Below are positions 1 to 64,000 of a DNA stretch of 64,000 nucleotides, piece by piece (position 1 is the first letter of the stretch; every line of letters starts with the position of its first letter). A program made the translations under genes and the position numbers. The DNA is taken from the NCBI RefSeq assembly GCF_004216565.1, contig NZ_SGWV01000007.1, positions 806,001 to 870,000 on the forward strand. Direction: 5' to 3'. This DNA comes from Sphaerotilus mobilis (lineage in GTDB: Bacteria; Pseudomonadota; Gammaproteobacteria; Burkholderiales; Burkholderiaceae_C). Under the pieces are notes generated by a model. The model searched no databases and was not told where the DNA came from. It saw nothing but the letters and a program-made list of their open reading frames with translations.

Positions 1-1
1 C

Positions 2-49
2 AACGCGGCCAGTGCCAGCGCCGGGGCCGTGCTCGACCGCTACGAATGA
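2..49 (+). CDS. C-terminal end of an unidentified protein (partial)
   Basis: An open frame enters from the left edge and ends at a TGA at 47-49, giving only 15 residues (NAASASAGAVLDRYE). It converges on the Trp-rich small protein gene 19 bases further on. The Ala/Ser-rich tail gives no clue to function. It could also be a chance open frame. Confidence 0.3.
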   Translation, partial: NAASASAGAVLDRYE

Positions 50-68
50 GCCTGGCCAGACGGCGCGC

Positions 69-317
69 TCAACGCTTCTTGCGCCGCCGGTCCTTCAGTC
101 CGATGGCCTCGGTCTGACGGCGGCGGCGCTCCTTCTTCAGGTCCTCGTACTTCTGGTCCTGGAGCCGGCGGGTGCGTCCGCTGACGTCGGACCACCACCA
201 CCAGAGCAGTGCGAGTCCGAAGGGCAACAGCCGCACCCACAAGGACCAATCGGCCGCCGGTCCGATCTCCAGCCAGCCCGTGACAAGCAGCACCAATCCG
301 AGCATCACCAGGGCCAT
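69..317 (-). CDS. small Trp-rich membrane protein
   Basis: An 82-residue protein with one or two N-terminal hydrophobic segments (about residues 2-17 and 29-40), a run of four tryptophans (WWWW) near residue 40, and a highly charged Lys/Arg/Glu-rich C-terminal half ending in RRRKKR. This matches the small Trp-rich protein family common in Burkholderiales, whose function is unknown. It probably sits in the inner membrane with the basic tail in the cytoplasm. The family assignment comes from pattern recognition of the tryptophan cluster and basic tail. Confidence 0.75.
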   Translation of the reverse strand: MALVMLGLVLLVTGWLEIGPAADWSLWVRLLPFGLALLWWWWSDVSGRTRRLQDQKYEDLKKERRRRQTEAIGLKDRRRKKR

Positions 318-508
318 GGCCTGTCCACCTCTTGCGGCCCGAGGCCGTTGTAGCGATCGATCCTCCCAGTCGGCCCGAGGCTGTCAGGGAGGTGTCAAGC
401 GAAGACGAGGCGGATCACTAGAATCCGCTCGATTCGCAATTTACCCCACCCGTTCGACCCTCCCACGCACGTCGCACGACACGCGTCATCGCCACTGAAA
501 GGCCGTAC

Positions 509-814
509 ATGAAGCTCCAGTTCGCCCTCATCGCCGCCGCCACGCTGATCGCCAGCCCGGCCTTCGCCAGCCAGGACCTGGCCCAGAAGAAGGCCTGCCT
601 GGCCTGCCACGCCATCGACAAGAAGGTCGTCGGCCCGGGCTTCAAGGAAGTGGCCGCCAAGTACGCCGGCCAGAAGGACGCCGTGGACAAGCTCGCCGCC
701 AAGGTCATCAAGGGTGGCGCCGGTGTCTGGGGCCCCGTGCCGATGCCGGCCAACACGGCCGTCAGCGAAGCCGAGGCCAAGACCCTGGTCACCTGGATCC
801 TGGGCCAGAAGTGA
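509..814 (+). CDS. class I cytochrome c (c551/c552-like)
   Basis: Small periplasmic electron carrier of 101 residues. Residues 1-20 form a Sec signal peptide ending in AFA. The haem site CLACH is at residues 30-34 and the likely sixth ligand is Met79 in a VPMPAN segment, so mature length and motif spacing fit the c551/c8 family. Such cytochromes shuttle electrons to terminal oxidases, nitrite reductase or, in phototrophic betaproteobacteria, to the photosynthetic reaction centre. No partner gene is adjacent. The gene stands alone and is followed by a strong intrinsic terminator. Confidence 0.9.
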   Translation: MKLQFALIAAATLIASPAFASQDLAQKKACLACHAIDKKVVGPGFKEVAAKYAGQKDAVDKLAAKVIKGGAGVWGPVPMPANTAVSEAEAKTLVTWILGQK

Positions 815-849
815 TCCCCGGCCGCAGCAGCGGCCAAGGATCCTGCAGA

Positions 850-873
850 CCCCGCCACCCGGCGGGGTTTTTC
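850..873 (+). terminator. Rho-independent terminator of the cytochrome c gene
   Basis: Perfect 7-bp stem CCCCGCC/GGCGGGG with a 4-base loop, followed directly by TTTTT. It lies 36 bases after the cytochrome stop codon, the expected distance for an intrinsic terminator. Confidence 0.85.
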
Positions 874-931
874 TTTGGCGAGGCACGGCATCCCGCATGA
901 CCTGCCCGTGTCCGCCCGCCCACCTCCCGCG

Positions 932-2002
932 ATGACCTTGCCGCGTCCCGTCCGGCTGGCCCTGACGCTCGCCCTGGCGACGCTGGCCGGTGCCGCCTGC
1001 TCGGCCCTGCACACGCCGCTGCCGTGGATGATCGGCCCGCTGTTGCTGACCGCTGCCTTGAGCCTGGCCGGCGCGCCGGTGCAGTCGTCGAAGCGCTTGC
1101 GCAACGCCGGCCAGTGGGCCATCGGCATGGCGCTGGGCTTGTACTTCACGCCGGAGGTGGCGGCCCGCACGGTCGCGCTGGCGCCGTGGACGCTGCTGGG
1201 CGCGGCCTGGTCGGTCCTGCTGGGCCACCTGTATTTCCGCTGGCTGCTGGCCAGCCAGCCGGCCGGATCGATCGACCGCGCGACCGCCTACTTCTCGTCG
1301 GTCATCGGCGGTGCCTCGGAAATGGCGCAGTACGCCGAACAGGTCGGCGCACGGGTCGACCGCGTGGCGGCCGCACATTCATTGCGCGTGATGATCGTGG
1401 TGGTTGGCATTCCGTTTGCCTACCTGTTCGCCGAGGTCCACGGCCACGACGCCACGGGCGCGAGCCGTCTCGGCCATATCGACCTCGGCGGATTGCTGCA
1501 GCTCATGGCGGGGACCGCTGCCGCTGCGCTGCTGATGCGCCGCTTGAATCAGCCCAATCCCTGGGTGCTCGGGCCACTGCTGGCCACGCTGGTGATCAGT
1601 GCAGCAGGCTGGCAGCCCAGCGCCCTGCCCGGCTGGCTCGCACCCGCCGCACAGCTCGCCGTCGGTGTCTCGCTGGGGAGCCGCTTCACGCCCGATTTCC
1701 TGCATGCCGCACCCCGCTGGCTGGGTGCCGTGGCGCTCGGCACGCTGGGCATGATCGGACTGTCCGCCGGCTTTGCCTGGTGCGTCGCGCAGATCGCCGA
1801 CCTGGACCCCGCTGCGGTCCTGCTGGGCACGTCACCCGGCGGCATCGCCGAGATGTGCATCACCGCCCGGTCACTGGAACTGGGCGTGCCGCTGGTCACC
1901 GCCTTCCACATCGTGCGCTACCTGGTGGTGCTGATGAGCACCGGGCCGATCTGGCGACACTGGATCTCGCCCGAGGCCGGCCCATCGGGACTTCAGGACT
2001 GA
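932..2002 (+). CDS. AbrB-family membrane protein (putative ammonia monooxygenase-type permease)
   Basis: A polytopic membrane protein of 356 residues with about 10 hydrophobic segments and the internal duplication typical of the AbrB family: a PWMIGPLL-type segment near residue 30 recurs as PWVLGPLL in the second half, and a GGASEMAQ segment recurs as GGIAEMCI. The family was once annotated as ammonia monooxygenase by similarity, but members behave as membrane proteins of uncertain substrate. I placed the start at ATG 932 because an upstream in-frame GTG at 875 would start inside the preceding terminator region and add a non-hydrophobic leader. Confidence 0.8.
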   Translation: MTLPRPVRLALTLALATLAGAACSALHTPLPWMIGPLLLTAALSLAGAPVQSSKRLRNAGQWAIGMALGLYFTPEVAARTVALAPWTLLGAAWSVLLGHLYFRWLLASQPAGSIDRATAYFSSVIGGASEMAQYAEQVGARVDRVAAAHSLRVMIVVVGIPFAYLFAEVHGHDATGASRLGHIDLGGLLQLMAGTAAAALLMRRLNQPNPWVLGPLLATLVISAAGWQPSALPGWLAPAAQLAVGVSLGSRFTPDFLHAAPRWLGAVALGTLGMIGLSAGFAWCVAQIADLDPAAVLLGTSPGGIAEMCITARSLELGVPLVTAFHIVRYLVVLMSTGPIWRHWISPEAGPSGLQD

Positions 2003-2044
2003 GCGAAGACGCCGGACGCGACCGATCCACCGGCCGCCGGGAGG

Positions 2045-2590
2045 TCAAGTCGCCGATCGCAGCGCCTGCTCGCCCAGCCGCTTCAAGCCGAGCTCGAAGT
2101 CGCGGCCGACCATCCGGTCCATGTTGAAGACCAGCCCCATCAGCTTGCTGCCAAAGCTCGCCGGACCGTGCATGGCCCAAACCACACGGGTGCCACCCTC
2201 GACAGGTTCGAAGGTGAACTCGGCGATGTTGTGGGCCTCGAACGGCGCGAGGAAATCCAGCGTCAGCTCGATGCGCCGAAGCGGCTCGGACGCCACGATC
2301 GCCATCGCCCCCTTGCCGACCTGGCGGTTGCCTTGCCATGCATAGCGCGCGCCGACGCCCCTGGGCGCGCCTTCGTATTGCCGCACCAGCGCCGGATCGC
2401 GCCCTTCCCAAGGTGACCAGTCGACCCACCGATGCAGATCGTCGACCAGCGCATGCAACTGCGCAGCCGAGGCCGGGACAACGATGCTGCGCTCGATGCG
2501 GAAGGTGTCCGGGCGGCGCCTGGCGGCCAACACCAGCGCGATCAGGACCAGCAACAGGGCGCCCACGATCCACATCGTCCAGTTGTTCAC
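2045..2590 (-). CDS. SRPBCC-family protein with N-terminal membrane anchor
   Basis: 181 residues. Residues about 5-22 are one hydrophobic helix. The rest looks like a START/SRPBCC hydrophobic-ligand-binding fold of the polyketide cyclase/dehydrase type: RIERSIVVPAS near residue 31, WVDWSPWEGRDP near 55, and a beta-rich C-terminal half. Members bind lipids, pigments or small hydrophobic molecules, but the ligand cannot be read from the sequence. It converges on the AbrB-type gene. Confidence 0.75.
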   Translation of the reverse strand: MNNWTMWIVGALLLVLIALVLAARRRPDTFRIERSIVVPASAAQLHALVDDLHRWVDWSPWEGRDPALVRQYEGAPRGVGARYAWQGNRQVGKGAMAIVASEPLRRIELTLDFLAPFEAHNIAEFTFEPVEGGTRVVWAMHGPASFGSKLMGLVFNMDRMVGRDFELGLKRLGEQALRSAT

Positions 2591-2960
2591 GTCACTCTCC
2601 TGAATATCACCTGAATCTCAGCGGTCACTGTCGACCCGTCGCACGAGGATTTGACCGCATCTGTCGTGACGCACGCTTGACTGGCGCCACGCGTCGATGC
2701 CCGCGAGGGATCGATCACCCCAGGGTCAAGCCTGAGGTTGAACCCGAGTTTTGCGCACGTTTCAGGATCGTTCTTGCCATTTCGCAATTCTCGTGGCCGC
2801 CCATTTCCTGATCGACACGCGCCATGACAAGTCCGCACGGGAAAGCGCCGCCCACATTGTGAAAGGCTGACGTTTGACTGCCGCCACGATTCCTTAAATC
2901 GCCTAATCCAGCGTGGCGACCTGCTCCGGAAAATTTGGTTTCCAACCCGGAGGAGATTTC
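2591..2960. other. 370-bp intergenic region with no gene seen
   Basis: Lies between the divergent SRPBCC and dihaem cytochrome genes and must carry promoters for both. I see no convincing open frame, RNA gene or clear operator. It is noticeably AT-richer near 2870-2960, with a TTGACT followed about 15 bases later by TAAATC, which is at best a weak promoter candidate for the cytochrome gene. A good ribosome site (GGAGGAG) precedes ATG 2961. Confidence 0.5.
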
Positions 2961-3851
2961 ATGAAAAACCATTGGATGGCCCTGGTTCGCAGCGGCCGCT
3001 TGAACCTTGCACTCGGTGGCGCCTTGCTCACGCTGGTCGCAGCCCTGCCCGCCCAGGCCGACGAGAAGAAACATGCCTCGCTGTCGGCCCAGCTGATGCA
3101 CGAGATCAAGGAAGGTCGCATCGAGATGAAGGACGGCGACTCGTCGATCGTCCAGGAACTCATCATCAACAAGAACATCCCGATCACCTGGCGCTACATC
3201 AGCACGCTGATGCACACGCCCAATGCCTTCGGGCCAGGCGCTGCCTGCGTGACCTGCCACAGCTCGACCAACCCGTCCGAGAGCTACCGCGGCCTGGACC
3301 TGTCGACCTGCGAAGGCTTGCGCAAGGGCAGCACCGAAGCGCCCGCACAGGCGCTCTTCACCCCGGGCAAGGACCCGAAGCGCGAGACGCTGATCCGCCG
3401 GCTGCGCAACAACCGGATGCCGCTGGGTGCGGCCTTCAACATCCCCACCGACACGCCGAACTACCTGCTGGTGCGCGACTGGATCGCCAATGGCGCGAAA
3501 AACGACCAGAACTTCCAGTCTCGCGTAATGCCGCTGTTCAAGCAGGAGAACGCCTTCGGCCCCAACACGCCGGCCTGCACGCAATGCCACATGTCGAACC
3601 AGGAACCACCGAGCTTCCACGAGCTCGACCTGACAAGCTACGACGGCATCATGCTTGGCGCGGACTCCGTCGCCAAGGGCGTCGACAAGGCCACCAAGGT
3701 GATCATTCCTGGCAAGCCCGGCGAGAGTGGCGTGTGGCAGCACCTGGCCGAGAACCGCATGCCTCCCGGCATCAGCCCGACAGAGAACCGCGACCATCCC
3801 AACACGCTGATCCTGATGCAATGGATCAAGCAGGGCGCGAAGTGTCAGTGA
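2961..3851 (+). CDS. periplasmic dihaem c-type cytochrome with internal duplication
   Basis: 296 residues with a cleavable signal peptide ending near ALPAQADEK. Two haem sites, CVTCH and CTQCH, each lie in one of two similar halves. Both halves show NAFGP, then the haem motif, then LDLS/LDLT, and later a PG...NRMP segment (NNRMPLG and ENRMPPG) whose Met is a likely distal haem ligand. The layout resembles the dihaem or Planctomycete-type cytochrome c families. The ATG at 2961 is chosen because GGAGGAG lies 5 bases upstream. The stop overlaps the GTG start of the next gene, so the two products are probably made together and may form one redox complex. Substrate unknown. Confidence 0.8.
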
Positions 3852-4933
3852 CCCTGAGCCGCCGCCAGGCCCTGTGGGGCCTGGCCGCTGCAGCACTCAG
3901 CGGTGCCACCGATCATCTGGCGGCCCAAGCAGGGGCTGCCGGGGCGAGGACCGTGCAGCGCTGGAACGTGGCCGACCAACGGCTGGTGCCGCCCGGCGCA
4001 GCCGGGACCGACATCGTTCATGCGGGCGCTGACCGCGTTGGCCTGCTGCGGCCCGGGCAGGCCGAGCCGGTCTGGCAGACCACGCATGGCCTGTCCGGTC
4101 CCGCCGTCTTCCGGCCGCGCGCCGACACGCGGCAGGTCCTCGTGGGCAGCCTGCGTTCACTGGCGTCCTGGCAACTGGCCGACGGCGCGGTGAACTGGCG
4201 CCGTCAGGCGACCCTGCAGTTCGGCACGCCCTGCCTCGACCGCGGCCGTGTCTACCTGGGTGATGGACACGCCTTGCAGGCCCTGGACGCCCAAAACGGC
4301 AACCTGCTCTGGCGGGTCGACACGACGCCCGACACCTTGATGTCCTATGCGCCGACAGTGGTCGGCGATCGGGTGCTGGTCGGACCCGGCAACGGACGCC
4401 TCTACGCGGTCGATCGCGACGACGGCCGCACGATCTGGACCCTCGACCTGGCCGACGAATGGCAGTACCTGCGCCAGTTGCATGTCGGTGCAAACGTGCT
4501 CGTGGCCGGCAGCTACAAGGAGCTGCTCTACGGCATCGCGATCGACAGCGGACGGGTGTTGTGGAAGTTCAACGCGGGCAACTTCATCAACTCCCACCAC
4601 GTCAGTGGCCAGACCGCCTTCTTGTGGTCGCCGACCGGCTGGATCTTCGCCCTCGACGTCGCCACCGGCGCCCTGCGCTGGCGACACCGGACCACCGCCT
4701 ACGACGGACGATCGGGCGCCTGGGCCTCGGTGCTGGCCGAACTCGCCAGCGACGACCAGCACCTCTACGCGCTGGACATGGGCCATGTCGTGCATGTGCT
4801 GGATCGCCACAGCGGCGACGAGATCACGCGGTTCAAGGTCGACACCGCCCTGCGTCCGGCCCTGTTGGTTCACGCCGACCGCCGCATCGTCCTGGCCAGC
4901 GACGCCGGCGAGATCGTGCAGATGGCGACCTGA
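3842..4933 (+). CDS. Tat-exported PQQ-like beta-propeller protein
   Basis: About 363 residues read from GTG 3842 (or GTG 3848); no ATG is available, and both starts overlap the end of the cytochrome gene. The N-terminus carries a twin-arginine signal ([10 protein letters not shown]) followed by an Ala-rich hydrophobic stretch, so export is in the folded state. The body has repeated blades of the type [26 protein letters not shown] and [12 protein letters not shown], typical of PQQ-binding-like or BamB-like propellers. No catalytic residues of quinoprotein alcohol dehydrogenases are evident, so it may be a docking or structural partner of the dihaem cytochrome rather than an enzyme. No known pair of this kind is recognised. 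Confidence 0.75.
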
Positions 4934-4998
4934 GCGGGGCCACGCGGAACCACGGGGGTGTCCCTGGGGTAAGTCAGGGTGACCGGCTCGCCAGCCGG

Positions 4999-5021
4999 GC
5001 CGAAGAATCCCGGTCTTCGGC
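4999..5021 (+). other. hairpin in the leader of the TRAP operon
   Basis: Perfect 8-bp inverted repeat GCCGAAGA/TCTTCGGC with a 7-base loop, 46 bases before the dctP start and 66 after the beta-propeller stop. There is no U-tract, so it is not a clear intrinsic terminator. It may be a leader structure or an operator. Confidence 0.4.
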
Positions 5022-5066
5022 AGGACACTGCGTTGACCTGCCCCCGACACGACGAGGAAACCCCGC

Positions 5067-6113
5067 ATGTTCGACACGCAAGCCTTCAAGCGCAGCACCC
5101 TGGCCCTGGCCGCCGGCCTCCTCATGGGTGGTTCGGCCCTGGCCCAGGAAGTCACCCTCAAGTTCCACCACATCTGGAACCCGCAGGCCATGGCCTCGGT
5201 CAACGTCATCGGGCCGTGGTGCGACAAGATCGCCAAGGAAGCGGCCGGCAAGATGAAGTGCCAGGTCTTCCCGGCGATGAGCATGGGCGGCACGCCGCCG
5301 CAGCTGGTCGACCAGGTCAAGGACGGCGTGGCCGACGTGGTCATCACGTTGCCGGGCTACACCGCCGGCCGCTTCCCGGCGCTGGAGGTCTTCGAGCTGC
5401 CCTTCATGGCCAACTCGGCCGAGGCCGGCGCCCGCGCCGCCTGGGACTACCTGCAGAAGTACGCCCTCAAGGAGTTCCCGGGCACCAAGATCCTGGCGAT
5501 CTGGCTGCACGACGAAGGCTATGTGCACACCCGCGAGAAGCCGGTGCGCACGCTGGCCGACTTCAAGGGCCTGAAGATGCGCGCGCCGACCCGCCAGACC
5601 AACAAGCTGCTGTCGACGCTGGGCGCCAGCCCCGTGGGCATGCCGCTGCCGGCCATCGTCGACGCGGTCGGCAAGGGCACCATCGACGGCTTCCTGCTGC
5701 CCTGGGAGGTGATGCCCTCGCTGAAGCTGCATGAGATGGTCAAGTACCACTCCGAGACCGATCCGAGCCGGCCGGCCCTCTACAGCGCGGTATTCGTCTT
5801 CGCGATGAACCAGGCCCGCTACGACGCCCTGCCCGCCGACCTGAAGAAGGTCATCGACGCCAACAGCGGCGCAGCCTACTCGCAGGCCATTGGCAAGATC
5901 TGGGACGGCAGCCAGGCGGCCGGCCGCAAGGCTGCGCAGGACCGCGGCAACACCTTCACGATGATCCCGGCCGCCGAGCTGGACAACTGGATCAAGGTCT
6001 CGGCGCCGCTCTACGACGACTTCGTCGCCGACATGGACAAGAAGGGCATGCCCGGCAAGCAGATGGTCCAGGACGCCCGCGACCTGTTGGCCAAGTACAA
6101 GATCGCCAAGTGA
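5067..6113 (+). CDS. dctP: TRAP transporter periplasmic substrate-binding subunit (DctP family)
   Basis: 348 residues. Residues 1-26 form a Sec signal peptide ending in ALAQ. The mature part begins with VTLKFHHIWNPQ, and a KMRAPTRQTNKLL segment near residue 170 holds the conserved Arg that contacts the carboxylate of the ligand in DctP proteins. It captures an organic acid in the periplasm and delivers it to the DctQ-DctM membrane pair encoded next. The ligand cannot be named from the sequence; C4-dicarboxylates, 2-oxo acids or aromatic acids are all possible. A strong hairpin follows the gene and may keep this subunit more abundant than the membrane parts. Confidence 0.9.
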   Translation: MFDTQAFKRSTLALAAGLLMGGSALAQEVTLKFHHIWNPQAMASVNVIGPWCDKIAKEAAGKMKCQVFPAMSMGGTPPQLVDQVKDGVADVVITLPGYTAGRFPALEVFELPFMANSAEAGARAAWDYLQKYALKEFPGTKILAIWLHDEGYVHTREKPVRTLADFKGLKMRAPTRQTNKLLSTLGASPVGMPLPAIVDAVGKGTIDGFLLPWEVMPSLKLHEMVKYHSETDPSRPALYSAVFVFAMNQARYDALPADLKKVIDANSGAAYSQAIGKIWDGSQAAGRKAAQDRGNTFTMIPAAELDNWIKVSAPLYDDFVADMDKKGMPGKQMVQDARDLLAKYKIAK

Positions 6114-6156
6114 CCCGCTGCTGATGGCGGGGCCGGCCCGGACCGGCCCGCCGCTT

Positions 6157-6196
6157 GACGTGCACGACGCGCCCGCCCTGGGCGCGTCGTCACGTC
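6157..6196 (+). other. long hairpin between dctP and dctQ
   Basis: A 17-bp stem with one bulged C: outer arms GACGTG/CACGTC and inner arms ACGACGCGCCC/GGGCGCGTCGT, with a 5-base loop. There is no U-tract. Its place between the abundant binding protein and the membrane subunits suggests an mRNA-stabilising or attenuating structure that gives unequal expression. Confidence 0.7.
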
Positions 6197-6224
6197 CGTC
6201 CCCACCTTTGACGAGTACGTCCCC

Positions 6225-6731
6225 ATGCACAACCTGCTCAGGCGCATCGCCTGGTTCTTCGCGCTGGCCGGCGGCGGCGTGGCCAGCCTGGTCGCGCTGA
6301 TGGTCGTGGCGAGCATCGCCGGCCGTGCGCTGTGGTCCGCGCCCATCCCGGGCGATGTCGAGCTGACCCAGTTCGGCATCGCGCTGACCATCTCGCTGTG
6401 CCTGCCGTGGTGCCAGCTGCATGGCGCCAACATCATCGTGGACTTCTTCACCCAGCGCCTGCCGCAGCGGGCCACGCGCGCGCTCGACGGCATCGGCGCG
6501 ATCTTGCTGGCCCTGATGTGCGCGCTGCTGAGCCTGCGCACCGCCGCGGGTGCCGTGGCCGTCAGCGAGGCCGGCGAGACCACCATGATCCTGGGCCTGC
6601 CAATGGGCTGGAACTACCTGATGCTCGCCCCCGGCCTGGCCCTGACCACGCTCGTCGCACTCTGGCAGGCCCAGCGCCTGCTGCGCGGGCAAGACGCCAG
6701 CATGGGCAGCATCGACGGAGCCCGGCCATGA
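6225..6731 (+). CDS. dctQ: TRAP transporter small permease subunit (DctQ family)
   Basis: 168 residues with four predicted membrane helices (about residues 8-30, 45-65, 85-105 and 128-150), the usual size and topology of DctQ. It partners with DctM in a sodium-coupled TRAP carrier fed by the upstream binding protein. Its TGA overlaps the ATG of dctM (ATGA), a sign of coupled translation. Helix positions are read from hydrophobicity only. Confidence 0.88.
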   Translation: MHNLLRRIAWFFALAGGGVASLVALMVVASIAGRALWSAPIPGDVELTQFGIALTISLCLPWCQLHGANIIVDFFTQRLPQRATRALDGIGAILLALMCALLSLRTAAGAVAVSEAGETTMILGLPMGWNYLMLAPGLALTTLVALWQAQRLLRGQDASMGSIDGARP

Positions 6732-8053
6732 CCCCGACCGTGATCGGCATACTGATGTTCGTCGGCATGCTGCTGCTGATGGGGCTGCGCGTGCCCATCG
6801 CGGCGGCCATGTTCATCCCCGGCGCGATCGGCTATGCCACGCTGGCCAGCGACATGGCCCTGCTCAACATGCTCAAGGGCAGCGCGGTGGCGCGCATGTC
6901 GGTCTACGACCTGTCGGTGATCCCGCTGTTCCTGCTGATGGGCCAGTTCGCGACCCAGGGCGGGCTGTCCAAGGCGCTGTTCCAGGCGGCGGCGGCCTTT
7001 GTCGGCCACATCCGCGGTGGACTCGCGATGGCGGCGGTGCTGTCGGCGGCGGCCTTCGGCGCGGTCTGCGGGTCGAGCGTCGCCACCTCGGCCACGATCA
7101 CCCAGGTCGCCTATCCGGAGATGAAGGCGCATGGCTACCACGGCCGGCTCACCACGGCCGCGCTGGCGTGCGGCGGCACGCTGGGCATCCTGATCCCGCC
7201 ATCGGTGCCGCTGGTGGTCTACGCCATCCTGACCGAGCAGAACATCGCCAAGCTGTTCGCCGCCGCGATGGTGCCGGGGCTGCTGGCCACCCTCGGCTAC
7301 CTCGTGGTGATCGGCATCGTCTGCCGCTTCAAGCCGGAACTGGCCACGCCCAGCGAGCCGCTGCCGTGGCCGGCGCGCTGGAAGGCGCTGCTGGGCGTGT
7401 GGCCGATCGCGACCATCTTCGTGATCGTCTTCGGCGGCATCTACAGCGGCATCTTCTCGCCCACCGAGGCCGCCGCTGTCGGCGCGGTTGCCACCTTCCT
7501 GGCCGCACTGGCCCGGCGCGAGCTGAGCCGCGCGGGCATCGTCGCCGCCTTCACCGGCACAGCCGAGACGACCGCGATGGTCTTCATGATCTTCCTCGGT
7601 GCGGACATGATGAACGCCTCGCTGGCGCTGACCCAGATGCCCGCCCGCATCGCCGAATGGGCCGGTGCACTGCCGGTCGCGCCACTCGTCATCGTCGCGG
7701 CCATCATGCTGCTCTACGTCCTGCTGGGCTGCGTGATGGACGAGCTGTCGATGATGTTGCTGACCATCCCGGTGATCTTCCCGGCCGTCATGGCGCTGGA
7801 CCTCTACGGCCTGGCCGCCGAGCCCAAGGCGATCTGGTTCGGCATCCTGGTGCTGATGACCGTGGGCATCGGCCTGACGGCACCGCCGGTCGGCCTGAAC
7901 GTCTATGTCGTCAACAGCCTCGCCCGCGAGGTGCCGATGCACGAGACCTACAAGGGCGTGCTGCCCTTCTTGGTCAGCGACGTGCTGCGCCTGATCGCGA
8001 TCCTGCTGGTGCCGGGCATCGCGATCGGCGTGCTGCCGTGGTTCTTCCGCTGA
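6728..8053 (+). CDS. dctM: TRAP transporter large permease subunit (DctM family)
   Basis: 441 residues and about 12 hydrophobic segments, the standard length of DctM. Typical family segments are visible: GVRVPIA-like GLRVPIAAAM near residue 20, GGTLGILIPPSVPLVVY near 150, IYSGIFSPTEAAAVG near 240 and the C-terminal GLTAPPVGLNVYV. It forms the transport channel that moves the substrate with sodium ions. The start is fixed by the ATGA overlap with dctQ. Inner membrane. Confidence 0.92.
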   Translation: MTPTVIGILMFVGMLLLMGLRVPIAAAMFIPGAIGYATLASDMALLNMLKGSAVARMSVYDLSVIPLFLLMGQFATQGGLSKALFQAAAAFVGHIRGGLAMAAVLSAAAFGAVCGSSVATSATITQVAYPEMKAHGYHGRLTTAALACGGTLGILIPPSVPLVVYAILTEQNIAKLFAAAMVPGLLATLGYLVVIGIVCRFKPELATPSEPLPWPARWKALLGVWPIATIFVIVFGGIYSGIFSPTEAAAVGAVATFLAALARRELSRAGIVAAFTGTAETTAMVFMIFLGADMMNASLALTQMPARIAEWAGALPVAPLVIVAAIMLLYVLLGCVMDELSMMLLTIPVIFPAVMALDLYGLAAEPKAIWFGILVLMTVGIGLTAPPVGLNVYVVNSLAREVPMHETYKGVLPFLVSDVLRLIAILLVPGIAIGVLPWFFR

Positions 8054-8102
8054 GGCGGCGGGCGAACCACGCGCCGCGCTCAGGCGCGACTCACGGCATC
8101 GG

Positions 8103-9488
8103 TCACTTCGCGTCGACCAGCGCGCCGATGTCCAGCAGCGTCAGCTCGTTGTCGTCGGGCTTGCCGATCTGGCGGCCCGACGAATACGGGAAGTTGTTGT
8201 CGTTGACGACCACGATGTGGCGCGCATCAACCAGCGTCAGACCTTCCGGGCCGAGGTGCGGCAGCACGAAGGTCTCCTCATTGGGGCCGACCTTGGCCAG
8301 GCGCTTCGGGTTGGCGATCTTCGTCAGGTCGATGTAGGCGACCTTGCGCACAAAGCCGTCCGCATCGGCCGCCGCCAGGTCGATCTTGTAGATGCGCTTG
8401 AAGCGCGCCGGCCGGGTGAAACAGTCGGTGCGGGCCTCGTCCGGACAGCCCGGGCCAGCGCCTTCGGTGGCGTCGTCGCGCTCGATCACCAGGCCGGTGC
8501 TCGCATCGAGCAGCTGGAAGTCGGCGGCGACGTGGCCGGCGGCCTCGAAGCGGTACTTGAACGCCTTGCCGGAGTACTTGCGGCTGGCCACGTCGAGTTC
8601 GAGGATGCGGGTGTAGGGCTTGCCCTCGCTCTGTTCCTGCGCCTTGGCGGCGGCGTCCCACAGCGGCCATTCGAACATCGGGTAGACGGTGCGGCCGTCG
8701 GGCGACTTCGCCATCGGCTCGAAACCGCCCGAGCGGCGCGCGTCCCAACCGCTCGCCTCGGCCGGGTAGTTGGGCAGGCGGCCCTGCAGGTAGTGGTCCG
8801 GGCTGCGATGGGTCTTGTCACCGACCGTGGTCTCGATCAGGCCCAGCGCCACGCCCTTGCGGTCGAAGCGGATCACGTAGGGACCGAACTCGTCGCCGAT
8901 CCACCACTCGTCACCGACCACCTGGATGGACTCGATGTCCAGGTCCGCGCCGGTCAGGAAACGCTCGCGGCTGGCCTCGTTCTGGATCACGAAGGGGATC
9001 TTGCGCTGCGGGTCGCGCAGAAAGGTCGTGTGCAGGCGCTTGACCAGGCCTGACGCCCAGTCCGCCTTGACGTGATGGACCATCAGCAGCGCATCGGCCG
9101 AGTTGACCTTGCTGCCGAAGCCGTTGTCGGTCAGCGCGAGGAACTCGTCACCGCCCATCGACACGATGCCCGAGAAGCCCTGCACCGACTGGCCCTTGAT
9201 CGGCAAGGCACCGCCCGAGGGCCGCGGGAACTTCGGGTCGCCGACGAAGGTGATGCCGGGCACGCTGCCGAGCACCTCGGTGCGCTGCCGGTTGGCCGCC
9301 GCGAACTTGCCGGCGGTCTGGAACAGCGCACCCGCCTCGCGCGGCGCACGCACGGTGCTGTCGTGCGGCAGGCGGGCATGGCCGGCCAGCACGGCGGTGA
9401 CCTCGGTCTGGGCTTGTGCGGTGGACAGGGGGGCCATGGCGGCCAGCGTGGCCGCGACGGCCAACAAGGTGGGACGGAAGGTGAACAT
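8103..9488 (-). CDS. exported esterase-like / phytase-like beta-propeller protein
   Basis: 461 residues with a signal peptide ending near TAQAQ. The sequence has features of the esterase-like-activity-of-phytase family: FSGIVSMGGDEFLALTDNGFGSK near residue 95, GDEWWIGDEFGPYVIRFDRKG near 190 and a C-terminal VVNDNNFPYSSGR segment. Members are secreted propellers thought to act on phosphate esters; activity in this one is not shown. It lies downstream of a secreted 5'-nucleotidase on the same strand, so the two may salvage phosphate together. It converges on the TRAP operon. Confidence 0.8.
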   Translation of the reverse strand: MFTFRPTLLAVAATLAAMAPLSTAQAQTEVTAVLAGHARLPHDSTVRAPREAGALFQTAGKFAAANRQRTEVLGSVPGITFVGDPKFPRPSGGALPIKGQSVQGFSGIVSMGGDEFLALTDNGFGSKVNSADALLMVHHVKADWASGLVKRLHTTFLRDPQRKIPFVIQNEASRERFLTGADLDIESIQVVGDEWWIGDEFGPYVIRFDRKGVALGLIETTVGDKTHRSPDHYLQGRLPNYPAEASGWDARRSGGFEPMAKSPDGRTVYPMFEWPLWDAAAKAQEQSEGKPYTRILELDVASRKYSGKAFKYRFEAAGHVAADFQLLDASTGLVIERDDATEGAGPGCPDEARTDCFTRPARFKRIYKIDLAAADADGFVRKVAYIDLTKIANPKRLAKVGPNEETFVLPHLGPEGLTLVDARHIVVVNDNNFPYSSGRQIGKPDDNELTLLDIGALVDAK

Positions 9489-9552
9489 GTCGGACTCCGG
9501 TGGAAGGATCGGGTGGTCGTTCGGCCGGGACCTGGTCGTCCCGGCCGTCCGT

Positions 9553-11442
9553 TCAGGGCAGCGTCACGCCAGCGGCGGTGACGACCGACTTGTGCGAGTA
9601 ATTGCCCGCTGCCGGCCGTGCGATGGGCGTGCTGGCGATCACGTAGTCGGCGAAGGTCTGCGTGTAGAGCAGGAAGGTGTTGACGTAGGCACCGGTGCGG
9701 AAGATCGTGCCCAGGGTTGCATAGCCGTCCTGACCGGCGGCCACGAAGTCATTGGTCACGAGCACATAGGTCTGCGTCGGCACGATCGCCGACCAGTTGC
9801 CGGTGACACGATCCCGCACTTCCACGTTGCTGAAGCGACTGCCGCGGGCCTGGCTCATGTTCAGATCCCAGCGCAGCCCGGCGGCATAGGGGTGCGAACC
9901 GGTCGACTGCAGGTTGTCCAGGTGATTGGCCACGCCGTCTTCAAGCGCGGCCACCATCTGCGCACCGGTCACCTCCATCTCGACCAGCACGTTGGTGAAG
10001 GGCAGCAGCGTGAACGCGGTGTTCATCGACAGGGTGCCAGCCGGCACGGGGATGCGCACGCCACCGGCGTTCTGCAGCGCGAAGCTGGCCCGCAGGCTGG
10101 CGCGCAGGAAGGCCTCGGCGACGACCTGACCGGCATCGCTGCCGCGCGCCAGCGTGTTGGCGGTCTCGCAGCCGACGGTGCCGGCCGAGCGGTTGGTCGT
10201 CTCGCCGGGCACACGCACCAGGCACAGGGCCTCGCTGGCGGTGCCGATGGTCTTGGCCTTCTCGGCGGCGACCTGGCTGGTGTAGGTCGCGAGGATGGCC
10301 GCAGCACCGGCATCGGGCGTGGTGACCTTGATGCGCGGATCGACGGCCAGGGTCGTCAGAAGCGCCGCCTTGGTCGGTGCATCCACATCGACGAAGGTGG
10401 TGCCGTTGCTGCGCTTGAAGTTCTCGCCGATCACCAGCGAGGCGTTGCCGCGACAACTGGCCACGGCGCCACGGTTGTCGAAGGCGACGTTCATCAGGCC
10501 GAAGACCTTGGCGTACTCCCAGGCCTGGCCGATGCAGACGGTCTGGCCATCGCGGTTGGTGACCCGTGTCGGATAGGCACCCGAAGAGGTCAGTCCCAAG
10601 CCGGTGAAATCGCCCAGCAGCGTGTGAGAGTCGCCGCCGATGATGACGTCGACATCGGTCAGCTGCGCGGCCATCGCGACGTCGTTGGCATAGCCCTGGT
10701 GCGTCATCAACACGATGTGGCGCACGCCCTGGGCCTTGAGCTCGTCGATGTAGCGCTGGGCGGTGGTCGTCTCGTCGAGGAACTGCGTGGTTGAAAGCGG
10801 GCGCGACGAGTTGGTGGTCTTGCCGGCGATGTCCAGGCCGATGATGCCGACCTTCACGCCGTCGTAGGTCTTGACGATGTAGGGCTTGATCACCGGCGTG
10901 CCGGACGGGTTCAGCGGCGTGCCGACGGCGGGTACGACATTGGCGCCGAGCACCGGTGTCTGGCACAGCGGCGTGTAGAGCGCGTCGATGAAGTTGCGGG
11001 TGGTCTGATCGCCGTCGTCGAACTCGTGATTGCCGAGTTCGAAGGCGTCGAAGCAGATGGTGTTCATCATCTTCGCGTCGACATCACCCTTGTAGAAGGT
11101 GTAGTAGAGCGTGCCGGTGACCGCATCACCGGCATGCAGCTTGAGCAGGTTGCGGGTGCCGGCCTGGGCCTTGAACAAGGTGGTCAGGCGCGCAAAGCCG
11201 CCCAGGTCGACCTGGGTGGCCACACCGTCGAGCGTCAGCTGCGTGTTGGCGAAAGGTTCGAGCTGCGAGTGGTGGTCGTTGACGTGCGCGATGTTGATCT
11301 CGATCGGCGCGTAGGTGGTCGTGGCGGCGGTGTCCCCGTCTGAGCCGCCACAGGCCGACAGGGCGGCCAGGACGAAGGCGGACAGCGCAGTCAGCGCAGG
11401 CTTGGCGACCAGGCGGCGATGGAGCGGGTGGCGAGAGAGCAT
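9553..11442 (-). CDS. lipoprotein 5'-nucleotidase / 2',3'-cyclic phosphodiesterase family
   Basis: About 629 residues from ATG 11442. The N-terminus is a lipoprotein signal with lipobox LSAC followed by GGSDGD. The N-terminal metallophosphatase domain shows NDHHSQLEPF, GNHEFDDGD and GGDSHTLLGDF motifs that bind two metal ions. The C-terminal domain has the nucleotidase signature around AGLRWDLNMSQARGSRFSNV and NDFVAAGQDGY. It would dephosphorylate nucleotides at the cell surface or periplasm so nucleosides and phosphate can be taken up. A longer upstream frame to 11517 lacks signal-peptide character, so the lipoprotein start is preferred. Confidence 0.9.
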   Translation of the reverse strand: MLSRHPLHRRLVAKPALTALSAFVLAALSACGGSDGDTAATTTYAPIEINIAHVNDHHSQLEPFANTQLTLDGVATQVDLGGFARLTTLFKAQAGTRNLLKLHAGDAVTGTLYYTFYKGDVDAKMMNTICFDAFELGNHEFDDGDQTTRNFIDALYTPLCQTPVLGANVVPAVGTPLNPSGTPVIKPYIVKTYDGVKVGIIGLDIAGKTTNSSRPLSTTQFLDETTTAQRYIDELKAQGVRHIVLMTHQGYANDVAMAAQLTDVDVIIGGDSHTLLGDFTGLGLTSSGAYPTRVTNRDGQTVCIGQAWEYAKVFGLMNVAFDNRGAVASCRGNASLVIGENFKRSNGTTFVDVDAPTKAALLTTLAVDPRIKVTTPDAGAAAILATYTSQVAAEKAKTIGTASEALCLVRVPGETTNRSAGTVGCETANTLARGSDAGQVVAEAFLRASLRASFALQNAGGVRIPVPAGTLSMNTAFTLLPFTNVLVEMEVTGAQMVAALEDGVANHLDNLQSTGSHPYAAGLRWDLNMSQARGSRFSNVEVRDRVTGNWSAIVPTQTYVLVTNDFVAAGQDGYATLGTIFRTGAYVNTFLLYTQTFADYVIASTPIARPAAGNYSHKSVVTAAGVTLP

Positions 11443-11497
11443 GTCGATCTTCTGGTGTGGAGGAAGCCCCGCACACTGCCGATCGACCATGTAACGC

Positions 11498-12682
11498 TCA
11501 TGACAGCCGCAACGCACGACCCTGCTGCGCCAGTCCCGGCGCGGCCTGTGCGGCGCTGCGCAACATCACGTCGGCCATGATGTCGACCACCTCGAAGACG
11601 GCCCGGTTCTGGTGGGCCCGCACCCGCATCTGCAGCGCCGGCAGGTCGGCCAGCAAGGCCTGCACCGCCGCCGGGAGTTGGCCGACCGAGCGGATCACAT
11701 GGCCGTAGCCATGCTCGCGGACCCACTCGGTGTTGTAGCGCTCCTGCGGCATCGTGCCGCTGTGGCGGAAGGTGATGACCGGCAGGCCCAGATGGATGGC
11801 CTCGCTCAGGCTGCCGGGGCCGGGCTTGCCGCAGAACCAGCTGCCGAGCTGCAGGTAGCGCACCACGTCGGCCGTGTAGCCGACCACCGCGTGAGGCGCC
11901 TGGCGCTTCAACTGGCTCAGGCGTTGAGCCAGTCGTTCGTTGCGGCCGCACATCAGGATCAGCTGCTGGTCGTCAAGCGCCTTGGCGATGCGGCCGATCT
12001 GGCTGGAACCCTCGCCGCCGAACATCACCACGCCGACCGGGCGCGACGGGTCCAGACCCAGCTGGCGCAAGCCGTCCGCACGGCGCTCGCGGGTCATCAC
12101 CTCGCCCTGATGGAAGTCGGGTCGCAGGATCATGCCGGTGGTCAGCGACAGGCGTTCATCGGCCACGCCGGCCGCGCGGGCCTGGGCCAGTGCGCGCTCG
12201 CTGCCGCAGACGATCTGCTGCTGCGCCAGTTCGGGCTCGATCCAGAAATGCGGCGGCAGGTCGGCGATGTCGGTCATCACCGTCAGGTAAGGCACGCCGG
12301 GCAGGCTCGCCTGCAAGGACAGGCACAAGGCACGGTTGAAGTTGGGCACCAGCGAGACGACCAGGTCCGGCTCGCTGCGCAGCCAGTGCTGCGACAGGCG
12401 CTGGCAGATCAGCTCGTGGCTGGCGCGGATCAGGCCCTGCAGCAGCTTCAGCTCGGGTGTCATGCCCCAGGTCCAGCCCCGCGCGAGGCGCTGGTTGTAG
12501 AGGTCCTCGGGCGCCAACCCGGTCAGCTTGCGGAACTGCTCGTTCGGGTCCAGCAGCTCGACCAGGTCGACGCGCCGCACCGCCCAGGGCCGGCGCTGCT
12601 GCGCGATCACCTGCTCCAGCGCCAGCGCGGCAGCCCGGTGGCCGCCGCCGTAGTTGAAGTAGACGAGATCGACGGTCTTCAT
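11498..12682 (-). CDS. MGDG-synthase-like glycosyltransferase (GT28 type)
   Basis: 394 residues from ATG 12682. The N-terminal NYGGGHRAAALAL segment and C-terminal GKPGPGSLSEAIHLGLPVI segment match the fold of monogalactosyldiacylglycerol synthases, MurG and processive diacylglycerol glucosyltransferases. It probably transfers a sugar from a UDP-sugar to diacylglycerol at the cytoplasmic face of the membrane. Donor and number of sugars added are not readable. The neighbouring PS decarboxylase gene on the same strand points to a lipid role. A longer reading to 12817 adds a basic leader not expected in the family. Confidence 0.75.
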   Translation of the reverse strand: MKTVDLVYFNYGGGHRAAALALEQVIAQQRRPWAVRRVDLVELLDPNEQFRKLTGLAPEDLYNQRLARGWTWGMTPELKLLQGLIRASHELICQRLSQHWLRSEPDLVVSLVPNFNRALCLSLQASLPGVPYLTVMTDIADLPPHFWIEPELAQQQIVCGSERALAQARAAGVADERLSLTTGMILRPDFHQGEVMTRERRADGLRQLGLDPSRPVGVVMFGGEGSSQIGRIAKALDDQQLILMCGRNERLAQRLSQLKRQAPHAVVGYTADVVRYLQLGSWFCGKPGPGSLSEAIHLGLPVITFRHSGTMPQERYNTEWVREHGYGHVIRSVGQLPAAVQALLADLPALQMRVRAHQNRAVFEVVDIMADVMLRSAAQAAPGLAQQGRALRLS

Positions 12683-12744
12683 GGCCGCGATGGTGGTCAG
12701 GGCCTGCGTCGGAATCGTGACGAAGCCGTGTCGATCGTGTGACC

Positions 12745-13629
12745 TCAGGCCGGCGTCGACGCCTTCAGCAGCGGCTGACCCATCTTGATGCGCACGCCGT
12801 TGGCGATGCCCTCGCACAGCTCATGGCCCTTGGGGGCGAAGACGATGATGGTCGAGCCGTGCTGGAACCAGCCCATCTCCTCGCCCTTGCGGAAGCGGGC
12901 GCGAGCCTGGCCTGGCAGCGCGATCTCGTTGGGCCCGCGATAGCGCAGGTGCAGCAGCACATCGAGGAAGTGCAGCCTCAGGCTGGCCACCAGGATGGCC
13001 GCCACCGGCACGATGGCGATCGGCGTGCCGGTGCGCGCCAGCCGGGTGTTGAGCACCGCCCGCTCGTTGCGGCAGAACAGCTTCTCGACCCGCTGGAGCG
13101 CGATCGGGTTGACGTTCCAAGTGTCGCCGCTGAGGTAGGTCACATGCTCGACCGTCAGGTCCTGCGGCGCATGGAAGCGGTGGTACATCGCCGAGGTCAG
13201 CCGCAGCGTGACGAACACGCCGTCGTGATAGGGCGTGGTGTCCTGGCTCGGGCCGAACAGCTCAGCCAGCGTGTACGGAAAGCCCTTGGCCTGGAAGACC
13301 TGCGTGCCTGCCACGTCACCGCAGGCGCCGACGATGGCGTCGCTCGGGCTGCACAGGCCGTCCGGGTCGGCATCGATCGGCCGGGTCTCGGGCCGGATCG
13401 GGCGTGTGAAGCAGTCATGCAGCGAGCCATAACGCTGCGGCGGCGACTCGCTCAGGTCGAGGTCGCTGAAGCAGCGCCAGACCGCGATCGACCACCGCGC
13501 CAGCAAGGGGCTGCGGATCTGGCTGTACCAGCCGATGAAGCGGGTCAGCGCGATGCGCGGCACCCGGTTGGTCAACAAGAAGTTGAGGTCTTCCTGGGCC
13601 AGGATTGTCTTGAGCAGTGACGTTTTCAT
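12745..13629 (-). CDS. psd: phosphatidylserine decarboxylase
   Basis: 294 residues, the usual length of the proenzyme. The self-cleavage site appears as HGST near residue 265 (in GWFQHGSTIIVF), where Ser becomes the pyruvoyl group. Further family marks are VFVTLRLTSAMYHRFHAP near residue 145 (catalytic His) and GDTWNVNPIAL. It makes phosphatidylethanolamine from phosphatidylserine in the inner membrane. It lies just upstream of the MGDG-synthase-like gene and probably shares its transcript (62-base gap). Confidence 0.92.
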   Translation of the reverse strand: MKTSLLKTILAQEDLNFLLTNRVPRIALTRFIGWYSQIRSPLLARWSIAVWRCFSDLDLSESPPQRYGSLHDCFTRPIRPETRPIDADPDGLCSPSDAIVGACGDVAGTQVFQAKGFPYTLAELFGPSQDTTPYHDGVFVTLRLTSAMYHRFHAPQDLTVEHVTYLSGDTWNVNPIALQRVEKLFCRNERAVLNTRLARTGTPIAIVPVAAILVASLRLHFLDVLLHLRYRGPNEIALPGQARARFRKGEEMGWFQHGSTIIVFAPKGHELCEGIANGVRIKMGQPLLKASTPA

Positions 13630-13705
13630 GACGTTGTCAATTCCGACGGTTAGACATCGGGTCTTGCTTCAACCCACGGCCTGAACAGGCCACGGAAACA
13701 GACCC

Positions 13706-15361
13706 ATGAACGATTCCTTCGCGCTCTCCGCCGTGGCGCTGGCCACGCTGGCCTGGCTGGTGCCCAAGGCGCACCGACGGCTGGCGCTGTCGCGTGCCAA
13801 GCACCGCTCGCTGACGGGCCACTCGCGCATGGCCAAGCGGGTCGCCGGGCTGATCCCCGGCTATGCCTATGACGAGGCAAACTGGTTCGACCGCGACGGC
13901 GCCAACGCCGAGGTCGTGGCACGCCGCAAGGCCGGCTTTGCGCGCCTGTGCGACACGCTCAACACGCGTCACCCCAAGAGCATCGAGGCCACCGCGCAGG
14001 CGCGCGAGATGCTGGCCGACCTGCAGTTCACCGGCAGCTACCGGGTGCCCTTCCAGTTCAGCCCCTGGCTGCGCCAGAACCTCAAGCTCGGCGGCTTCCT
14101 GCAGGCCTCCGAGGGCGTCAAGGTGACCGACCTCGACGGCATCGAGTTCTATGACCTGACCGGCTCCTACGGCGTCAACCTGCTGGGCTACGACACCTAC
14201 AAGCAGACCATCGCCGAGGGCGTGCGCACGGCCGAGGCCCTGGGCCCGGTGCTGGGCGCCTACCACCCCGTGCTGATCGACAACATGCGCCGGCTGAAGG
14301 CGATCTCCGGCCAGGACGAGGTCAGCTTCCACATGTCCGGCACCGAGGCCGTCATGCAGGCCGTGCGGCTGGCGCGTTACCACACGCGGCGTCGCAACCT
14401 GGTGCGCTTTGCCGGGGCGTACCACGGCTGGTGGGAGGACGTGCAACCCGGCCCCGGCAACCCGCTGCCACCGCGCGAGACCTACACGCTGGCCGACATG
14501 AGCGAGCAGGCGCTGAAGGTCATCGGCAGCCGCAAGGACATCGCCTGCGTGCTGATCAACCCGCTGCAGGCCCTGCATCCCAACAGCGGCGCGCCGGGCG
14601 ACTCGTCGCTGGTCGACAGCGCACGCAAGGCCGGCTACGACCGTGCCGCCTACACCGCCTGGCTCCAGCGCCTGCGCGAGACCTGCACCGCCAACGGCGT
14701 CGTGCTGATCTTCGACGAGGTCTTCATGGGCTTCCGGCTGGCCCCTGGCGGCGCGCAAGAGTACTTCGGCGTGCGCGCCGACATGGTCACCTATGGCAAG
14801 ACGCTGGGCGGCGGCCTGCCAGTTGGTGTGGTCTGCGGCAAGCATGAGCTGATGAAGCGCTACCGCGAGGATCGACCGGCCGACATCTGCTTCGCGCGCG
14901 GCACCTTCAATGCCCATCCCTACGTGCTGGGCGCGATGGCGGCCTTCCTCGACCGCCTGGAGACGCCCGAGGTGCGGGCGCTCTACGACGGCCTGGAGGA
15001 ACGCTGGAATGGCCGCGCATCGCGGCTCAATGCGGCGCTGGCGCAAGCAGGGGTGCCGGTGCAAGTGGCCAACCTCTCGACGGTCTGGACGGTGCTCTAC
15101 GACCAGCCCGCGCGCTACAACTGGATGCTGCAGTTCTACCTGCGCGAGCAGGGCCTGGCACTGAGCTGGGTTGGCAGCGGCCGGCTGATCTTCAGCCTGA
15201 ACTACAGCGACGCTGACTTCGACGAGGTGCAGCGCCGCTTCGTCGCCGCCGCGTGCGCGATGAAGGCCGACGGCTGGTGGGACGTGCCGGCCGCGCTCAG
15301 CAACAAGGCCATCAAGCGCAGCCTGCTGCGCGAGATGCTGGCGCAGCGGCTGGGTCGCTGA
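13706..15361 (+). CDS. class III PLP-dependent aminotransferase (glutamate-1-semialdehyde aminomutase-like)
   Basis: 551 residues, about 100 more than typical glutamate-1-semialdehyde aminomutases because of an N-terminal extension with a hydrophobic start. The PLP-binding region is intact: LIFDEVFMGFRL near residue 335 (Asp contacts the pyridine nitrogen) and YGKTLGGGLPVGV near 365 (Lys forms the Schiff base). HMSGTEAVMQAVRLAR near residue 212 is the cofactor phosphate loop. It is read divergently from psd and surrounded by lipid genes, so a role in lipid headgroup or amino-sugar chemistry is more likely than tetrapyrrole synthesis. That is inference. Confidence 0.8.
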   Translation: MNDSFALSAVALATLAWLVPKAHRRLALSRAKHRSLTGHSRMAKRVAGLIPGYAYDEANWFDRDGANAEVVARRKAGFARLCDTLNTRHPKSIEATAQAREMLADLQFTGSYRVPFQFSPWLRQNLKLGGFLQASEGVKVTDLDGIEFYDLTGSYGVNLLGYDTYKQTIAEGVRTAEALGPVLGAYHPVLIDNMRRLKAISGQDEVSFHMSGTEAVMQAVRLARYHTRRRNLVRFAGAYHGWWEDVQPGPGNPLPPRETYTLADMSEQALKVIGSRKDIACVLINPLQALHPNSGAPGDSSLVDSARKAGYDRAAYTAWLQRLRETCTANGVVLIFDEVFMGFRLAPGGAQEYFGVRADMVTYGKTLGGGLPVGVVCGKHELMKRYREDRPADICFARGTFNAHPYVLGAMAAFLDRLETPEVRALYDGLEERWNGRASRLNAALAQAGVPVQVANLSTVWTVLYDQPARYNWMLQFYLREQGLALSWVGSGRLIFSLNYSDADFDEVQRRFVAAACAMKADGWWDVPAALSNKAIKRSLLREMLAQRLGR

Positions 15362-15385
15362 ACGTCGATGCGGGGAAGGTGTCGC

Positions 15386-16051
15386 TCAGTGAGCGGCGCC
15401 TTCGGCCTTCTCGGCTTCCACGCTCTTGTGCGCCTCGTCACCAACATGGGCACGCACATGCGTCATCGGGTCCAGTCGCTCGCCACGCATCAGGTAGAGC
15501 GGCGAGCGGTGGTACATCTTGATGTCGTGGAAGGGGTCCGTGATGATCTTGGTGGCCCAGGCCACGCCGACCATGAAGCCCTGCGTCAGCCACAGCTGCA
15601 CGACGCGGAAGATCAGGCCCGAGACACCCAGCGCCAGCCAGGCGATGCCCACGTCATGGACCCAGCCCGAGAGGTCGCTCGCCGGCTCGATCAGGCCGCC
15701 GACCGAGGGCGCAAACCACAGCACGGCCGGGATCACGACCCAGGCGCCCATCAGCACGATCTTGCGGCGGATGTTGTAGCCGACCTTGATCGCTTCCTTG
15801 TGCTCGTCGGTGGCCTGGTTGACCTCGTCGTAGCCGCGCGGCTCGAAGAAGAAGTGGCCGGCCTGGCGGCTCAGCATCGACACGCACCAGGCCACGATCG
15901 CGGCCATGGCCGGGTCGATGAACAAGAGCACGTAGGCCACCAGAAAGCTGCAGGCGCTCAGCAGGTGCAGGCTCTGGTTGATGCGGCAGTGGTGGTAGTA
16001 GCGGTGGTCGTCCCAGCGCTGCACGGCCAGGGTTTCGAAGAAGCGGTTCAC
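15386..16051 (-). CDS. polytopic membrane protein, possibly Mpo1/DUF962-like
   Basis: 221 residues with about four hydrophobic segments (near 30-45, 50-62, 98-118 and 133-155). The first 100 residues include a His-rich cluster DDHRYYHHCRINQSLH and SRQAGHFFFEPRGYDE, which recalls the Mpo1/DUF962 family of putative iron-dependent fatty-acid alpha-dioxygenases. That match is tentative. The His residues could bind a metal. It converges on the aminotransferase gene. Confidence 0.55.
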   Translation of the reverse strand: MNRFFETLAVQRWDDHRYYHHCRINQSLHLLSACSFLVAYVLLFIDPAMAAIVAWCVSMLSRQAGHFFFEPRGYDEVNQATDEHKEAIKVGYNIRRKIVLMGAWVVIPAVLWFAPSVGGLIEPASDLSGWVHDVGIAWLALGVSGLIFRVVQLWLTQGFMVGVAWATKIITDPFHDIKMYHRSPLYLMRGERLDPMTHVRAHVGDEAHKSVEAEKAEGAAH

Positions 16052-16224
16052 GGTGATCCTCTTGAGGGTTCAACGCTCGGAGCCCGGGGCTCGCAGCGGT
16101 CGGCAAGGGCAGGCCATCACCACGATGGCCCGCGTGTCACGATGGTGACGACCGACCGTGAAGGACCGGTGACGGTTCCGCGACAGAACGCCCTGTCATC
16201 GAACGGTCGTGTGCCACGCGCAGC

Positions 16225-17439
16225 ATGCGCGCCATGACATCCGACCGACCGCTGCGCATCGCCTGTGTCACCGAGACCTATCCGCCCGAGGTCAACGGCG
16301 TGGCCGTGACCCTGGCCCGCGTGGTCGAGGGACTGGTCGCACGCGGCCATGTGCTGGACCTGCTGCGCCCCTGTCAGGCGGACGAAACGGCCACCGGTGA
16401 CCGACCGGTCAGCGTCGACGGCCTGCTGCTGCACCGCCTGCCCGGTCTGCCCATCCCCGGCTACCGTGACCTGCGCATGGGCCTGCCGGCCGCGCGCCGG
16501 CTGCGCCGGCTCTGGCGCATCGAACGGCCGGACATCGTGCACATCGCCACCGAAGGGCCGCTGGGCGAGTCGGCCCTGCGCGCCGCGCGCTCGTTGGGCC
16601 TGCCGGTCAGCTCGGACTTCCGCACCAACTTCGATGCCTACAGCGACCACTACGGCATCGGCTTCCTGCGCCGTCCCATCACCGCCTGGCTGCGCCATTT
16701 CCACAACCGCTGCGACGCCACCATGGCCCCGACCGAGGCCTTGCGCCACACGCTGGCGGACCAGGGCTACCGGCAACTGCACGTGGTCACGCGCGGGGTC
16801 GACACCGAACGTTTCCAGCCGGCCCGACGCAGTGATGCGCTGCGCGCGCAATGGGGGGCCGGTGCGGACGACGTGGTCGTGCTGCACGTCGGCCGGGTCG
16901 CCGCCGAGAAGAACCTGGCGGTGCTGAGCGCCGCCTTCGAGGCGATCGCCGCCCAGGTGCCGGGCGCCCGCCTGGTCGTGGTCGGCGACGGCCCGCAACG
17001 TGGCGAGTTGCAGGCCCGCCATCCGGATGTCGTGTTCACCGGCCAGCAGCGTGGCGATGACCTGGCGCGTCACTACGCCAGTGCCGACCTGTTCGTGTTC
17101 GCCAGCCTGACCGAGACCTTTGGCAACGTCACCACCGAGGCCATGGCCAGCGGCCTGGCCATCGCGGCCTATGACCACGCGGCCGCCGGCCAACTGGTCG
17201 AGCCCGGCGTTGAAGGACTGCTGGCCGCACCCGGCGATGAACGGGCCTTCGTGGCTCAAGCGCTGAGCCTGGCGCGCGATCTGCCGCGTTGCCGTGCCAT
17301 GGGCCGTCACGCCCGGCAACGTGCCGAGGGCCTGGGCTGGGATGCCATCGTCGCGCGCTTCGAGGCCATCTTGCGCGGCACCATCGCCGCACGCGAGACG
17401 GCCACCGCGCCTCAGACTGCCCGCTCGGCCGTGGCCTGA
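16225..17439 (+). CDS. GT4-family glycosyltransferase (PimA/MgtA-like)
   Basis: 404 residues. The N-terminal domain begins with IACVTETYPPEVNGVAVTLARVVEGL, and the C-terminal donor-binding domain shows LHVGRVAAEKNL, VVGDGPQRGEL and FVFASLTETFGNVTTEAMASGL with the EX7E-type motif. The closest recognisable type is the GDP-mannose- or UDP-sugar-dependent diacylglycerol/phosphatidylinositol glycosyltransferase group. It probably makes a glycolipid. Start 16225 or 16234 cannot be separated, since neither has a clear ribosome site. The last 28 bases overlap the convergent MFS gene. Confidence 0.8.
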   Translation: MRAMTSDRPLRIACVTETYPPEVNGVAVTLARVVEGLVARGHVLDLLRPCQADETATGDRPVSVDGLLLHRLPGLPIPGYRDLRMGLPAARRLRRLWRIERPDIVHIATEGPLGESALRAARSLGLPVSSDFRTNFDAYSDHYGIGFLRRPITAWLRHFHNRCDATMAPTEALRHTLADQGYRQLHVVTRGVDTERFQPARRSDALRAQWGAGADDVVVLHVGRVAAEKNLAVLSAAFEAIAAQVPGARLVVVGDGPQRGELQARHPDVVFTGQQRGDDLARHYASADLFVFASLTETFGNVTTEAMASGLAIAAYDHAAAGQLVEPGVEGLLAAPGDERAFVAQALSLARDLPRCRAMGRHARQRAEGLGWDAIVARFEAILRGTIAARETATAPQTARSAVA

Positions 17440-18731
17440 ACGACAGCGGCCTGCGAGGCTCTTGCCACGCGCCGACGCTCCAGCAGCATCAAGGCGGCGA
17501 TCGCCACCGCAATGGCCAGACCGAAGCCCCACATCAGCGGCACGATGGCAACGTCCAGCGCGAGCAGGCCGGCATAGATCGCCAGCATCGCCAGCACGCT
17601 GGCGTTCTCGTTGAAGCCCTGCACGGCGATCGATCGGCCGGCGCTCAGCAACACACAGCCGCGGTGCTGCAGCAGCGCATTCAACGGCACCACCATCAGC
17701 CCGCCGACCGCACCGACGACCACGAGCAGCGGCAAGGCCAGCGGCAGCGAGGAGGTCTCGGCCACCAGCGGCATGGTCAGGCCCAGCACGACCCCGGCAA
17801 CCAGCATGCGCTTGGCCTGGTGCAGGCCGACCCAGCGGCCAGCCGCCGAAGCGCCGATCACCACGCCGACCGCGACGGCAGCCTGCAGGTAGGCGGCGCG
17901 GTCCAGCGGCAACGCCAGCACGTCCGCCGCCCAGCGCAGCACGATGAACTGCAAGGTCGCACCCAATCCCCAGAAGATGGTGGTGACCGCCAGCGACAGG
18001 CCGCCGTCCGGATCACGCCAGAGCGTGCGGTTGGCCGCGACGAAGGTGCGCACCAGTGCGACCGGATGGATGCCGCTGGCGGGATAACGCGCACCGCTGT
18101 CGGGGATGCCGACGTTCAGCCACGAGGCCAGCGCATAGACCGCCAGCAAGGCCACCAGCGACAGCGACAGCGCGCTCGCGGGTGCCGATGGCAAGGCGGT
18201 CAAGACCTGCTGCAGCGCGGCAGCGGCGTCCTGACCGGTCCACCATGGGCTGACCAGCGCCCCGCCCAGCACGGCACCCAACAGCGCGGCGCTGACGACC
18301 GACACCTCGATCCAGCCATTGGCCTCGACCAGCCGGTTGGCGCCGACCATCTCGGTGACCAGACCGTATTTGGCCGGCGCATAGGCTGCTGCGCCGAAGC
18401 CGACAACGGCAAACGCCAGCAGGGGTGGCCAGCCTGCCAGCAGCGCCAACACGCCCAGCACCTTGACCGCATTCATCCAGGCCATCAGGCGGGCCTTGGG
18501 CCAGGCATCGGCCAGCGGACCGACGACCGGCGCCAGCAGCACGTAGGACAAGGTGAAGCCGAACTTGAGCATCGGCGCCCACCAGGCCGGCGCACCCTGC
18601 TCGACCAGCAGCGCGATGGTGACGATCAGCAGCGCGTTGTCGGCCAGCGCCGAGCAGAACTGGGCAGCGATCAGGCGATGGAAACCTGGCGGCAGGCCAG
18701 CGCCGGCCACGCCGCGGTCGTGAGCACCCAC
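17412..18731 (-). CDS. lplT: LplT-like MFS transporter
   Basis: 439 residues with about 12 hydrophobic segments. The N-terminus FHRLIAAQFCSALADNALLIV and the segments WWAPMLKFGFTLSYVLLAPVVGPLADAWPKARLM fit the lysophospholipid transporter LplT, which flips lysophospholipids inward across the inner membrane for re-acylation. No Aas acyltransferase partner is seen in the window. It sits immediately downstream of the epimerase gene on the same strand with a gap of 3 bases, so they are probably one operon. Confidence 0.8.
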   Translation of the reverse strand: MGAHDRGVAGAGLPPGFHRLIAAQFCSALADNALLIVTIALLVEQGAPAWWAPMLKFGFTLSYVLLAPVVGPLADAWPKARLMAWMNAVKVLGVLALLAGWPPLLAFAVVGFGAAAYAPAKYGLVTEMVGANRLVEANGWIEVSVVSAALLGAVLGGALVSPWWTGQDAAAALQQVLTALPSAPASALSLSLVALLAVYALASWLNVGIPDSGARYPASGIHPVALVRTFVAANRTLWRDPDGGLSLAVTTIFWGLGATLQFIVLRWAADVLALPLDRAAYLQAAVAVGVVIGASAAGRWVGLHQAKRMLVAGVVLGLTMPLVAETSSLPLALPLLVVVGAVGGLMVVPLNALLQHRGCVLLSAGRSIAVQGFNENASVLAMLAIYAGLLALDVAIVPLMWGFGLAIAVAIAALMLLERRRVARASQAAVVQATAERAV

Positions 18732-18734
18732 CGC

Positions 18735-19796
18735 TCAGGCCGCTTGCGCCAGCGGCAAGGGGCGCGGCATCTGCAGCATCGCGGCATCGGCGCCGTCACC
18801 GCGCTGTTGCCACCAGGCCAGCCATGACGCGAATTCGGCCAGGCCCTGAGCCAGGCTCGTGCGCGGCCAGACGCCGATGGCCGCGCGCAGGCGGGTCGGG
18901 TCTGACTCGGTGTGCGGCACGTCACCCGCCTGCATCGGCGCGTGTTCGATGAGCGCCGTCCGACCGATGGCCGCTTCCAGGCCAGCGACCAGTTCATTGA
19001 CCGTGGTCGGCACGCTGTGGCCGACGTTGAAGGTCTCGACCGGCACGCCCTGTGCGTCCGGTGGCGGCGCGCCACGTTCGATCAGGCGGCAGACCGCCTC
19101 GACCGTGTCGGCCACGTAGGTGTAGTCGCGCACCAGCTGGCCCTTGCCGAAGACACGGATCGGCAGGCCCTCGCGGATGCGCTCGGCAAACAGCCAGCAA
19201 GCCATGTCCGGCCGGCCCCAGGGCCCGTAGACCGTGAAGAAGCGCAAGGCGGTCATCGGCAGCCCGTGCACGCGGGCGGTCGCATAGGCCATGGCTTCGT
19301 TGGCCATCTTGGTGGCGGCATAGAAGGAGGCGGGGCGGTCGATGCGGTCGGTCTCTGCAAACGGCTTCGCGCCGTGCTCGCCCTCACCCTCGCGGTGGCC
19401 GTAGACACTCGACGAACTCGCATACAGCAGGTGCGCGATGCCGGCACGCCGACTGGCCTCCAGCACCGAGCCAAAGCCCAGCAGGTTGGCCTGCACATAG
19501 TCCAGCGGCCGATCGACCGACATGCGCACACCCGCCTGCGCCGCGAGGTGCAGCACGACCTCGGCACCGCTCGCATCCACCAGACGCTGCGTCAGCGCCG
19601 GGTCGGTCAGGTCGACATGGGACACGTTCACGCCGGCCGGCCACAACAGTTGCTGGACCCGCGCCTGCTTGAGCGCCGGGTCGTAGTAGGCGTTGAAGTT
19701 GTCGCAGGCGGTCACCCGGTGGCCCCGCAGCGCCAGCGCACGGGCGACGTGGGCGCCGATGAAGCCGGCCGCGCCGGTGACAAGGATGGAGCTCAT
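18735..19796 (-). CDS. NAD-dependent epimerase, UDP-glucuronate 4-epimerase-like
   Basis: 353 residues from ATG 19796. The Rossmann motif GAAGFIGAHVARAL is at residues about 8-21, the SYK-type catalytic set appears as YASSSSVYG near 124 and FYAATKMANEAM near 158, and FFTVYGPWGRPDMA near 189 is characteristic of UDP-glucuronate/galacturonate epimerases. It likely converts UDP-glucuronate to UDP-galacturonate for envelope glycolipids or polysaccharide. The upstream frame to 19826 adds a weak leader, so the internal ATG directly before the Rossmann strand is preferred. Confidence 0.85.
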   Translation of the reverse strand: MSSILVTGAAGFIGAHVARALALRGHRVTACDNFNAYYDPALKQARVQQLLWPAGVNVSHVDLTDPALTQRLVDASGAEVVLHLAAQAGVRMSVDRPLDYVQANLLGFGSVLEASRRAGIAHLLYASSSSVYGHREGEGEHGAKPFAETDRIDRPASFYAATKMANEAMAYATARVHGLPMTALRFFTVYGPWGRPDMACWLFAERIREGLPIRVFGKGQLVRDYTYVADTVEAVCRLIERGAPPPDAQGVPVETFNVGHSVPTTVNELVAGLEAAIGRTALIEHAPMQAGDVPHTESDPTRLRAAIGVWPRTSLAQGLAEFASWLAWWQQRGDGADAAMLQMPRPLPLAQAA

Positions 19797-19956
19797 GGCC
19801 GCGATGCTCGACAGCGCCGATGACAAGCCCGTGGCGCATCGGTGTCGCTCTCATGACGCTGCCCCCACGCCACCACCCCGCTGTGGCGCGCACCACGTCA
19901 CCGCCACGTCATGACCGCTTCACCCTTGTGTCACCGACGCGGTCGAGCATCGCGGC

Positions 19957-20886
19957 ATGACCGACTTGCACCGTCCCGCCCTGGCCAAGGATCGATGGCC
20001 CCGCTTGCTCTGGCTGGCGCCTCGCCCGGTCGGGCAAGCGCTGGCCGCTGTGCTGGCGGCCCTCGCGCTGTTGCAGGTGCTGGGCGGCACGACGGCACAG
20101 GTCCTGCACCTGTCCATCTTTCATGCCATCAATGCCAGCGGACGCTGGGCGCCGTCGTCCTGGTCGACGCTGAGCGTGCTGGGCCTGGGCCTGTGCGCCC
20201 TGATCGTGTTTGCACTGACCACTCCCCCGGGCCATGCGCCGGCCACGCGCCGGCTGGCCGCCCTGCTGGCCTGCTTCCCGATCGGGGGCGCGTTGACACA
20301 TGGCTTCAAGCAACTGATTCAGGCGGCCCGGCCGGCCGCTGCGCTGGGCATCGACCAGATCGTCGTGGTCGGCGCGCCGCTGCTGTCCAAGGCCATGCCC
20401 TCGGGCCATGCCGTCACCGCCTTCACGGTCGCCACGCTGATCAGTCTGGAGGCTCGGCTGCCGCGCCCCTGGCGGCTGGCGGTCTGGGCGCTGGCCTTCG
20501 CGGTGGCCTTGTCGCGCGTGGCGGTCGGGGCGCACTGGCCGGCCGACATCTGCGCCGGCGCGGCCCTGGGCGTGCTGGTCGGCCATGCCGGCTGGTGGTG
20601 CGCCAGCCAAGGACGCTGGGTGGCTCAGTTGATGAGCCTGTGGGGTCAGACGCTGATCGCCCTCGGTCTGCTCGTCAGCTCGGCCGTGCTGTGGGCCTTG
20701 CAGACCGGCTATCCGCTGGCCATGCCCGGTCAAAGGCTGCTGGCCGCCGTCGGCCTCGGGGTGGCGCTGTGGCGGCTGACCCGCCTGCTGCCGTCAGGCC
20801 TGCAGCGACCGGCGCAAGGGCCTGGTCGACGTGCGGCGCCCCAGCCGTCGACGCGGGCCGACGACGCCGCTGCGGACCTGGCGTGA
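19957..20886 (+). CDS. PAP2-family membrane phosphatase
   Basis: 309 residues with six hydrophobic segments. The three PAP2 motifs are present: KQLIQAARP near residue 122, MPSGH near 146 and SRVAVGAHWPAD near 187. It removes phosphate from a lipid phosphate such as undecaprenyl diphosphate, phosphatidylglycerol phosphate or lipid A at the outer face of the inner membrane. It starts a chain of six overlapping genes, and its TGA overlaps the GTG of the next one (GTGA). A Pro/Ala-rich tail of about 35 residues follows the last helix. Confidence 0.85.
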   Translation: MTDLHRPALAKDRWPRLLWLAPRPVGQALAAVLAALALLQVLGGTTAQVLHLSIFHAINASGRWAPSSWSTLSVLGLGLCALIVFALTTPPGHAPATRRLAALLACFPIGGALTHGFKQLIQAARPAAALGIDQIVVVGAPLLSKAMPSGHAVTAFTVATLISLEARLPRPWRLAVWALAFAVALSRVAVGAHWPADICAGAALGVLVGHAGWWCASQGRWVAQLMSLWGQTLIALGLLVSSAVLWALQTGYPLAMPGQRLLAAVGLGVALWRLTRLLPSGLQRPAQGPGRRAAPQPSTRADDAAADLA

Positions 20887-21755
20887 AGGCCACGCGGTCG
20901 GTGCCCGCAGCGGGCGCACGGCGTTGGATCGGCCTGCTGCTCGCCACGCTGGTCGGCCTCGGCGGCCTGACGCTGGCGCTGCGCGGGCTGGACCGGGCCG
21001 ACCTGTGGATGCGCGTCGTGCAGGTGCCGGCCTGGCTCTGGATCGCTGCGGCCGCCGGCATCCTCGCCAGCCATGCCCTGCGGGCGACCCGGCTGCATGC
21101 CGAATGGGCCGCACGCACCGGCGCCGACTGGTCGTCCTGCCTGCGCCTGAGCCTGTTGCACAACGCGGCCGTGCTGCTGATGCCGCTGCGCAGCGGCGAG
21201 CTGGGCTATGGCTGGTGGCTGCAGCGCCGCTGGGGCGTGCCCTGGCGCACCTCGTCGGCCAGCCTGCTGTGGATGCGGCTGCAGGACGTGGCCGTGCTTG
21301 CCCTGCTCAGCGGCCTGTGCCTGGCCTTGCCGCTGCGCCTGTCGGCGCTGGTGCTGGCCGGCCTGCTGCTGCTGATCCTGCTGTGGCCGATGGCGCCGGC
21401 CACACGCACCGCCTGGCTGTGCGCCGGGGCGAACTGGAGCCTGCGCCTGGCCGTCGTCGCCGCCTTGCTGGCCGTCCTGGCTGACCTGCCGGTCGACGCC
21501 ACGTTGCGCGGCGCCCTGGGTGGCGAATGGGCCGCTGTGCTGCCGCTGCAGGCCCCCGGCGGCCTGGGCACCTACGAGGCCGGCGTCTGGGCCGGCCTGC
21601 AGAGCCACCCACAAGGGCGGCTCGCCGCACTCGACACCCGCGTGGCCGCCGCGCTGATCGTCCACCTTTACTGGCTCGCCATCAGCCTGCTGGCCGCCTG
21701 GCCGGCCCTGCTGCTGGACGGCCAGCCAGCCCCCTTGCCCGAAGCGATCCCATGA
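20883..21755 (+). CDS. flippase-like domain membrane protein (YbhN/AglD family)
   Basis: 290 residues from GTG 20883. About seven hydrophobic segments, with the marks of the lysylphosphatidylglycerol synthase TM/UPF0104 family: PLRSGELGYGWWLQRRWG near residue 100, SLLWMRLQDVAVLALLS, and a PGGLGTYEAG segment near 228. Proteins of this fold are thought to flip lipid-linked substrates. Placed between a PAP2 phosphatase and an undecaprenyl-phosphate glycosyltransferase, it could flip the Und-P-sugar made by the next gene. That role is inferred from context. Confidence 0.8.
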   Translation: MKATRSVPAAGARRWIGLLLATLVGLGGLTLALRGLDRADLWMRVVQVPAWLWIAAAAGILASHALRATRLHAEWAARTGADWSSCLRLSLLHNAAVLLMPLRSGELGYGWWLQRRWGVPWRTSSASLLWMRLQDVAVLALLSGLCLALPLRLSALVLAGLLLLILLWPMAPATRTAWLCAGANWSLRLAVVAALLAVLADLPVDATLRGALGGEWAAVLPLQAPGGLGTYEAGVWAGLQSHPQGRLAALDTRVAAALIVHLYWLAISLLAAWPALLLDGQPAPLPEAIP

Positions 21756-22825
21756 CCGACCTGAGCCTGCCTGCCCTGAACGTGGCGAACGACCTGCCCG
21801 TCGCCGATGAGCGCCCGGTGCCGCCCCACCGCCTGTCGGTGGTCGTGCCGATGTACAACGAGATCGGCAATGCCGCCCGGCTGATCGACGCGGTGCAGTC
21901 GGCGCTGGCCGCCTACCCACATCCCTGGGAGCTGCGGGTGGTCGACGACGGCAGCCGCGACGGCACCGGCGCGGCGCTGCAGCGCCACGCCGCCACGGTG
22001 GGCGCGCACATCCATGTCATCCGGCTGGCGCGCAACTTCCGCCAGACCGCCGCGATGCAGGCCGGCATCGACCAGGCCCGCGGCGACGTCATCGTGACGA
22101 TGGACGGCGACCTGCAGAACGACCCGCGCGACATCCCCGCGCTGGTCGCCCGGCTGCTGCGCGACGACCTCGACATCGTGGCCGGCTGGCGGGTCGAACG
22201 ACAAGACGGCTTCTTGCTGCGCCGGCTGCCCTCGCAGCTCGCCAACCGGCTGATCCGGCGCATCACCCAGCTGCCCTTCCACGACCTGGGCTGCAGCCTC
22301 AAGGCCTTCCGCGCGCCGGTGCTGCGCGAGGTCCGGCTGTACGGCGAGATGCACCGCTACATCCCCGCCTGGCTGTCGACCGTGACCTCGCCGGACCGCA
22401 TGGGCGAGCAGCCGGTGCGTCACCACGCCCGCACCGTCGGCACGTCCAAGTACGGCCTGTCGCGCACGCTGCGGGTGGTCGTCGACCTGCTGGCAGTGAG
22501 CTTCTTCCAGCGCTATGCCGCCCGGCCGGGCCACTTCTTCGGCGTCATCGGTCTGCTGATGTGCCTGGTCAGCCTGGGCGTGCTGGGCTACCTAGCCGTG
22601 CTCAAGCTGATGGGGCAGGACGTTGGGGCCCGACCGCTGCTGGCGCTGGGCTTCTCCGGCCTGATCGGCGGGCTGCAGTTCCTGACCACCGGCGTGCTGG
22701 CCGAGCTGCTGATCCGCATCTACTACGGTGCCCGGCACGGCTCGCCCTATGTCCTCAAGGCCGATGCGCCAGGCGACGGACATGACGGGGTGGACCTGAG
22801 CGGCTGGGCCGGCCCGCAGGCATGA
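21752..22825 (+). CDS. GT2 polyprenyl-phosphate glycosyltransferase (ArnC/GtrB-like)
   Basis: 357 residues. The catalytic domain shows SVVVPMYNEIGN near residue 28, VVDDGSRDGTG near 63 and the metal-binding TMDGDLQNDP near 108. Two C-terminal helices (about residues 255-280 and 290-315) anchor it. This is the layout of enzymes that load a sugar onto undecaprenyl phosphate on the cytoplasmic side. The sugar is not readable. The ATG overlaps the stop of the flippase-like gene and its own stop overlaps the next start, which fits a pathway in one transcript. Confidence 0.88.
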   Translation: MTDLSLPALNVANDLPVADERPVPPHRLSVVVPMYNEIGNAARLIDAVQSALAAYPHPWELRVVDDGSRDGTGAALQRHAATVGAHIHVIRLARNFRQTAAMQAGIDQARGDVIVTMDGDLQNDPRDIPALVARLLRDDLDIVAGWRVERQDGFLLRRLPSQLANRLIRRITQLPFHDLGCSLKAFRAPVLREVRLYGEMHRYIPAWLSTVTSPDRMGEQPVRHHARTVGTSKYGLSRTLRVVVDLLAVSFFQRYAARPGHFFGVIGLLMCLVSLGVLGYLAVLKLMGQDVGARPLLALGFSGLIGGLQFLTTGVLAELLIRIYYGARHGSPYVLKADAPGDGHDGVDLSGWAGPQA

Positions 22826-24585
22826 GCAGCGGGTCGCCCATGCCGCTGTGGTTCACGCTCTGGGCGCTGGCCCTGCTGGTGCTGCAGCTGATCGGCCTGG
22901 GCGGCGTGCCGCTGTTCGACGTCGACGAGGGCGCCTTCGCCGAGGCCACGCGCGAGCTGCTGGCCAGTGGCGACTGGGGCCACACCACGCTCAACGGCGA
23001 AGACCGCTGGGACAAGCCCATCTTGAGCTACTGGCTGCAGGCCGTCAGCGTGATGCTGTTCGGTCTGGACGAGTTTGCGCTGCGCCTGCCGTCGGCGCTC
23101 GCCGCCTGGCTGTGGGCCGTGGTTGTGGCTCATCGCGTGAGCCTGTCGCACGGGCACATCGCCGCTCTGGCCGTCGGCACCGTGCTGTCGACCAGCCTGG
23201 GCGTGATGCTGATCGGCCGCGCCGCCACCGCCGATGCGCTGCTCAACCTCTGGCTGGTGCTGGCCACGCTGTCGCTGCGCGATGCCCTGCGCGACCTCGC
23301 GCCCGATGCCGACCCGGCACATCGCGCAGCCGGCTTGCGGGCCCTTCGTCTGAGCGCCCTGTGGATCGCGCTGGGCCTGCTGACCAAGGGCCCGGTGGCC
23401 TTGCTGGTGCCAGGCGCCGTCGCCGTGCTGTGGAGCCTGTCGATGGCGCTGCAGGACGGCCGCCAAGGTGCGGCCGCCCGCTGCTGGCAACGCCTGCGTC
23501 CTGTCCTGCTCGACGGCAAGGCCTGGGTCGTGCTGCTGGCCGTCGCCACGCCCTGGTATGGCTACGCGCTGCAGCGCCACGGCATGGCCTTTGTCGACGG
23601 CTTCTTGTGGCGCCACAACCTGCAGCGCTACGGCGGCACGCTCGAAGGCCATGCCGGTGCCTGGTTCTACTACCTGCTGCTGCTGCCGCTGCTGCTGCTG
23701 CCGTGGTCGGCCCTGTTGCTGCCGCTGCTGGCCCGGCTGCGCCCGCTGTGGCGCGATCCGGCCGACCGCTGGCTGCTGCTGTGGGCTGGCTTCGTGCTGG
23801 TGTTCTTCAGCGCCTCGGGCACCAAGTTGCCGCACTACGCGCTCTATGGCCTGACGCCTCTGGCGATGCTGGGCGGGCGCTGGCTGGCGTCGCCGGCCAG
23901 CCTCACCGCCGCCCGACTGCCACGGGTCGACCGGATCGACCGAATCGACCGGGTCGACCGATTCAGCCAGTGGCTGCTGGTCGCCTGCCTGGCGCTGCTG
24001 CCTCTCGGGGCACTTTGGCTCAGCGACGTCGCCCAGGCCGGCATCGCGGCATCGACCCGGCCGGCCGATGCCCTGCATGCCCTGTTGCTGGCGGGCCCCG
24101 GCCAACTCGATGGCGAAGCGGGCATCCCGCGCCTGGTCATCGCCGCCCTGCTGGGCGCCGTGCTGGGCGGCGGAAGCTGGCTGGCCTGGCGGGTTCACGC
24201 CCGTTCGGCGCTGCGCCCGGCCATGAATCTGCTCACCACGGCCGTGCTGGCCGCGGGCCTGACCCTGCAGCTCTTGCCCTGGTGGGGCGAGCGGCTGCAG
24301 GCGCCGGTGAAGACCCTGGCCCAGCTGGCACGCACCCATCACCCCGACCGGCCCATCGTGCAATGGGGCCTGCACCAACCGAGCTTCGCGCTCTACCTGC
24401 AAAGACCGACGCCGCGCCGCGCGCCGCAGCCCGGCGAACTGGCGCTGGTCCGGGTCGACCGCCTGGCCTCGCTGCGCCACGAGGGCGACGGCAGCCCCGC
24501 CGCTGCGCTGCGGGTGCTGGCCCGTGCGCGGGGCTACTTGCTGATCGAACGGCCTGGACACGATGCACCCGAAACCGCCCCCTGA
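22822..24585 (+). CDS. ArnT-like lipid-linked glycosyltransferase (GT83/GT39)
   Basis: 587 residues and about 12 hydrophobic segments. Near the N-terminus FDVDEGAFAEATRELL holds the conserved acidic residues of the first periplasmic loop, and RWDKPILSYWLQA follows, as in ArnT. It would transfer a sugar from undecaprenyl phosphate to lipid A or another periplasmic acceptor. An Arg/Asp repeat (RVDRIDRIDRVDR, residues about 368-380) encoded by a 9-bp tandem repeat lies in a loop and is unusual. The last 23 bases overlap the next gene. Confidence 0.83.
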   Translation: MSSGSPMPLWFTLWALALLVLQLIGLGGVPLFDVDEGAFAEATRELLASGDWGHTTLNGEDRWDKPILSYWLQAVSVMLFGLDEFALRLPSALAAWLWAVVVAHRVSLSHGHIAALAVGTVLSTSLGVMLIGRAATADALLNLWLVLATLSLRDALRDLAPDADPAHRAAGLRALRLSALWIALGLLTKGPVALLVPGAVAVLWSLSMALQDGRQGAAARCWQRLRPVLLDGKAWVVLLAVATPWYGYALQRHGMAFVDGFLWRHNLQRYGGTLEGHAGAWFYYLLLLPLLLLPWSALLLPLLARLRPLWRDPADRWLLLWAGFVLVFFSASGTKLPHYALYGLTPLAMLGGRWLASPASLTAARLPRVDRIDRIDRVDRFSQWLLVACLALLPLGALWLSDVAQAGIAASTRPADALHALLLAGPGQLDGEAGIPRLVIAALLGAVLGGGSWLAWRVHARSALRPAMNLLTTAVLAAGLTLQLLPWWGERLQAPVKTLAQLARTHHPDRPIVQWGLHQPSFALYLQRPTPRRAPQPGELALVRVDRLASLRHEGDGSPAAALRVLARARGYLLIERPGHDAPETAP

Positions 24586-26380
24586 GCACGCCGGCCGTGC
24601 CGCCAGCCTGACGATCGTCGCGGTCGTGCTGGCCTTTGCCGCGCTGCGCCTGGCAACCCTGCTGCTGGCCCTGGCCGACGGCGGGCTCGGCCTGCATGTC
24701 GACGAGGCGCAGTACTGGCACTGGTCGACCGCGCCGGCCTGGGGCTACTACTCCAAGCCGCCGGTCATCGCGGTCTTGCTGGCGGGCAGCACGGCGGTGT
24801 TCGGCGACGACGTGCTTGGCGTCAAGGCGCTGGCGCTGATCCTCTACCCACTGACCGCGCTGGTGCTGGGCCTGCTGGCCGCACGCATGGCCCGTGACGC
24901 CGGTCTGGGCACCGGCACAGGGCGGCCTGACCGCCAAGCCGGCGTGATGGCGGCCGCGCTGTTCATGGCCAGCCCGCTGGCCGCCCTGCTGGGACTGGCC
25001 GCCACCACCGATGCGCCGCTGATGCTGTGCTGGGCCCTGGCGACCTGGCTGCTCTGGCAGGTCCGGCAGGCCAACCGGGCCGGCCATGCCGCACGCGTTG
25101 GCTGGCTGTTGCTCGGCCTGGTCTGCGGCATCGGCCTGCTGTCCAAATACAGCTTTGCCGCCTGGATCCTCGGCGCGTTGGCCTGGCTCTGGCTGGATCG
25201 CACCGGCGCGGACCACGATCGCGACGGTGACATGGACAGTCTCAGCGACCGCGACCGCGACATCGCTGCCGAACTGCAGGCGCAAGCGCGCGCCGACGCC
25301 CTCCGTGGCCTGCTGTCTGCCGCTGGCGTGACCTTGGCCCTGCTGCTGCCGCATCTGGCCTGGAACGCCGCGATGGGCTGGCCGACGCTGCATCACACCG
25401 CCGAGATCACCGCCGTGCAGCCCGGCGAGGGCTTGTCCACCGGCTGGGTCCAGGCCACGGTCGCCAGCCTGTGGCGCAGCCTGTCGGTGCCAATCGGCGC
25501 CCTGCTGATGGCCGGCCCCTTGCTGGTGCTGCTGGCCGGCCCGCTGCGGCGCCTGGGGTCCACGCGGACGGGGCCGATCCCGGCGCCGGTGCGTTGCCTG
25601 CTCGCCCTGCATCTGCCCCTGCTGGTGCTGGGCATGCTGCAGGCGCTGCGGGGCGAGCCGCAGATCAACTGGGTCGCACCGCTGGTGCCGGGCCTGATCC
25701 TGCTGTTGGCGCTGGCGCTGGCACAGACACAGACACAGGCATGGACACGGACAAGGGCGGATCGCCCGGTCAACAGGCTGGCTCAAGGCGTGCTCATCGG
25801 CCTGATCGGCGTGCACACAGCGGTCGGTACCGCCATTCCACTGGCTCAAACGCTGAGCCAGTGGTGGCAGGAACGGGTTGACCCGGACGCGGCCAACTTG
25901 CCACGCCGGCTCGACATCTGGGCCCGCATGAGGGGTTGGCCGGAGGCCTTTGCCGAGCTGCGTCCGAGCCTGGTGCAGACCCTGGAGGCGCAACCGGACC
26001 TGCCGCTGCTGAGCACCTCGCGCAGCGTCATCGCCATCGGCAGCCACGCCTGGCGCGACCTGCCGCTGCGCTGGCGCGCCTGGACCGAAGGCGGTCCGCC
26101 TCGCAGCCACTACGAGATGAGCGTCGGCTGGTCCGGCCTGCAGCCCCACAGCGGCACGGTCCTGATCGTGGCCGATGCCGACCTGCCAGCGGCCCTGCTG
26201 GCGCGGCTGGAGACACCCGAGCTGCTGGCGCGCCGCAGCGCCCCGGCCGGTCGCCACTCGACCGTCACGCTGGCGCTCTGGCGCGCCCAGGTCCGCGCCG
26301 AGCCTGGCCCGGGCGAACTGGCGTCGAACCTCGGGACGACCCCGTCCGGATCCCTGCCCGCCTGGAGGTCTGCACGATGA
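24563..26380 (+). CDS. GT39-family membrane glycosyltransferase (PMT_2 type)
   Basis: 605 residues. HVDEAQYWHWS near residue 46 and GYYSKPPVIAVLLAG near 64 are typical of dolichyl-phosphate-mannose protein mannosyltransferase-like enzymes, which use a polyprenyl-phosphate sugar. About 10 hydrophobic segments. A charged loop around residues 215-235 (DHDRDGDMDSLSDRDRD) is unusually Asp/Arg rich. With the ArnT-like gene upstream, the operon encodes two different transferases that may use the same or successive lipid-linked donors. The stop overlaps the next start. Confidence 0.8.
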   Translation: MHPKPPPEHAGRAASLTIVAVVLAFAALRLATLLLALADGGLGLHVDEAQYWHWSTAPAWGYYSKPPVIAVLLAGSTAVFGDDVLGVKALALILYPLTALVLGLLAARMARDAGLGTGTGRPDRQAGVMAAALFMASPLAALLGLAATTDAPLMLCWALATWLLWQVRQANRAGHAARVGWLLLGLVCGIGLLSKYSFAAWILGALAWLWLDRTGADHDRDGDMDSLSDRDRDIAAELQAQARADALRGLLSAAGVTLALLLPHLAWNAAMGWPTLHHTAEITAVQPGEGLSTGWVQATVASLWRSLSVPIGALLMAGPLLVLLAGPLRRLGSTRTGPIPAPVRCLLALHLPLLVLGMLQALRGEPQINWVAPLVPGLILLLALALAQTQTQAWTRTRADRPVNRLAQGVLIGLIGVHTAVGTAIPLAQTLSQWWQERVDPDAANLPRRLDIWARMRGWPEAFAELRPSLVQTLEAQPDLPLLSTSRSVIAIGSHAWRDLPLRWRAWTEGGPPRSHYEMSVGWSGLQPHSGTVLIVADADLPAALLARLETPELLARRSAPAGRHSTVTLALWRAQVRAEPGPGELASNLGTTPSGSLPAWRSAR

Positions 26381-27216
26381 CCACCGCGTTCACATCCGCC
26401 TCGACGCCCGCGTCGGCATCGGCATCGGCATCGGCATCGGCATCGGCATCGGCATCGGCATTGACCGTGGCGAGGGCCTCCGGCCGCCGACGCCGCCGTC
26501 CCGCCCTGCAGTGGCTGCTGCTGACCCTGCTGGCCTGCGTGGTGTTCTCGGTCTGGCCCGGCATCGACCTGGCGGTCAGCAACGCCGCGATGCGGGCGGC
26601 GGGTGATCCGTCCACCGGCGCGCCGCTGTACGGCTGGGGCCAGCATCCGCTGGTGCAGGCCAGCTACTGGAGCGTGCCGACGCTGGGCCGCCTCGCCCTG
26701 CTGGCGAGCCTGGTGCTGTGGTGGCGTCGACGTCCGGCCTCGACCTTCTGGCGGCGCTGGCGCGGCCGCGCACCGTGGATCGTCGCGATGCTGGTGCTGG
26801 GGGTCTGGCTGCTGGTCAACGAGGGCTTCAAGGAACACTGGGGCCGGCCACGCCCCGCAGCCGTCGCCACGCTGGGCGGTGAACAAGCCTTCCGCGCCAT
26901 CGCGCAGCCCAGCGCGCTGTGCGCCAGCAACTGCTCCTTCCCCAGCGGCCATGCGGCACAGGGCTATGCGGTGATGGTCGCCGGCCTGCTGGCCGCCCCG
27001 CACCGGCGCCGCGCCTGGGCCCGCGCCGGCCTGCTCGCCGGCCTGCTGATCGGCGCCGGCCGGGTGCTGCAGGGCGGCCACTTCCTCAGCGACATCCTGT
27101 TTGCCGGCCTGATGATCTGGGGCGTGACGCTGCTGCTGCGGACCGTCGCGGTGCGCTGGCGCTGGCGCCGCAAGCGCCAGCTCGACGACCACGCGCTCAG
27201 TCGGCGAAGGCCCTGA
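26377..27216 (+). CDS. PAP2-family phosphatase/phosphotransferase (LpxT-like)
   Basis: 279 residues. After a low-complexity N-terminus containing eight Ser-Ala pairs (residues 13-28) come six hydrophobic segments and the PAP2 motifs: KEHWGRPRP near residue 150, FPSGH near 188 and GRVLQGGHFLSD near 228. The family removes or transfers phosphates on lipid A or undecaprenyl diphosphate. It closes the six-gene chain that begins with another PAP2 gene. The Ser-Ala stretch is encoded by a perfect hexanucleotide repeat. The 3' end overlaps the convergent beta-glucosidase by 20 bases. Confidence 0.83.
   Translation: MTTAFTSASTPASASASASASASASASALTVARASGRRRRRPALQWLLLTLLACVVFSVWPGIDLAVSNAAMRAAGDPSTGAPLYGWGQHPLVQASYWSVPTLGRLALLASLVLWWRRRPASTFWRRWRGRAPWIVAMLVLGVWLLVNEGFKEHWGRPRPAAVATLGGEQAFRAIAQPSALCASNCSFPSGHAAQGYAVMVAGLLAAPHRRRAWARAGLLAGLLIGAGRVLQGGHFLSDILFAGLMIWGVTLLLRTVAVRWRWRRKRQLDDHALSRRRP
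26413..26460 (+). repeat. (TCGGCA)8 coding microsatellite
   Basis: Eight perfect tandem copies of TCGGCA inside the LpxT-like gene, each encoding Ser-Ala. Copy-number change would lengthen or shorten the protein by two residues without breaking the frame. Confidence 0.95.
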
Positions 27217-29560
27217 GCAGTTCGTCGATCCGCGCGTCGCTGCACACGCCGCCCGACATCGCCGGGATCTTGTAGAGCGGCATCTCGTTGCCAAAGGCCA
27301 GCGCGCCGCGGTCGCCCTTGCGCTTGGCGGCGAGCTGTTCGGGGCTGAGCCGGGCGAGCGCCGCCTCGTCGACCGGGTCGACCAGACCGCCGAGGCCGAG
27401 CGCGCGCAGCATCTCCTCGTAGGCGGCCTGCCCGCCGGGGCGCCCGAGGAAGTCCTGCACCATCGAGCGGCGAGTCAGCGGCTGGCGACGGGCGCGGCTG
27501 GACACGATCTCGACGGTGGCCACCAGCGGAAGCTCGCGCGATGAGCCACCGATCTGGATGTCGAAGGTGCCGGGCGTCACCGCCCAGTCGTGCAGGCCGA
27601 TGTCGTAGTGGGCGAAGTCGCGCCGGCCAAGCGCGAAGCGCACGGTCGTCGACGCGCCCGCATCGAGGCTGACCTTGGCGAAGGCGCGCAGCTCGCGTTC
27701 CGGGCGCACGACGTGTGGCGCGCGTTCGCGCACATAGAGCTGCACGACCTCCTGGCCGGCGAGCTCGCCAGTGTTCTCCAGCGTGGCCTCGATGACCAGT
27801 TCGCCGCCGCCGTCGACGTCGAAACGGCCCGCCTCGGCGTGGATCGCGGTGTAGTCGAAGCGGGTGTAGCTCAGGCCGTGGCCGAAGGGGAACAGCGGCT
27901 GCAGGCTGCGCTTGTCGTAGTGGCGGTAGCCGATGAACAGGCCCTCGCCATACCAGGCCGTGCCGTCGCGGCCGGGGAAAGACGGCCACGCGGGCGTCTG
28001 CTGCAGGCTGACCGGGAAGGTCTCGCTGAGCTTGCCCGAGGGGTTGACCCGGCCGGTCAGCACATCGGCCAGCGCACCGCCACCGGCCTGTCCACCCAGC
28101 CAGCCTTCGACGATGGCGCCGACGCTGTCGACCCAGGGCATGGCCACGGCCGAGCCATTGAGCAGCACGACCACCACCTTCGGATGTGCGGCGGCCAGCG
28201 CCTCGATCAGACGGTCCTGGCCGGGCGGCAGATCGATGTGGCGGCGGTCGAAGCCTTCGGACTCGTAGCTGTCGGGCAGGCCCGCGAAGACCAGCACGAC
28301 ATCGGCCTCACCGGCCACCGCCAGCGCCTCGGCCAGCAGCGCGTCGGTCGTCACGCCTTCCTCGTCGCAGCCACGGGCATGGCGGACCTGGTCGGGGCCG
28401 AGCAGCGCCACCAGCTCGTCGTGCGGATAGGCCACCCGCGTCGGGTTGACCTGCGAGCTGCCGGCGCCCTGGTAACGCGGCGCCTTGGCGAAGTCGCCGA
28501 TCACCGCGACGCGCGTGCCGGCGGCCAGCGGCAAGAGCCGGTCCTCGTTCTTCAGCAGCACGATGCCTTCGGCGCCGACCCGCCGCGACAGCGCGTGGTG
28601 CGCATCGACGTCGAAGGTGCTGCCCGGGCGATGCTGGGCGTGCGCCATCAGCATCACCGCGACCAGCTCGGCGCAGACCCGCTGCAGCACCGCCGGGTCG
28701 AGCCCGCCGTCGCGCACCGCGTCGATGATCTTCTGGCGGTTGTGCGCGCCGCTGCCGGGCATCTCGAGGTTGTTGCCGGCGATCACGCCCGCGACCCGGT
28801 CACGGATGCCGCCCCAGTCGGAGACGACGAAGCCGTCATAGCCCCAGCGCTCGCGCAGGATGGTCGTCAGCAGCTCGCGGTGTTCGCTGGCCTGCACGCC
28901 GTTGACGAGGTTGTAGGCGCTCATGACCGACCACGGCTTGGCGGCGGGGCCGGCATCGGCAATCGCGATCTCGAAGGCCTGCAGGTAGATCTCGTGCAGC
29001 GTGCGCTCGTCAACGTCCGAGCTGGTCGACATGCGCTCGAACTCCTGGTTGTTGACGGCGAAGTGCTTGAGCGAGGTGCCCACGCCCTGGCCCTGCACGC
29101 CCTGGATGTAGGCCGCGGCCATGCGGCCGGCCAGCACCGGGTCTTCCGAGAAGTACTCGAAGTTGCGCCCACCCAGCGGCGAGCGCTTCATGTTGATGCC
29201 CGGGCCGAGCACGATGTGCACGCCGCTGGCCTGCGCCTCCCGGCCCAGCGCAGCGCCGACCTCGCGCGCCAGCTCGGTGTTCCAGGTCGCGGCCAGACCC
29301 GGCGCGGTCGGGAAGCAGGTGGCCGGCACGCTGCCGTCCAGGCCGGCGCCCACGACCTTGCGCAGGCCGTGCGGGCCGTCGGACACCACCATCGGCGCCA
29401 GGCCGAGTCGCGCGATGCCGTGGGTCTGCCACCAACCGTCACCCGACAGCAGCAGGGCCTGTTCCTCGATGCTCATCTGGGCGACCAGCGCATCGGCCTG
29501 GGGCCGGAAATCGCCGGGGACGGCGGTGGGTGCGGACAGCTTGTGTTCGGCGGGGCTCAT
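27197..29560 (-). CDS. bglX: GH3-family beta-glucosidase
   Basis: 787 residues from ATG 29560, which has GGAGACC just upstream. The GH3 N-terminal barrel carries VLGPGINMKRSPLGGRNFEYFSEDP and, around residue 245, DGFVVSDWGGIRD, where the Asp is the catalytic nucleophile. The second domain begins near GIVLLKNEDRLLPL, and a C-terminal fibronectin-III-like domain ends the GH3 core. A helical tail of about 90 residues (DFLGRPGGQAAYEEMLRAL) is shared by some thermostable-type beta-glucosidases. No signal peptide is seen, so it likely acts in the cytoplasm on imported beta-glucosides. The gene symbol is only approximate. Confidence 0.88.
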   Translation of the reverse strand: MSPAEHKLSAPTAVPGDFRPQADALVAQMSIEEQALLLSGDGWWQTHGIARLGLAPMVVSDGPHGLRKVVGAGLDGSVPATCFPTAPGLAATWNTELAREVGAALGREAQASGVHIVLGPGINMKRSPLGGRNFEYFSEDPVLAGRMAAAYIQGVQGQGVGTSLKHFAVNNQEFERMSTSSDVDERTLHEIYLQAFEIAIADAGPAAKPWSVMSAYNLVNGVQASEHRELLTTILRERWGYDGFVVSDWGGIRDRVAGVIAGNNLEMPGSGAHNRQKIIDAVRDGGLDPAVLQRVCAELVAVMLMAHAQHRPGSTFDVDAHHALSRRVGAEGIVLLKNEDRLLPLAAGTRVAVIGDFAKAPRYQGAGSSQVNPTRVAYPHDELVALLGPDQVRHARGCDEEGVTTDALLAEALAVAGEADVVLVFAGLPDSYESEGFDRRHIDLPPGQDRLIEALAAAHPKVVVVLLNGSAVAMPWVDSVGAIVEGWLGGQAGGGALADVLTGRVNPSGKLSETFPVSLQQTPAWPSFPGRDGTAWYGEGLFIGYRHYDKRSLQPLFPFGHGLSYTRFDYTAIHAEAGRFDVDGGGELVIEATLENTGELAGQEVVQLYVRERAPHVVRPERELRAFAKVSLDAGASTTVRFALGRRDFAHYDIGLHDWAVTPGTFDIQIGGSSRELPLVATVEIVSSRARRQPLTRRSMVQDFLGRPGGQAAYEEMLRALGLGGLVDPVDEAALARLSPEQLAAKRKGDRGALAFGNEMPLYKIPAMSGGVCSDARIDELLRAFAD

Positions 29561-29570
29561 GTTGGTCTCC

Positions 29571-29930
29571 TCAATCCAGCGGGGCGATGTCGTGCACGAC
29601 AACGCGGGTCCAGTAGCCCTTGCAGGTGGCCACGAAATGGGCGTGCAAGGGGCAGGCATTCTGGTAGTGATCGTGGTCGGCCATCGTTCGAAAGTGCAGC
29701 GAGGTGGCGTAGTCGAACGAGTGATCCGTCAACGGCGGCCGCTGCGGCGTCGCCGCCGGCGTGCCGACATGGCCCTGTTCGAGATAGGGAAGCCGGGCGA
29801 GCTGGCGGACCTCGGCATCGAACAGCGCCCGCTCGGCAGGCGTGAGGTCAGGTCGCAGCCAGAACATGGCGCTGTGGATGAACATGATCGGCTCCATCGT
29901 GGCGGTCGTGCGGGGCGCGAAGGATCGCAT
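29571..29930 (-). CDS. Dabb-family (stress-responsive A/B barrel) protein
   Basis: 119 residues (or 108 from the inner ATG at 29897, MEPIMFIHSAMFWLRPDL). The pattern of a small ferredoxin-like barrel is visible: IHSAMFWLRPDLTPAE at the start, DYATSLHFRTMADHDHYQNACPLHAHF in the middle. Members dimerise into an alpha/beta barrel, and function varies. It lies 10 bases upstream of the beta-glucosidase start, so it is probably in the same transcript. Confidence 0.75.
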   Translation of the reverse strand: MRSFAPRTTATMEPIMFIHSAMFWLRPDLTPAERALFDAEVRQLARLPYLEQGHVGTPAATPQRPPLTDHSFDYATSLHFRTMADHDHYQNACPLHAHFVATCKGYWTRVVVHDIAPLD

Positions 29931-30086
29931 GAGAGGGGTGGGGATGCGGGATGTCGGAACAACGACCGCATCGCCCCATCAGCGTCGACCGGCGTGAAGG
30001 GCTCGCCGGCCTTCGGTCGCTCTTCCGGGTGATGGACCGGTGCGCAGTCCATGCCGATCCTGTGACCTTCGCAAGGAGATCGGACC

Positions 30087-30557
30087 ATGAGGTATCGACG
30101 GTTGCATGTCGAGGGCGCGACCTTCTTCTTCACCTTGGTGACGTGGCATCGGCGACCGTGGTTCGTCGATCCGGTCAACGTGCGCCTGCTCGGTGAGGTC
30201 ATGCGCGACGTTCGCAGGCGCAGGCCCTTCGTCACGAAGGCCATCTGCGTGCTGCCGGAACACCTGCATTGCATCTGGCGCCTTCCGGTCGATGACCCGG
30301 ATTTCTCGACCCGCTGGATGCTGATCAAGCGAGCCGTCACCCGGGCGGTGCGCCAGAGGCCCGGCATGTCCGACGTCACGGTGTGGCAGGCACGGTATTG
30401 GGAACGCCGCCTGCGCGACGAGCGTGATGTCGCCGCGCATTGCGCCTACATCCACGAGAACCCCGTGCGGCACGGGTGGGTCCAGTGCCCGGAAGATTGG
30501 GGGCCAAGCTCCGTGCATCGTCTGAGCAATTCCTCTCAGGGTGACGTGACGGGCTGA
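30087..30557 (+). CDS. rayT: REP-associated tyrosine transposase (RAYT)
   Basis: 156 residues, a Y1-type HUH single-strand nuclease. The metal-binding HUH motif is HLH (His59, His61) in VLPEHLHCIW, and the catalytic tyrosine is Tyr121 in CAYIHENPVRHGW, both intact. The N-terminus YRRLHVEGATFFFTLVTWHRRPWF is typical of IS200-related RAYTs. GGAG of a good ribosome site lies 7 bases before ATG 30087. These enzymes cut and join at REP hairpins with a GTAG foot, and a tandem array of such hairpins begins at its stop codon. A domesticated or mobile role is possible. Confidence 0.93.
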   Translation: MRYRRLHVEGATFFFTLVTWHRRPWFVDPVNVRLLGEVMRDVRRRRPFVTKAICVLPEHLHCIWRLPVDDPDFSTRWMLIKRAVTRAVRQRPGMSDVTVWQARYWERRLRDERDVAAHCAYIHENPVRHGWVQCPEDWGPSSVHRLSNSSQGDVTG

Positions 30558-31430
30558 TGCCGGCGCGCGCGGATCCGAAACCGCGTTGGATGCACCCGGC
30601 GCCTTGGTCGCCGATTCGGTCCGGAGGCCCATCGGCACCACCCCGTCGGACACAGGGTGTCCGACCTACCGGTTGGTGCGCGTCGATTCAAAACCGCGTT
30701 CAACGAACCCGGCGCTTGGCCGCGGTCGTCTTCGGTGCCTTGGTCGTCGGTTCGGTCCGGAGGCCCATCGGCATCACCCCGTCGGACACGGGGTTTCCGA
30801 CCTACCGGTTGGTGCGCGTCGATTCAAAACCGCGTTCAACGTACCCGGCGCTTGGCCGCGGTCGTCTTCCGCGCCTTGGTCACCGATTCGGTCCGGCGGC
30901 CCATCGGCACCACCCCGTCGGACACGGGGTGTCCGACCTACCGGTTGGTGCGCGCCGATTCAAAACCGCGTTCAACGTACCCGGCGCTTGACCGCGGTCG
31001 TCTTCGGTGCCTTGGTCGCCGGTTCGGTCCGGAGGCCCATCGGCACCACCCCGTCGGACACGGGGTGTCCGACCTACCGGTTGGTGCGCGTCGATTCAAA
31101 ACCGCGTTCAACGTACCCGGCGCTTGGCCGCGGTCGTCTTCGGTGCCTTGGTCGCCGGTTCGGTCCGGAGGCCCATCGGCACCACCCCGTCGGACACAGG
31201 GCGTCCAACCTACCGGTTGGTGCGCGCCGATTCAAAACCGCGTTGGACGCGCCCGGCGCTTGGCCGCGGTCGTCTCCGGTGCCTTGGTCGCCGATTCGGT
31301 CCGGAGGCCCATCGGCACCACCCCGTCGGACACGGGGTGTCCGACCTACCGGTTGGCCAAGGCCTTCGTGTTATCACACACCGCCCATGCCGGCGCGCGC
31401 CGATCCAAAACCGCGGTCAACGCGCCGAAC
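30558..31430. repeat. REP array 1: six 136-bp tandem repeats
   Basis: Six copies at exact 136-bp spacing, counted from CCGGAGGCCC at 30621, 30757, 30893 (CCGGCGGCCC), 31029, 31165 and 31301. Each holds the hairpin GTCGGACAC, 3-base loop, GTGTCCGAC (30645, 30781, 30917, 31053, 31189, 31325), with CTAC after it, that is, GTAG 5' of the hairpin on the minus strand. Copy 5 has stem mismatches and copy 2 has one. The first copy lacks about 20 bases and the last runs into a decayed longer unit that resembles array 2. The space between the transposase and the AEC-type gene holds nothing else. Long open frames through it arise from repetition and are not genes. Confidence 0.95.
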
Positions 31431-31511
31431 ACACGGCCAGCGTCCACGTGTTTTCAAACACCACCGTGCCAACCCACCCTGTCGTTGCGCGTCGCCCTGG
31501 CGCGACGCTGT

Positions 31512-32534
31512 TCACCCCACCACCATCACCACCACCCCCGTGAACGTCACAAAAGCCAGCACCGTCGAGAGCATCACGATGCGGGCAATGCGGCCGGCGT
31601 CGGCGGCGTAGCGTTCGGCGAGCATGGGGACGTTGCTGGCGCTCGGCAAGGCGGCCAGCAAGGGCAGGACCACGGCGGCGATCGGGTCCAGCGGGATGCC
31701 GGCGGCGATGACGGCCTGGCAGGCGAGCCAGACCAGCAGCGGGTGGACCAGCAGCTTGAGGGCGACGACCAGCGGCACGTCGCCGCGCGGGTGGGCGTTC
31801 GGGTCGGCGGTGTCGAGGTGCGCCTCGTGCTCGACCGCGTCGGCGGCCTCGGCGCGGGCTTGCGAGCGGGCCAGCACCGCGCCAAGCGTGAACAGCGCGG
31901 CCGGCGAGGCCGCGTCGGCCAGCATCGTGATGGGCTTCATGATCAGGTGCGGCAGGGCTTCGCCGCTGGCCGAGACCAGGCAGCCCGCGCCGATGGCCCA
32001 CGGCAGCGGGTTGACCAACACGCCCCGGAGCGCCTTCACCGCAGCCGCGCCCGCGCCTTGCGAGCCGGCCGCGTCCAGCCGCGACAGCGCGATGCACAGC
32101 GACGAGGTGACGATCATGTCCATCGACAGCGCGACGATGGCCGGGGCAGCCGCCTGAGGCCCGAGCAGGTCGACCAGCAGCGGCACGCCCATGAAGCCCG
32201 AGTTCGGAAAGGCGGCGACCAGCGCGCCGAAGGCGGCATCGTTCCAGCCGATGCGGCGCTCGCCCGCACGGTCACGTCGGCGGGCCAGCGCGATCGCCAG
32301 CGAGACCATCACCAGCGCACAGGCCAGCCAGGTGCCGAAGACGCCCGGGTCGACCAGGCGGGCGATCGGCGTGTCCGCCGCAAAGCGCAGCAAGAGGCAA
32401 GGCAGCGCGAAATAGAGGACGAACTGGTTCAGCCCCGGGATGACCTCCAGCGGCATCCAGCGACGGCGGGCGGCGAACCAACCCACGAAGACCAGCGCGA
32501 AGAAGGGGAAGGTGACGTCGAGGATCTTCAGCAT
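31512..32534 (-). CDS. AEC-family transporter (auxin efflux carrier-like)
   Basis: 340 residues from ATG 32534 with about 10 hydrophobic segments in two similar halves. The start MLKILDVTFPFFALVFVGWFAARRRWMP and segments NQFVLYFALPCLLLRF and AFPNSGFMGVPLL near residue 110 are typical of the AEC (malonate/auxin efflux) family. The transported acid is unknown. It is the first gene after REP array 1 and ends about 80 bases from it. Confidence 0.83.
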   Translation of the reverse strand: MLKILDVTFPFFALVFVGWFAARRRWMPLEVIPGLNQFVLYFALPCLLLRFAADTPIARLVDPGVFGTWLACALVMVSLAIALARRRDRAGERRIGWNDAAFGALVAAFPNSGFMGVPLLVDLLGPQAAAPAIVALSMDMIVTSSLCIALSRLDAAGSQGAGAAAVKALRGVLVNPLPWAIGAGCLVSASGEALPHLIMKPITMLADAASPAALFTLGAVLARSQARAEAADAVEHEAHLDTADPNAHPRGDVPLVVALKLLVHPLLVWLACQAVIAAGIPLDPIAAVVLPLLAALPSASNVPMLAERYAADAGRIARIVMLSTVLAFVTFTGVVVMVVG

Positions 32535-32574
32535 GCGGGATGGGCGCGCTCGGCTCTGCGGGGCCGGCAGTGTC

Positions 32575-33615
32575 TCAGGCTGCGGTGAGTTGCTGCGCCA
32601 GCCGCCAGCCGGCCTCGGCCATGGGTCGCGCCTGCCGGCCCGTGCGCTCGGCGTCGGCGCTGGCCGCACTGCCTTGCAGCGATCGCGCCAGGATGCCCTG
32701 CAGGATCGCCGCCATGCGGAACATGTTGAAGGCCAGGTAGTAGCCGAAGTGCGGCAGGCCGGCAGCCGCATCGCGCCCGGTGCGGCGCACATAGGCCGCG
32801 ACGTAGGCGTCTTCATCGGGGATGCCAAGGGCGGCCAGGTCGTGGCCCTTCAGGCCGCGGAACTCCTCGGGCGTCACCCGCCAGGTCATCACGTGGTAGG
32901 CGAAGTCAACCAGCGGATGGCCCAGCGTCGACAGCTCCCAGTCCAGCACGGCCAGCACACGTGGCTCGGTGGGATGAAAGATGAGGTTGTCGATGCGGTA
33001 GTCGCCATGCACCAGCGCGGTCGCCTCGTCGTCCGGCCGGTGGGCCAGCAGCCAGGCGATCAGCTGCTCCATGGCCTCGTGGCGCTCGGTCTCGCTGGCG
33101 CGGTACTGGCGGATCCAGCGCTCGATCTGGCGGGCCAGGTAGTTCTGCGGCTTGCCGTAGTCGGACAGGCCAGCGGCCACCACGTCGACGCCATGCAGCG
33201 CGGCGGCGACGCGGTTCATCTCGTCGAAGATCGCGCCGCGTTCGGCCGGCGTCAGGCCGGGCAGGTCGGGCCGGCCGAAGACCCGGCCGTCGACGAAGTC
33301 CATCACGTAGAAGGGCGAGCCGATCACGCTGGCGTCCTCGCACAGCACATGCATCGCCGGCACCGGCACGGCGCTGCCAGCCAGCGCGGCCATGACGCGG
33401 TGCTCGCGTTCGACCGCATGGGCCGAGGCCAGCAGCACGCCCGGTGGCTTGCGGCGCAGCACCCAGCGGTGCTCGCCGGCGTCGACACGGTAGGTCGGGT
33501 TGGACTGACCACCGGTCAGCGGCTCGATGCGGACCGCGCCGTGGAAGGGCCGCACATGGGCGCGCAGCCAGTCGGCCAGCAAGGCTGGATCGGGAGGGGC
33601 GATGGCGGTGCTCAC
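32575..33615 (-). CDS. aminoglycoside-phosphotransferase-like kinase (ACAD10/11 N-domain type)
   Basis: 346 residues with a protein-kinase-like APH fold: GGQSNPTYRV near residue 35, catalytic LVHGDYRIDNLIF near 202 and metal-binding VLDWELSTLGHPL near 222. In animals the same domain is fused to an acyl-CoA dehydrogenase (ACAD10/11) and phosphorylates 4-hydroxy acyl groups. Here the acyl-CoA dehydrogenase is the separate gene 5 bases upstream, on the same strand. The pair therefore probably handles hydroxy acyl-CoA breakdown rather than antibiotic resistance. Confidence 0.85.
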   Translation of the reverse strand: MSTAIAPPDPALLADWLRAHVRPFHGAVRIEPLTGGQSNPTYRVDAGEHRWVLRRKPPGVLLASAHAVEREHRVMAALAGSAVPVPAMHVLCEDASVIGSPFYVMDFVDGRVFGRPDLPGLTPAERGAIFDEMNRVAAALHGVDVVAAGLSDYGKPQNYLARQIERWIRQYRASETERHEAMEQLIAWLLAHRPDDEATALVHGDYRIDNLIFHPTEPRVLAVLDWELSTLGHPLVDFAYHVMTWRVTPEEFRGLKGHDLAALGIPDEDAYVAAYVRRTGRDAAAGLPHFGYYLAFNMFRMAAILQGILARSLQGSAASADAERTGRQARPMAEAGWRLAQQLTAA

Positions 33616-33620
33616 GATGT

Positions 33621-34802
33621 TCAGGAATGTCCCTTGACGATGTGCTTGGCCAGGCTCCAGCGGTGGACCTCGCTCGGGCCGTCGTAGATGCGGAAGGCGC
33701 GCATGTCGGAAAAGATGCGCGCGACCACCGTCTCGCCGGTGACGCCCTGCCCGCCCAGCACCTGCACGCAGCGGTCGGCCACGCGCCAGACCGCCTCGGA
33801 GACGATGACCTTGGCCCGGCTCGATTCGCGCAGCGCCAGCTCGCCGCGGTCGAGCACGGCCGCGCAGTGGTGGATGGTCAGGCGGGCGATGTGCAGGTCC
33901 ATCTCGTTGTCGGCCAGCATGAAGCCGACACCCTCATGCTGGCCGATCGGCTTGCCGAAGGCCATGCGGCTGCGGGCGTAGTCGACCGCGACGTCGTGGG
34001 CCCGACGCGCCGCGCCCAGCCAGCGCATGCAGTGGGTCAGACGGGCCGGCGACAGGCGCACCTGGGCGTAGCGGAAGCCCTGACCCAGCTCGCCCAGGAT
34101 GGCCGATGCCGGCAGGCGCAGACCGGCAAAACGCACAACGCCGTGGCCGCCGGGGAAGCAGCGGTCGAGCGTGTCCATGTTGCGTTCGAGCGTGATGCCG
34201 GGCGTGGCCATGTCGGTCAGGAACATGGTCGCGCCCACGTCCGGAACCATGGCCATGATGATGGCCAGCCGGGCACCGTCGGCACCGGTGATGAACCACT
34301 TCAGGCCGTCGATGACGTAACCCTCGCCGTGGGCGTCGCGCACCGGCCGGGCGGTGGTCTGCAGCATCGACGGGTCGGAGCCGGCCCCGGGCGCAGGTTC
34401 GGTCATGCAGAAGCAGGATCGGATGTGGCCCTCGGCCATCGGCCGCAGCCATTGCGCCTTCTGGGCCGGCGTGGCGACGGCTTCGAGCAGGTGCATGTTG
34501 CCCTCGTCGGGCGCAAAGACGTTGAGCGCGACCGGGCCCAGCATCGAGTAGCCGGCCTCCTCGAAGGCGACCGCGCGGCCCACGTGGCTCAGGCCCATCC
34601 CGCCGTATTCATGCGCCGCATGCGGCGACAGCAGGCCGGCGCGGCGGGCCTTGTCGACCAGCGCGTCGCGCAGCGCCGGCTCGGGGCCATGCGGGCCGCT
34701 GCGCGGGTCGGCCTCCATCGGGATGATCTCGTCGGCGATGAAGCGCTGGATGCGCGTGCGCAGCGCATCGAGTTCCGGGGTCAACAGGATGTCCATGGTC
34801 AT
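33621..34802 (-). CDS. acyl-CoA dehydrogenase (ACAD10/11-like)
   Basis: 393 residues (or 391 from ATG 34796). Typical signatures are CFCMTEPAPGAGSDPSML near residue 134, WFITGADGARLAIIM near 175, and YARSRMAFGKPIGQHEG with the C-terminal RIFSDMRAFRIYDGPSEVHRWSLAKHIV. FAD-dependent oxidation of acyl-CoA to enoyl-CoA in the cytoplasm. It is translated together with the downstream kinase-like gene (gap 5 bases), a pairing matching the ACAD10/11 fusion. It is divergent from the FAD oxidoreductase. Confidence 0.9.
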   Translation of the reverse strand: MTMDILLTPELDALRTRIQRFIADEIIPMEADPRSGPHGPEPALRDALVDKARRAGLLSPHAAHEYGGMGLSHVGRAVAFEEAGYSMLGPVALNVFAPDEGNMHLLEAVATPAQKAQWLRPMAEGHIRSCFCMTEPAPGAGSDPSMLQTTARPVRDAHGEGYVIDGLKWFITGADGARLAIIMAMVPDVGATMFLTDMATPGITLERNMDTLDRCFPGGHGVVRFAGLRLPASAILGELGQGFRYAQVRLSPARLTHCMRWLGAARRAHDVAVDYARSRMAFGKPIGQHEGVGFMLADNEMDLHIARLTIHHCAAVLDRGELALRESSRAKVIVSEAVWRVADRCVQVLGGQGVTGETVVARIFSDMRAFRIYDGPSEVHRWSLAKHIVKGHS

Positions 34803-34966
34803 GCCCTCGTCGTCGTGTCATCGGCGCCCGCACCCTCCCGAAGGGCCTGCCCGGCACCGACACCTGAAAGCCGCGACTTTGCCTTGAACCCCGCGAGACA
34901 GGCTGTCACCCAGAGGTCAGGCTGGCGCGGCCTTCCTAGAATCCGCCGCCACCGTCAGGAGGCCCC

Positions 34967-36151
34967 ATGCCAGCGACCGCGTCACCGTCCCACCCGTCAC
35001 GCCCGTCACGCCCGAGCACGACCGTGGACGTGCTCATCATCGGCGCTGGCATCGCCGGTGCCTCGCTGGCCTGGCGGCTGGCGGCCACGCACCGGGTCTG
35101 GCTGATCGAACGCGAAGCCCAGCCCGGCCACCACGCCACCGGCCGGTCGGCAGCGATGTTCATGGAGAGCTACGGCCCGCCCGGCGTGCGCGCGCTGACC
35201 CGCGCCAGCCGGGCCTTCTACGAACAGCCGCCGGCCGGCTTCCTGGCCGACGACGCCGCGCCGTTGCTGCGCCCGCGTGGTGTGCTCTACCTGGCGTTGC
35301 AGGGCCAGCAGGGCCTGCTGGACGCGCTGCAGCACGATCTGCTGGCCAGCGGCACGCCGCTGGAATGGCTGGATGCCGACGCCGCCTGCGCGCGGGTGCC
35401 CTGCCTGCGGCGTGACCGGGTGCTGGCCGCGCTGCACGAACGAGGCGCCGAGGACATCGACGTGCACGCGCTGCACCAGGGCTTTCTGCGCGGCTTCCGG
35501 CGTCAGGGTGGCGAGTTGCACACCGGCACGGCGCCCGCGTCAGCGCATCACGACGGGCACGGCTGGCAGATCAGCTTCAGCGATGGCCGCACGCTCTCGG
35601 CCGGCCTGGTGGTCGACGCTGCCGGTGCCTGGGCCGACGAGGTGGCCGGCCTGTTCGGCGTCGCGCCGATCGGCTTGCAGCCACGCCGCCGCAGCGCCTT
35701 CACCTTCGCCGCGCCCGAGGGCGTCGACGCCAGCGGCTGGCCGGCCGTGGTCGCGGTCGACGAGGGCTGGTACATCAAGCCCGATGCCGGCCGGCTGCTG
35801 GGTTCGCCGGCCAATGCCGATGACACCGTGCCGCACGACGTTCGGCCGGAAGAGCTGGACATCGCCACCGGCATCCACCGCATCACCGAGGCGACGACGC
35901 TGGCGATCCGCCGCCCGGCCAGCACCTGGGCCGGTCTGCGCACCTTCGCGCCTGATGGCGAACTCGTGATCGGGCATGAGCCCGCGGCGCCCGATTTCTT
36001 CTGGCTGGCCGGCCAGGGCGGCTACGGCATCCAGTCGGCAGCGGGCGCGTCGGCGCTGGCTGCGGCGCTCATCAAGGGCAACGCCCTGCCGGCCGAGCTG
36101 GCCGCACAGGGCGTTGAGGTGGCCGGCTGTTCACCGGCCCGCTGGCGCTGA
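34967..36151 (+). CDS. FAD-dependent oxidoreductase (DadA/glycine oxidase type)
   Basis: 394 residues. The dinucleotide-binding motif VDVLIIGAGIAGASLAWRLA begins near residue 23, RSAAMFMESYG is near 63 and the C-terminal WLAGQGGYGIQSAAGASALAAAL closes the FAD site. The family oxidises D-amino acids, sarcosine, glycine or 2-hydroxyglutarate; the substrate is not clear here. It is the last non-photosynthetic gene before the puf operon and converges on pufC with a 10-base gap. A ribosome site AGGAGG lies 6 bases before ATG 34967. Confidence 0.82.
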   Translation: MPATASPSHPSRPSRPSTTVDVLIIGAGIAGASLAWRLAATHRVWLIEREAQPGHHATGRSAAMFMESYGPPGVRALTRASRAFYEQPPAGFLADDAAPLLRPRGVLYLALQGQQGLLDALQHDLLASGTPLEWLDADAACARVPCLRRDRVLAALHERGAEDIDVHALHQGFLRGFRRQGGELHTGTAPASAHHDGHGWQISFSDGRTLSAGLVVDAAGAWADEVAGLFGVAPIGLQPRRRSAFTFAAPEGVDASGWPAVVAVDEGWYIKPDAGRLLGSPANADDTVPHDVRPEELDIATGIHRITEATTLAIRRPASTWAGLRTFAPDGELVIGHEPAAPDFFWLAGQGGYGIQSAAGASALAAALIKGNALPAELAAQGVEVAGCSPARWR

Positions 36152-36161
36152 TCTCCGCGTC

Positions 36162-37250
36162 TCAGGGCTGGCGCAGCGCGACCTTCGTGTCGTCGGCCTT
36201 CACCGGGACTGCCGTGGCCGACACCGATGCGGCCGGCGCCGCCGGTGTCGCCGCGCCCTTGCTCTGAAGCTCCGGGAAGTCCTTGGCCATCGGCGCGCCG
36301 TACAGGGGCTTGTGGGCACCCAAGTGGCAGGTTGCGCAGTTGACCTTGGCGACGTCGCCGGTGGGACCGTGGCGGTGGGCCGGGAAGGTGTCGGTCAGCG
36401 GCACCATGAACTCGCGGTTGAGGCTGCGCGCCATGCGGATGCCCTGCCAGGCGGTGAGGCGCGGCGGCGAGCTGTTCTCCCACGATCCGAAGGCACGCGT
36501 GTTGTGGCACTGGGTGCAGTTCACGCCCAGCGCGCTGGACATGTGCACCATCAGCCCATAGGTCCATTCGGCCTGCTTGGTCGACTGGCGGTTGGCGCCC
36601 GGCAAGGCCTGCTCACCCTGCACCCGGATCGGCTCGGCATCGAGCAGGAAGGGCGTGTAGGGATCAACCGGCAGGGACGTCAGACCGACCGTGGTGGCCG
36701 GCGCGTTCTGCCCGGCGCGGTCACCGGCGAAGGCGTTTGCACGCGGCTGCGGCGGCGGCTTGAACCAGACCTCCTGGGGCACGTTCTGGCCACGGTGGCA
36801 GGTGTAGCAGGTCACCCCGGTGGCACCCACGTGGCTGTTCCAGTCGGCGTTGATGGTCTGCGTCATCTGCAGCATGCGACGCGCGACGACCTTGGTGTAG
36901 AGCTTGTCGTCGGCGAAGTTCTGCGGGTCGTGGCAGTAGACGCAGCCCTGCTGCGGTGCGACCCAGGCGGTCATCGCGGCCATCGTGCGGGTGAACTGCG
37001 CGACGCTGACGTCGCCCAGCACCTTCACGTTCTGGAACACGTCGCGTGCCTTCGGGCCGTCGGTCGGCGCCGCCGGCAAGGCCTCGGGTGCCGCGTTCAA
37101 GCTGGCCTGCTGGGCCAGCGTGCGCGGGTTGTAGACCTGTTCCATGCCGGTGCCGCGGTAGCCGCGCTGCACCGTGTCGACCGGCGGACGCTCGCATCCG
37201 GCGAGCAGCGTGAGCCCGATCAGGGACACGCCAAGGCTGAGCAGCTTCAT
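36162..37250 (-). CDS. pufC: PufC, tetrahaem cytochrome subunit of the photosynthetic reaction centre
   Basis: 362 residues with a lipoprotein signal (lipobox LAGC, Cys19 lipidated) and four haem sites: CVYCH (103-107), CYTCH (148-152), CTQCH (245-249) and CATCH (305-309). It sits on the periplasmic face of the reaction centre and re-reduces the special pair with electrons from soluble cytochromes or HiPIP. It is the last gene of the bchCXYZ-puf superoperon, and its start ATG overlaps the stop of a 73-residue ORF, which in turn overlaps pufM. Confidence 0.96.
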   Translation of the reverse strand: MKLLSLGVSLIGLTLLAGCERPPVDTVQRGYRGTGMEQVYNPRTLAQQASLNAAPEALPAAPTDGPKARDVFQNVKVLGDVSVAQFTRTMAAMTAWVAPQQGCVYCHDPQNFADDKLYTKVVARRMLQMTQTINADWNSHVGATGVTCYTCHRGQNVPQEVWFKPPPQPRANAFAGDRAGQNAPATTVGLTSLPVDPYTPFLLDAEPIRVQGEQALPGANRQSTKQAEWTYGLMVHMSSALGVNCTQCHNTRAFGSWENSSPPRLTAWQGIRMARSLNREFMVPLTDTFPAHRHGPTGDVAKVNCATCHLGAHKPLYGAPMAKDFPELQSKGAATPAAPAASVSATAVPVKADDTKVALRQP

Positions 37251-37468
37251 GCGTGCGCTCCCTGAAGGTGAACGGCGTGGGCGGGACGGTCTGCGGCGGG
37301 GTGCCGGGACCAGCCCTCGTGGTCATCCAGGCTGGCCACGCTGGCCAGCATCCAGGCCTGCAGCACCTCGGCGGGCTGCGGCGTGTGGGCCAGCATGGCC
37401 TGCTGGCAGGCCGGGCCGGCAAGGCCTTGCATCAACAGCCGGCCGAGCGTGGCGATGGCGGCGCTCAT
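37247..37468 (-). CDS. orf73, small protein between pufM and pufC
   Basis: 73 residues ([14 protein letters not shown]... ending HLQGAHA), no membrane helix, no Cys pair, moderately helical. I do not recognise it. Its ATG overlaps the pufM TGA and its TGA overlaps the pufC ATG, both as ATGA, so the frame is locked into the operon at both ends and ribosomes would pass through it to reach pufC. It could be an assembly helper for PufC or the reaction centre, or merely a translated spacer. Confidence 0.65.
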
Positions 37469-38442
37469 GGCGTCACCCCACCCATCAGCGCCGGGTCGGC
37501 CACCGCCGGGAAGACGGCGGGGTAGACCGGTGCGACGCCATGCTTGACGGCCCACAGATACCAGTTGTCGACCACGGTGCCAGTCAGCAGGATGCCGATG
37601 CCGCCGCACAGCGGGCACAACACGGCGAACCACCAGGCCCAGCGGTGGATGGACTCCATCGTGGCGTTGAAGCCCATGGTCCAGCGCCAGAACAGGGCCG
37701 CCCGCTCGCTGGCCGTGCCGCGGTCGGTGATCTGCTCGATCTCACGCTCGCCACCGTAGCGGCTGACCGCCAGGATGGTCGCCCCGTGCATCGCGAACAG
37801 CAGCGTCGACCCGTACAGGAAGGCGATGCTGAGCATGTGGAAGGGGTTGTAGAACAGGTTGCCGTAGCGCAGCGAGAAGGCCGCCGTCCAGTCCAGGTGC
37901 GGGAACAGCCCGAACGGCACCGCCTCGCCCCAGCTGCCCATCAGCACCGGGCGGATGAAGCCCAGCACCAGGTAGAGCCAGATGGCCGCCGCAAAGGCCC
38001 AGGCCACATGTGTGCCCATGCCGAGCTTGCGGGCACGCCGGTACATGCGGGCCCACCACAGCAAGATGGCAGCGGTCAGGAAGAAGCCCGCCAGCAGCCA
38101 CCAGCCACCCTGGTTGAGCGGCGGCAGCTTCAGGCCATAGCCAGGCGGCGGCGGCTCCAGCGCCAGCCAGGGCAGCTGACGCACGAACTGCACCGGGTCC
38201 CAGCCGACCGAGGCCCACATGTTCAGGCCGATGATCTCCAGCGCGATGAAGCCGCACAGCAGCGAGCAGATGCCCAGCCAGCCGAGGTAGATCGGGCCGA
38301 TCTGCGCATCGCCGATGCGACCCAGCAGATGGATGTGCGTGGTGTCGCGGATGCGCTCGTGTTCGTCGCGACCCAGCGACACGCCGGGGTAGGACGGCGC
38401 CGTGACCTGCACGCTCGTGAAGAGGTTTTGATATTCAGCCAT
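37465..38442 (-). CDS. pufM: PufM, reaction centre M subunit
   Basis: 325 residues with five transmembrane helices. Family segments are plain: [16 protein letters not shown] at the start, [48 protein letters not shown] (His ligand of bacteriochlorophyll) and the [18 protein letters not shown] segment (His ligand of the iron). With PufL it binds the pigments and quinones of the purple bacterial reaction centre. It begins 9 bases after pufL and ends in an ATGA overlap with orf73. Confidence 0.97.
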
Positions 38443-38451
38443 GACCGTGCC

Positions 38452-39276
38452 TCACTTCCAGACCGGAAGGTTCAACCACCAGCTCCACCACTCGGGCCAG
38501 CCGCGTGTCCAGAAGGGCCCGCTGATGACGATGCAGACCGCGCTCCAGAAGCCCGCCGAGAGGGCCAGGAACAGACCCAGGCGGTGGATGCCCAGGGTGC
38601 CGATCGAATAGCCGATCGTGTCGCGGAAGAAGGTGTTCTCGTGCTCGGCCGTCTTGACCACCTCGCCGCGCGCCGGATTGGTCGACGACAGGATCAGCGA
38701 GCCGTGCAGGCTCAGCGCGAAGGTGGTGGCAAAGAAGAAGCTCACCGCCAGCATGTGCGCCGGGTTGTAGTGGAAGTGCAGGTACTGGTAGCCCGTGTTC
38801 GAGACCCAGTCCAGGTGGCTCATGATCCCGTAGGGGAAGCCGTGACCCCAGGCGCCCATCAGCAGCGGGCGGATCACCACCAGCGTGACATAGGCCAGGA
38901 TCGCCACCGAGAAGGCAAAGGGCACGTGCAGGCCGATGCCGAGCTTGCGGCAGATCTCGACCTCGCGCAGGGCCCAGGACACGAAGGCACCGATGGCGCA
39001 GACGGTGATGAGCTGCCACAGCCCGCCTTCCATCAGCGGTGCCAGGCCCAGCCCGTATTTCAGATCCGGTGGCGCGATGCTGATCTGCCACAGGTTCCAG
39101 GTTCCGCCTTGGGACGCGCCCCAGACGATCAACAGCGTGCCGACCAGCGCGAAGAACGCACTGGTGACGCCAAAGAATCCCACGTAGAACGGTCCGACCC
39201 AGAAGTCGAACAGGTCGCCCCCGAGCAGGGTGCCCCCGCGCACGCGGTACTTTCTCTCGAAGTTCAGCATGGACAT
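38452..39276 (-). CDS. pufL: PufL, reaction centre L subunit
   Basis: 274 residues from ATG 39276 ([15 protein letters not shown]), which aligns with known PufL N-termini and has GGGGGTGG upstream; a GTG at 39285 is an alternative. Five transmembrane helices, with [61 protein letters not shown] and [19 protein letters not shown] holding the pigment- and iron-binding histidines. The L/M heterodimer is the photochemical core in the intracytoplasmic membrane. Confidence 0.97.
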
Positions 39277-39409
39277 GCTTGCCACCCCCGCGAGGCGCCC
39301 CGGATCAATTCCGTGCGTCCGTCGTCTTGTCGTTCGGACAAAGGGGCGCGCCAGGTCGACAGGTCATCCAGCCCAAGGCTGTCTGCCACCGTGACCGGCG
39401 CGCCGCGAA

Positions 39410-39426
39410 CGGGCCTGTGCGGCCCG
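39410..39426 (-). other. intercistronic hairpin between pufA and pufL
   Basis: CGGGCC/GGCCCG stem with a 5-base loop, 9 bases downstream of the pufA stop codon. In purple bacteria a hairpin at this place protects the pufBA part of the mRNA from decay and so raises LH1 above reaction centre. Here it would protect pufB, orf75 and pufA together. Confidence 0.6.
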
Positions 39427-39435
39427 AACCGGTGC

Positions 39436-39618
39436 CTACTTGGGTGCAGCAGCCGGCATCGACGAGTTCTGGCTCACCGCGGTCTGCGGTCCATCGAGCC
39501 AGTTGAACTTGTTGGTACTGAGCAGCACGAAGTGAATCACCAGTGCCAGCACGAACAAGAAAGCGAACAAAGCGACCAGCGCACGGCGCGGGTCGAACAG
39601 CAGCCAGATTCTCCACAT
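39436..39618 (-). CDS. pufA: PufA, LH1 alpha polypeptide
   Basis: 60 residues. [15 protein letters not shown] at the N-terminus and [19 protein letters not shown], with His29 as bacteriochlorophyll ligand, are diagnostic for LH1 alpha. One membrane helix. A strong ribosome site (AGGAGAAGAG) lies just before the ATG. An Ala/Pro/Ser tail follows the helix. Unusually, the gene is separated from pufB by another small ORF. Confidence 0.97.
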
Positions 39619-39629
39619 GCTCTCTTCTC

Positions 39630-39857
39630 CTAGTTGAGGTGCGACAGGAAGGTATAGACACCCGCCCGGACACCCTTGATCAGCGATTTCTCGCTCTCTG
39701 CGCCGGGGAACCAGCTGCGCCAGCGGACAAACAACAGCTGCGCGGCACAGGCCACACAGAACACGACCACGAAGCTCAGGAGGAACAAGGCCTCGTTGGC
39801 GACGCTGTCGTGCAAGGTGAGTCCCGACGGGGACAGGGTGTTGGTCTGCTGGGTCAT
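39630..39857 (-). CDS. orf75, LH1-beta-like single-helix protein without pigment histidines
   Basis: 75 residues with one membrane helix (about 23-45). A good ribosome site (GAAGGAA) precedes ATG 39857. Residues 11-50 align without gaps to PufB residues 10-49: SGLT start, F and SF in the helix, and W-R-x-W at the end (WRSWF versus WRPWL), 13 of 40 identical. Both conserved histidines are absent: His21 is Glu22 and the ligand His39 is Gln40. A 25-residue C-terminal extension ([10 protein letters not shown]...FLSHLN) is not found in PufB. It cannot bind bacteriochlorophyll in the usual way, so a structural or PufX-like role in the RC-LH1 ring is plausible. Known puf operons have pufB directly before pufA. 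Confidence 0.75.
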
Positions 39858-39886
39858 GACGGTTCCTTCAGCGCGTGTTCAAAGAC

Positions 39887-40036
39887 TCAAAGCCAGGGAC
39901 GCCACATCCAGACCAGCACATGGGCCACGACGGCAATCGCCGTGAAGCCGATGAAGCTGGACATGAAGATGCCGTGGAATTCCCGGGCCTCGTTCTCGGT
40001 CAGCCCGGACAACGAGCCTTTCCTTTCCTCAGCCAT
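39887..40036 (-). CDS. pufB: PufB, LH1 beta polypeptide
   Basis: 49 residues, too short for many ORF callers. The sequence runs [22 protein letters not shown], followed by one membrane helix with the ligand His39 in VVAHVLVW and the terminal WMWRPWL. The upstream His21 is also present. GAGGAGAG precedes the ATG. First gene of the puf part of the superoperon, 105 bases after bchZ. No pufQ is seen. Confidence 0.97.
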
Positions 40037-40141
40037 AGCGATCTCTCCTCGATCAGTGGCCTTGCGGCCGACACCGCGCAGTTCCCGCGCGGCTGGGATC
40101 GCCAGGGCTGATCCCCGGCAAACCTTGTGTTCGTTGGGCCC

Positions 40142-41626
40142 TCAGGCCAGCGTGCCCAGCACCGCCGCCGCCATCTCGCGGGTGCGGCCTTCCAGATGGG
40201 TGACCGCGACGGCAGCGGCACCTTCGGCCCGTGCATTCGCCTCGGCCTGATCCCGCAGCCGCCGGGCCGCCGAGATGCGCACCAGCACCGGCTGGGCCTC
40301 CAGCAGCTCGTCGAGCAGCTCCCTCGCCTCGTCGCTCCAAACCAGCTCCGGCAGGGCCCGCGCGGGCGTCGGCGCGGCGCGGTCCATGTCGGTGGCCAGC
40401 GGCAGGATGTGGAACAGCGCATCGAACAGCGCGTTGCAGAACTCCTGCACCAGATAGGTCGCCCCGGCATAGCCCATGAAGGGTGTGCCGGTGGCGCGTC
40501 GAATCAGCGCGCCGGGGAAGCTGGCGGCGATGTAGGTCGGCCGCATCGGCCCCTGCCCCGTCATCTCGGCCAGGTACATGCGCTCGTTGACACTGCCGTA
40601 GAGCACCAGCGGCGTGCTGCCGTGGACCAGCGCGCGCACGGCGGCGTGATCGGTCTTCTCGCCGGGCTTGCGGGCGATCGCGAAGCGGCAAGGCAGGCCC
40701 AGCTCGTCTTCGAGGAAATGCCGCACGCCGCGGGTGTAGGTCTCGCTGGCGACGATGGCGAAGCTGGCGGTGCCGAAGAAGTCCTGCGTGACCGAGCGCC
40801 ACAGGTCCCACACCGGCTTGATGGTGGTGTGCTTCTCGCGCTCGATGAAGGGTTCGGGGTCCAGGTGCAGCAGCTCGCCGAGCTGGCGCAGGAAGGCCGT
40901 CGTGCTGTGCAGGCCGATGGGCGCCTGCAGATAGGGCCGCTCCAGCGCCTCGCACAGCAGCCGGCCGAACTCGCGGTACAGGCAGATGTTGACGTCGGCA
41001 TCGGCCAGCTTGGGCACGTCGACCAGGTGGCTGCCAAGCGGAAAGACCAGGTTGACCTCGGCGCCGATGCCCTCGACCAGACGGCGGATCTCATGCACGT
41101 CGCTCGGGCCGTTGAAGACGCCGTAGCTCGGGCCGATCAGGTTGACACGCGGCTTCTCGCCGGCCGGCCGTTCGGCAAAGGGCTGGCGCTTCGGGACATG
41201 CCGGCCGGGGCCGTGTTCGGTCCACAGCCACAGCATCGCGCGGTTGGCGCACTGCCACTGGTCCTCATCGATGGTGCGCGGCAGGAAGCGGGCGATGGTG
41301 GTGCCCTCGGGCGTCACGCCGCCGCCGATCATCTCGGCGATCGAGCCGGTCACGACCACCGCCGGCAGGTCCGGGTCCAGCACCGCATGGGCGCGCTTCA
41401 TGCTGCCTTCGGTGCCTTCGCGGCCCAGCTGTTCCTCGGCCAGTCCGGTGACGACGATGGGCAGCTCGTGCGGCGGCAGCGCGTCGGTGTAGTGCAGCAC
41501 CGAGGTCACCGGCAGGTTCTCGCAACCCACCGGTCCGTCGATGACGACCTGCAGGCCCTTGATCGCGGTGAAGACGTAGACGGCGCCCCAGTAGCCGCCG
41601 GCCCGGTCGTGGTCGATGACCATCAC
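40142..41626 (-). CDS. bchZ: BchZ, chlorophyllide a reductase subunit Z
   Basis: 494 residues, the usual length. A nitrogenase-MoFe-like beta subunit; [24 protein letters not shown] near residue 30 contains a Cys that helps hold the 4Fe-4S cluster. With BchX and BchY it reduces the C7-C8 bond of chlorophyllide a, giving the bacteriochlorin ring. Its ATG overlaps the bchY stop (ATGA). The C-terminal stretch ([21 protein letters not shown]) resembles the helical protochlorophyllide-reductase-type tail. Confidence 0.96.
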
Positions 41627-43182
41627 AGCATCTCCTCGGCCTTGCGGCGCTTCTGGATGCGGATGACCTGGCGACGGGTCTCGGCGCGGAACTCGGGGTG
41701 CAGCACCGGCGTGTCGGTCCAGACCCCGGCGCGGTCGCCCTGGCCGGTCTCGCCAAAGAACTCGCGCATCTGCTCGAAGCGTGCGCGGTTGCCGATGGCG
41801 GCGTTGATGACCTGTGCGAGCGAGCCCGCACCGGCCGGCCCCATCAGCGGCCGGGCCGAGATCAGGTTGGTGAAGTACAGCGCCGGCAGTGCCCGTTCCT
41901 TGGCGTACTGGACCACCGGCGTGGTGCCGATGGCGAGGTCCGGCCGATGCCGCTCGATCGCGGCGATGTCCTGTTCGAGCGTGGCGCGGTACTGCACCTG
42001 CACGCCGCGTGCGGCCAGCCAGGCGCGGTCCGGCTCGGACCAGGGCGTGTGCGGGCAGGCGGTGCCGACATAGGGCACCTCGGCGCCGGACTCGATCAGC
42101 AGGCGGGCCACCAGCAGCTCGGAGCCCTCATAGCCACTGAGCGTGACGCGGCCGCGGATCGGCGACTTGGCCAGCACCGCGCGGATCGCCGGCAGCACGC
42201 GCTGCTTGGCCGCATCGATGAGGGCCTGCGGCACCTCGGCCGCTTCGCCGATGGCCTGCAGCCATGCGTCGGTGCCGTCATGGCCCACCGGGGCGGAGGC
42301 CACGACCGGACGACCGGCCGCCTGGAACTCGCGCACGCTGGCCGTGTAGAAGGGGTGGATGGCGGCCACCACCGCGCCGTCCAGCGCGGTGTAGAGCTCG
42401 CGCCATTCGCGTGTCGGCACGGTCGGTCCGACCGACAGGCCCATCGGTTCGAGCAACTGGCCGATCACCATCGGGTCGGCCGGGAACAGCTCGCCCAGCA
42501 GCGTCACGCTGCGGCGTCCGGGCACCTGGCGTTCACGCCAGCCTTGCGGCGCGGCCACCGGGCCGGCCTCGGCCTCGGCACGGGCATAACGCAGCATCGC
42601 GCCGGCCAGCACGTCCTTGGCCTCTGCATGGGTGGGCACGCCAAACCCCGGCACATCGATGCCGATGATGCGCACGCCGTTGATCGCCTTGGGCAACAGC
42701 TGCAGCGGCACGCCGCTGGCGCTGGGCACGCACAGGTTAATCACCACCAACGCATCAAGCTTGGCCGGATCGGCCTGCGCATGCACCGCCTCGCGGATGT
42801 CCTCGAACAGCTTGCCGGTCACCAGGCTCTCGCTGTTGAAGGGCACGTAGCCCACGCTGCGGCGCGCGCCGTAGAAGTGCGAGGTGAAGGTCAGGCCGTA
42901 GACGCAGCAGGCCGAGCCGCTCAGGATGGTCTCGGTGCGCCGCATGCGCAGGCCCACCCGCAGCGCGCCGAAGGCCGGGCACATGCTCTGCGGCTGGTCA
43001 TGCGGACCGGCGGCAGCACGCGGGTAGTCGGCTGCGTACTGGGCCAGCAGTTCGCCCTTGCCGGCGGCGGTCGCGGCGGCGCGCAGCGTGTCGGCGCCCG
43101 CGTGGCAGCCGAGGCCGTCCACCGGTTCAAGCGGACCTGCCGCAAGGGCAGGCGCTGCAAGGGGTGCTGTGTCGGTGCTCAT
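41623..43182 (-). CDS. bchY: BchY, chlorophyllide a reductase subunit Y
   Basis: 519 residues from ATG 43182, which shares one base with the bchX stop (TGATG). Cys-containing segments [14 protein letters not shown] near residue 73 and [17 protein letters not shown] near 95 bind the shared Fe-S cluster. An alpha-subunit relative of nitrogenase MoFe protein. It forms the catalytic component with BchZ and receives electrons from BchX. The open frame continues upstream through bchX but without family similarity. Confidence 0.96.
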
Positions 43183-44204
43183 CACGCGGCGTCGTAGACG
43201 ACCTCGAGGCTGGGGCGGATGGCGTCGTGGCGACCGACCATGTCGAAGGTCGTGGCCGGCTCCATCACGAAGTCGCGGCCGGTGGCCTCGGCCGAGAACA
43301 GGCTCAGCAGCTGATCCTGGGTCTGCGGCACTGGCCGCATCGGCGGGGCGCTGGCGACGTTGCTGGCGAGCGTTTCGAACAGCGGCGCCCAGGCGGTGCC
43401 GGGCCGGCCGACGATCTCGTAGCTGGCGCTCTTGCGGCGGATGTCGTCGTTGGCCGGAATCGCGGCCAGCACGGGAATCCCGGCATTGGCGGCGAAGGCG
43501 GCGGCTTCGCCCGTGCCGTCGTCCTTGTTGATCACCATGCCGGCCACGCCGACATTGCCGCCAAGCCGGCGGAAGTACTCGACCGCGCTGCAGACGTTGT
43601 TGGCGACGTACAGGCTTTGCAGGTCGTTGGAGCCGACGACGATGACCTTCTGGCACATGTCGCGGGCGATCGGCAGACCGAAGCCGCCGCAGACCACGTC
43701 GCCCAGGAAGTCCAGCAGCACGTAGTCGAAGCCCCAATCGTGGAAGCCGAGCTTTTCCAGCGTCTCGAAGCCGTGGATGATCCCGCGCCCGCCGCAACCG
43801 CGACCGACCTCGGGGCCGCCCAGCTCCATCGCGAAGACGCCGTCGCGCTTGAAGCAGACATCACCGATCGAGACCGGTTCGCCCGCCAGCTTCTTGCGCG
43901 AGCTGGTCTCGATGATGGTCGGGCAGGCCTTGCCGCCGAACAGCAGGCTGGTGGTGTCGCTCTTGGGATCGCAGCCGATCAGCAGGACCTTCTTGCCCTG
44001 CTGGGCCATCATGTAGCTGAGGTTGGCCAGCGTGAAGCTCTTGCCGATGCCGCCCTTGCCGTAGATCGCGATGATCTGTGTGGCCTTGGTGACCGGGGCG
44101 CCGGACGGCTGCTCGGGCTCGATCGCGGCTTCGGCACGCAGGTCATCGTGACGCAGCTGCATGAAGCGCACCGGCGCCTCGGCCGGAAGGGTCGGGTGGC
44201 TCAT
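43182..44204 (-). CDS. bchX: BchX, chlorophyllide a reductase iron protein
   Basis: 340 residues. The P-loop GKGGIGKSFT is at about residues 49-58, and GCDPKSDTT, CGGFGLPIARDMCQKV and GRGCGGRGIIHGFE supply the cysteines that bridge a 4Fe-4S cluster between two subunits. It works like nitrogenase Fe protein, coupling ATP hydrolysis to electron transfer into BchYZ. Its start overlaps the bchC stop (ATGA). Confidence 0.97.
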   Translation of the reverse strand: MSHPTLPAEAPVRFMQLRHDDLRAEAAIEPEQPSGAPVTKATQIIAIYGKGGIGKSFTLANLSYMMAQQGKKVLLIGCDPKSDTTSLLFGGKACPTIIETSSRKKLAGEPVSIGDVCFKRDGVFAMELGGPEVGRGCGGRGIIHGFETLEKLGFHDWGFDYVLLDFLGDVVCGGFGLPIARDMCQKVIVVGSNDLQSLYVANNVCSAVEYFRRLGGNVGVAGMVINKDDGTGEAAAFAANAGIPVLAAIPANDDIRRKSASYEIVGRPGTAWAPLFETLASNVASAPPMRPVPQTQDQLLSLFSAEATGRDFVMEPATTFDMVGRHDAIRPSLEVVYDAA

Positions 44205-45154
44205 GAGGCGTGTCTCCAGTCAAGGACCATCTTCAGGCAGCCGGCGTCCGCAAACGCCTGCTGGTAGGCCGACCCGGCGTGCTCGGCACGCTCCTGGTGG
44301 GTGATCAGGCCGCGCAGATCCAACCGGCCGTCCTGCAGCAACTGCTGCACCGCCAGAAGATCGGGGCGCTTCCATTCGGCGGCCACGCGGATGCGCGCTT
44401 CGCGCATGAAGGCGGGCGGGAAACTCAGCGTCAGCGGCGCGGCATAGAAGCCGGCCAGCACCACCTCGCCACCGGGCGACAGGCGGGCCACCAGGGTGTC
44501 GAGCAGGCCGGCGTCACCGCTGACGTCGTAGATCGCGCGGTAGTCGCGCCGCGGGTCGTCTTCCGGCGCGATGACGCGGTAGCCCTCGGCGCCGGACTGG
44601 CGCGCGGCCTGGGTCTCCCAGACCGTGAAATCGGTGTAGCCGGCGGCCACGTTCAAGCGCGCCAGCAGGCGGCCCAGCACGCCATGGCCAACGATCAGGT
44701 CCGGCGGCGTGTGGGCCACGCCCGTGCCACCGCCCGAGACGCTGTGATAAGCCGTCGCGGCCAGCGCGATCAGCACCGCGTCGGCACCCAGCGCATCGGC
44801 CACCGGCACAACCCGCTGACCGGGCACAACCAGGCGCGAGGCGGAGGCGCCGAACAGGCCGCGGACCTCGCCGAAGCAGCGCGCACCCGGCACGAACACC
44901 CGTTGGCCCAGCCGCACGTCGCTGGCCGAACCGACCTCGATCACGCGGCCAACCGCCTCGTAGCCCGGCACCAGCGGGTAGCCCATGCCCGGAAACATCG
45001 GCATGCGGCCGGTCCAGATCAGGCGTTCGGTGCCGGTGGAGATGCCACTCCATTCGACCTCGACGACGACGTCTTCCGGTTCAGCCGGCGGCAGGTGCAG
45101 GCGCGCCAGCTGCAGGTGTTCCGGACGCTCGATCACGACGGCCTGGGTGTTCAT
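44201..45154 (-). CDS. bchC: BchC, bacteriochlorophyllide a dehydrogenase
   Basis: 317 residues of the zinc-independent medium-chain dehydrogenase type: VVEVEWSGISTGTERLIWTGRMP near residue 30, GYPLVPGYEAVGRVIEVG near 58 and DLIVGHGVLGRLLARLN near 150. It oxidises the 3-hydroxyethyl group to 3-acetyl in bacteriochlorophyll synthesis. First gene of the long bchCXYZ-puf transcript, preceded by a promoter whose -35 box lies inside a PpsR-like site. Confidence 0.95.
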   Translation of the reverse strand: MNTQAVVIERPEHLQLARLHLPPAEPEDVVVEVEWSGISTGTERLIWTGRMPMFPGMGYPLVPGYEAVGRVIEVGSASDVRLGQRVFVPGARCFGEVRGLFGASASRLVVPGQRVVPVADALGADAVLIALAATAYHSVSGGGTGVAHTPPDLIVGHGVLGRLLARLNVAAGYTDFTVWETQAARQSGAEGYRVIAPEDDPRRDYRAIYDVSGDAGLLDTLVARLSPGGEVVLAGFYAAPLTLSFPPAFMREARIRVAAEWKRPDLLAVQQLLQDGRLDLRGLITHQERAEHAGSAYQQAFADAGCLKMVLDWRHAS

Positions 45155-45220
45155 GTCCGCGCTCCTCGGCGGTGCATGCCCGTCGGCGTGGGGTTGATCG
45201 GCGTCTTGTCCATGGATGTC

Positions 45221-45260
45221 ATCCTAGGCTGACGTAACGCAACGTCAAGTTAAATTTACA
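45221..45260 (-). promoter_or_regulatory. bchC promoter with PpsR/CrtJ-like site
   Basis: On the minus strand TGTAAATTTAACTTGACG (45260-45243) fits TGT-N12-ACA except for the last base. Inside it begins TTGACG as a -35 box, followed after 16 bases by TAGGAT (45226-45221) as -10. PpsR/CrtJ represses photosynthesis genes under oxygen by binding such sites. A second inverted repeat, TGACGT-N6-ACGTCA, overlaps (45230-45247) and could be another operator. The region is much richer in A+T than its surroundings. Confidence 0.7.
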
Positions 45261-45305
45261 CTTGGTTTTCCCGGGGTATGCCCCCAGGCGATTCGTTCAT
45301 TCAGG

Positions 45306-46445
45306 TCAGGACGACCCGGTCTTGTCGGCGACCAGCACCTGCACCAGCAGCGGCTGCCGGGTGGCGACGCGCCGCACGCGCTGGAAACCGGCCTCGCGCA
45401 GCAGTGCCTCCAGGCGCTCGACCGGGCGTGGCCGGCCCTGCCCCATCGCCAGCAGGTAGAAGCCGAAATAAGCGTCGCCCATCGCATGCGCACCGGGCGT
45501 GCCGGCCATGGGCTCGGCCAGCAGCAGGCGCCCGCCGGGTGCCAGTGCCTGCCAGACCGCGCGCAGCAGCGTCGCCACCGCCGCGTCGTCGTGATCGTGG
45601 ACAACGCGCAACAGCGTCACCACATCCGCGCCCGCCGGCAGGCGGTCCTGAAGGAAGCTGCCGGCCCAGACGCGGCTGCGCCCGGCCAGGCCGGCGCCTT
45701 CCAGCCGCAGACGGGCTCGCGCGGCGACGTCCGGCAGATCAAACACCTCCACCTGCAACGACGGCGCGGCCGCCGCCGCCTGTTCGGCAAAGGCGCCCTC
45801 GCCGCCGCCCACGTCCAGCAGGCGGCGATGGCGCCCGAGCGGCACGGCCTGCAGCACCTGGGCCGCCACCATCGGCTGCGTGGCCGCCATCAGCGCCGAA
45901 TAGGCGCCGGCCGTCTCGGCCCCGCCGTCGCGTCCGGGCTGGCCGGCATAGGGCCAGAAGCGCGCCAGTTCGCCCGGCGGCGAGGTGCCACGCAGGAGGG
46001 CCACGGGATCGTCGAGGTCGCGGTAGAAGGCGGCGTGGTGCAGCACCAACGCGCGCAAGCCGGCGTCGGTCGCCAGCGGCAGGCCGAGCGGTCCCAGCCC
46101 ATGGCGGTCGCCGGAGCGGCGTTCCAGCAGACCCAGCGAGCCGGCGGCGCGAAGCAGGCGCTCACAAGCGTCGGACGGCAGGTTCAGCGCCTGGGCCAGC
46201 CAGGCGCTGGTCTGCGGTCCTTCGGTCAGCAGGCGTTCGAACACGCCCAGCCGGACGCAGGCCAGCAGCACCTGCGAGTAGACGAAGCCCGCCATCAGGT
46301 CGAAGACCTGGCGGGCGCGGCGGCGGGCGATCCAGCGCGTCAGCGGCAGGGCTTCGGCCCAGCGCCGCACGTCCTCGCGCGCCAGCAGTCGGTCACGCCA
46401 ACGCGGCCAGGCGTCGCGCCACGGCGGCCACGGCAGGGCGGACAT
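45306..46445 (-). CDS. crtF: CrtF, demethylspheroidene O-methyltransferase
   Basis: 379 residues. A helical dimerisation half is followed by the SAM-binding motif RLLDVGGGEGAFAEQ near residue 213 and the active-site region LLRVVHDHDDAAVATLL near 284. It methylates the 1-hydroxy group of carotenoids such as demethylspheroidene or rhodovibrin to the methoxy form. It follows crtE by 13 bases. A roughly 150-base regulatory gap separates it from bchC. Confidence 0.93.
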   Translation of the reverse strand: MSALPWPPWRDAWPRWRDRLLAREDVRRWAEALPLTRWIARRRARQVFDLMAGFVYSQVLLACVRLGVFERLLTEGPQTSAWLAQALNLPSDACERLLRAAGSLGLLERRSGDRHGLGPLGLPLATDAGLRALVLHHAAFYRDLDDPVALLRGTSPPGELARFWPYAGQPGRDGGAETAGAYSALMAATQPMVAAQVLQAVPLGRHRRLLDVGGGEGAFAEQAAAAAPSLQVEVFDLPDVAARARLRLEGAGLAGRSRVWAGSFLQDRLPAGADVVTLLRVVHDHDDAAVATLLRAVWQALAPGGRLLLAEPMAGTPGAHAMGDAYFGFYLLAMGQGRPRPVERLEALLREAGFQRVRRVATRQPLLVQVLVADKTGSS

Positions 46446-46458
46446 TGGACGCGCCGAC

Positions 46459-47364
46459 TCAGGCAGCCTGGACGCGCCAGGCGGCTTCCGGCGTGCGCGG
46501 GCGGATGTCTTCCAGTCCGGTGGGCACCAGCCGGCGGGCCTCGTGGCGGATCAGGGCCCGGAAGCCGGCCGCACCGGGGCAGTCGGGCACAGCGGCCTCG
46601 GTCTCGTCCATCAGGCGGCGGAACTCGGCCAGCGCGCCGTCCAGCCCCAGTTCACGGGTCATGCTGGGCCGGTCCAGCTCGATGTCGCGGTGCACCGGCT
46701 TGCCCAGCGCCTGGGCGTCGCCCACGACATCGCGGATGTCATCGGCGACCTGGTAGGCCTGACCCAGCCGCTCGCCCAGGCCCCGCCACGGCTCCGGCGT
46801 CGATCCGGCCGATTGGGCACCCGCCATGGTCGCCGCCGCGAACAGCGCGCCGGTCTTGGCCTGCTGGTAGTCACGCAGCGTGACCTGCGGTTCGCACTCC
46901 CAGGCCTGCCCGGCGACGATGCCCAGCGGCATCCCCACACCCCGGCTGACGGTGGCCAGCAGGCCCGGCAGGCGGCTGACATGGCGGCCGGCGGCACGGC
47001 CAAGGGCCTCGTAGGCGGCCACGATCAGCGCATCACCGGCCAGCACGGCCAGGCGTTCGCCCCAGGCCTTCTGGACCGAAGGCCGGCCGCGCCGCGTCGC
47101 CGCGTCATCGAAACAGGGCAGGTCGTCATGGACCAGCGAGGCGCAGTGCAGCAACTCGATGGCGACCGCCGCCGCGTCGGTCAGCGCCGGGTCGTCCTCG
47201 CCGCAGGCATGGGCCACCGCCAGCACCAGCTGCGGCCGGATGCGGGCCCCGCTTGGAAACACCGCATGCTGCATCGCACCGGCCAGACGCGGCGGCCGGC
47301 CGGGGCCGTCGATGGCCTGCAAGGCGGCGTGCAGGGCACGCTCGATCCGGTCCAGATTCGGCAT
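46459..47364 (-). CDS. crtE: CrtE, geranylgeranyl diphosphate synthase
   Basis: 301 residues with the two Asp-rich prenyltransferase motifs: HDDLPCFDDAATRRGRPS near residue 79 and QVADDIRDVVGDAQALGK near 205. It makes the C20 diphosphate used both by phytoene synthase (crtB here) and for the geranylgeranyl tail of bacteriochlorophyll (bchG, bchP here). It is divergent from crtD, and the 104-base gap carries a perfect PpsR motif. Confidence 0.95.
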   Translation of the reverse strand: MPNLDRIERALHAALQAIDGPGRPPRLAGAMQHAVFPSGARIRPQLVLAVAHACGEDDPALTDAAAVAIELLHCASLVHDDLPCFDDAATRRGRPSVQKAWGERLAVLAGDALIVAAYEALGRAAGRHVSRLPGLLATVSRGVGMPLGIVAGQAWECEPQVTLRDYQQAKTGALFAAATMAGAQSAGSTPEPWRGLGERLGQAYQVADDIRDVVGDAQALGKPVHRDIELDRPSMTRELGLDGALAEFRRLMDETEAAVPDCPGAAGFRALIRHEARRLVPTGLEDIRPRTPEAAWRVQAA

Positions 47365-47418
47365 GGTGACCTTTCAGGGCCGGCGCTCCCCGGCACCCAC
47401 CACGGGCACCAGACAAAG

Positions 47419-47436
47419 TGTCAGCTTTGCTTTACA
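47419..47436. promoter_or_regulatory. PpsR/CrtJ operator between crtE and crtD
   Basis: TGTCAGCTTTGCTTTACA fits TGT-N12-ACA exactly. It lies in the AT-rich part of the divergent crtE/crtD gap, 55 bases from the crtE start and 33 from crtD, so one repressor dimer could control both directions. An imperfect second copy (TGTCAGAAACCAATGTAA on the minus strand, 47450-47433) overlaps its end. Confidence 0.75.
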
Positions 47437-47468
47437 TTGGTTTCTGACACCAAGAATAGACACAGGTC

Positions 47469-49079
47469 ATGAACCCGTCAATGCAGCCTAGCCCAGGGGG
47501 TACGTACCGCCCCGGGCCGCCACGAACGAACCGATCCCCACAGGTGCTGGTGATCGGCGCGGGCGTGGGCGGGCTGACCGCTGCGGCGCTGCTGGCCCGA
47601 CAGGGGCTGCAGGTGCGGGTCTTGGAACAGGCGGATGCGCCCGGCGGCAAGCTCGGCCAGATCGCGGTCGGCCCGCACCGCCTGGATGCCGGCCCGACGG
47701 TGCTGACGATGCGCTGGGTCTTTGACGCCCTGTTCGATGCGCTGGGCCTGTCCTTCGAACGCTGCGTGACGCTGCAACGCTGCGAGGTGCTGGCCCGCCA
47801 CGCCTGGGGCGATCAGTGGCTGGACCTGCATGCCGACCTGGACGCCAGCGTCGACGCCATCGCCCTGCTGTCCGGCCCGGCCGAGGCGGCCCGCTACCGG
47901 GTCTTCTGCCAGCGCGCACAGGCCGTCTTCCGGACCCTGGACCGCCCATTCCTGCAGGCCAGCCGGCCCAACCCGCTGTCGCTGACCGCGCGGGTCGGTT
48001 GGCGGCGCCTGCCCGACATGCTGGCCATCGCGCCGTTCCGCAGCCTGTGGGACGAACTCGGCCGCCACTTCCACGACCCGCGCCTGCGCCAGCTGTTCGG
48101 CCGCTACGCGACGTACTGCGGCAGTTCGCCGTTCGACGCCCCGGCCACGCTGATGCTGGTCGCCCACGTCGAGCGCGAGGCCGTCTGGCAGCTCGACGGC
48201 GGCATGCGCTCGCTCGGCCGGGCGCTGCTGCAGGCGGCGCAGTCGCAAGGCGTGCAGGTCGACTGCAACCAGCCGGTCGCCGAGATCCGCGTCGAACGCG
48301 GCCGCGTCTGCGGCGTGCGGCTGGCCAGCGGCGAGTGCATCGACGCCGACGCGGTGTTGTTCAACGGCGACGCCGCCGCGCTGCAGGCCGGCTTGCTGGG
48401 CGAGTCCGCGCGTGCGGCGATGGGCGGCGGCAAGCCGCTGCCCCGGTCGCTGTCGGCGCTGACCTGGCACTTCGAGGGCCGCGTCGACGGCGGTCCGCTG
48501 TCGCACCACAACGTCTTTTTCAGCCCGCCCGAACACGACGGCTACCGGCGCGAGTTCGACGACCTGGCCGCCGGCCGGCTGCCGGCCAGCCCGACGGTCT
48601 ACGTCTGCGCCCAGGACCGCCGGGCCCATGACGACGGCCCCATGCCCGACGGCCCCGAACGGCTGATGTGCCTGGTCAACGCGCCCGCCGAAAGCACGGG
48701 CCGGACCCTGGACGAACTGGAGATCTCCGCATGCGAACAGGCGATGTGGCAACAGCTGGCGAGGGCCGGCGTGAGCCTGATGTCGACCGGCGAACCGCCT
48801 CGGATCACCCGACCGGCCGATCACGCGCGCCGCTACCCGGGCAGCGGGGGGGCGCTCTACGGCCCGGCGAGCCGGGGCTGGCAGGCCAGCTTCCAGCGTC
48901 CAGCCCACAAGACCCGGCTGGCGGGGCTCTACTTGGCGGGTGGCACGGTCCACCCGGGACCGGGCGTGCCCATGGCGGCGCTGTCCGGTCGACTTGCCGC
49001 GCAGCAGATGCTCGCGGACCTGGCTTCGACCTTCCGGTTCCACCCGGTGGCTACGCCTGGTGGTATGTCGACGCCCTGA
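47469..49079 (+). CDS. crtD: CrtD, carotenoid 3,4-desaturase (hydroxyneurosporene/methoxyneurosporene dehydrogenase)
   Basis: 536 residues. The FAD motif VLVIGAGVGGLTAAALLARQG is near residue 27 and the C-terminal GLYLAGGTVHPGPGVPMAALSGRLAAQQML closes the cofactor site. It introduces the 3,4 double bond into hydroxylated carotenoids. The last 20 or so codons read through DNA that in another frame encodes the start of CrtC, so the two genes overlap. An inner ATG (47481) is a possible start. It is divergent from crtE under a shared PpsR site. Confidence 0.94.
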   Translation: MNPSMQPSPGGTYRPGPPRTNRSPQVLVIGAGVGGLTAAALLARQGLQVRVLEQADAPGGKLGQIAVGPHRLDAGPTVLTMRWVFDALFDALGLSFERCVTLQRCEVLARHAWGDQWLDLHADLDASVDAIALLSGPAEAARYRVFCQRAQAVFRTLDRPFLQASRPNPLSLTARVGWRRLPDMLAIAPFRSLWDELGRHFHDPRLRQLFGRYATYCGSSPFDAPATLMLVAHVEREAVWQLDGGMRSLGRALLQAAQSQGVQVDCNQPVAEIRVERGRVCGVRLASGECIDADAVLFNGDAAALQAGLLGESARAAMGGGKPLPRSLSALTWHFEGRVDGGPLSHHNVFFSPPEHDGYRREFDDLAAGRLPASPTVYVCAQDRRAHDDGPMPDGPERLMCLVNAPAESTGRTLDELEISACEQAMWQQLARAGVSLMSTGEPPRITRPADHARRYPGSGGALYGPASRGWQASFQRPAHKTRLAGLYLAGGTVHPGPGVPMAALSGRLAAQQMLADLASTFRFHPVATPGGMSTP

Positions 49080-49972
49080 GCGAGCCGCAGCCCGACGGCA
49101 GCCGGCTCGGTCTGGCGCTGATCGCCTTCATCGGCAGCGTCTTCTCGCCCTGGTACGCGGCCCGGCGCCGCCGGCTGGGTGACGACGGGGCGCCGGCCGA
49201 GGCGCACTGCGCCGTCAACCTGTCGCTCTACCGGCTGATGCCGGCGCCGGGTCGTGTCCGCAAGCTCTGGTGCATGACCGAGCGCAGCGACCAGACCTTG
49301 CAGCGCGATGCCCGCAGCCTCTCGATCGGCCCCAGCCGCCTGCGCTGGCAGGGTCAGGACCTGCTGGTCACGCTGGACGAATGGGCCGTGCCCTGGCCGC
49401 GCAAGCTGCGTGGCGAGCTGTGCCTGATGCCGGCGGTCGGCCCGGCCACCGAATTCGACCTCGACGCCGCCGGCCACCACCGCTGGCAACCGGTGGCACC
49501 GCGTGCGCGCATCGCGGTCGACCTCTCTTCGCCCGGCTGGCGTTGGCAGGGCGACGCCTACCTCGACCACAACCGCGGCGATCGACCGCTGGAACGGGAC
49601 TTCGCCCACTGGCAATGGCAACGCCAGCAGGCCAGCGACGGCCTGGGCAGCCGGATCGACTACGTCACCCAGCCCCGGCAAGGCCCGGCCCGCGCGCTGC
49701 ACCTGTCGATCGGCCGCGACGGCCGCCTGCAGACGCTGGACCCGCCCGCGACGCACACCTTGTCGTCCACCGCCTGGGGCATCGACCGCACCGGTCACGG
49801 CCCGCCGCCGCTGGCCGTGGCGGGCACGCTCGAAAGCGGCCCCTTCTACGCCCGAACGCTGCTGCAGGACGCCGACGGCCGCCTGGCGGTGCACGAAAGC
49901 CTGTCGCTGGACCGCTTCCAGCAGCGCTGGGTGCAGGGCCTGTTGCCGTTCAGGATGCCGAGGTGGGGGTGA
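49025..49972 (+). CDS. crtC: CrtC, acyclic carotenoid 1,2-hydratase (start unclear)
   Basis: Conserved CrtC sequence begins FDLPVPPGGYAWWYVDAL at 49025 and continues LIAFIGSVFSPWYAARR, then AWGIDRTGHGPPPLAVAG to the stop, about 315 residues. It adds water to the terminal double bond of neurosporene or lycopene. No ATG, GTG or TTG occurs in this frame near the conserved start. The nearest are an ATG at 48731 and a GTG at 48668, both deep inside crtD in another frame. The next internal ATG is 49238, which would remove conserved sequence. Coordinates mark the start of family similarity, not a start codon. Confidence 0.85.
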   Translation, partial: FDLPVPPGGYAWWYVDALSEPQPDGSRLGLALIAFIGSVFSPWYAARRRRLGDDGAPAEAHCAVNLSLYRLMPAPGRVRKLWCMTERSDQTLQRDARSLSIGPSRLRWQGQDLLVTLDEWAVPWPRKLRGELCLMPAVGPATEFDLDAAGHHRWQPVAPRARIAVDLSSPGWRWQGDAYLDHNRGDRPLERDFAHWQWQRQQASDGLGSRIDYVTQPRQGPARALHLSIGRDGRLQTLDPPATHTLSSTAWGIDRTGHGPPPLAVAGTLESGPFYARTLLQDADGRLAVHESLSLDRFQQRWVQGLLPFRMPRWG

Positions 49973-50057
49973 GCCGGGAAGCGTTCGCTCAAGGACCCAC
50001 GACGCCATCGGGCGCCTCGGGGCCGGTCTTGACGCGTTGACCCATCGTCAACAGCCC

Positions 50058-50076
50058 GTCTGACAGCACGTCAGAC
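50058..50076. terminator. inverted repeat between convergent crtC and the hemA-bciA-orf41 operon
   Basis: Perfect 7-bp stem GTCTGAC/GTCAGAC with a 5-base loop, in the 120-base gap between converging genes. There is no U-tract in either direction. It may act as a weak bidirectional terminator. Confidence 0.4.
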
Positions 50077-50092
50077 AGCGCCGGTATCCGAC

Positions 50093-50218
50093 CTAACGAT
50101 CCGACTTGCGGCGCTCCTTCAACCACTTCCGGTTCACCCACCACTCGCGCAGCGCCCAGACCAGCACCACGCCGAAGACCAGCAGCAGTTCGAGCAAGGC
50201 GGCCAGGTCGGACGACAT
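50093..50218 (-). CDS. orf41, small single-helix membrane protein downstream of bciA
   Basis: 41 residues (MSSDLAALLELLLVFG..., ending KERRKSDR), one hydrophobic helix at about residues 4-22 followed by a Trp- and Arg/Lys-rich tail (WALREWWVNRKWLKERRKSDR region). It starts 13 bases after the bciA stop. I do not recognise the family. Size, helix and basic tail suggest an inner-membrane peptide that could assist a pigment enzyme or complex. Confidence 0.65.
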   Translation of the reverse strand: MSSDLAALLELLLVFGVVLVWALREWWVNRKWLKERRKSDR

Positions 50219-50231
50219 CGGCTTCTCCGGT

Positions 50232-51281
50232 TCAGCGCGCCGCCGGCCGGGCCGGGTCGGCCTGGGTGGCAGGGGTGGCCTGCGTCGACCGAGGGGCAGC
50301 GTCGAGCAGGCGGCGGTAGTGATCGGCCAGCGTGTCGCGGCCGGTCGACGGGGTGAGGTCGTCGCGGTAGCGGCTGCTGGCCGCGTCCCAGACCAGCATG
50401 GACTCGCTGGCGTAGTAGCGGCCGATGCGGGCGTATTCGGCCCGCTGGGCGATGGGGGCGCGCCAGCGGCGTGGCGTCAGGCGGGCAAGGCCGTCGAGCA
50501 GCGCGGCGATGTGCTCCAGCAGCGCGAGCGGCACCGAGCGCAGGCGCAGCGGCTGGCCGGTCAGGTCGGCCAGCAGGCGGGCCTGGTCCAGCGGGGTCAG
50601 CGCCGGGCCGGGTCCGCCGATGGGCAGGATGTGGCGCTGCCGGGCCGGGTCATCGAGGCAGGCGACCAGATAGGCCGCGAGGTCATCGTCGCTGATGGGT
50701 CGGCAGGCGGTGCCGGTGCCCGCGCCGAAGACGTGGAAGGCGCCGCCACGCCGGACCCGGTCGACCTGGCCGGACAGCGACTTGAAGTAGGCCGTCGGCC
50801 GCACGATCACCCAGGCCAGCGGGCTGGCTTGCAGCTCGGCCTCGAAGGCCAGCTTGGCCTGCTGGAAGGCCAGACGGGGCCGTTGCAGGCAGATCGCCGA
50901 CAGCAGCACGAACTGGGACACGCCGGCCGCCTGCGCCGCCTGCAGCGCCTGGCGATGGGCAAGGTGGTCGATGGCCCAGGCCTCTTCGGCGACACCGGTG
51001 CGTGAGGCCAGGCAGCTGACGATGGCACGCACCGGGCCGGCATGGGCGAGGGCTTCGGCCACGGCGCCCGCTTCGGCCACGTCGCCCCAGACCAGCGTGA
51101 CGCCCGGCAAGGCCGCCGCGACCTCGGCCGGCGAGCGGCCGGCCTGACGGCGCACCAACACCAGCACCTCGTGGCCTGCGGCTCGCAGCGCCCGCGCGGT
51201 GGCCCGGCCGATGGTGCCGGTGGCGCCCAGCAGCAGAACCCGGCCCGCACCCGATCCGTGGACCGGCTCAGTCGGCACCAT
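50232..51281 (-). CDS. bciA: BciA-type 3,8-divinyl (proto)chlorophyllide 8-vinyl reductase
   Basis: 349 residues from ATG 51281. An atypical short-chain dehydrogenase: NADPH motif LLGATGTIGRATARAL near residue 16, VSCLASRTGV near 88 and FVLLSAICLQRPRLAFQQAKLAFE near 125. The C-terminal IGRYYASESMLVWD segment is characteristic of BciA proteins. It reduces the 8-vinyl group during (bacterio)chlorophyll synthesis. It is downstream of hemA and followed by orf41. A short 13-bp repeat spans its start. Confidence 0.88.
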   Translation of the reverse strand: MVPTEPVHGSGAGRVLLLGATGTIGRATARALRAAGHEVLVLVRRQAGRSPAEVAAALPGVTLVWGDVAEAGAVAEALAHAGPVRAIVSCLASRTGVAEEAWAIDHLAHRQALQAAQAAGVSQFVLLSAICLQRPRLAFQQAKLAFEAELQASPLAWVIVRPTAYFKSLSGQVDRVRRGGAFHVFGAGTGTACRPISDDDLAAYLVACLDDPARQRHILPIGGPGPALTPLDQARLLADLTGQPLRLRSVPLALLEHIAALLDGLARLTPRRWRAPIAQRAEYARIGRYYASESMLVWDAASSRYRDDLTPSTGRDTLADHYRRLLDAAPRSTQATPATQADPARPAAR

Positions 51282-51331
51282 CACCGGTCACCATCACTCG
51301 GCACCATCACCCGGCACCATCACCCGGCACC
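51274..51331. repeat. 13-bp direct repeats across the hemA stop and bciA start
   Basis: About four and a half copies of GGCACCATCACCC (periods of 12-14 bases, the last two perfect) cover the hemA 3' end and the bciA start codon. The gap between the two genes is therefore of repeat origin, and copy-number change would alter the spacing. Confidence 0.75.
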
Positions 51332-52651
51332 GTGGGCATCGCTGCGCAGGAAACAGCGTTGCGCCGCGTCGGTCCAGGCCGCGTGTTCCTCGCCTTTGCT
51401 GTGGTGCAGGCCGGCCAGCGCGCCGTGCAGCAGCTTGCGCGTCAAGGTGGCCGACAGCAGCTGCAGCACCTCGTCGACCGGCGCGCCCCGGGTCAATGCG
51501 CGGCGGGCGCGTTGCAGCTCCTGTTCGCGCCAGGACTCGCCCTGTGCCAACACCGCCTGCACCAGCGGCACGCTGGCACGGCGGGCCAGCCAGAGGCGGA
51601 AATGGTCGACGCCGGCGTCGACCAGCGACTCGGCGGCCTGGACGGCCGCCAGCCGGCGTTCACCCCCCTCGGCGGCCCGGCTGGCCAGGTCGTCGACGGT
51701 GTAGAGGTAGACGTCATCGAGCCCACCGACCTCGGCCTCGATGTCGCGTGGCACGGCCAGGTCGAACATCAGCATCGGTCGGCGACGGCGCGCCCGGAGG
51801 GCCCGCTGCACGGCGCCCAGGCCGACCAGCGGCAGGCTGCTGGCGGTGCAGCTGACGATCAGGTCGAACTCGTGCAGGCGGCGATCCAGCCCGACCAGCG
51901 GCAGCGCCGTGCCGCCGAGCCGTCCGGCCAGGGCCTCGGCCCGCTCCAGGCTGCGGTTGGCCACCGCGATGGCGGCGGGCGCGCGGGCGGCCAGGTGGGT
52001 GGCCACGAGATCGATCATCTCGCCCGCGCCGATGAAGAGCACCCGCTGCTGGCTCAAGTCGCCGAAAAGCTGCAGGGCGATGCGCACGGCAGCAGCCGCC
52101 AGCGAGACCGGGTGCGCGCCGATCTCGGTGCCGCTGCGCACGGCCTTGGCGACCGCGAAGCTGCGCTGGAACAGCTGCTGCAAGGTGCCGCCCAGCATGC
52201 CGGCGGCATCGGCGGTGCGCACCGCCGTCTTGAGCTGTCCGAGGATCTGCGGCTCGCCCAGCACGGCCGAATCCAGCCCAGCGGCGACGCGGAAGGCGTG
52301 GCGGGCGACGTCGGCGTCCTGGTGCACATAGCGGTGCGGGCGCAGGTCGTCCGGGCCGGCACCGCCCTGGGCGGCAAACCAGGTTTCGACCGGCGCCAGC
52401 AGATCGGCCGCATCGGAGCCGCCGAGGTAGAGCTCGGTGCGGTTGCAGGTCGACAGCAGCGTCAGGCCGGTGGCCGGCGCACCACGCGCCAGCAGGTGCT
52501 CACGCAGCCCCTGCAGCGTCGACGCCAGCCGGTCGACCGGCACGGCGTAGCGGCCGCGCAGGTCCAGCGGTGCGCTGGCGTGGTTGAGACCCACCGCCAG
52601 CAGGCAAGACGGCGTCGAAGGGCTGCTCGCAGCCAAAGCCAGGGCGGTCAT
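51320..52651 (-). CDS. hemA: HemA, glutamyl-tRNA reductase
   Basis: 443 residues. GLNHASAPLDLRGR near residue 23 is the tRNA-substrate domain start, LLSTCNRTELYLGG near 64 carries the nucleophilic Cys, and VLFIGAGEMIDLVATHLAAR near 205 is the NADPH-binding motif. It makes glutamate-1-semialdehyde, the first committed step of tetrapyrrole synthesis by the C5 route. Placement inside the photosynthesis cluster next to bciA suggests control together with pigment synthesis. Whether it is the only hemA in the genome cannot be seen. Confidence 0.95.
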   Translation of the reverse strand: MTALALAASSPSTPSCLLAVGLNHASAPLDLRGRYAVPVDRLASTLQGLREHLLARGAPATGLTLLSTCNRTELYLGGSDAADLLAPVETWFAAQGGAGPDDLRPHRYVHQDADVARHAFRVAAGLDSAVLGEPQILGQLKTAVRTADAAGMLGGTLQQLFQRSFAVAKAVRSGTEIGAHPVSLAAAAVRIALQLFGDLSQQRVLFIGAGEMIDLVATHLAARAPAAIAVANRSLERAEALAGRLGGTALPLVGLDRRLHEFDLIVSCTASSLPLVGLGAVQRALRARRRRPMLMFDLAVPRDIEAEVGGLDDVYLYTVDDLASRAAEGGERRLAAVQAAESLVDAGVDHFRLWLARRASVPLVQAVLAQGESWREQELQRARRALTRGAPVDEVLQLLSATLTRKLLHGALAGLHHSKGEEHAAWTDAAQRCFLRSDAHGAG

Positions 52652-52706
52652 GGGTGAACCTTCGGGCGCTGCCCGTTGATCGTCGTCCCGGTTTGGTCCG
52701 ACGAAG

Positions 52707-53783
52707 TCATGCCGTTCTCCGTTCCGTCCGGCGGTCCGTTCTCGGTCCGCTGGCGAGTCGATCGAACAAGGTCAGCACGAACTCCGCAGCGCCCTGCGGC
52801 GCCGGTCCGGGCTGCTGCGCCACGGCGTCCAGCAAGGGCTGGTTGGCTGGCAACGGTGCGGCGCCCAGCGCAGCCGTGGACGGCCGCAGCAGCAGGCTGC
52901 CGCGCAGCACCAGCGCGAGCTTGTGACGGCCGCTCACACGGGCCCGCCGGCTGATGCCGTCGCCGCCAGCGGCACGCACGCGGTGACCGATGGCGGCGTA
53001 CATCAGGCGGGCGGCGTTGATGCCGGGCCGGCAGGCCAGCGGCAGGCTCGCCACCCCGGCGGCGGCGCGCGCGTACAAGCGATCGGCCTCGTCCAGCAGC
53101 TGCAGCACGACGGCTTCGACGCGGGCGTCACGTTGCCGTGTGGCGCGCCAGGCGGCGATGGCGGCATCGTCCATGCCGGCCTCGCGCAGCCAGGCCTTGG
53201 GCAGGTAGAGCCGACCCAGCCGCAGGTCGTCGCCCACATCGCGGGCGATGTTGGACAGTTGCATCGCCACGCCCAGGTCGCAGGCCCGCGCCAGGGCGTC
53301 GGGTGCACGGGTCTCCATCAGCAGACTCATCATCGCGCCGACCGATCCAGCCACCCGGGCGGCGTAGGCCTGCAGCTCGGCCAGGGTCTCGTACTCGCGG
53401 CCCTCGGCATCCCATGCCAGGCCGTCGAGCAGGAACTCGGGCAAGGCCTTGGGGATGGCATAGGCGACGACCACGCCGGCCAGGGCACGGTCGGCCGCCA
53501 CCGGCTCGGGCTGGCCGGCATAGAGACGGTCGAGCCGGCGCTGCAGCCGGCGCACGGCTTCATGGGGGCCAGCGGGTGCCGGGCTGTCGTCGACCGCGTC
53601 ATCGGCCAGCCGGCAGAAGCCATAGAGCGCGCTGGCGGGTGCCCGGACCCTGACCGGCAAGAGCAGCGAGGCGGCGTGGAAGGTGCGGCTGTTGTGCCGC
53701 AGCAGCGTGCGGCAGGCGGCCACATCGGACCACCAGTGCTGGGCCAGCGCCGGCTCAAGCGAGGCGATGGGCGGCGTGGGCAT
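52707..53783 (-). CDS. crtB: CrtB, phytoene synthase
   Basis: 358 residues from ATG 53783, overlapping the crtI end by 29 bases. The two Asp-rich motifs are ADDAVDDS near residue 62 and NIARDVGDDLRLGRLYLP near 175. It condenses two geranylgeranyl diphosphates into phytoene. The C-terminus has an unusual run of RTDRRTERRTA. It forms an operon with crtI. Confidence 0.95.
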   Translation of the reverse strand: MPTPPIASLEPALAQHWWSDVAACRTLLRHNSRTFHAASLLLPVRVRAPASALYGFCRLADDAVDDSPAPAGPHEAVRRLQRRLDRLYAGQPEPVAADRALAGVVVAYAIPKALPEFLLDGLAWDAEGREYETLAELQAYAARVAGSVGAMMSLLMETRAPDALARACDLGVAMQLSNIARDVGDDLRLGRLYLPKAWLREAGMDDAAIAAWRATRQRDARVEAVVLQLLDEADRLYARAAAGVASLPLACRPGINAARLMYAAIGHRVRAAGGDGISRRARVSGRHKLALVLRGSLLLRPSTAALGAAPLPANQPLLDAVAQQPGPAPQGAAEFVLTLFDRLASGPRTDRRTERRTA

Positions 53784-55374
53784 GCGGACTTTCGTGGCGG
53801 TCGTGGCGGTCGTCGTCCGTGGCGGCGTCGGGGCGGCGCAGCGCATCGGCGTGCGGCACGATGCGGTCGAGCACCTTGGCCGAGCTGAGCACACCCGGCA
53901 CGCCCGCACCGGGATGGGTGCCAGCGCCCACGAGGTAGAGCCGGTCGACTTCTTCGCTGCGGTTGTGCGGGCGGAACCAGGCGCTCTGCGTCAGCACCGG
54001 CTCGAAGGAGAAGGCCGCGCCGTGGACGCTGCCCAGGCGGTCCTGGAAGTCCTGCGGCGTCATCAGGCGCGAGGTCGCGAGCTGCGCCCCCAGGCCCGGC
54101 AGCAGCGTCTCTTCCAGCCTTTGCTGGATCAGCTGGCGGTAGGGCTCGGCCCGCACACGCCAGTCGACCTTGGCGCCCAGGTGCGGCACGGGGGCCAGCA
54201 CGTAGAAGGCGTCGCAGCCGGCAGGCGCCAGGCTGGGGTCGGTGGCGGTCGGGCGGTGCAGGTAGAGGCTGAAGTCGTCGGCCAGGTGCTTGCGGCGGAA
54301 GATGTCGTCCAGCAGCGGCCGGTAACGCGGCCCGAGCACGATCGAGTGATGCGCCACGTCCGGGTACTGGCAGCGGGTGCCGAAGTACCAGACGAACAGG
54401 CTCATCGAATAACGCGCGCGGCGCAGGCGCCGGTCGGTCCAGCGGCGTCGGTGCTGGGCCGGCAACAGGTCGCGGTAGGTCGCGGCGGCGTCGGCGTTGG
54501 AGACCACGACATCGGCCGCCAGCCGTTCGCCGCTGGCCAGCCGCACGCCACAGGCGGCACCGTTTTCGACCAGGATCTCGCGCACGCCCTCGTTGCAACG
54601 CAGCGCCCCGCCCTGCCCTTCGATCAGGCCGACCAGGCCACGCACCAGCGAGCCGGTGCCGCCCATCGCGAAATGCACGCCCCAGCGCCGCTCCAGGTAG
54701 GCGATCAGGCAATAGACCGCCGTGGTGCTGTAGGGATTGCCGCCCACCAGCAGCGACTGGAAGGTCAGGATGACGCGCAGCTTCTCGTTGCGGACGTGGC
54801 GCGCGGCCAGGCCGTGCACGGTGCGCCAGCCTTCGAGCTTGAGCAGGTCGGGCAGCACGCGGGCCATGTCGGTCCAGCGGTCGAAGGGCACGTCACCCAG
54901 CTGTTCGAAGCCGACCTTGTAGATCGCCTCGCTGGCACGCACAAAGGCCTCGTAGCCTTCGACGTCATCGGGCGCGATGCGGGCGACCTCGCGGCGCATC
55001 GCCTCGGCGTCGCCGCAGTGGTCGAACACGGTGCCGTCGTCGAAACGGATGCGGTAGAAGGGCGTGATCGGCCGCAGGTCGACGTCATCGGCCAGCCTGC
55101 GCCCGCACAGCGTCCACAGCTCCTCGAACAGGAAGGGCGCGGTGATGACGGTCGGGCCGGCGTCGAAGGTGTAGCCGTCCTGCTGGTGCACATAGGCCCG
55201 GCCGCCAGGCGCGTCGAGCTGCTCCAGCACGGTGACGCGATAGCCCCGGGCGCCCAGCCGCACGGCGGCCGCCAGTCCGCCAAAGCCGCTGCCGATGACG
55301 ACCGCGTGCGGGCGGCGGTCGCTGGCGCTCGCCGGGACATGCGGGCTTCGTGGGTCGGCTGCAACTGTCAACAT
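53755..55374 (-). CDS. crtI: CrtI, phytoene desaturase
   Basis: 539 residues from ATG 55374. FAD motif VVIGSGFGGLAAAVRLGARGYRV near residue 23 and C-terminal LYLVGAGTHPGAGVPGVLSSAKV near 485. It converts phytoene to neurosporene and/or lycopene. The open frame continues upstream to 55518 but crosses the promoter and bchO. The best promoter places the transcription start at or within a few bases of the ATG, so the message may be leaderless. Confidence 0.95.
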   Translation of the reverse strand: MLTVAADPRSPHVPASASDRRPHAVVIGSGFGGLAAAVRLGARGYRVTVLEQLDAPGGRAYVHQQDGYTFDAGPTVITAPFLFEELWTLCGRRLADDVDLRPITPFYRIRFDDGTVFDHCGDAEAMRREVARIAPDDVEGYEAFVRASEAIYKVGFEQLGDVPFDRWTDMARVLPDLLKLEGWRTVHGLAARHVRNEKLRVILTFQSLLVGGNPYSTTAVYCLIAYLERRWGVHFAMGGTGSLVRGLVGLIEGQGGALRCNEGVREILVENGAACGVRLASGERLAADVVVSNADAAATYRDLLPAQHRRRWTDRRLRRARYSMSLFVWYFGTRCQYPDVAHHSIVLGPRYRPLLDDIFRRKHLADDFSLYLHRPTATDPSLAPAGCDAFYVLAPVPHLGAKVDWRVRAEPYRQLIQQRLEETLLPGLGAQLATSRLMTPQDFQDRLGSVHGAAFSFEPVLTQSAWFRPHNRSEEVDRLYLVGAGTHPGAGVPGVLSSAKVLDRIVPHADALRRPDAATDDDRHDRHESPHAHAAHRLA

Positions 55375-55380
55375 GACTTG

Positions 55381-55409
55381 ATCATATGAATGTAAAGTCA
55401 AGTTGACAA
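55381..55409 (-). promoter_or_regulatory. crtI promoter
   Basis: On the minus strand, -35 TTGTCA (55409-55404, five of six consensus bases), 17-base spacer, -10 TATGAT (55386-55381, five of six). The expected start of transcription falls at about 55374, the first base of the crtI start codon. Confidence 0.7.
55391..55408. promoter_or_regulatory. PpsR/CrtJ operator between crtI and bchO
   Basis: TGTAAAGTCAAGTTGACA fits TGT-N12-ACA exactly and lies over the -35 box and spacer of the crtI promoter, ending one base before the bchO ATG. Binding would block crtI transcription and could also affect bchO. Confidence 0.8.
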
Positions 55410-56272
55410 TGCCGGATCGACCCTTGCCCCCACCCACCGAGACCGTGCGCGCCGCCGGCCTGCGCTGGGGTCTGCGGCGGCTCGGTCGCGGCCCGCGCCT
55501 GCTGCTGCTGCACGGCACCGGCTCATCGGGCGATTCCTGGCTGGCGGTGGCGCAGCGGCTGGCGTCCCACCATGAGGTCTGGCTGCCCGACCTGCCCGGC
55601 CACGGCCGCAGCGAGGCCTATGCCGACCGCCATGCCAGCTTGCCACGCATGGCCGACTCGTTGGCCGCCCTGCTGAGTGCACACGACGGCGCACCCGACC
55701 TAGTCGCCGCCCATTCGGCCGGCGCGGCGGTGATGCTGCAGATGGTGCTGGACCGCCGCATCGCCCCCCGTGGCCTGCTGGCGGTCAATGGCGCGCTGGC
55801 GCCACTGCCGGGGCTGGCAGCGGCCGTCTTCCCGCCGCTGGCCCGGCTGATCGGTGCGAGCGACTGGCTACCCCGGCTGGCGGCGCGTCAGGCAGCCCGG
55901 CCGACGGCGCTGGCGCGGCTGATCGCGTCCACCGGCTCACGGCTGGGCGAGGCCGATGTCGCGCGCTACCGCGCCCTGCTGACCCAGCACAGCCATGTGC
56001 GCGGCGCCCTGGACATGATGGGCGCCTGGCAGCTCGACGCACTGCTGGCCGGCCTGCCGCGCCTGCCCGTGCCCCTGTGGCTCGCAGCCGGCACGCGCGA
56101 CGGCACGGTCCCCTGCAGCCAGTCAGCCCGGCTCGCACCACGCATCCCACAAGCGCGCTACCTGCCCCTCGACGGCCTCGGCCACCTGGCGCACGAGGAA
56201 GCGCCGGACCGCATCGCGGCCCTGATCACCGAGCTGCACCGGGCGGTGCTCCCTTCGCCCGCCCGGCCCTAG
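55409..56272 (+). CDS. bchO: BchO, alpha/beta hydrolase associated with magnesium chelation
   Basis: 287 residues. Alpha/beta-hydrolase marks: LLLLHGTGSSGDSWLAVAQRL near residue 32, VAAHSAGAAVMLQMV near 100 (nucleophile elbow, Ser) and a final LGHLAHEEAPDRIAALI (His). It is always found near bchID in purple bacteria and is called a putative magnesium chelatase accessory protein. ATG 55409 is preferred over TTG 55403. No clear ribosome site is seen. The REP array begins at its stop codon. Confidence 0.9.
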   Translation: MPDRPLPPPTETVRAAGLRWGLRRLGRGPRLLLLHGTGSSGDSWLAVAQRLASHHEVWLPDLPGHGRSEAYADRHASLPRMADSLAALLSAHDGAPDLVAAHSAGAAVMLQMVLDRRIAPRGLLAVNGALAPLPGLAAAVFPPLARLIGASDWLPRLAARQAARPTALARLIASTGSRLGEADVARYRALLTQHSHVRGALDMMGAWQLDALLAGLPRLPVPLWLAAGTRDGTVPCSQSARLAPRIPQARYLPLDGLGHLAHEEAPDRIAALITELHRAVLPSPARP

Positions 56273-56915
56273 CGCCGGGCGCGTTAGACGCGGTTTTGGA
56301 TCGGCGCGCGCCGGCACCAGCCCGTCGGACACGGGGTGTCCGACCTACCGGGCCGGACAGGATCGGCAACCAAGGCGCCGAAGACGACCGTGGCCAAGCG
56401 CCGGGGACGTTGAACGCGGTATTGAATCGGCGCGCACCAGCATGGCCGGTGTGTGAAAACACGAATGCCTTGTCCAACCGGTAGGTCGGACACCCCGTGT
56501 CCGACGGGGTGGTGCCGATGGGCCTCCAGACCGAATCGGCGACCGAGGCGCCGGAGACGACCGTGGTCAAGCGCCGGGTGCATCCAACGCGGTTTTGCAT
56601 CGGCGCGCAACGGCATGCCCGGTGTGTGAAAACACGAATGCCTTGTCCAACCGGTAGGTCGGACACCCCGTGTCCGACGGGGTGGTACCGATGGGCCTCC
56701 GGACCGAACCGGCGACCAAGGCACCGGAGACGACCGTGGCCGAGCGCCGGGGACGTTGAACGCGGTTTTGGATCGACGCGCGCGTCGGCATGCCCGGTGT
56801 GTGAAAACACGAATGCCTCGGCCAACCGGTAGGTCGGACACCCCGTGTCCGACGGGGTGGTACCGATGGGCCTCCGGACCGAACCGGTGACCAAGGCACC
56901 GGAGACGACCGTGGG
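56273..56915. repeat. REP array 2 filling the bchO-bchD gap
   Basis: Four hairpins of the same family as in array 1. The first (56324-56344) points like array 1; the other three are inverted, with GTAG feet at 56481, 56654 and 56829 (spacing 173 and 175). These units are about 38 bases longer than the 136-bp units because they carry an extra GCATGCCCGGTGTGTGAAAA segment. The array runs exactly from the bchO stop to the bchD stop and leaves no other intergenic DNA. It probably also ends or stabilises both converging transcripts. Confidence 0.95.
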
Positions 56916-58685
56916 CTAGGTCAGCGACTGCACCGCCGCTGACAGCGCCCTGGCCTGGCCCAGCGGCAAGGCGAGGTAGTGGCCGGCCATGGCCTGCGCC
57001 AGCGCGCGGGCCGGGGCTTGCGGGCGGGGCGAGGTGTCGATCAGGAGGCTGCGCACCCCCGTCGACGCCAGGCGACGCGCGGCACCCAGGGCGTCCTGCA
57101 TGGCGCGTTCACGGCCGGGTTGACCGGCGTGGTCGATGTTGGCGCGGGCGTCGGTCAGGAAGACCAGCTGGGCCCGGCCGGACTCGCTGGCCTGCAGGCG
57201 CAGCGCCAGTTCGGTCGCCGCCGCGATGCCTTGCGACAGCGGCGTGCCACCGCCGCCCGGCAGGGCCGACAACGCCCGGCGCGCCCGCACCAGCGAACGG
57301 GTCGGCGCCAGCAGGGTCTCGGCGCGTTTGCCCCGGAAGGCGATCAGCGCAACCTGGTCGCGCCGCACATAGCAGTCGGCCAGCAGCAGTTCGACGGCAC
57401 CCTTGGCCTCGGCCAGCCGGTGCAGGGCTTGCGAGCCGGAGGCGTCGACGACGAAGACGGTGGTGGTCGGCTGCGGCCGCCGCAGGCGCCGCACATGCAG
57501 GTCGTCGCGGCGCAGCAGCAGGCGGGTCGATGCCGGCGGCAGGTCGGCGGCTTCGCGGGCCTCGCGGCGCAGCCGTTGCCAAGGCACGGCTGCGCGCAAG
57601 GTGGCGAGCAGATCCAGCCGGGCGCCGTCGCGCGGCAAGCCCCGGCGCGCGCCCACCGGCCGACCGCCGCTGCGACTGGCCACGGACGTGCCCATGCGGC
57701 CCGCGCCCGCGCTGCTGCGCCGGGCCTTGCCAGCGGCCAGCCGCGCCAGCAGGTCGGGCGGCAAGGCGGCCAGGGCGGCGGCGACGAGCTGATCGGTCTG
57801 GATGGCCGACTCGCCAGGCTCGGCCGGCGGTTCCGGCGCGGGGTCGGTGGGGGGCGACGCAGCCGCATCGGCCGGCGGCGGTGGGGTCTCGGCGGCGTTG
57901 GGCGCCGGTGCCTGATCGGGCTCCTGCTCAGGCTCGGCCGGCGCCTGCGGCAAGGCGCGGGCGCGAGGTGCGAGCACCAGCCGGGCGGCGAACTCGGCAT
58001 CGTCCTGAGTGACCCGGTCGCGGCCCTCGCAGGCGGCGGACAAGCAGGCGAGTCGCCAGGCCTGCCAGGCCGGGCGCATGGAATCGAGCCCCAGGGCCTG
58101 AGCGGCGGCGCACAGCGCTTCGACCGCATCCGCGTCGAAGGGGATGGTGGCCAGCGTGGCGCGGGCTGCTGCCGGGTCGAAGGTCCGTTCAGGCGATGGG
58201 CCCGGCTCGGCGGGCATCACGTCGCCGCGCAAGACCAGCGCCAGCCGTTCGGCCAGCGGTGCAGCCAGGCTCTCGTCGGCGTCGACGCCTTCGTCGAGCG
58301 CCAGCAGCAGCGCGCCGGTGTCGACCGCAGCGGCCAGCCGCGCCACCAGGCCGGCACTCGCGCGTTCGGCCATGGGCAGCAGCAGGACGCCACCCCGGGC
58401 CTGTTCGATCAGGCCGGTGCTGTGCACCGGTCTCCCGGCGGCCAGGCTGGCAGCGAGGTCGAGGCCGCCTTGCAGGCGTTCGTCATCGATCTGCAGCGGC
58501 AGGCGCCGCCACGGCGTGTCGGCCGGCCAAGCGGCGCGCAGCCGGGCCAGCACGGCGTCCCGGGCCTCGCCCGCCGGGCCTCGCAGCCAGACACCGCCCA
58601 GCCCGGCCGGGTCGAGCGCGAGCAGGCGGGCGACGCGGGTGACGTCTCGAGTGGGGTCGTCAGGCGGCACGGGCGGCGCTGTCAT
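56916..58685 (-). CDS. bchD: BchD, magnesium chelatase subunit D
   Basis: 589 residues from ATG 58685. An AAA-like N-terminal domain with a degenerate nucleotide site (GVWLRGPAGEARDAVL) is followed by an acidic proline-rich linker (about residues 265-310) and a C-terminal von Willebrand A domain with MIDAS motif VVDASGSQAL near 413. It forms the ring with BchI that drives magnesium insertion by BchH into protoporphyrin IX. It lies 13 bases after bchI. Its stop codon directly abuts REP array 2. Confidence 0.94.
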   Translation of the reverse strand: MTAPPVPPDDPTRDVTRVARLLALDPAGLGGVWLRGPAGEARDAVLARLRAAWPADTPWRRLPLQIDDERLQGGLDLAASLAAGRPVHSTGLIEQARGGVLLLPMAERASAGLVARLAAAVDTGALLLALDEGVDADESLAAPLAERLALVLRGDVMPAEPGPSPERTFDPAAARATLATIPFDADAVEALCAAAQALGLDSMRPAWQAWRLACLSAACEGRDRVTQDDAEFAARLVLAPRARALPQAPAEPEQEPDQAPAPNAAETPPPPADAAASPPTDPAPEPPAEPGESAIQTDQLVAAALAALPPDLLARLAAGKARRSSAGAGRMGTSVASRSGGRPVGARRGLPRDGARLDLLATLRAAVPWQRLRREAREAADLPPASTRLLLRRDDLHVRRLRRPQPTTTVFVVDASGSQALHRLAEAKGAVELLLADCYVRRDQVALIAFRGKRAETLLAPTRSLVRARRALSALPGGGGTPLSQGIAAATELALRLQASESGRAQLVFLTDARANIDHAGQPGRERAMQDALGAARRLASTGVRSLLIDTSPRPQAPARALAQAMAGHYLALPLGQARALSAAVQSLT

Positions 58686-58698
58686 GGCAGCCGGCGCG

Positions 58699-59715
58699 TC
58701 AGGCCGGCTCGAACAGCTCGCCGATCGCCCGCTCGATGCGGTCGGCCGAGCCGGTCTCGTCCAAGGGGTTGCGGCGCAGCCGGTGGCGCAGCGCGGGTGC
58801 GGCGACCTGACGCAGGTGGGCATCGGTGACATGCTCGGCGCCGTCGAGCGCCGCTGCGGCACGGGCCGCGCGCATCAGGGTCAGCTCGCCGCGCAGGCCG
58901 TCGCTGCCGACCGCCTGGCAGAGCCGGGCGGCCCTCTCGAGCACCGCGTCGGGCACGGCCAGCTCGGCCAGCCGGGTGCGACCCCGTTCGATGCGGCGGC
59001 GCACCGCCGCATCCTCGCGGGCGAAGCGCGAGGCAAACGCTTCGGGGTCGCGCTCATAGGCGTCGCGGCGCTTGACGATCTCGACCCGCTCGGCAATGGC
59101 CGTGGGCGTGCGGACCTCCACCGACAGGCCGAAGCGGTCCAGCAGCTGGGGCCGCAACTCGCCCTCTTCCGGGTTGCCGCTGCCGACCAGCACGAAGCGG
59201 GCGGGGTGGCGCACGCTCAGGCCTTCACGCTCGACCACGTTCTCGCCGGATGCGGCGACGTCGATCAGCAGGTCGACCAGGTGGTCTTCCAGCAGGTTGA
59301 CCTCGTCGATGTAGAGAAAGCCCCGGTTGGCGCGGGCCAGCAGGCCGGGCTCGAAAGCCTTGATGCCCTGACCCAGCGCCCGTTCAAGGTCCAGCGCGCC
59401 GACCACGCGGTCTTCGCTGGCGCCCAGCGGCAGGTCGACCACCGGCACGGGCACCCGCTCGACCCGGGCCGGACGCAGGCGGGCGCAGTCCGAGCAGATC
59501 ATCCGGCCGGCCGGATCGCAGTGGTAGGCGCAGCCCCGCACCGCACGCATGGTCGGCAGCAGGGCGGCTAGGCCGCGCACCGCCGTCGACTTGCCGGTGC
59601 CGCGGTCACCCAGCACCAGCACGCCGCCGATGGCCGGCTCGATCGCGGCGATCAGGATCGCCAGCTTCATCTCCTGCTGGCCGACGATGGCAGAAAACGG
59701 ATAGGGCACGGACAT
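58699..59715 (-). CDS. bchI: BchI, magnesium chelatase ATPase subunit I
   Basis: 338 residues. Walker A GDRGTGKSTAVRGLAALLP near residue 37, Walker B NRGFLYIDEVNLLEDHLVD near 133 and the sensor region FVLVGSGNPEEGELRPQLLDRFGLSVEV near 163. Hexameric AAA+ motor of magnesium chelatase in bacteriochlorophyll synthesis. Forms an operon with bchD. Confidence 0.96.
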   Translation of the reverse strand: MSVPYPFSAIVGQQEMKLAILIAAIEPAIGGVLVLGDRGTGKSTAVRGLAALLPTMRAVRGCAYHCDPAGRMICSDCARLRPARVERVPVPVVDLPLGASEDRVVGALDLERALGQGIKAFEPGLLARANRGFLYIDEVNLLEDHLVDLLIDVAASGENVVEREGLSVRHPARFVLVGSGNPEEGELRPQLLDRFGLSVEVRTPTAIAERVEIVKRRDAYERDPEAFASRFAREDAAVRRRIERGRTRLAELAVPDAVLERAARLCQAVGSDGLRGELTLMRAARAAAALDGAEHVTDAHLRQVAAPALRHRLRRNPLDETGSADRIERAIGELFEPA

Positions 59716-59796
59716 GGTGGGGGGCCTCGGGCCGGGTCGTTGGACGTGAGCGTGGCGTGAACGGAATCTGACCGTCAGGGCGATGCATGGGCCCGG

Positions 59797-60105
59797 TCAG
59801 GCCTTCTTGACGTAGGCGTTGCACCAGCCCTTGGCCGCCACCTGCTTGCCGGCGAACAAGGGGCAGGCGCCCGATGCCGCGCCGGCCTTGCCCTGGTAGA
59901 GCTGGCAGCCGCTGCAGACCGAGCCGGCGACGTACTTGGGCTGCTTGGCCTTGTCGACCTTGCTGCCGTCGGCCGCATACCCCAGCGCGGCGGCGGTGGC
60001 GTCCTTCTCGTCGACCATGGCCTGGGCCTGAGCAAGGCCCGGTGCGGCCAGCACGGCGCTGCCCAGCCAGGGCACGAGGCGGATGAAGTGGCGGCGGTTG
60101 TTCAT
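59797..60105 (-). CDS. hip: high-potential iron-sulfur protein (HiPIP)
   Basis: 102 residues from ATG 60105. A Tat signal (NNRRHFIRLVP) precedes a mature domain of about 60 residues. The four cluster cysteines are in VCSGCQLYQ, GACPLF and KGWCNAY with HiPIP spacing. It holds a 4Fe-4S cluster and carries electrons in the periplasm, in several purple bacteria to the reaction-centre cytochrome encoded here by pufC. Its ATG overlaps the stop of orf108. Confidence 0.94.
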   Translation of the reverse strand: MNNRRHFIRLVPWLGSAVLAAPGLAQAQAMVDEKDATAAALGYAADGSKVDKAKQPKYVAGSVCSGCQLYQGKAGAASGACPLFAGKQVAAKGWCNAYVKKA

Positions 60106-60428
60106 GGTGATCGGCCTTTCAAGGCGACAGGGTTCGCGCCGGCCGGGCACGCAGCGGTGCCTGCGGACAGGCGCAGGCGGACATCGATCAGATGGGACAG
60201 GCCGGCCAGCGTCAGGCAGACGAGCACGGCGGCGGTGGTGGCGTCCCCCGGCTCCCGGGCCAGGCTGAAGCGCAAGGCCAGCATCAGGCCCAGACCAGCT
60301 CCCAGGTGCGCCAGCACGGCCAGGCGCGCACGTCCGGGCGGCGTGCGCCAGGCGGACCAGAGCAGTTCGCCCAGGCTGATGGCCAGGGCCAGGTCGACCA
60401 GCAGGCGCAGGGTCGGCACATCGATCAT
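60102..60428 (-). CDS. orf108, membrane protein upstream of HiPIP
   Basis: 108 residues with three hydrophobic segments (about 6-22, 36-54 and 66-84). I do not recognise a family. The start is 7 bases after the tspO stop, and its TGA overlaps the HiPIP ATG (ATGA), so the two are co-translated. It may help in membrane attachment or expression of the HiPIP, but that is only inference. Confidence 0.65.
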   Translation of the reverse strand: MIDVPTLRLLVDLALAISLGELLWSAWRTPPGRARLAVLAHLGAGLGLMLALRFSLAREPGDATTAAVLVCLTLAGLSHLIDVRLRLSAGTAACPAGANPVALKGRSP

Positions 60429-60435
60429 GGCAGGC

Positions 60436-60924
60436 TCATCGGTTGAGCCACACCACGCCGGCATTGATGCTCGACGCGTACAGCACCCAGGCCAGATACG
60501 GTGCCAGCAGCACACCGGCGCGCCAGGTCGGCGCGGCACGGATCAGTCCAGCCACCGACAGCGCCAGCAGCGCGACCTCGGCCAGCGCCCAGTCCGGTCG
60601 TTTCAGCGTGAAGAACAGCAGGCTCCAGCCCAGGTTCAGCGCGGCATTCAGACCCAGGGCCAGCAGCCAGCGACGGCGCGGCGCACCGGGGGCGGCCGCT
60701 TGCCAGCCGAGCACGGCCGACCAGGCGGCGAGCGTGAAGATCAGCGTCCAGGCCGGGCCGAACCACAGGTCGGGCGGTTTCCAGGCCGGCTGGCGCAAGG
60801 CGGCATACCAGGGCCCCAGATCGGTCGCCAGACCACCCAGACCCGCCAGCGCGACGGCACCCAGTCCCGCCAGCACGCAGGCGCGGCGATCTGTCGGCAG
60901 CCAAGCTCGCCACGACGGCCTCAC
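60436..60924 (-). CDS. tspO: TspO/CrtK, tryptophan-rich sensory protein
   Basis: 162 residues with five membrane helices and the Trp-rich marks of the family: LGPWYAALRQPAWKPPDLWFGPAWTLIFTLAAW near residue 33 and ALNLGWSLLFF near 95. In Rhodobacter, TspO (CrtK) sits in the outer membrane and exports porphyrin intermediates, lowering expression of photosynthesis genes under oxygen. It overlaps the bchP end by 4 bases. Confidence 0.93.
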   Translation of the reverse strand: MRPSWRAWLPTDRRACVLAGLGAVALAGLGGLATDLGPWYAALRQPAWKPPDLWFGPAWTLIFTLAAWSAVLGWQAAAPGAPRRRWLLALGLNAALNLGWSLLFFTLKRPDWALAEVALLALSVAGLIRAAPTWRAGVLLAPYLAWVLYASSINAGVVWLNR

Positions 60925-62111
60925 GCCCGCACGAGACCGAGCCAGTGGGCCAGGTCCTTGAAGAAGATCCGCACATGGGCCATGGGCCGGCTGCGCACCA
61001 GGCGCTTGTTCATGTAGGCGTCGAAGGTGAGCTGCTGCACGTCGCGGTCACGGCAGATGCTGACGAAGCGCTCGCGCCGGCCGTCGTTGGCATACCAGAC
61101 GCGCTGCATCAGACCCAGCACCCAGAAGACCCTGCCGTGCTCGCGCATGAAGCGGCGGCGTGCCCGGGCCAGCGCCCGCACGTCGCCGGTGGCGATCAGT
61201 TCGTCGACTGACTGTGCGGCCAGGCGGCCGCCGAGCATGGCGTAGTAGATGCCCTCGCCGGACGCGGGTGCCACGACCCCGGCGGCGTCACCGGCCAGCA
61301 CCACGTCACGGCCGTTGTCCCAGCGCGGCAGTGGCTTCATCGGGATCGGCGCGCCCTCGCGGCGCAGCGTCGTCGCATCGGCCAGGCCGGCGCGCTGGCG
61401 CAGCTCGTCGGTGGCCCGGCGCAGCGAGAAGCCCTTGTCGGCGCTGCCGGTGCCGATGCTGGCCGTGCCGCCGTGCGGAAAGACCCAGCCGTAGAAGTCG
61501 GGCGACAGACGGCCGTCGTAGTGGATCTCGCAGCGGCTGCCGAGGTAGCCGGCCGGGCGCTGCTCGGGCACCGCGACAACCTCGTGGTAGGCGTAGACGC
61601 AGCGGCCCTGGTCGGCACCGCGAACCGCTTGCGCCGCAACCTGCGAGCGGGCCCCATCGGCGCCGACGACGCTGCGGGTGCGCTGGCGTTGTTCGGTGCT
61701 GTCGGTCTCGCGGCGCCAGACGACGACGCTGACGCCGTCCGGATCACGCTCCAGGCGGATGAAGCGGCCCTCGATCCGCACGGCACCGGCCTCGACCGCC
61801 CGCTGGCGCAGCCAGGCATCGAAATGCTCGCGGTCGACCATGCCAACATGACCCTGCTCGATCGGGATGTCGACCCGCGCACCGGCCGGCGAGACCATGC
61901 GGGCGGACGTGGCGCGAGCGACGATCTGCTCGGACGGGATGTCGAAGTCGCGGATCAGGCGGGGCGGGATGGCACCGCCGCAAGGCTTGATGCGCCCGGC
62001 CCGGTCCAGCAGCACCACCTGGCGACCGGCAAGGGCAAGCTCGTGGGCAGCGGTCGCGCCGGCGGGGCCGCCGCCGACGACGACGCAGTCAGGACAGGAC
62101 GGCAACGTCAT
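60921..62111 (-). CDS. bchP: BchP, geranylgeranyl (bacteriochlorophyll) reductase
   Basis: 396 residues from ATG 62111. FAD motif DCVVVGGGPAGATAAHELALAGRQVVLLDRAG near residue 7, followed by PCGGAIPPRLI and, near 270, VVLAGDAAGVVAPASGEGIYYAM. It hydrogenates the geranylgeranyl side chain of bacteriochlorophyll to phytyl. It starts inside the end of pucC (overlap 23 bases). Confidence 0.95.
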   Translation of the reverse strand: MTLPSCPDCVVVGGGPAGATAAHELALAGRQVVLLDRAGRIKPCGGAIPPRLIRDFDIPSEQIVARATSARMVSPAGARVDIPIEQGHVGMVDREHFDAWLRQRAVEAGAVRIEGRFIRLERDPDGVSVVVWRRETDSTEQRQRTRSVVGADGARSQVAAQAVRGADQGRCVYAYHEVVAVPEQRPAGYLGSRCEIHYDGRLSPDFYGWVFPHGGTASIGTGSADKGFSLRRATDELRQRAGLADATTLRREGAPIPMKPLPRWDNGRDVVLAGDAAGVVAPASGEGIYYAMLGGRLAAQSVDELIATGDVRALARARRRFMREHGRVFWVLGLMQRVWYANDGRRERFVSICRDRDVQQLTFDAYMNKRLVRSRPMAHVRIFFKDLAHWLGLVRA

Positions 62112-63504
62112 GGACGGACCTCGTTGGGATGGCATGGGCGCGCACGGCGCTGGGCGGCGAGCTGGACGGCGAGGACGCGGTCTCGCCGGTCTGCACCAAC
62201 CGGGCGGCCCAGACGAACATCACCGCTTCCAGCAGGAAGACGCAGGCATAGGCCCAGGCAGGACTGCCGAGGCCCCAGCGCGCGAGGTCGCTCAGGCCTG
62301 TGCCCACGACACCGCCGAGTGCAAAGGCGATCGACTGGGCGGCGCCCCACAGGCCCATGCGCAAGCCCTCGCGGCCCGGGCCGCTGGCACCGGCCAGCCG
62401 CATCATCGAGCCGATGGCGGCGATCGAGAACGCACCCGTGGCCAGTCCCAGCAGGAAGACATTGGCCTTGAGCGGCCAGCCCGGTCCGACCCAGGCCGCC
62501 ATGGCCAGACCGGACAAGGTCAGTGCGCTGGCCAGACAGCCGCCCTGGGCCCAGCGTCGCAGGCTGCCCCAGTTGCGGCCACCGAAACGGCTGCCAGCCG
62601 CAGCGGCCAGCAACATGCCCACCAGCGTGCCGCCATGCTGGACGCCGGACAGCTGGGTGGAGCCGCCGGGCGTCAGGCCAAAGATCAGTCCGACAAAGGG
62701 TTCGAGGATCAGGTCCTGCGCGCTGTAGGCCAGCATGGACACGAAGACGAAGACGGTGAAGCGCCTCGCCACCGGTTCGGCCCAGAGCTGGCGCAAGGCG
62801 CTGCGGAAGTTCTCGCCGGCCGGGTCCGCGCCAGGCTCGGTGCGCGGCGCTGCGCGGGCGGCCAAACCCCGGCGTCCTTCGAGCCCCGCCAGCGCGATCA
62901 CCGCCAGCGCCAGCGCGGCGATGCAGACGACGGCCGCAACTTCCAGCAGGCGCTGCGGCGAGTAGGGGTCGAGGAAGTGGCCAGCGGTGCCGGCCGTCAC
63001 GACGAAGCCCGCAATCATCATGATCCAGACCGTGGTGGCTGCGGCCGCGCGCCGTCCGGCCGCCACCCGCTGGGCCAGCAAGGCCAGCAGCGAGGTGCCC
63101 GCCGCCGCCACGCCCAGGCCGATCAGCACAAACGCAAGCACCGCCAGCGCGATGCCGGCGCTGCGCTCGGTGGCCATCCAGACGGTGGCCAGCGCGGCCA
63201 GCACACCGCCGCTGGACAGCATCGACATGCCGCCCAAGATCCAGGGGGTTCGACGCGGACTGGTGTCCGAGCCATGGCCCATGCGCGGCCGACTGATCTG
63301 CACGACGTGGTGCAGCGCGAGCAGCAGGCCGGGCAGGAGCGCAGGCAAGGCCAGTTCGACCACCATGACGCGGTTCAGCGTGGACGTGGTCAGCACCACG
63401 ATCGCGCCGATCGCCGCCTGCACCAGGCCCAGCCGGGCGATGGCGGCCCAGCCGAAGGTCGACGCGGCCGTGTGGCTGCCGTTGCCGGTGCCGCTGCCGC
63501 TCAT
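62089..63504 (-). CDS. lhaA: PucC/LhaA-family (Bch2-type) MFS protein for light-harvesting assembly
   Basis: 471 residues from ATG 63504 with about 12 hydrophobic segments. Family marks include LNRVMVVELALPALLPGLLLALHHVVQISRPRMGHGSD near residue 40 and the WILGGMSMLSSGG segment. These proteins (LhaA, Bch2, PucC) help build LH1 or LH2, perhaps by delivering bacteriochlorophyll. Because no puc genes are seen and the gene lies between bchG and bchP, an LhaA-like role for LH1 is most likely. The start overlaps the bchG stop. Confidence 0.92.
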   Translation of the reverse strand: MSGSGTGNGSHTAASTFGWAAIARLGLVQAAIGAIVVLTTSTLNRVMVVELALPALLPGLLLALHHVVQISRPRMGHGSDTSPRRTPWILGGMSMLSSGGVLAALATVWMATERSAGIALAVLAFVLIGLGVAAAGTSLLALLAQRVAAGRRAAAATTVWIMMIAGFVVTAGTAGHFLDPYSPQRLLEVAAVVCIAALALAVIALAGLEGRRGLAARAAPRTEPGADPAGENFRSALRQLWAEPVARRFTVFVFVSMLAYSAQDLILEPFVGLIFGLTPGGSTQLSGVQHGGTLVGMLLAAAAGSRFGGRNWGSLRRWAQGGCLASALTLSGLAMAAWVGPGWPLKANVFLLGLATGAFSIAAIGSMMRLAGASGPGREGLRMGLWGAAQSIAFALGGVVGTGLSDLARWGLGSPAWAYACVFLLEAVMFVWAARLVQTGETASSPSSSPPSAVRAHAIPTRSVHDVAVLS

Positions 63505-64000
63505 GACGCAAGCCCCTGGGCCAGCGCACGCAGGGCCAGCGCACTGGTCAACATGCCGAGCACGAAGGGCAGCACGCCGGTGGCGCTGTACCAGGTCGCG
63601 CGGGCCAGCGGATCGGCCAGGAAGCGGCGCATCAGCACCAGTTGCACCATCAGCAGGCCCGCCACGGCGGCGGCATGACCGGGCGCTTGCCACTGCAGCA
63701 GCAGACCGACGACGACCAGTTGCGGCGCCGCCATCGCCAGACAAGCCACACGGGCCGCGCCGGTGACGCCCAGGCGAACCGGCAGGGACCCGATGCCCAT
63801 GCGGCGATCGCCTTCGATGGACTTGAAGTCATTGAGGGTCATGATCCCGTGGGCCCCGGCGCTGTAGAGCAGCGCCAGCGCGATCGAGCGGCCTTCGGGC
63901 CAGTCACCCAGGCTCATGACGGCCGCGCCGGTCAGCCACGCCAGACCCTCGTAGCAGAGCGCACAGGCGCTGTTGCCCCACCAGCCATTGCGCTTGAGCC
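63501..64000 (-). CDS. bchG: BchG, bacteriochlorophyll synthase (partial, N-terminus beyond the window)
   Basis: The frame is open to the right edge, giving the last 166 residues. LKRNGWWGNSACALCYEGLAWLTGAAVM at the edge and HGIMTLNDFKSIEGDRRMGIGSLPVRLG near the middle, with the second Asp-rich site (NDFKSIEGD), are diagnostic of chlorophyll synthases. It attaches the C20 alcohol to bacteriochlorophyllide. It starts a minus-strand operon with lhaA, bchP and tspO. Confidence 0.95.
   Translation of the reverse strand, partial: LKRNGWWGNSACALCYEGLAWLTGAAVMSLGDWPEGRSIALALLYSAGAHGIMTLNDFKSIEGDRRMGIGSLPVRLGVTGAARVACLAMAAPQLVVVGLLLQWQAPGHAAAVAGLLMVQLVLMRRFLADPLARATWYSATGVLPFVLGMLTSALALRALAQGLAS

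Follow-up and report, generated by a model that had tools for sequence, protein, structure and literature searches.

A conserved gene between pufB and pufA of Burkholderiales encodes an LH1 beta relative without the bacteriochlorophyll-ligand histidine

Results

A small gene between pufB and pufA

The stretch of Sphaerotilus mobilis DNA analysed here (64,000 nucleotides, hereafter the window) carries a puf operon on its minus strand, with the genes in the order pufB, ORFX, pufA, pufL, pufM, and a cytochrome gene that we take to be pufC (Table 1). ORFX had originally been predicted as a 75-residue reading frame with a ribosome-binding site of its own, and its ATG start codon and the AAGGA motif upstream confirm this. 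The stop codon of ORFX lies 11 nt ahead of the pufA start and overlaps the pufA ribosome site TAGGAG; a gap of 10-14 nt between the two genes was found in 103 of 107 loci.

Table 1. Features of the puf locus, given as positions of the window.
Feature	Position	Strand	Remarks
pufB, LH1 beta	39887..40036	minus	49 aa, short form ending in WRPWL, both His kept; NCBIfam pufB E 8e-27
ORFX ribosome-binding site, AAGGA	39864..39868	minus	upstream regions of other loci also viewed
ORFX	39630..39857	minus	75 aa, ATG start; His-less LH1-beta-like protein
ORFX codons 45-75 and stop	39630..39725	minus	W-R-x-W and conserved C-terminal tail
pufA, LH1 alpha	39436..39618	minus	60 aa
pufL, reaction centre L	38452..39285	minus	
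pufM, reaction centre M	37465..38442	minus	assigned by position and sequence; second, weaker hit when this genome was searched with PufL
pufC (presumed), reaction centre cytochrome	36162..37250	minus	four CxxCH motifs in the translation

Known puf operons were initially believed to have no reading frame at this place, and a search of related operons was set as a check. The belief proved wrong on two counts: homologues were found in 86 of the 102 Burkholderiales puf operons that could be read, and the gene is already in print. Judged by position, ORFX is the ORF2 of Rubrivivax gelatinosus (in strain IM 151 the orthologue has 74 aa; L098:3977-4201) and the ORF74 of Roseateles (depolymerans), which share its place upstream of pufA. 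A paper of 2025 gives ORF2 as an ORF of unknown function, reports that it was tested as the source of pufA2 and rejected, and aligns it with PufA and PufA2, remarking on the missing His29; section 8 of that paper describes no comparison of ORF2 with PufB (PMC12817894). Among open-licence PMC papers we found no account of the gene as a beta relative, and the available portions of PMC12817894, PMC5725709, PMC10037100, PMC9640540, PMC7806223, PMC3176799, and PMC5374385 do not describe it as one; an older note of the likeness may exist.

ORFX belongs with the LH1 beta polypeptides

A direct BLASTP comparison aligned ORFX with the PufB of the window without gaps, with 14 of 41 residues identical (E 4e-7, for a single-pair comparison), which bears out the ungapped alignment with 13 of 40 identities first made by eye. 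The observed ungapped score was attained by none of 5000 segment-preserving shuffles. As had been proposed, both histidines of PufB are replaced, His39 aligning with Gln40 of ORFX and His21 with Glu22.

Profile comparison, which had been named beforehand as a check, also puts ORFX with LH1 beta. Using hhalign, ORFX matched the tailed form of LH1 beta at E 1.7e-24 over 72 columns, with the tail covered, and the short form at E 1.8e-11. The controls for ORFX gave 0.01-0.56 (PufL windows and reversed profiles) and 0.0036 (PufA and true PufQ alike). Among all control pairs of that run the lowest E, for PufA with a PufL window, was 0.0015, and we therefore treat values near 0.001 as noise. A relationship of ORFX to PufA or PufA2 was rejected, the match to PufA being at noise level and a link with PufA2 having been dismissed in print (PMC12817894). 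The ORFX profile was built from alignment A1, comprising 21 of 30 ORFX proteins picked by eye, with near-duplicates and L016 (miscalled start) omitted; the rows of alignments A2-A4 (11, 14, and 11) were likewise chosen by eye.

Searched against the PDB, the ORFX profile drew 49 matches with E 10 or lower; light-harvesting antenna chains, most of them named beta, fill the first 40 places. In the top match (8z81_B, E 8e-16) the alignment continues past W-R-x-W into the tail; a chain matching the profile along its entire length was not among the matches up to E 10. At the same threshold, the NCBIfam pufB model was matched by 11 of the 21 ORFX members (best 1.9e-10) and PF00556 by 7 of the 21 (best 4.4e-6); the window ORFX sequence taken alone matched neither of these two models.

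The predicted C-terminal extension is real, comprising 25 residues past W-R-x-W-F, but it is no novelty of ORFX. The match at 1.7e-24 spans it, and the tail is common to the tailed LH1 betas, for example chain B of PDB 8z81 (75 aa) and the PufB proteins of L118, L182, and L186. These betas resemble ORFX in having a single helix, the motif W-R-x-W-(L/F)-P-G, a homologous tail, and a place in the puf operon. They differ in keeping the bacteriochlorophyll-ligand histidine and in occurring without ORFX (28 of 28 operons), whereas ORFX lacks the histidine in 84 of 85 orthologues and accompanies a short beta.

To place ORFX within the family, 93 beta-like proteins were put into a tree (75 columns, mostly weak support), which included 29 of the 85 ORFX rows. 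ORFX, the PufQ-like proteins encoded upstream of pufB, and all betas each formed one branch, with SH-aLRT values of 88, 93, and 91, none starred; a topology uniting ORFX with the tailed betas was not rejected (AU p 0.135). ORFX would accordingly be of a single origin if this weakly supported branch is correct. From the proposal of a duplicated beta, kinship with LH1 beta stands, on the profiles and on BLASTP, and a recent local copy of this PufB is not favoured, since the ORFX rows form a separate branch. Given that ORFX, the PufQ-like proteins, and many betas all have the tail, a tailed ancestor followed by loss of the tail from the short betas would be the simplest reading of these sequences.

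The ligand is lost while the tail is constrained

The histidine of LH1 beta is the ligand of the bacteriochlorophyll magnesium. At the equivalent position 40, Gln is found in 64 of 85 ORFX orthologues and His in one, and at the level of sequence the predicted loss of the ligand is thereby borne out for the family as a whole. The place of the second, N-terminal histidine (His21 of PufB) is occupied by His in 2 of 85. The single ORFX with His at the ligand position appears to be that of L173 (G092), which is encoded next to a normal PufB and might still bind pigment. As a separate observation, ORFX is kept in a divergent group of betaproteobacterial puf operons (L169-L174, L242, L247, L249), in which PufB starts with N-P-S-G-L and PufA is distant from the rest.

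Conservation is high in the region that follows the membrane helix. W46, R47, and W49 are present in 98%, 96%, and 91% of the 85 orthologues, and W46, R47, P51, G52, A53, E54, V63, V67, Y68, and S72 each occur in at least 95%. The automatic choice of start codons was passed by 85 of 86 ORFX rows and by 85 of 86 PufB rows. Over the 85 orthologues the median pairwise dN/dS of ORFX was 0.45 overall, 0.54 for codons 23-44, and 0.26 for codons 45-75, while codons 1-22 yielded no value; PufB and PufA gave medians of 0.24 and 0.29. These values are rough because the median dS is about 1.1. They place the constraint on the ORFX tail about equal to that on PufB.

AlphaFold2, run with 21 sequences, modelled ORFX as a helix at residues 14-41, a turn, and a second helix at 59-74, the first of these being the single membrane helix. 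Its confidence is middling (mean pLDDT 68, pTM 0.46), and a Foldseek search with the model found nothing in the PDB up to E 10. Residues 58-73 are amphipathic, with a mean moment of 0.313 against 0.192 for shuffled sequences (sd 0.010). We conclude that ORFX is a conserved, selected relative of LH1 beta that has lost the bacteriochlorophyll-ligand histidine and has kept a single membrane helix, the W-R-x-W motif, and an amphipathic C-terminal tail.

LH1 beta has its N-terminus inside and its C-terminal end in the periplasm. On the N side of the ORFX helix the mean net charge over orthologues is -0.35, compared with +0.76 on the C side, which is the more positive of the two in 50 of 85 orthologues. 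Under the positive-inside rule, this bias weakly favours a cytoplasmic tail, against a beta-like topology.

ORFX, tailed PufB, and PufQ-like genes do not co-occur in the Burkholderiales sampled

Among 399 genomes of the same family, PufL was detected in 63 and an ORFX-like match in 61, all of them within those 63. Seven of the 61 matches are the tailed PufB itself, so that ORFX is present in 54 of the 63 PufL-bearing genomes. The two PufL-bearing genomes without such a match are G115, in which a PufQ-like gene lies upstream of a short pufB, and G374, which lacks a readable pufB. An order-level sample, with PufL in 46 of 399 genomes, contributed 40 new readable operons. Loci without a readable pufB were L142 (the first locus of G148), L175 (G374), and L200 (G449); G575, whose PufL is broken into two parts lying at contig ends, was left out.

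The 102 readable Burkholderiales operons fall into three classes: 86 combine a short PufB with ORFX, 12 have a tailed PufB, its histidine kept, without ORFX, and 4 have a short PufB with a PufQ-like gene upstream. No other combination of ORFX, tailed PufB, and PufQ-like gene occurred among the 102. Within the order as sampled, ORFX is found only beside a short PufB, and it sits between pufB and pufA, the place where it was searched, in every one of its 86 operons. When 8 of the 12 tailed-beta genomes were searched as a whole with the PufQ-like profile, only the tailed PufB itself appeared below E 0.2.

Wider samples at the level of class (PufL in 7 of 369 genomes) and phylum (31 of 398) together provided 32 more operons, none with ORFX; in this sample ORFX is thus seen in Burkholderiales only. 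Those 32 operons include 16 with a tailed beta, 23 with PufQ or a PufQ-like gene (one assignment, L208 at 17 bits, being weak), and 12 with both. Twelve of the 16 tailed betas are thus accompanied by an upstream PufQ-like gene, so that outside Burkholderiales the tail is no substitute for that gene. Over all samples, none of the 28 operons with a tailed beta contained ORFX, and in 0 of 134 operons did ORFX occur beside a PufQ-like gene.

Both states of the tail can be found within single genera, namely g100 (G201 tailed, G396 with ORFX) and g170 (three tailed, five with ORFX). The best PufL tree, with 69 rows of which 66 are those Burkholderiales of the 102 that have a full PufL, places six changes of tail state among Burkholderiales (6-7 in bootstrap trees). 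For pairs on its starred branches, ORFX changes in the direction opposite to the tail in 1.9 of 2 cases on average. The mutual exclusion, exceptionless in the sample, is nevertheless not statistically secured, because only 2 of the 6 switches are required once the tree is reduced to its strongly supported branches. The 69-row tree was used instead of an earlier quick one (97 rows), which was poorly resolved and joined long branches.

The nearest ORFX among the best 80 of 218 relatives listed is that of Leptothrix discophora (87%). Within the genus of the window, G058, G170, G248, G315, and G373 gave neither PufL nor an ORFX match, and phototrophy in this genus looks patchy.

ORFX has antenna-like codon usage

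In a codon score contrasting antenna genes with bchZ, ORFX exceeded bchZ in 107 of 107 loci and pufL in 106 of 107, and it fell under both pufB and pufA in 52 of 107. These loci are the ones of L003-L112 with all five genes, and up to 30 of them may be second copies of a genome. When pufL served as the low reference, ORFX scored above its own pufL in 39 of 42 ORFX operons, compared to only 8 of 25 for PufQ and PufQ-like genes (25 of the 27 operons with such a gene were taken). The codon usage of ORFX is antenna-like and not reaction-centre-like; the pufB-ORFX-pufA stretch has a lower GC3 (0.73-0.76) than bchZ (0.86), to which part of this signal could be due.

Published data on Roseateles depolymerans concern what is, by position, the same gene. 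The main 1-kb pufBA transcript is reported to include ORF74 along with pufB and pufA, and in a sigma-factor mutant ORF74 dropped to 2.34%, compared to 0.71% for pufA and 1.09% for pufB (PMC10037100). With the locus number RS05155, which falls between pufB (RS05150) and pufA (RS05160), it was among the three most changed loci (PMC10037100).

Discussion

Kinship with LH1 beta, absence of the ligand, and alternation with the beta tail point towards the photosynthetic core, of which ORFX may be an unrecognised part or helper. Our preferred reading, to which we give even chances, is that ORFX is a beta-like accessory without pigment which serves the RC-LH1 core or its assembly and supplies the tail in trans. 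According to this proposal, ORFX would be translated at an antenna-like level along with pufB and pufA, would insert like a beta chain with its N-terminus inside and its tail in the periplasm, and would be placed in or against the LH1 ring without a bacteriochlorophyll of its own. There it could provide in trans what the C-terminal tail does in tailed betas, most likely a role in building or shaping the RC-LH1 core, and it might either stay in the finished ring or act during assembly only. For the beta of Rps. palustris, 13 residues at the C-terminus are unresolved, with the missing regions ascribed to cleavage (PMC7806223), and a tail on beta may therefore be absent from the finished ring. 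In the PDB copy the top PufL hit scored 533 bits; the PufL of the window scored 634, and the other full-length PufLs in the family sample ranged from 503 to 616. These scores indicate that this copy holds no near relative of the present core, though it could hold a distant betaproteobacterial one.

A more far-reaching version, which we put forward tentatively and judge to be possible, would be that the function of LH1 beta has been split in most phototrophic betaproteobacteria. A short beta would carry the pigment and ORFX, predicted to be pigment-free, would carry the tail needed for building or shaping the core, with ORFX and the PufQ-like proteins representing old pigment-free branches of the beta family. 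If this were true, PufQ itself would be an antenna-derived protein.

The PufQ-like proteins also raise the main rival explanation, not considered originally and in our view rather unlikely, in which ORFX is the betaproteobacterial counterpart of PufQ, that is, a small membrane regulator or assembly factor that has moved from upstream of pufB into the pufB-pufA gap. In Rhodobacter, PufQ directs porphyrin from haem to bacteriochlorophyll via ferrochelatase, and it is not present in all purple bacteria (PMC5725709). ORFX resembles PufQ (PF05398) and the PufQ-like proteins in its size, its one helix, and its conserved C-terminal segment; its profile matches that of the PufQ-like proteins at E 4.7e-14, and the latter match true PufQ at 7.8e-5, about twenty times under the lowest control of the run. 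ORFX and the PufQ-like proteins also share one side of the branch that separates them from all betas (SH-aLRT 91, not starred), they never co-occur, and four Burkholderiales operons have the PufQ-like gene in place of ORFX. However, ORFX itself matches true PufQ at noise level only, and PF05398 was matched by 0 of the 21 ORFX members. The genes moreover differ in position and in codon usage, which is pufL-like in PufQ and PufQ-like genes, and the 12 tailed-beta Burkholderiales operons have neither gene nearby. Were ORFX a PufQ counterpart after all, this would bear on control of the haem/bacteriochlorophyll branch in those purple bacteria that do without PufQ (PMC5725709).

Small PufQ-like ORFs of other purple bacteria lie upstream of pufB in L205, L209, L213, L214, L216, L225, L228, L236, L178-L180, and L147. 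In hhalign they match tailed LH1 beta at E 7.5e-18 to 1.3e-16 over two runs, and thus more strongly than they match true PufQ; the two matches together suggest kinship between the PufQ group and LH1 beta. A search of 26 genomes with PF05398 gave nothing above the cut-off, and a scan of seven PufQ-like ORFs with the PufQ Pfam model gave one weak match (E 0.021). Because PF05398 stays under its cut-off even at loci where PufQ-like genes lie upstream of pufB, it is too narrow to judge them.

We think it improbable that ORFX opens the ring in the manner of PufX, as was first suggested, with one copy per ring taking the place of a beta and the resulting gap serving quinone exchange or dimer formation. 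A beta-like chain without bacteriochlorophyll might be expected to break the pigment ring, and the conservation and operon place of ORFX would suit such a role. PufX, protein W, protein U, and gamma are small extra membrane polypeptides of RC-LH1, as ORFX might be (PMC9640540, PMC7806223), but they are the products of different genes, and the PDB search with the ORFX profile yielded none of them up to E 10. PF11511 is likewise absent from the 14 families matched by the 21 ORFX members at E up to 10, and pufX directly follows pufM (PMC9640540), which ORFX does not. Judging by its antenna-like codon usage, ORFX would be made in more than one copy per reaction centre, and the operon includes pufC, while the cytochrome-bearing purple-bacterial cores named in PMC9640540 have closed rings. 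A PufX-like role thus has no support from sequence or gene position. Finally, that the frame is a translational spacer which couples pufB to pufA and sets the beta:alpha ratio, the protein hardly mattering, is very improbable: its close spacing to pufA and its overlap with the pufA ribosome site would fit, but its amino acids are under purifying selection, in codons 45-75 about as strong as in PufB, and 12 operons manage without it where beta has a tail.

Most Burkholderiales puf operons (86 of 102) carry this predicted pigment-free beta relative, which the literature, in the portions available, lists as an ORF without an assigned role. If ORFX is a subunit of the core, current pictures of these betaproteobacterial photosystems miss a part. 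The exclusion among beta tail, ORFX, and PufQ-like protein provides a testable rule, for which genera g100 and g170 offer natural comparison pairs.

The window contains a further small reading frame, encoding 73 aa (37247-37468, minus strand), which overlaps the end of pufM and reaches pufC. At E 1e-3 it was matched in 1 of 110 loci, that of Leptothrix discophora (L033), 30 of the loci (L003-L032) being too short to judge; its position is that of ORF77 of Roseateles.
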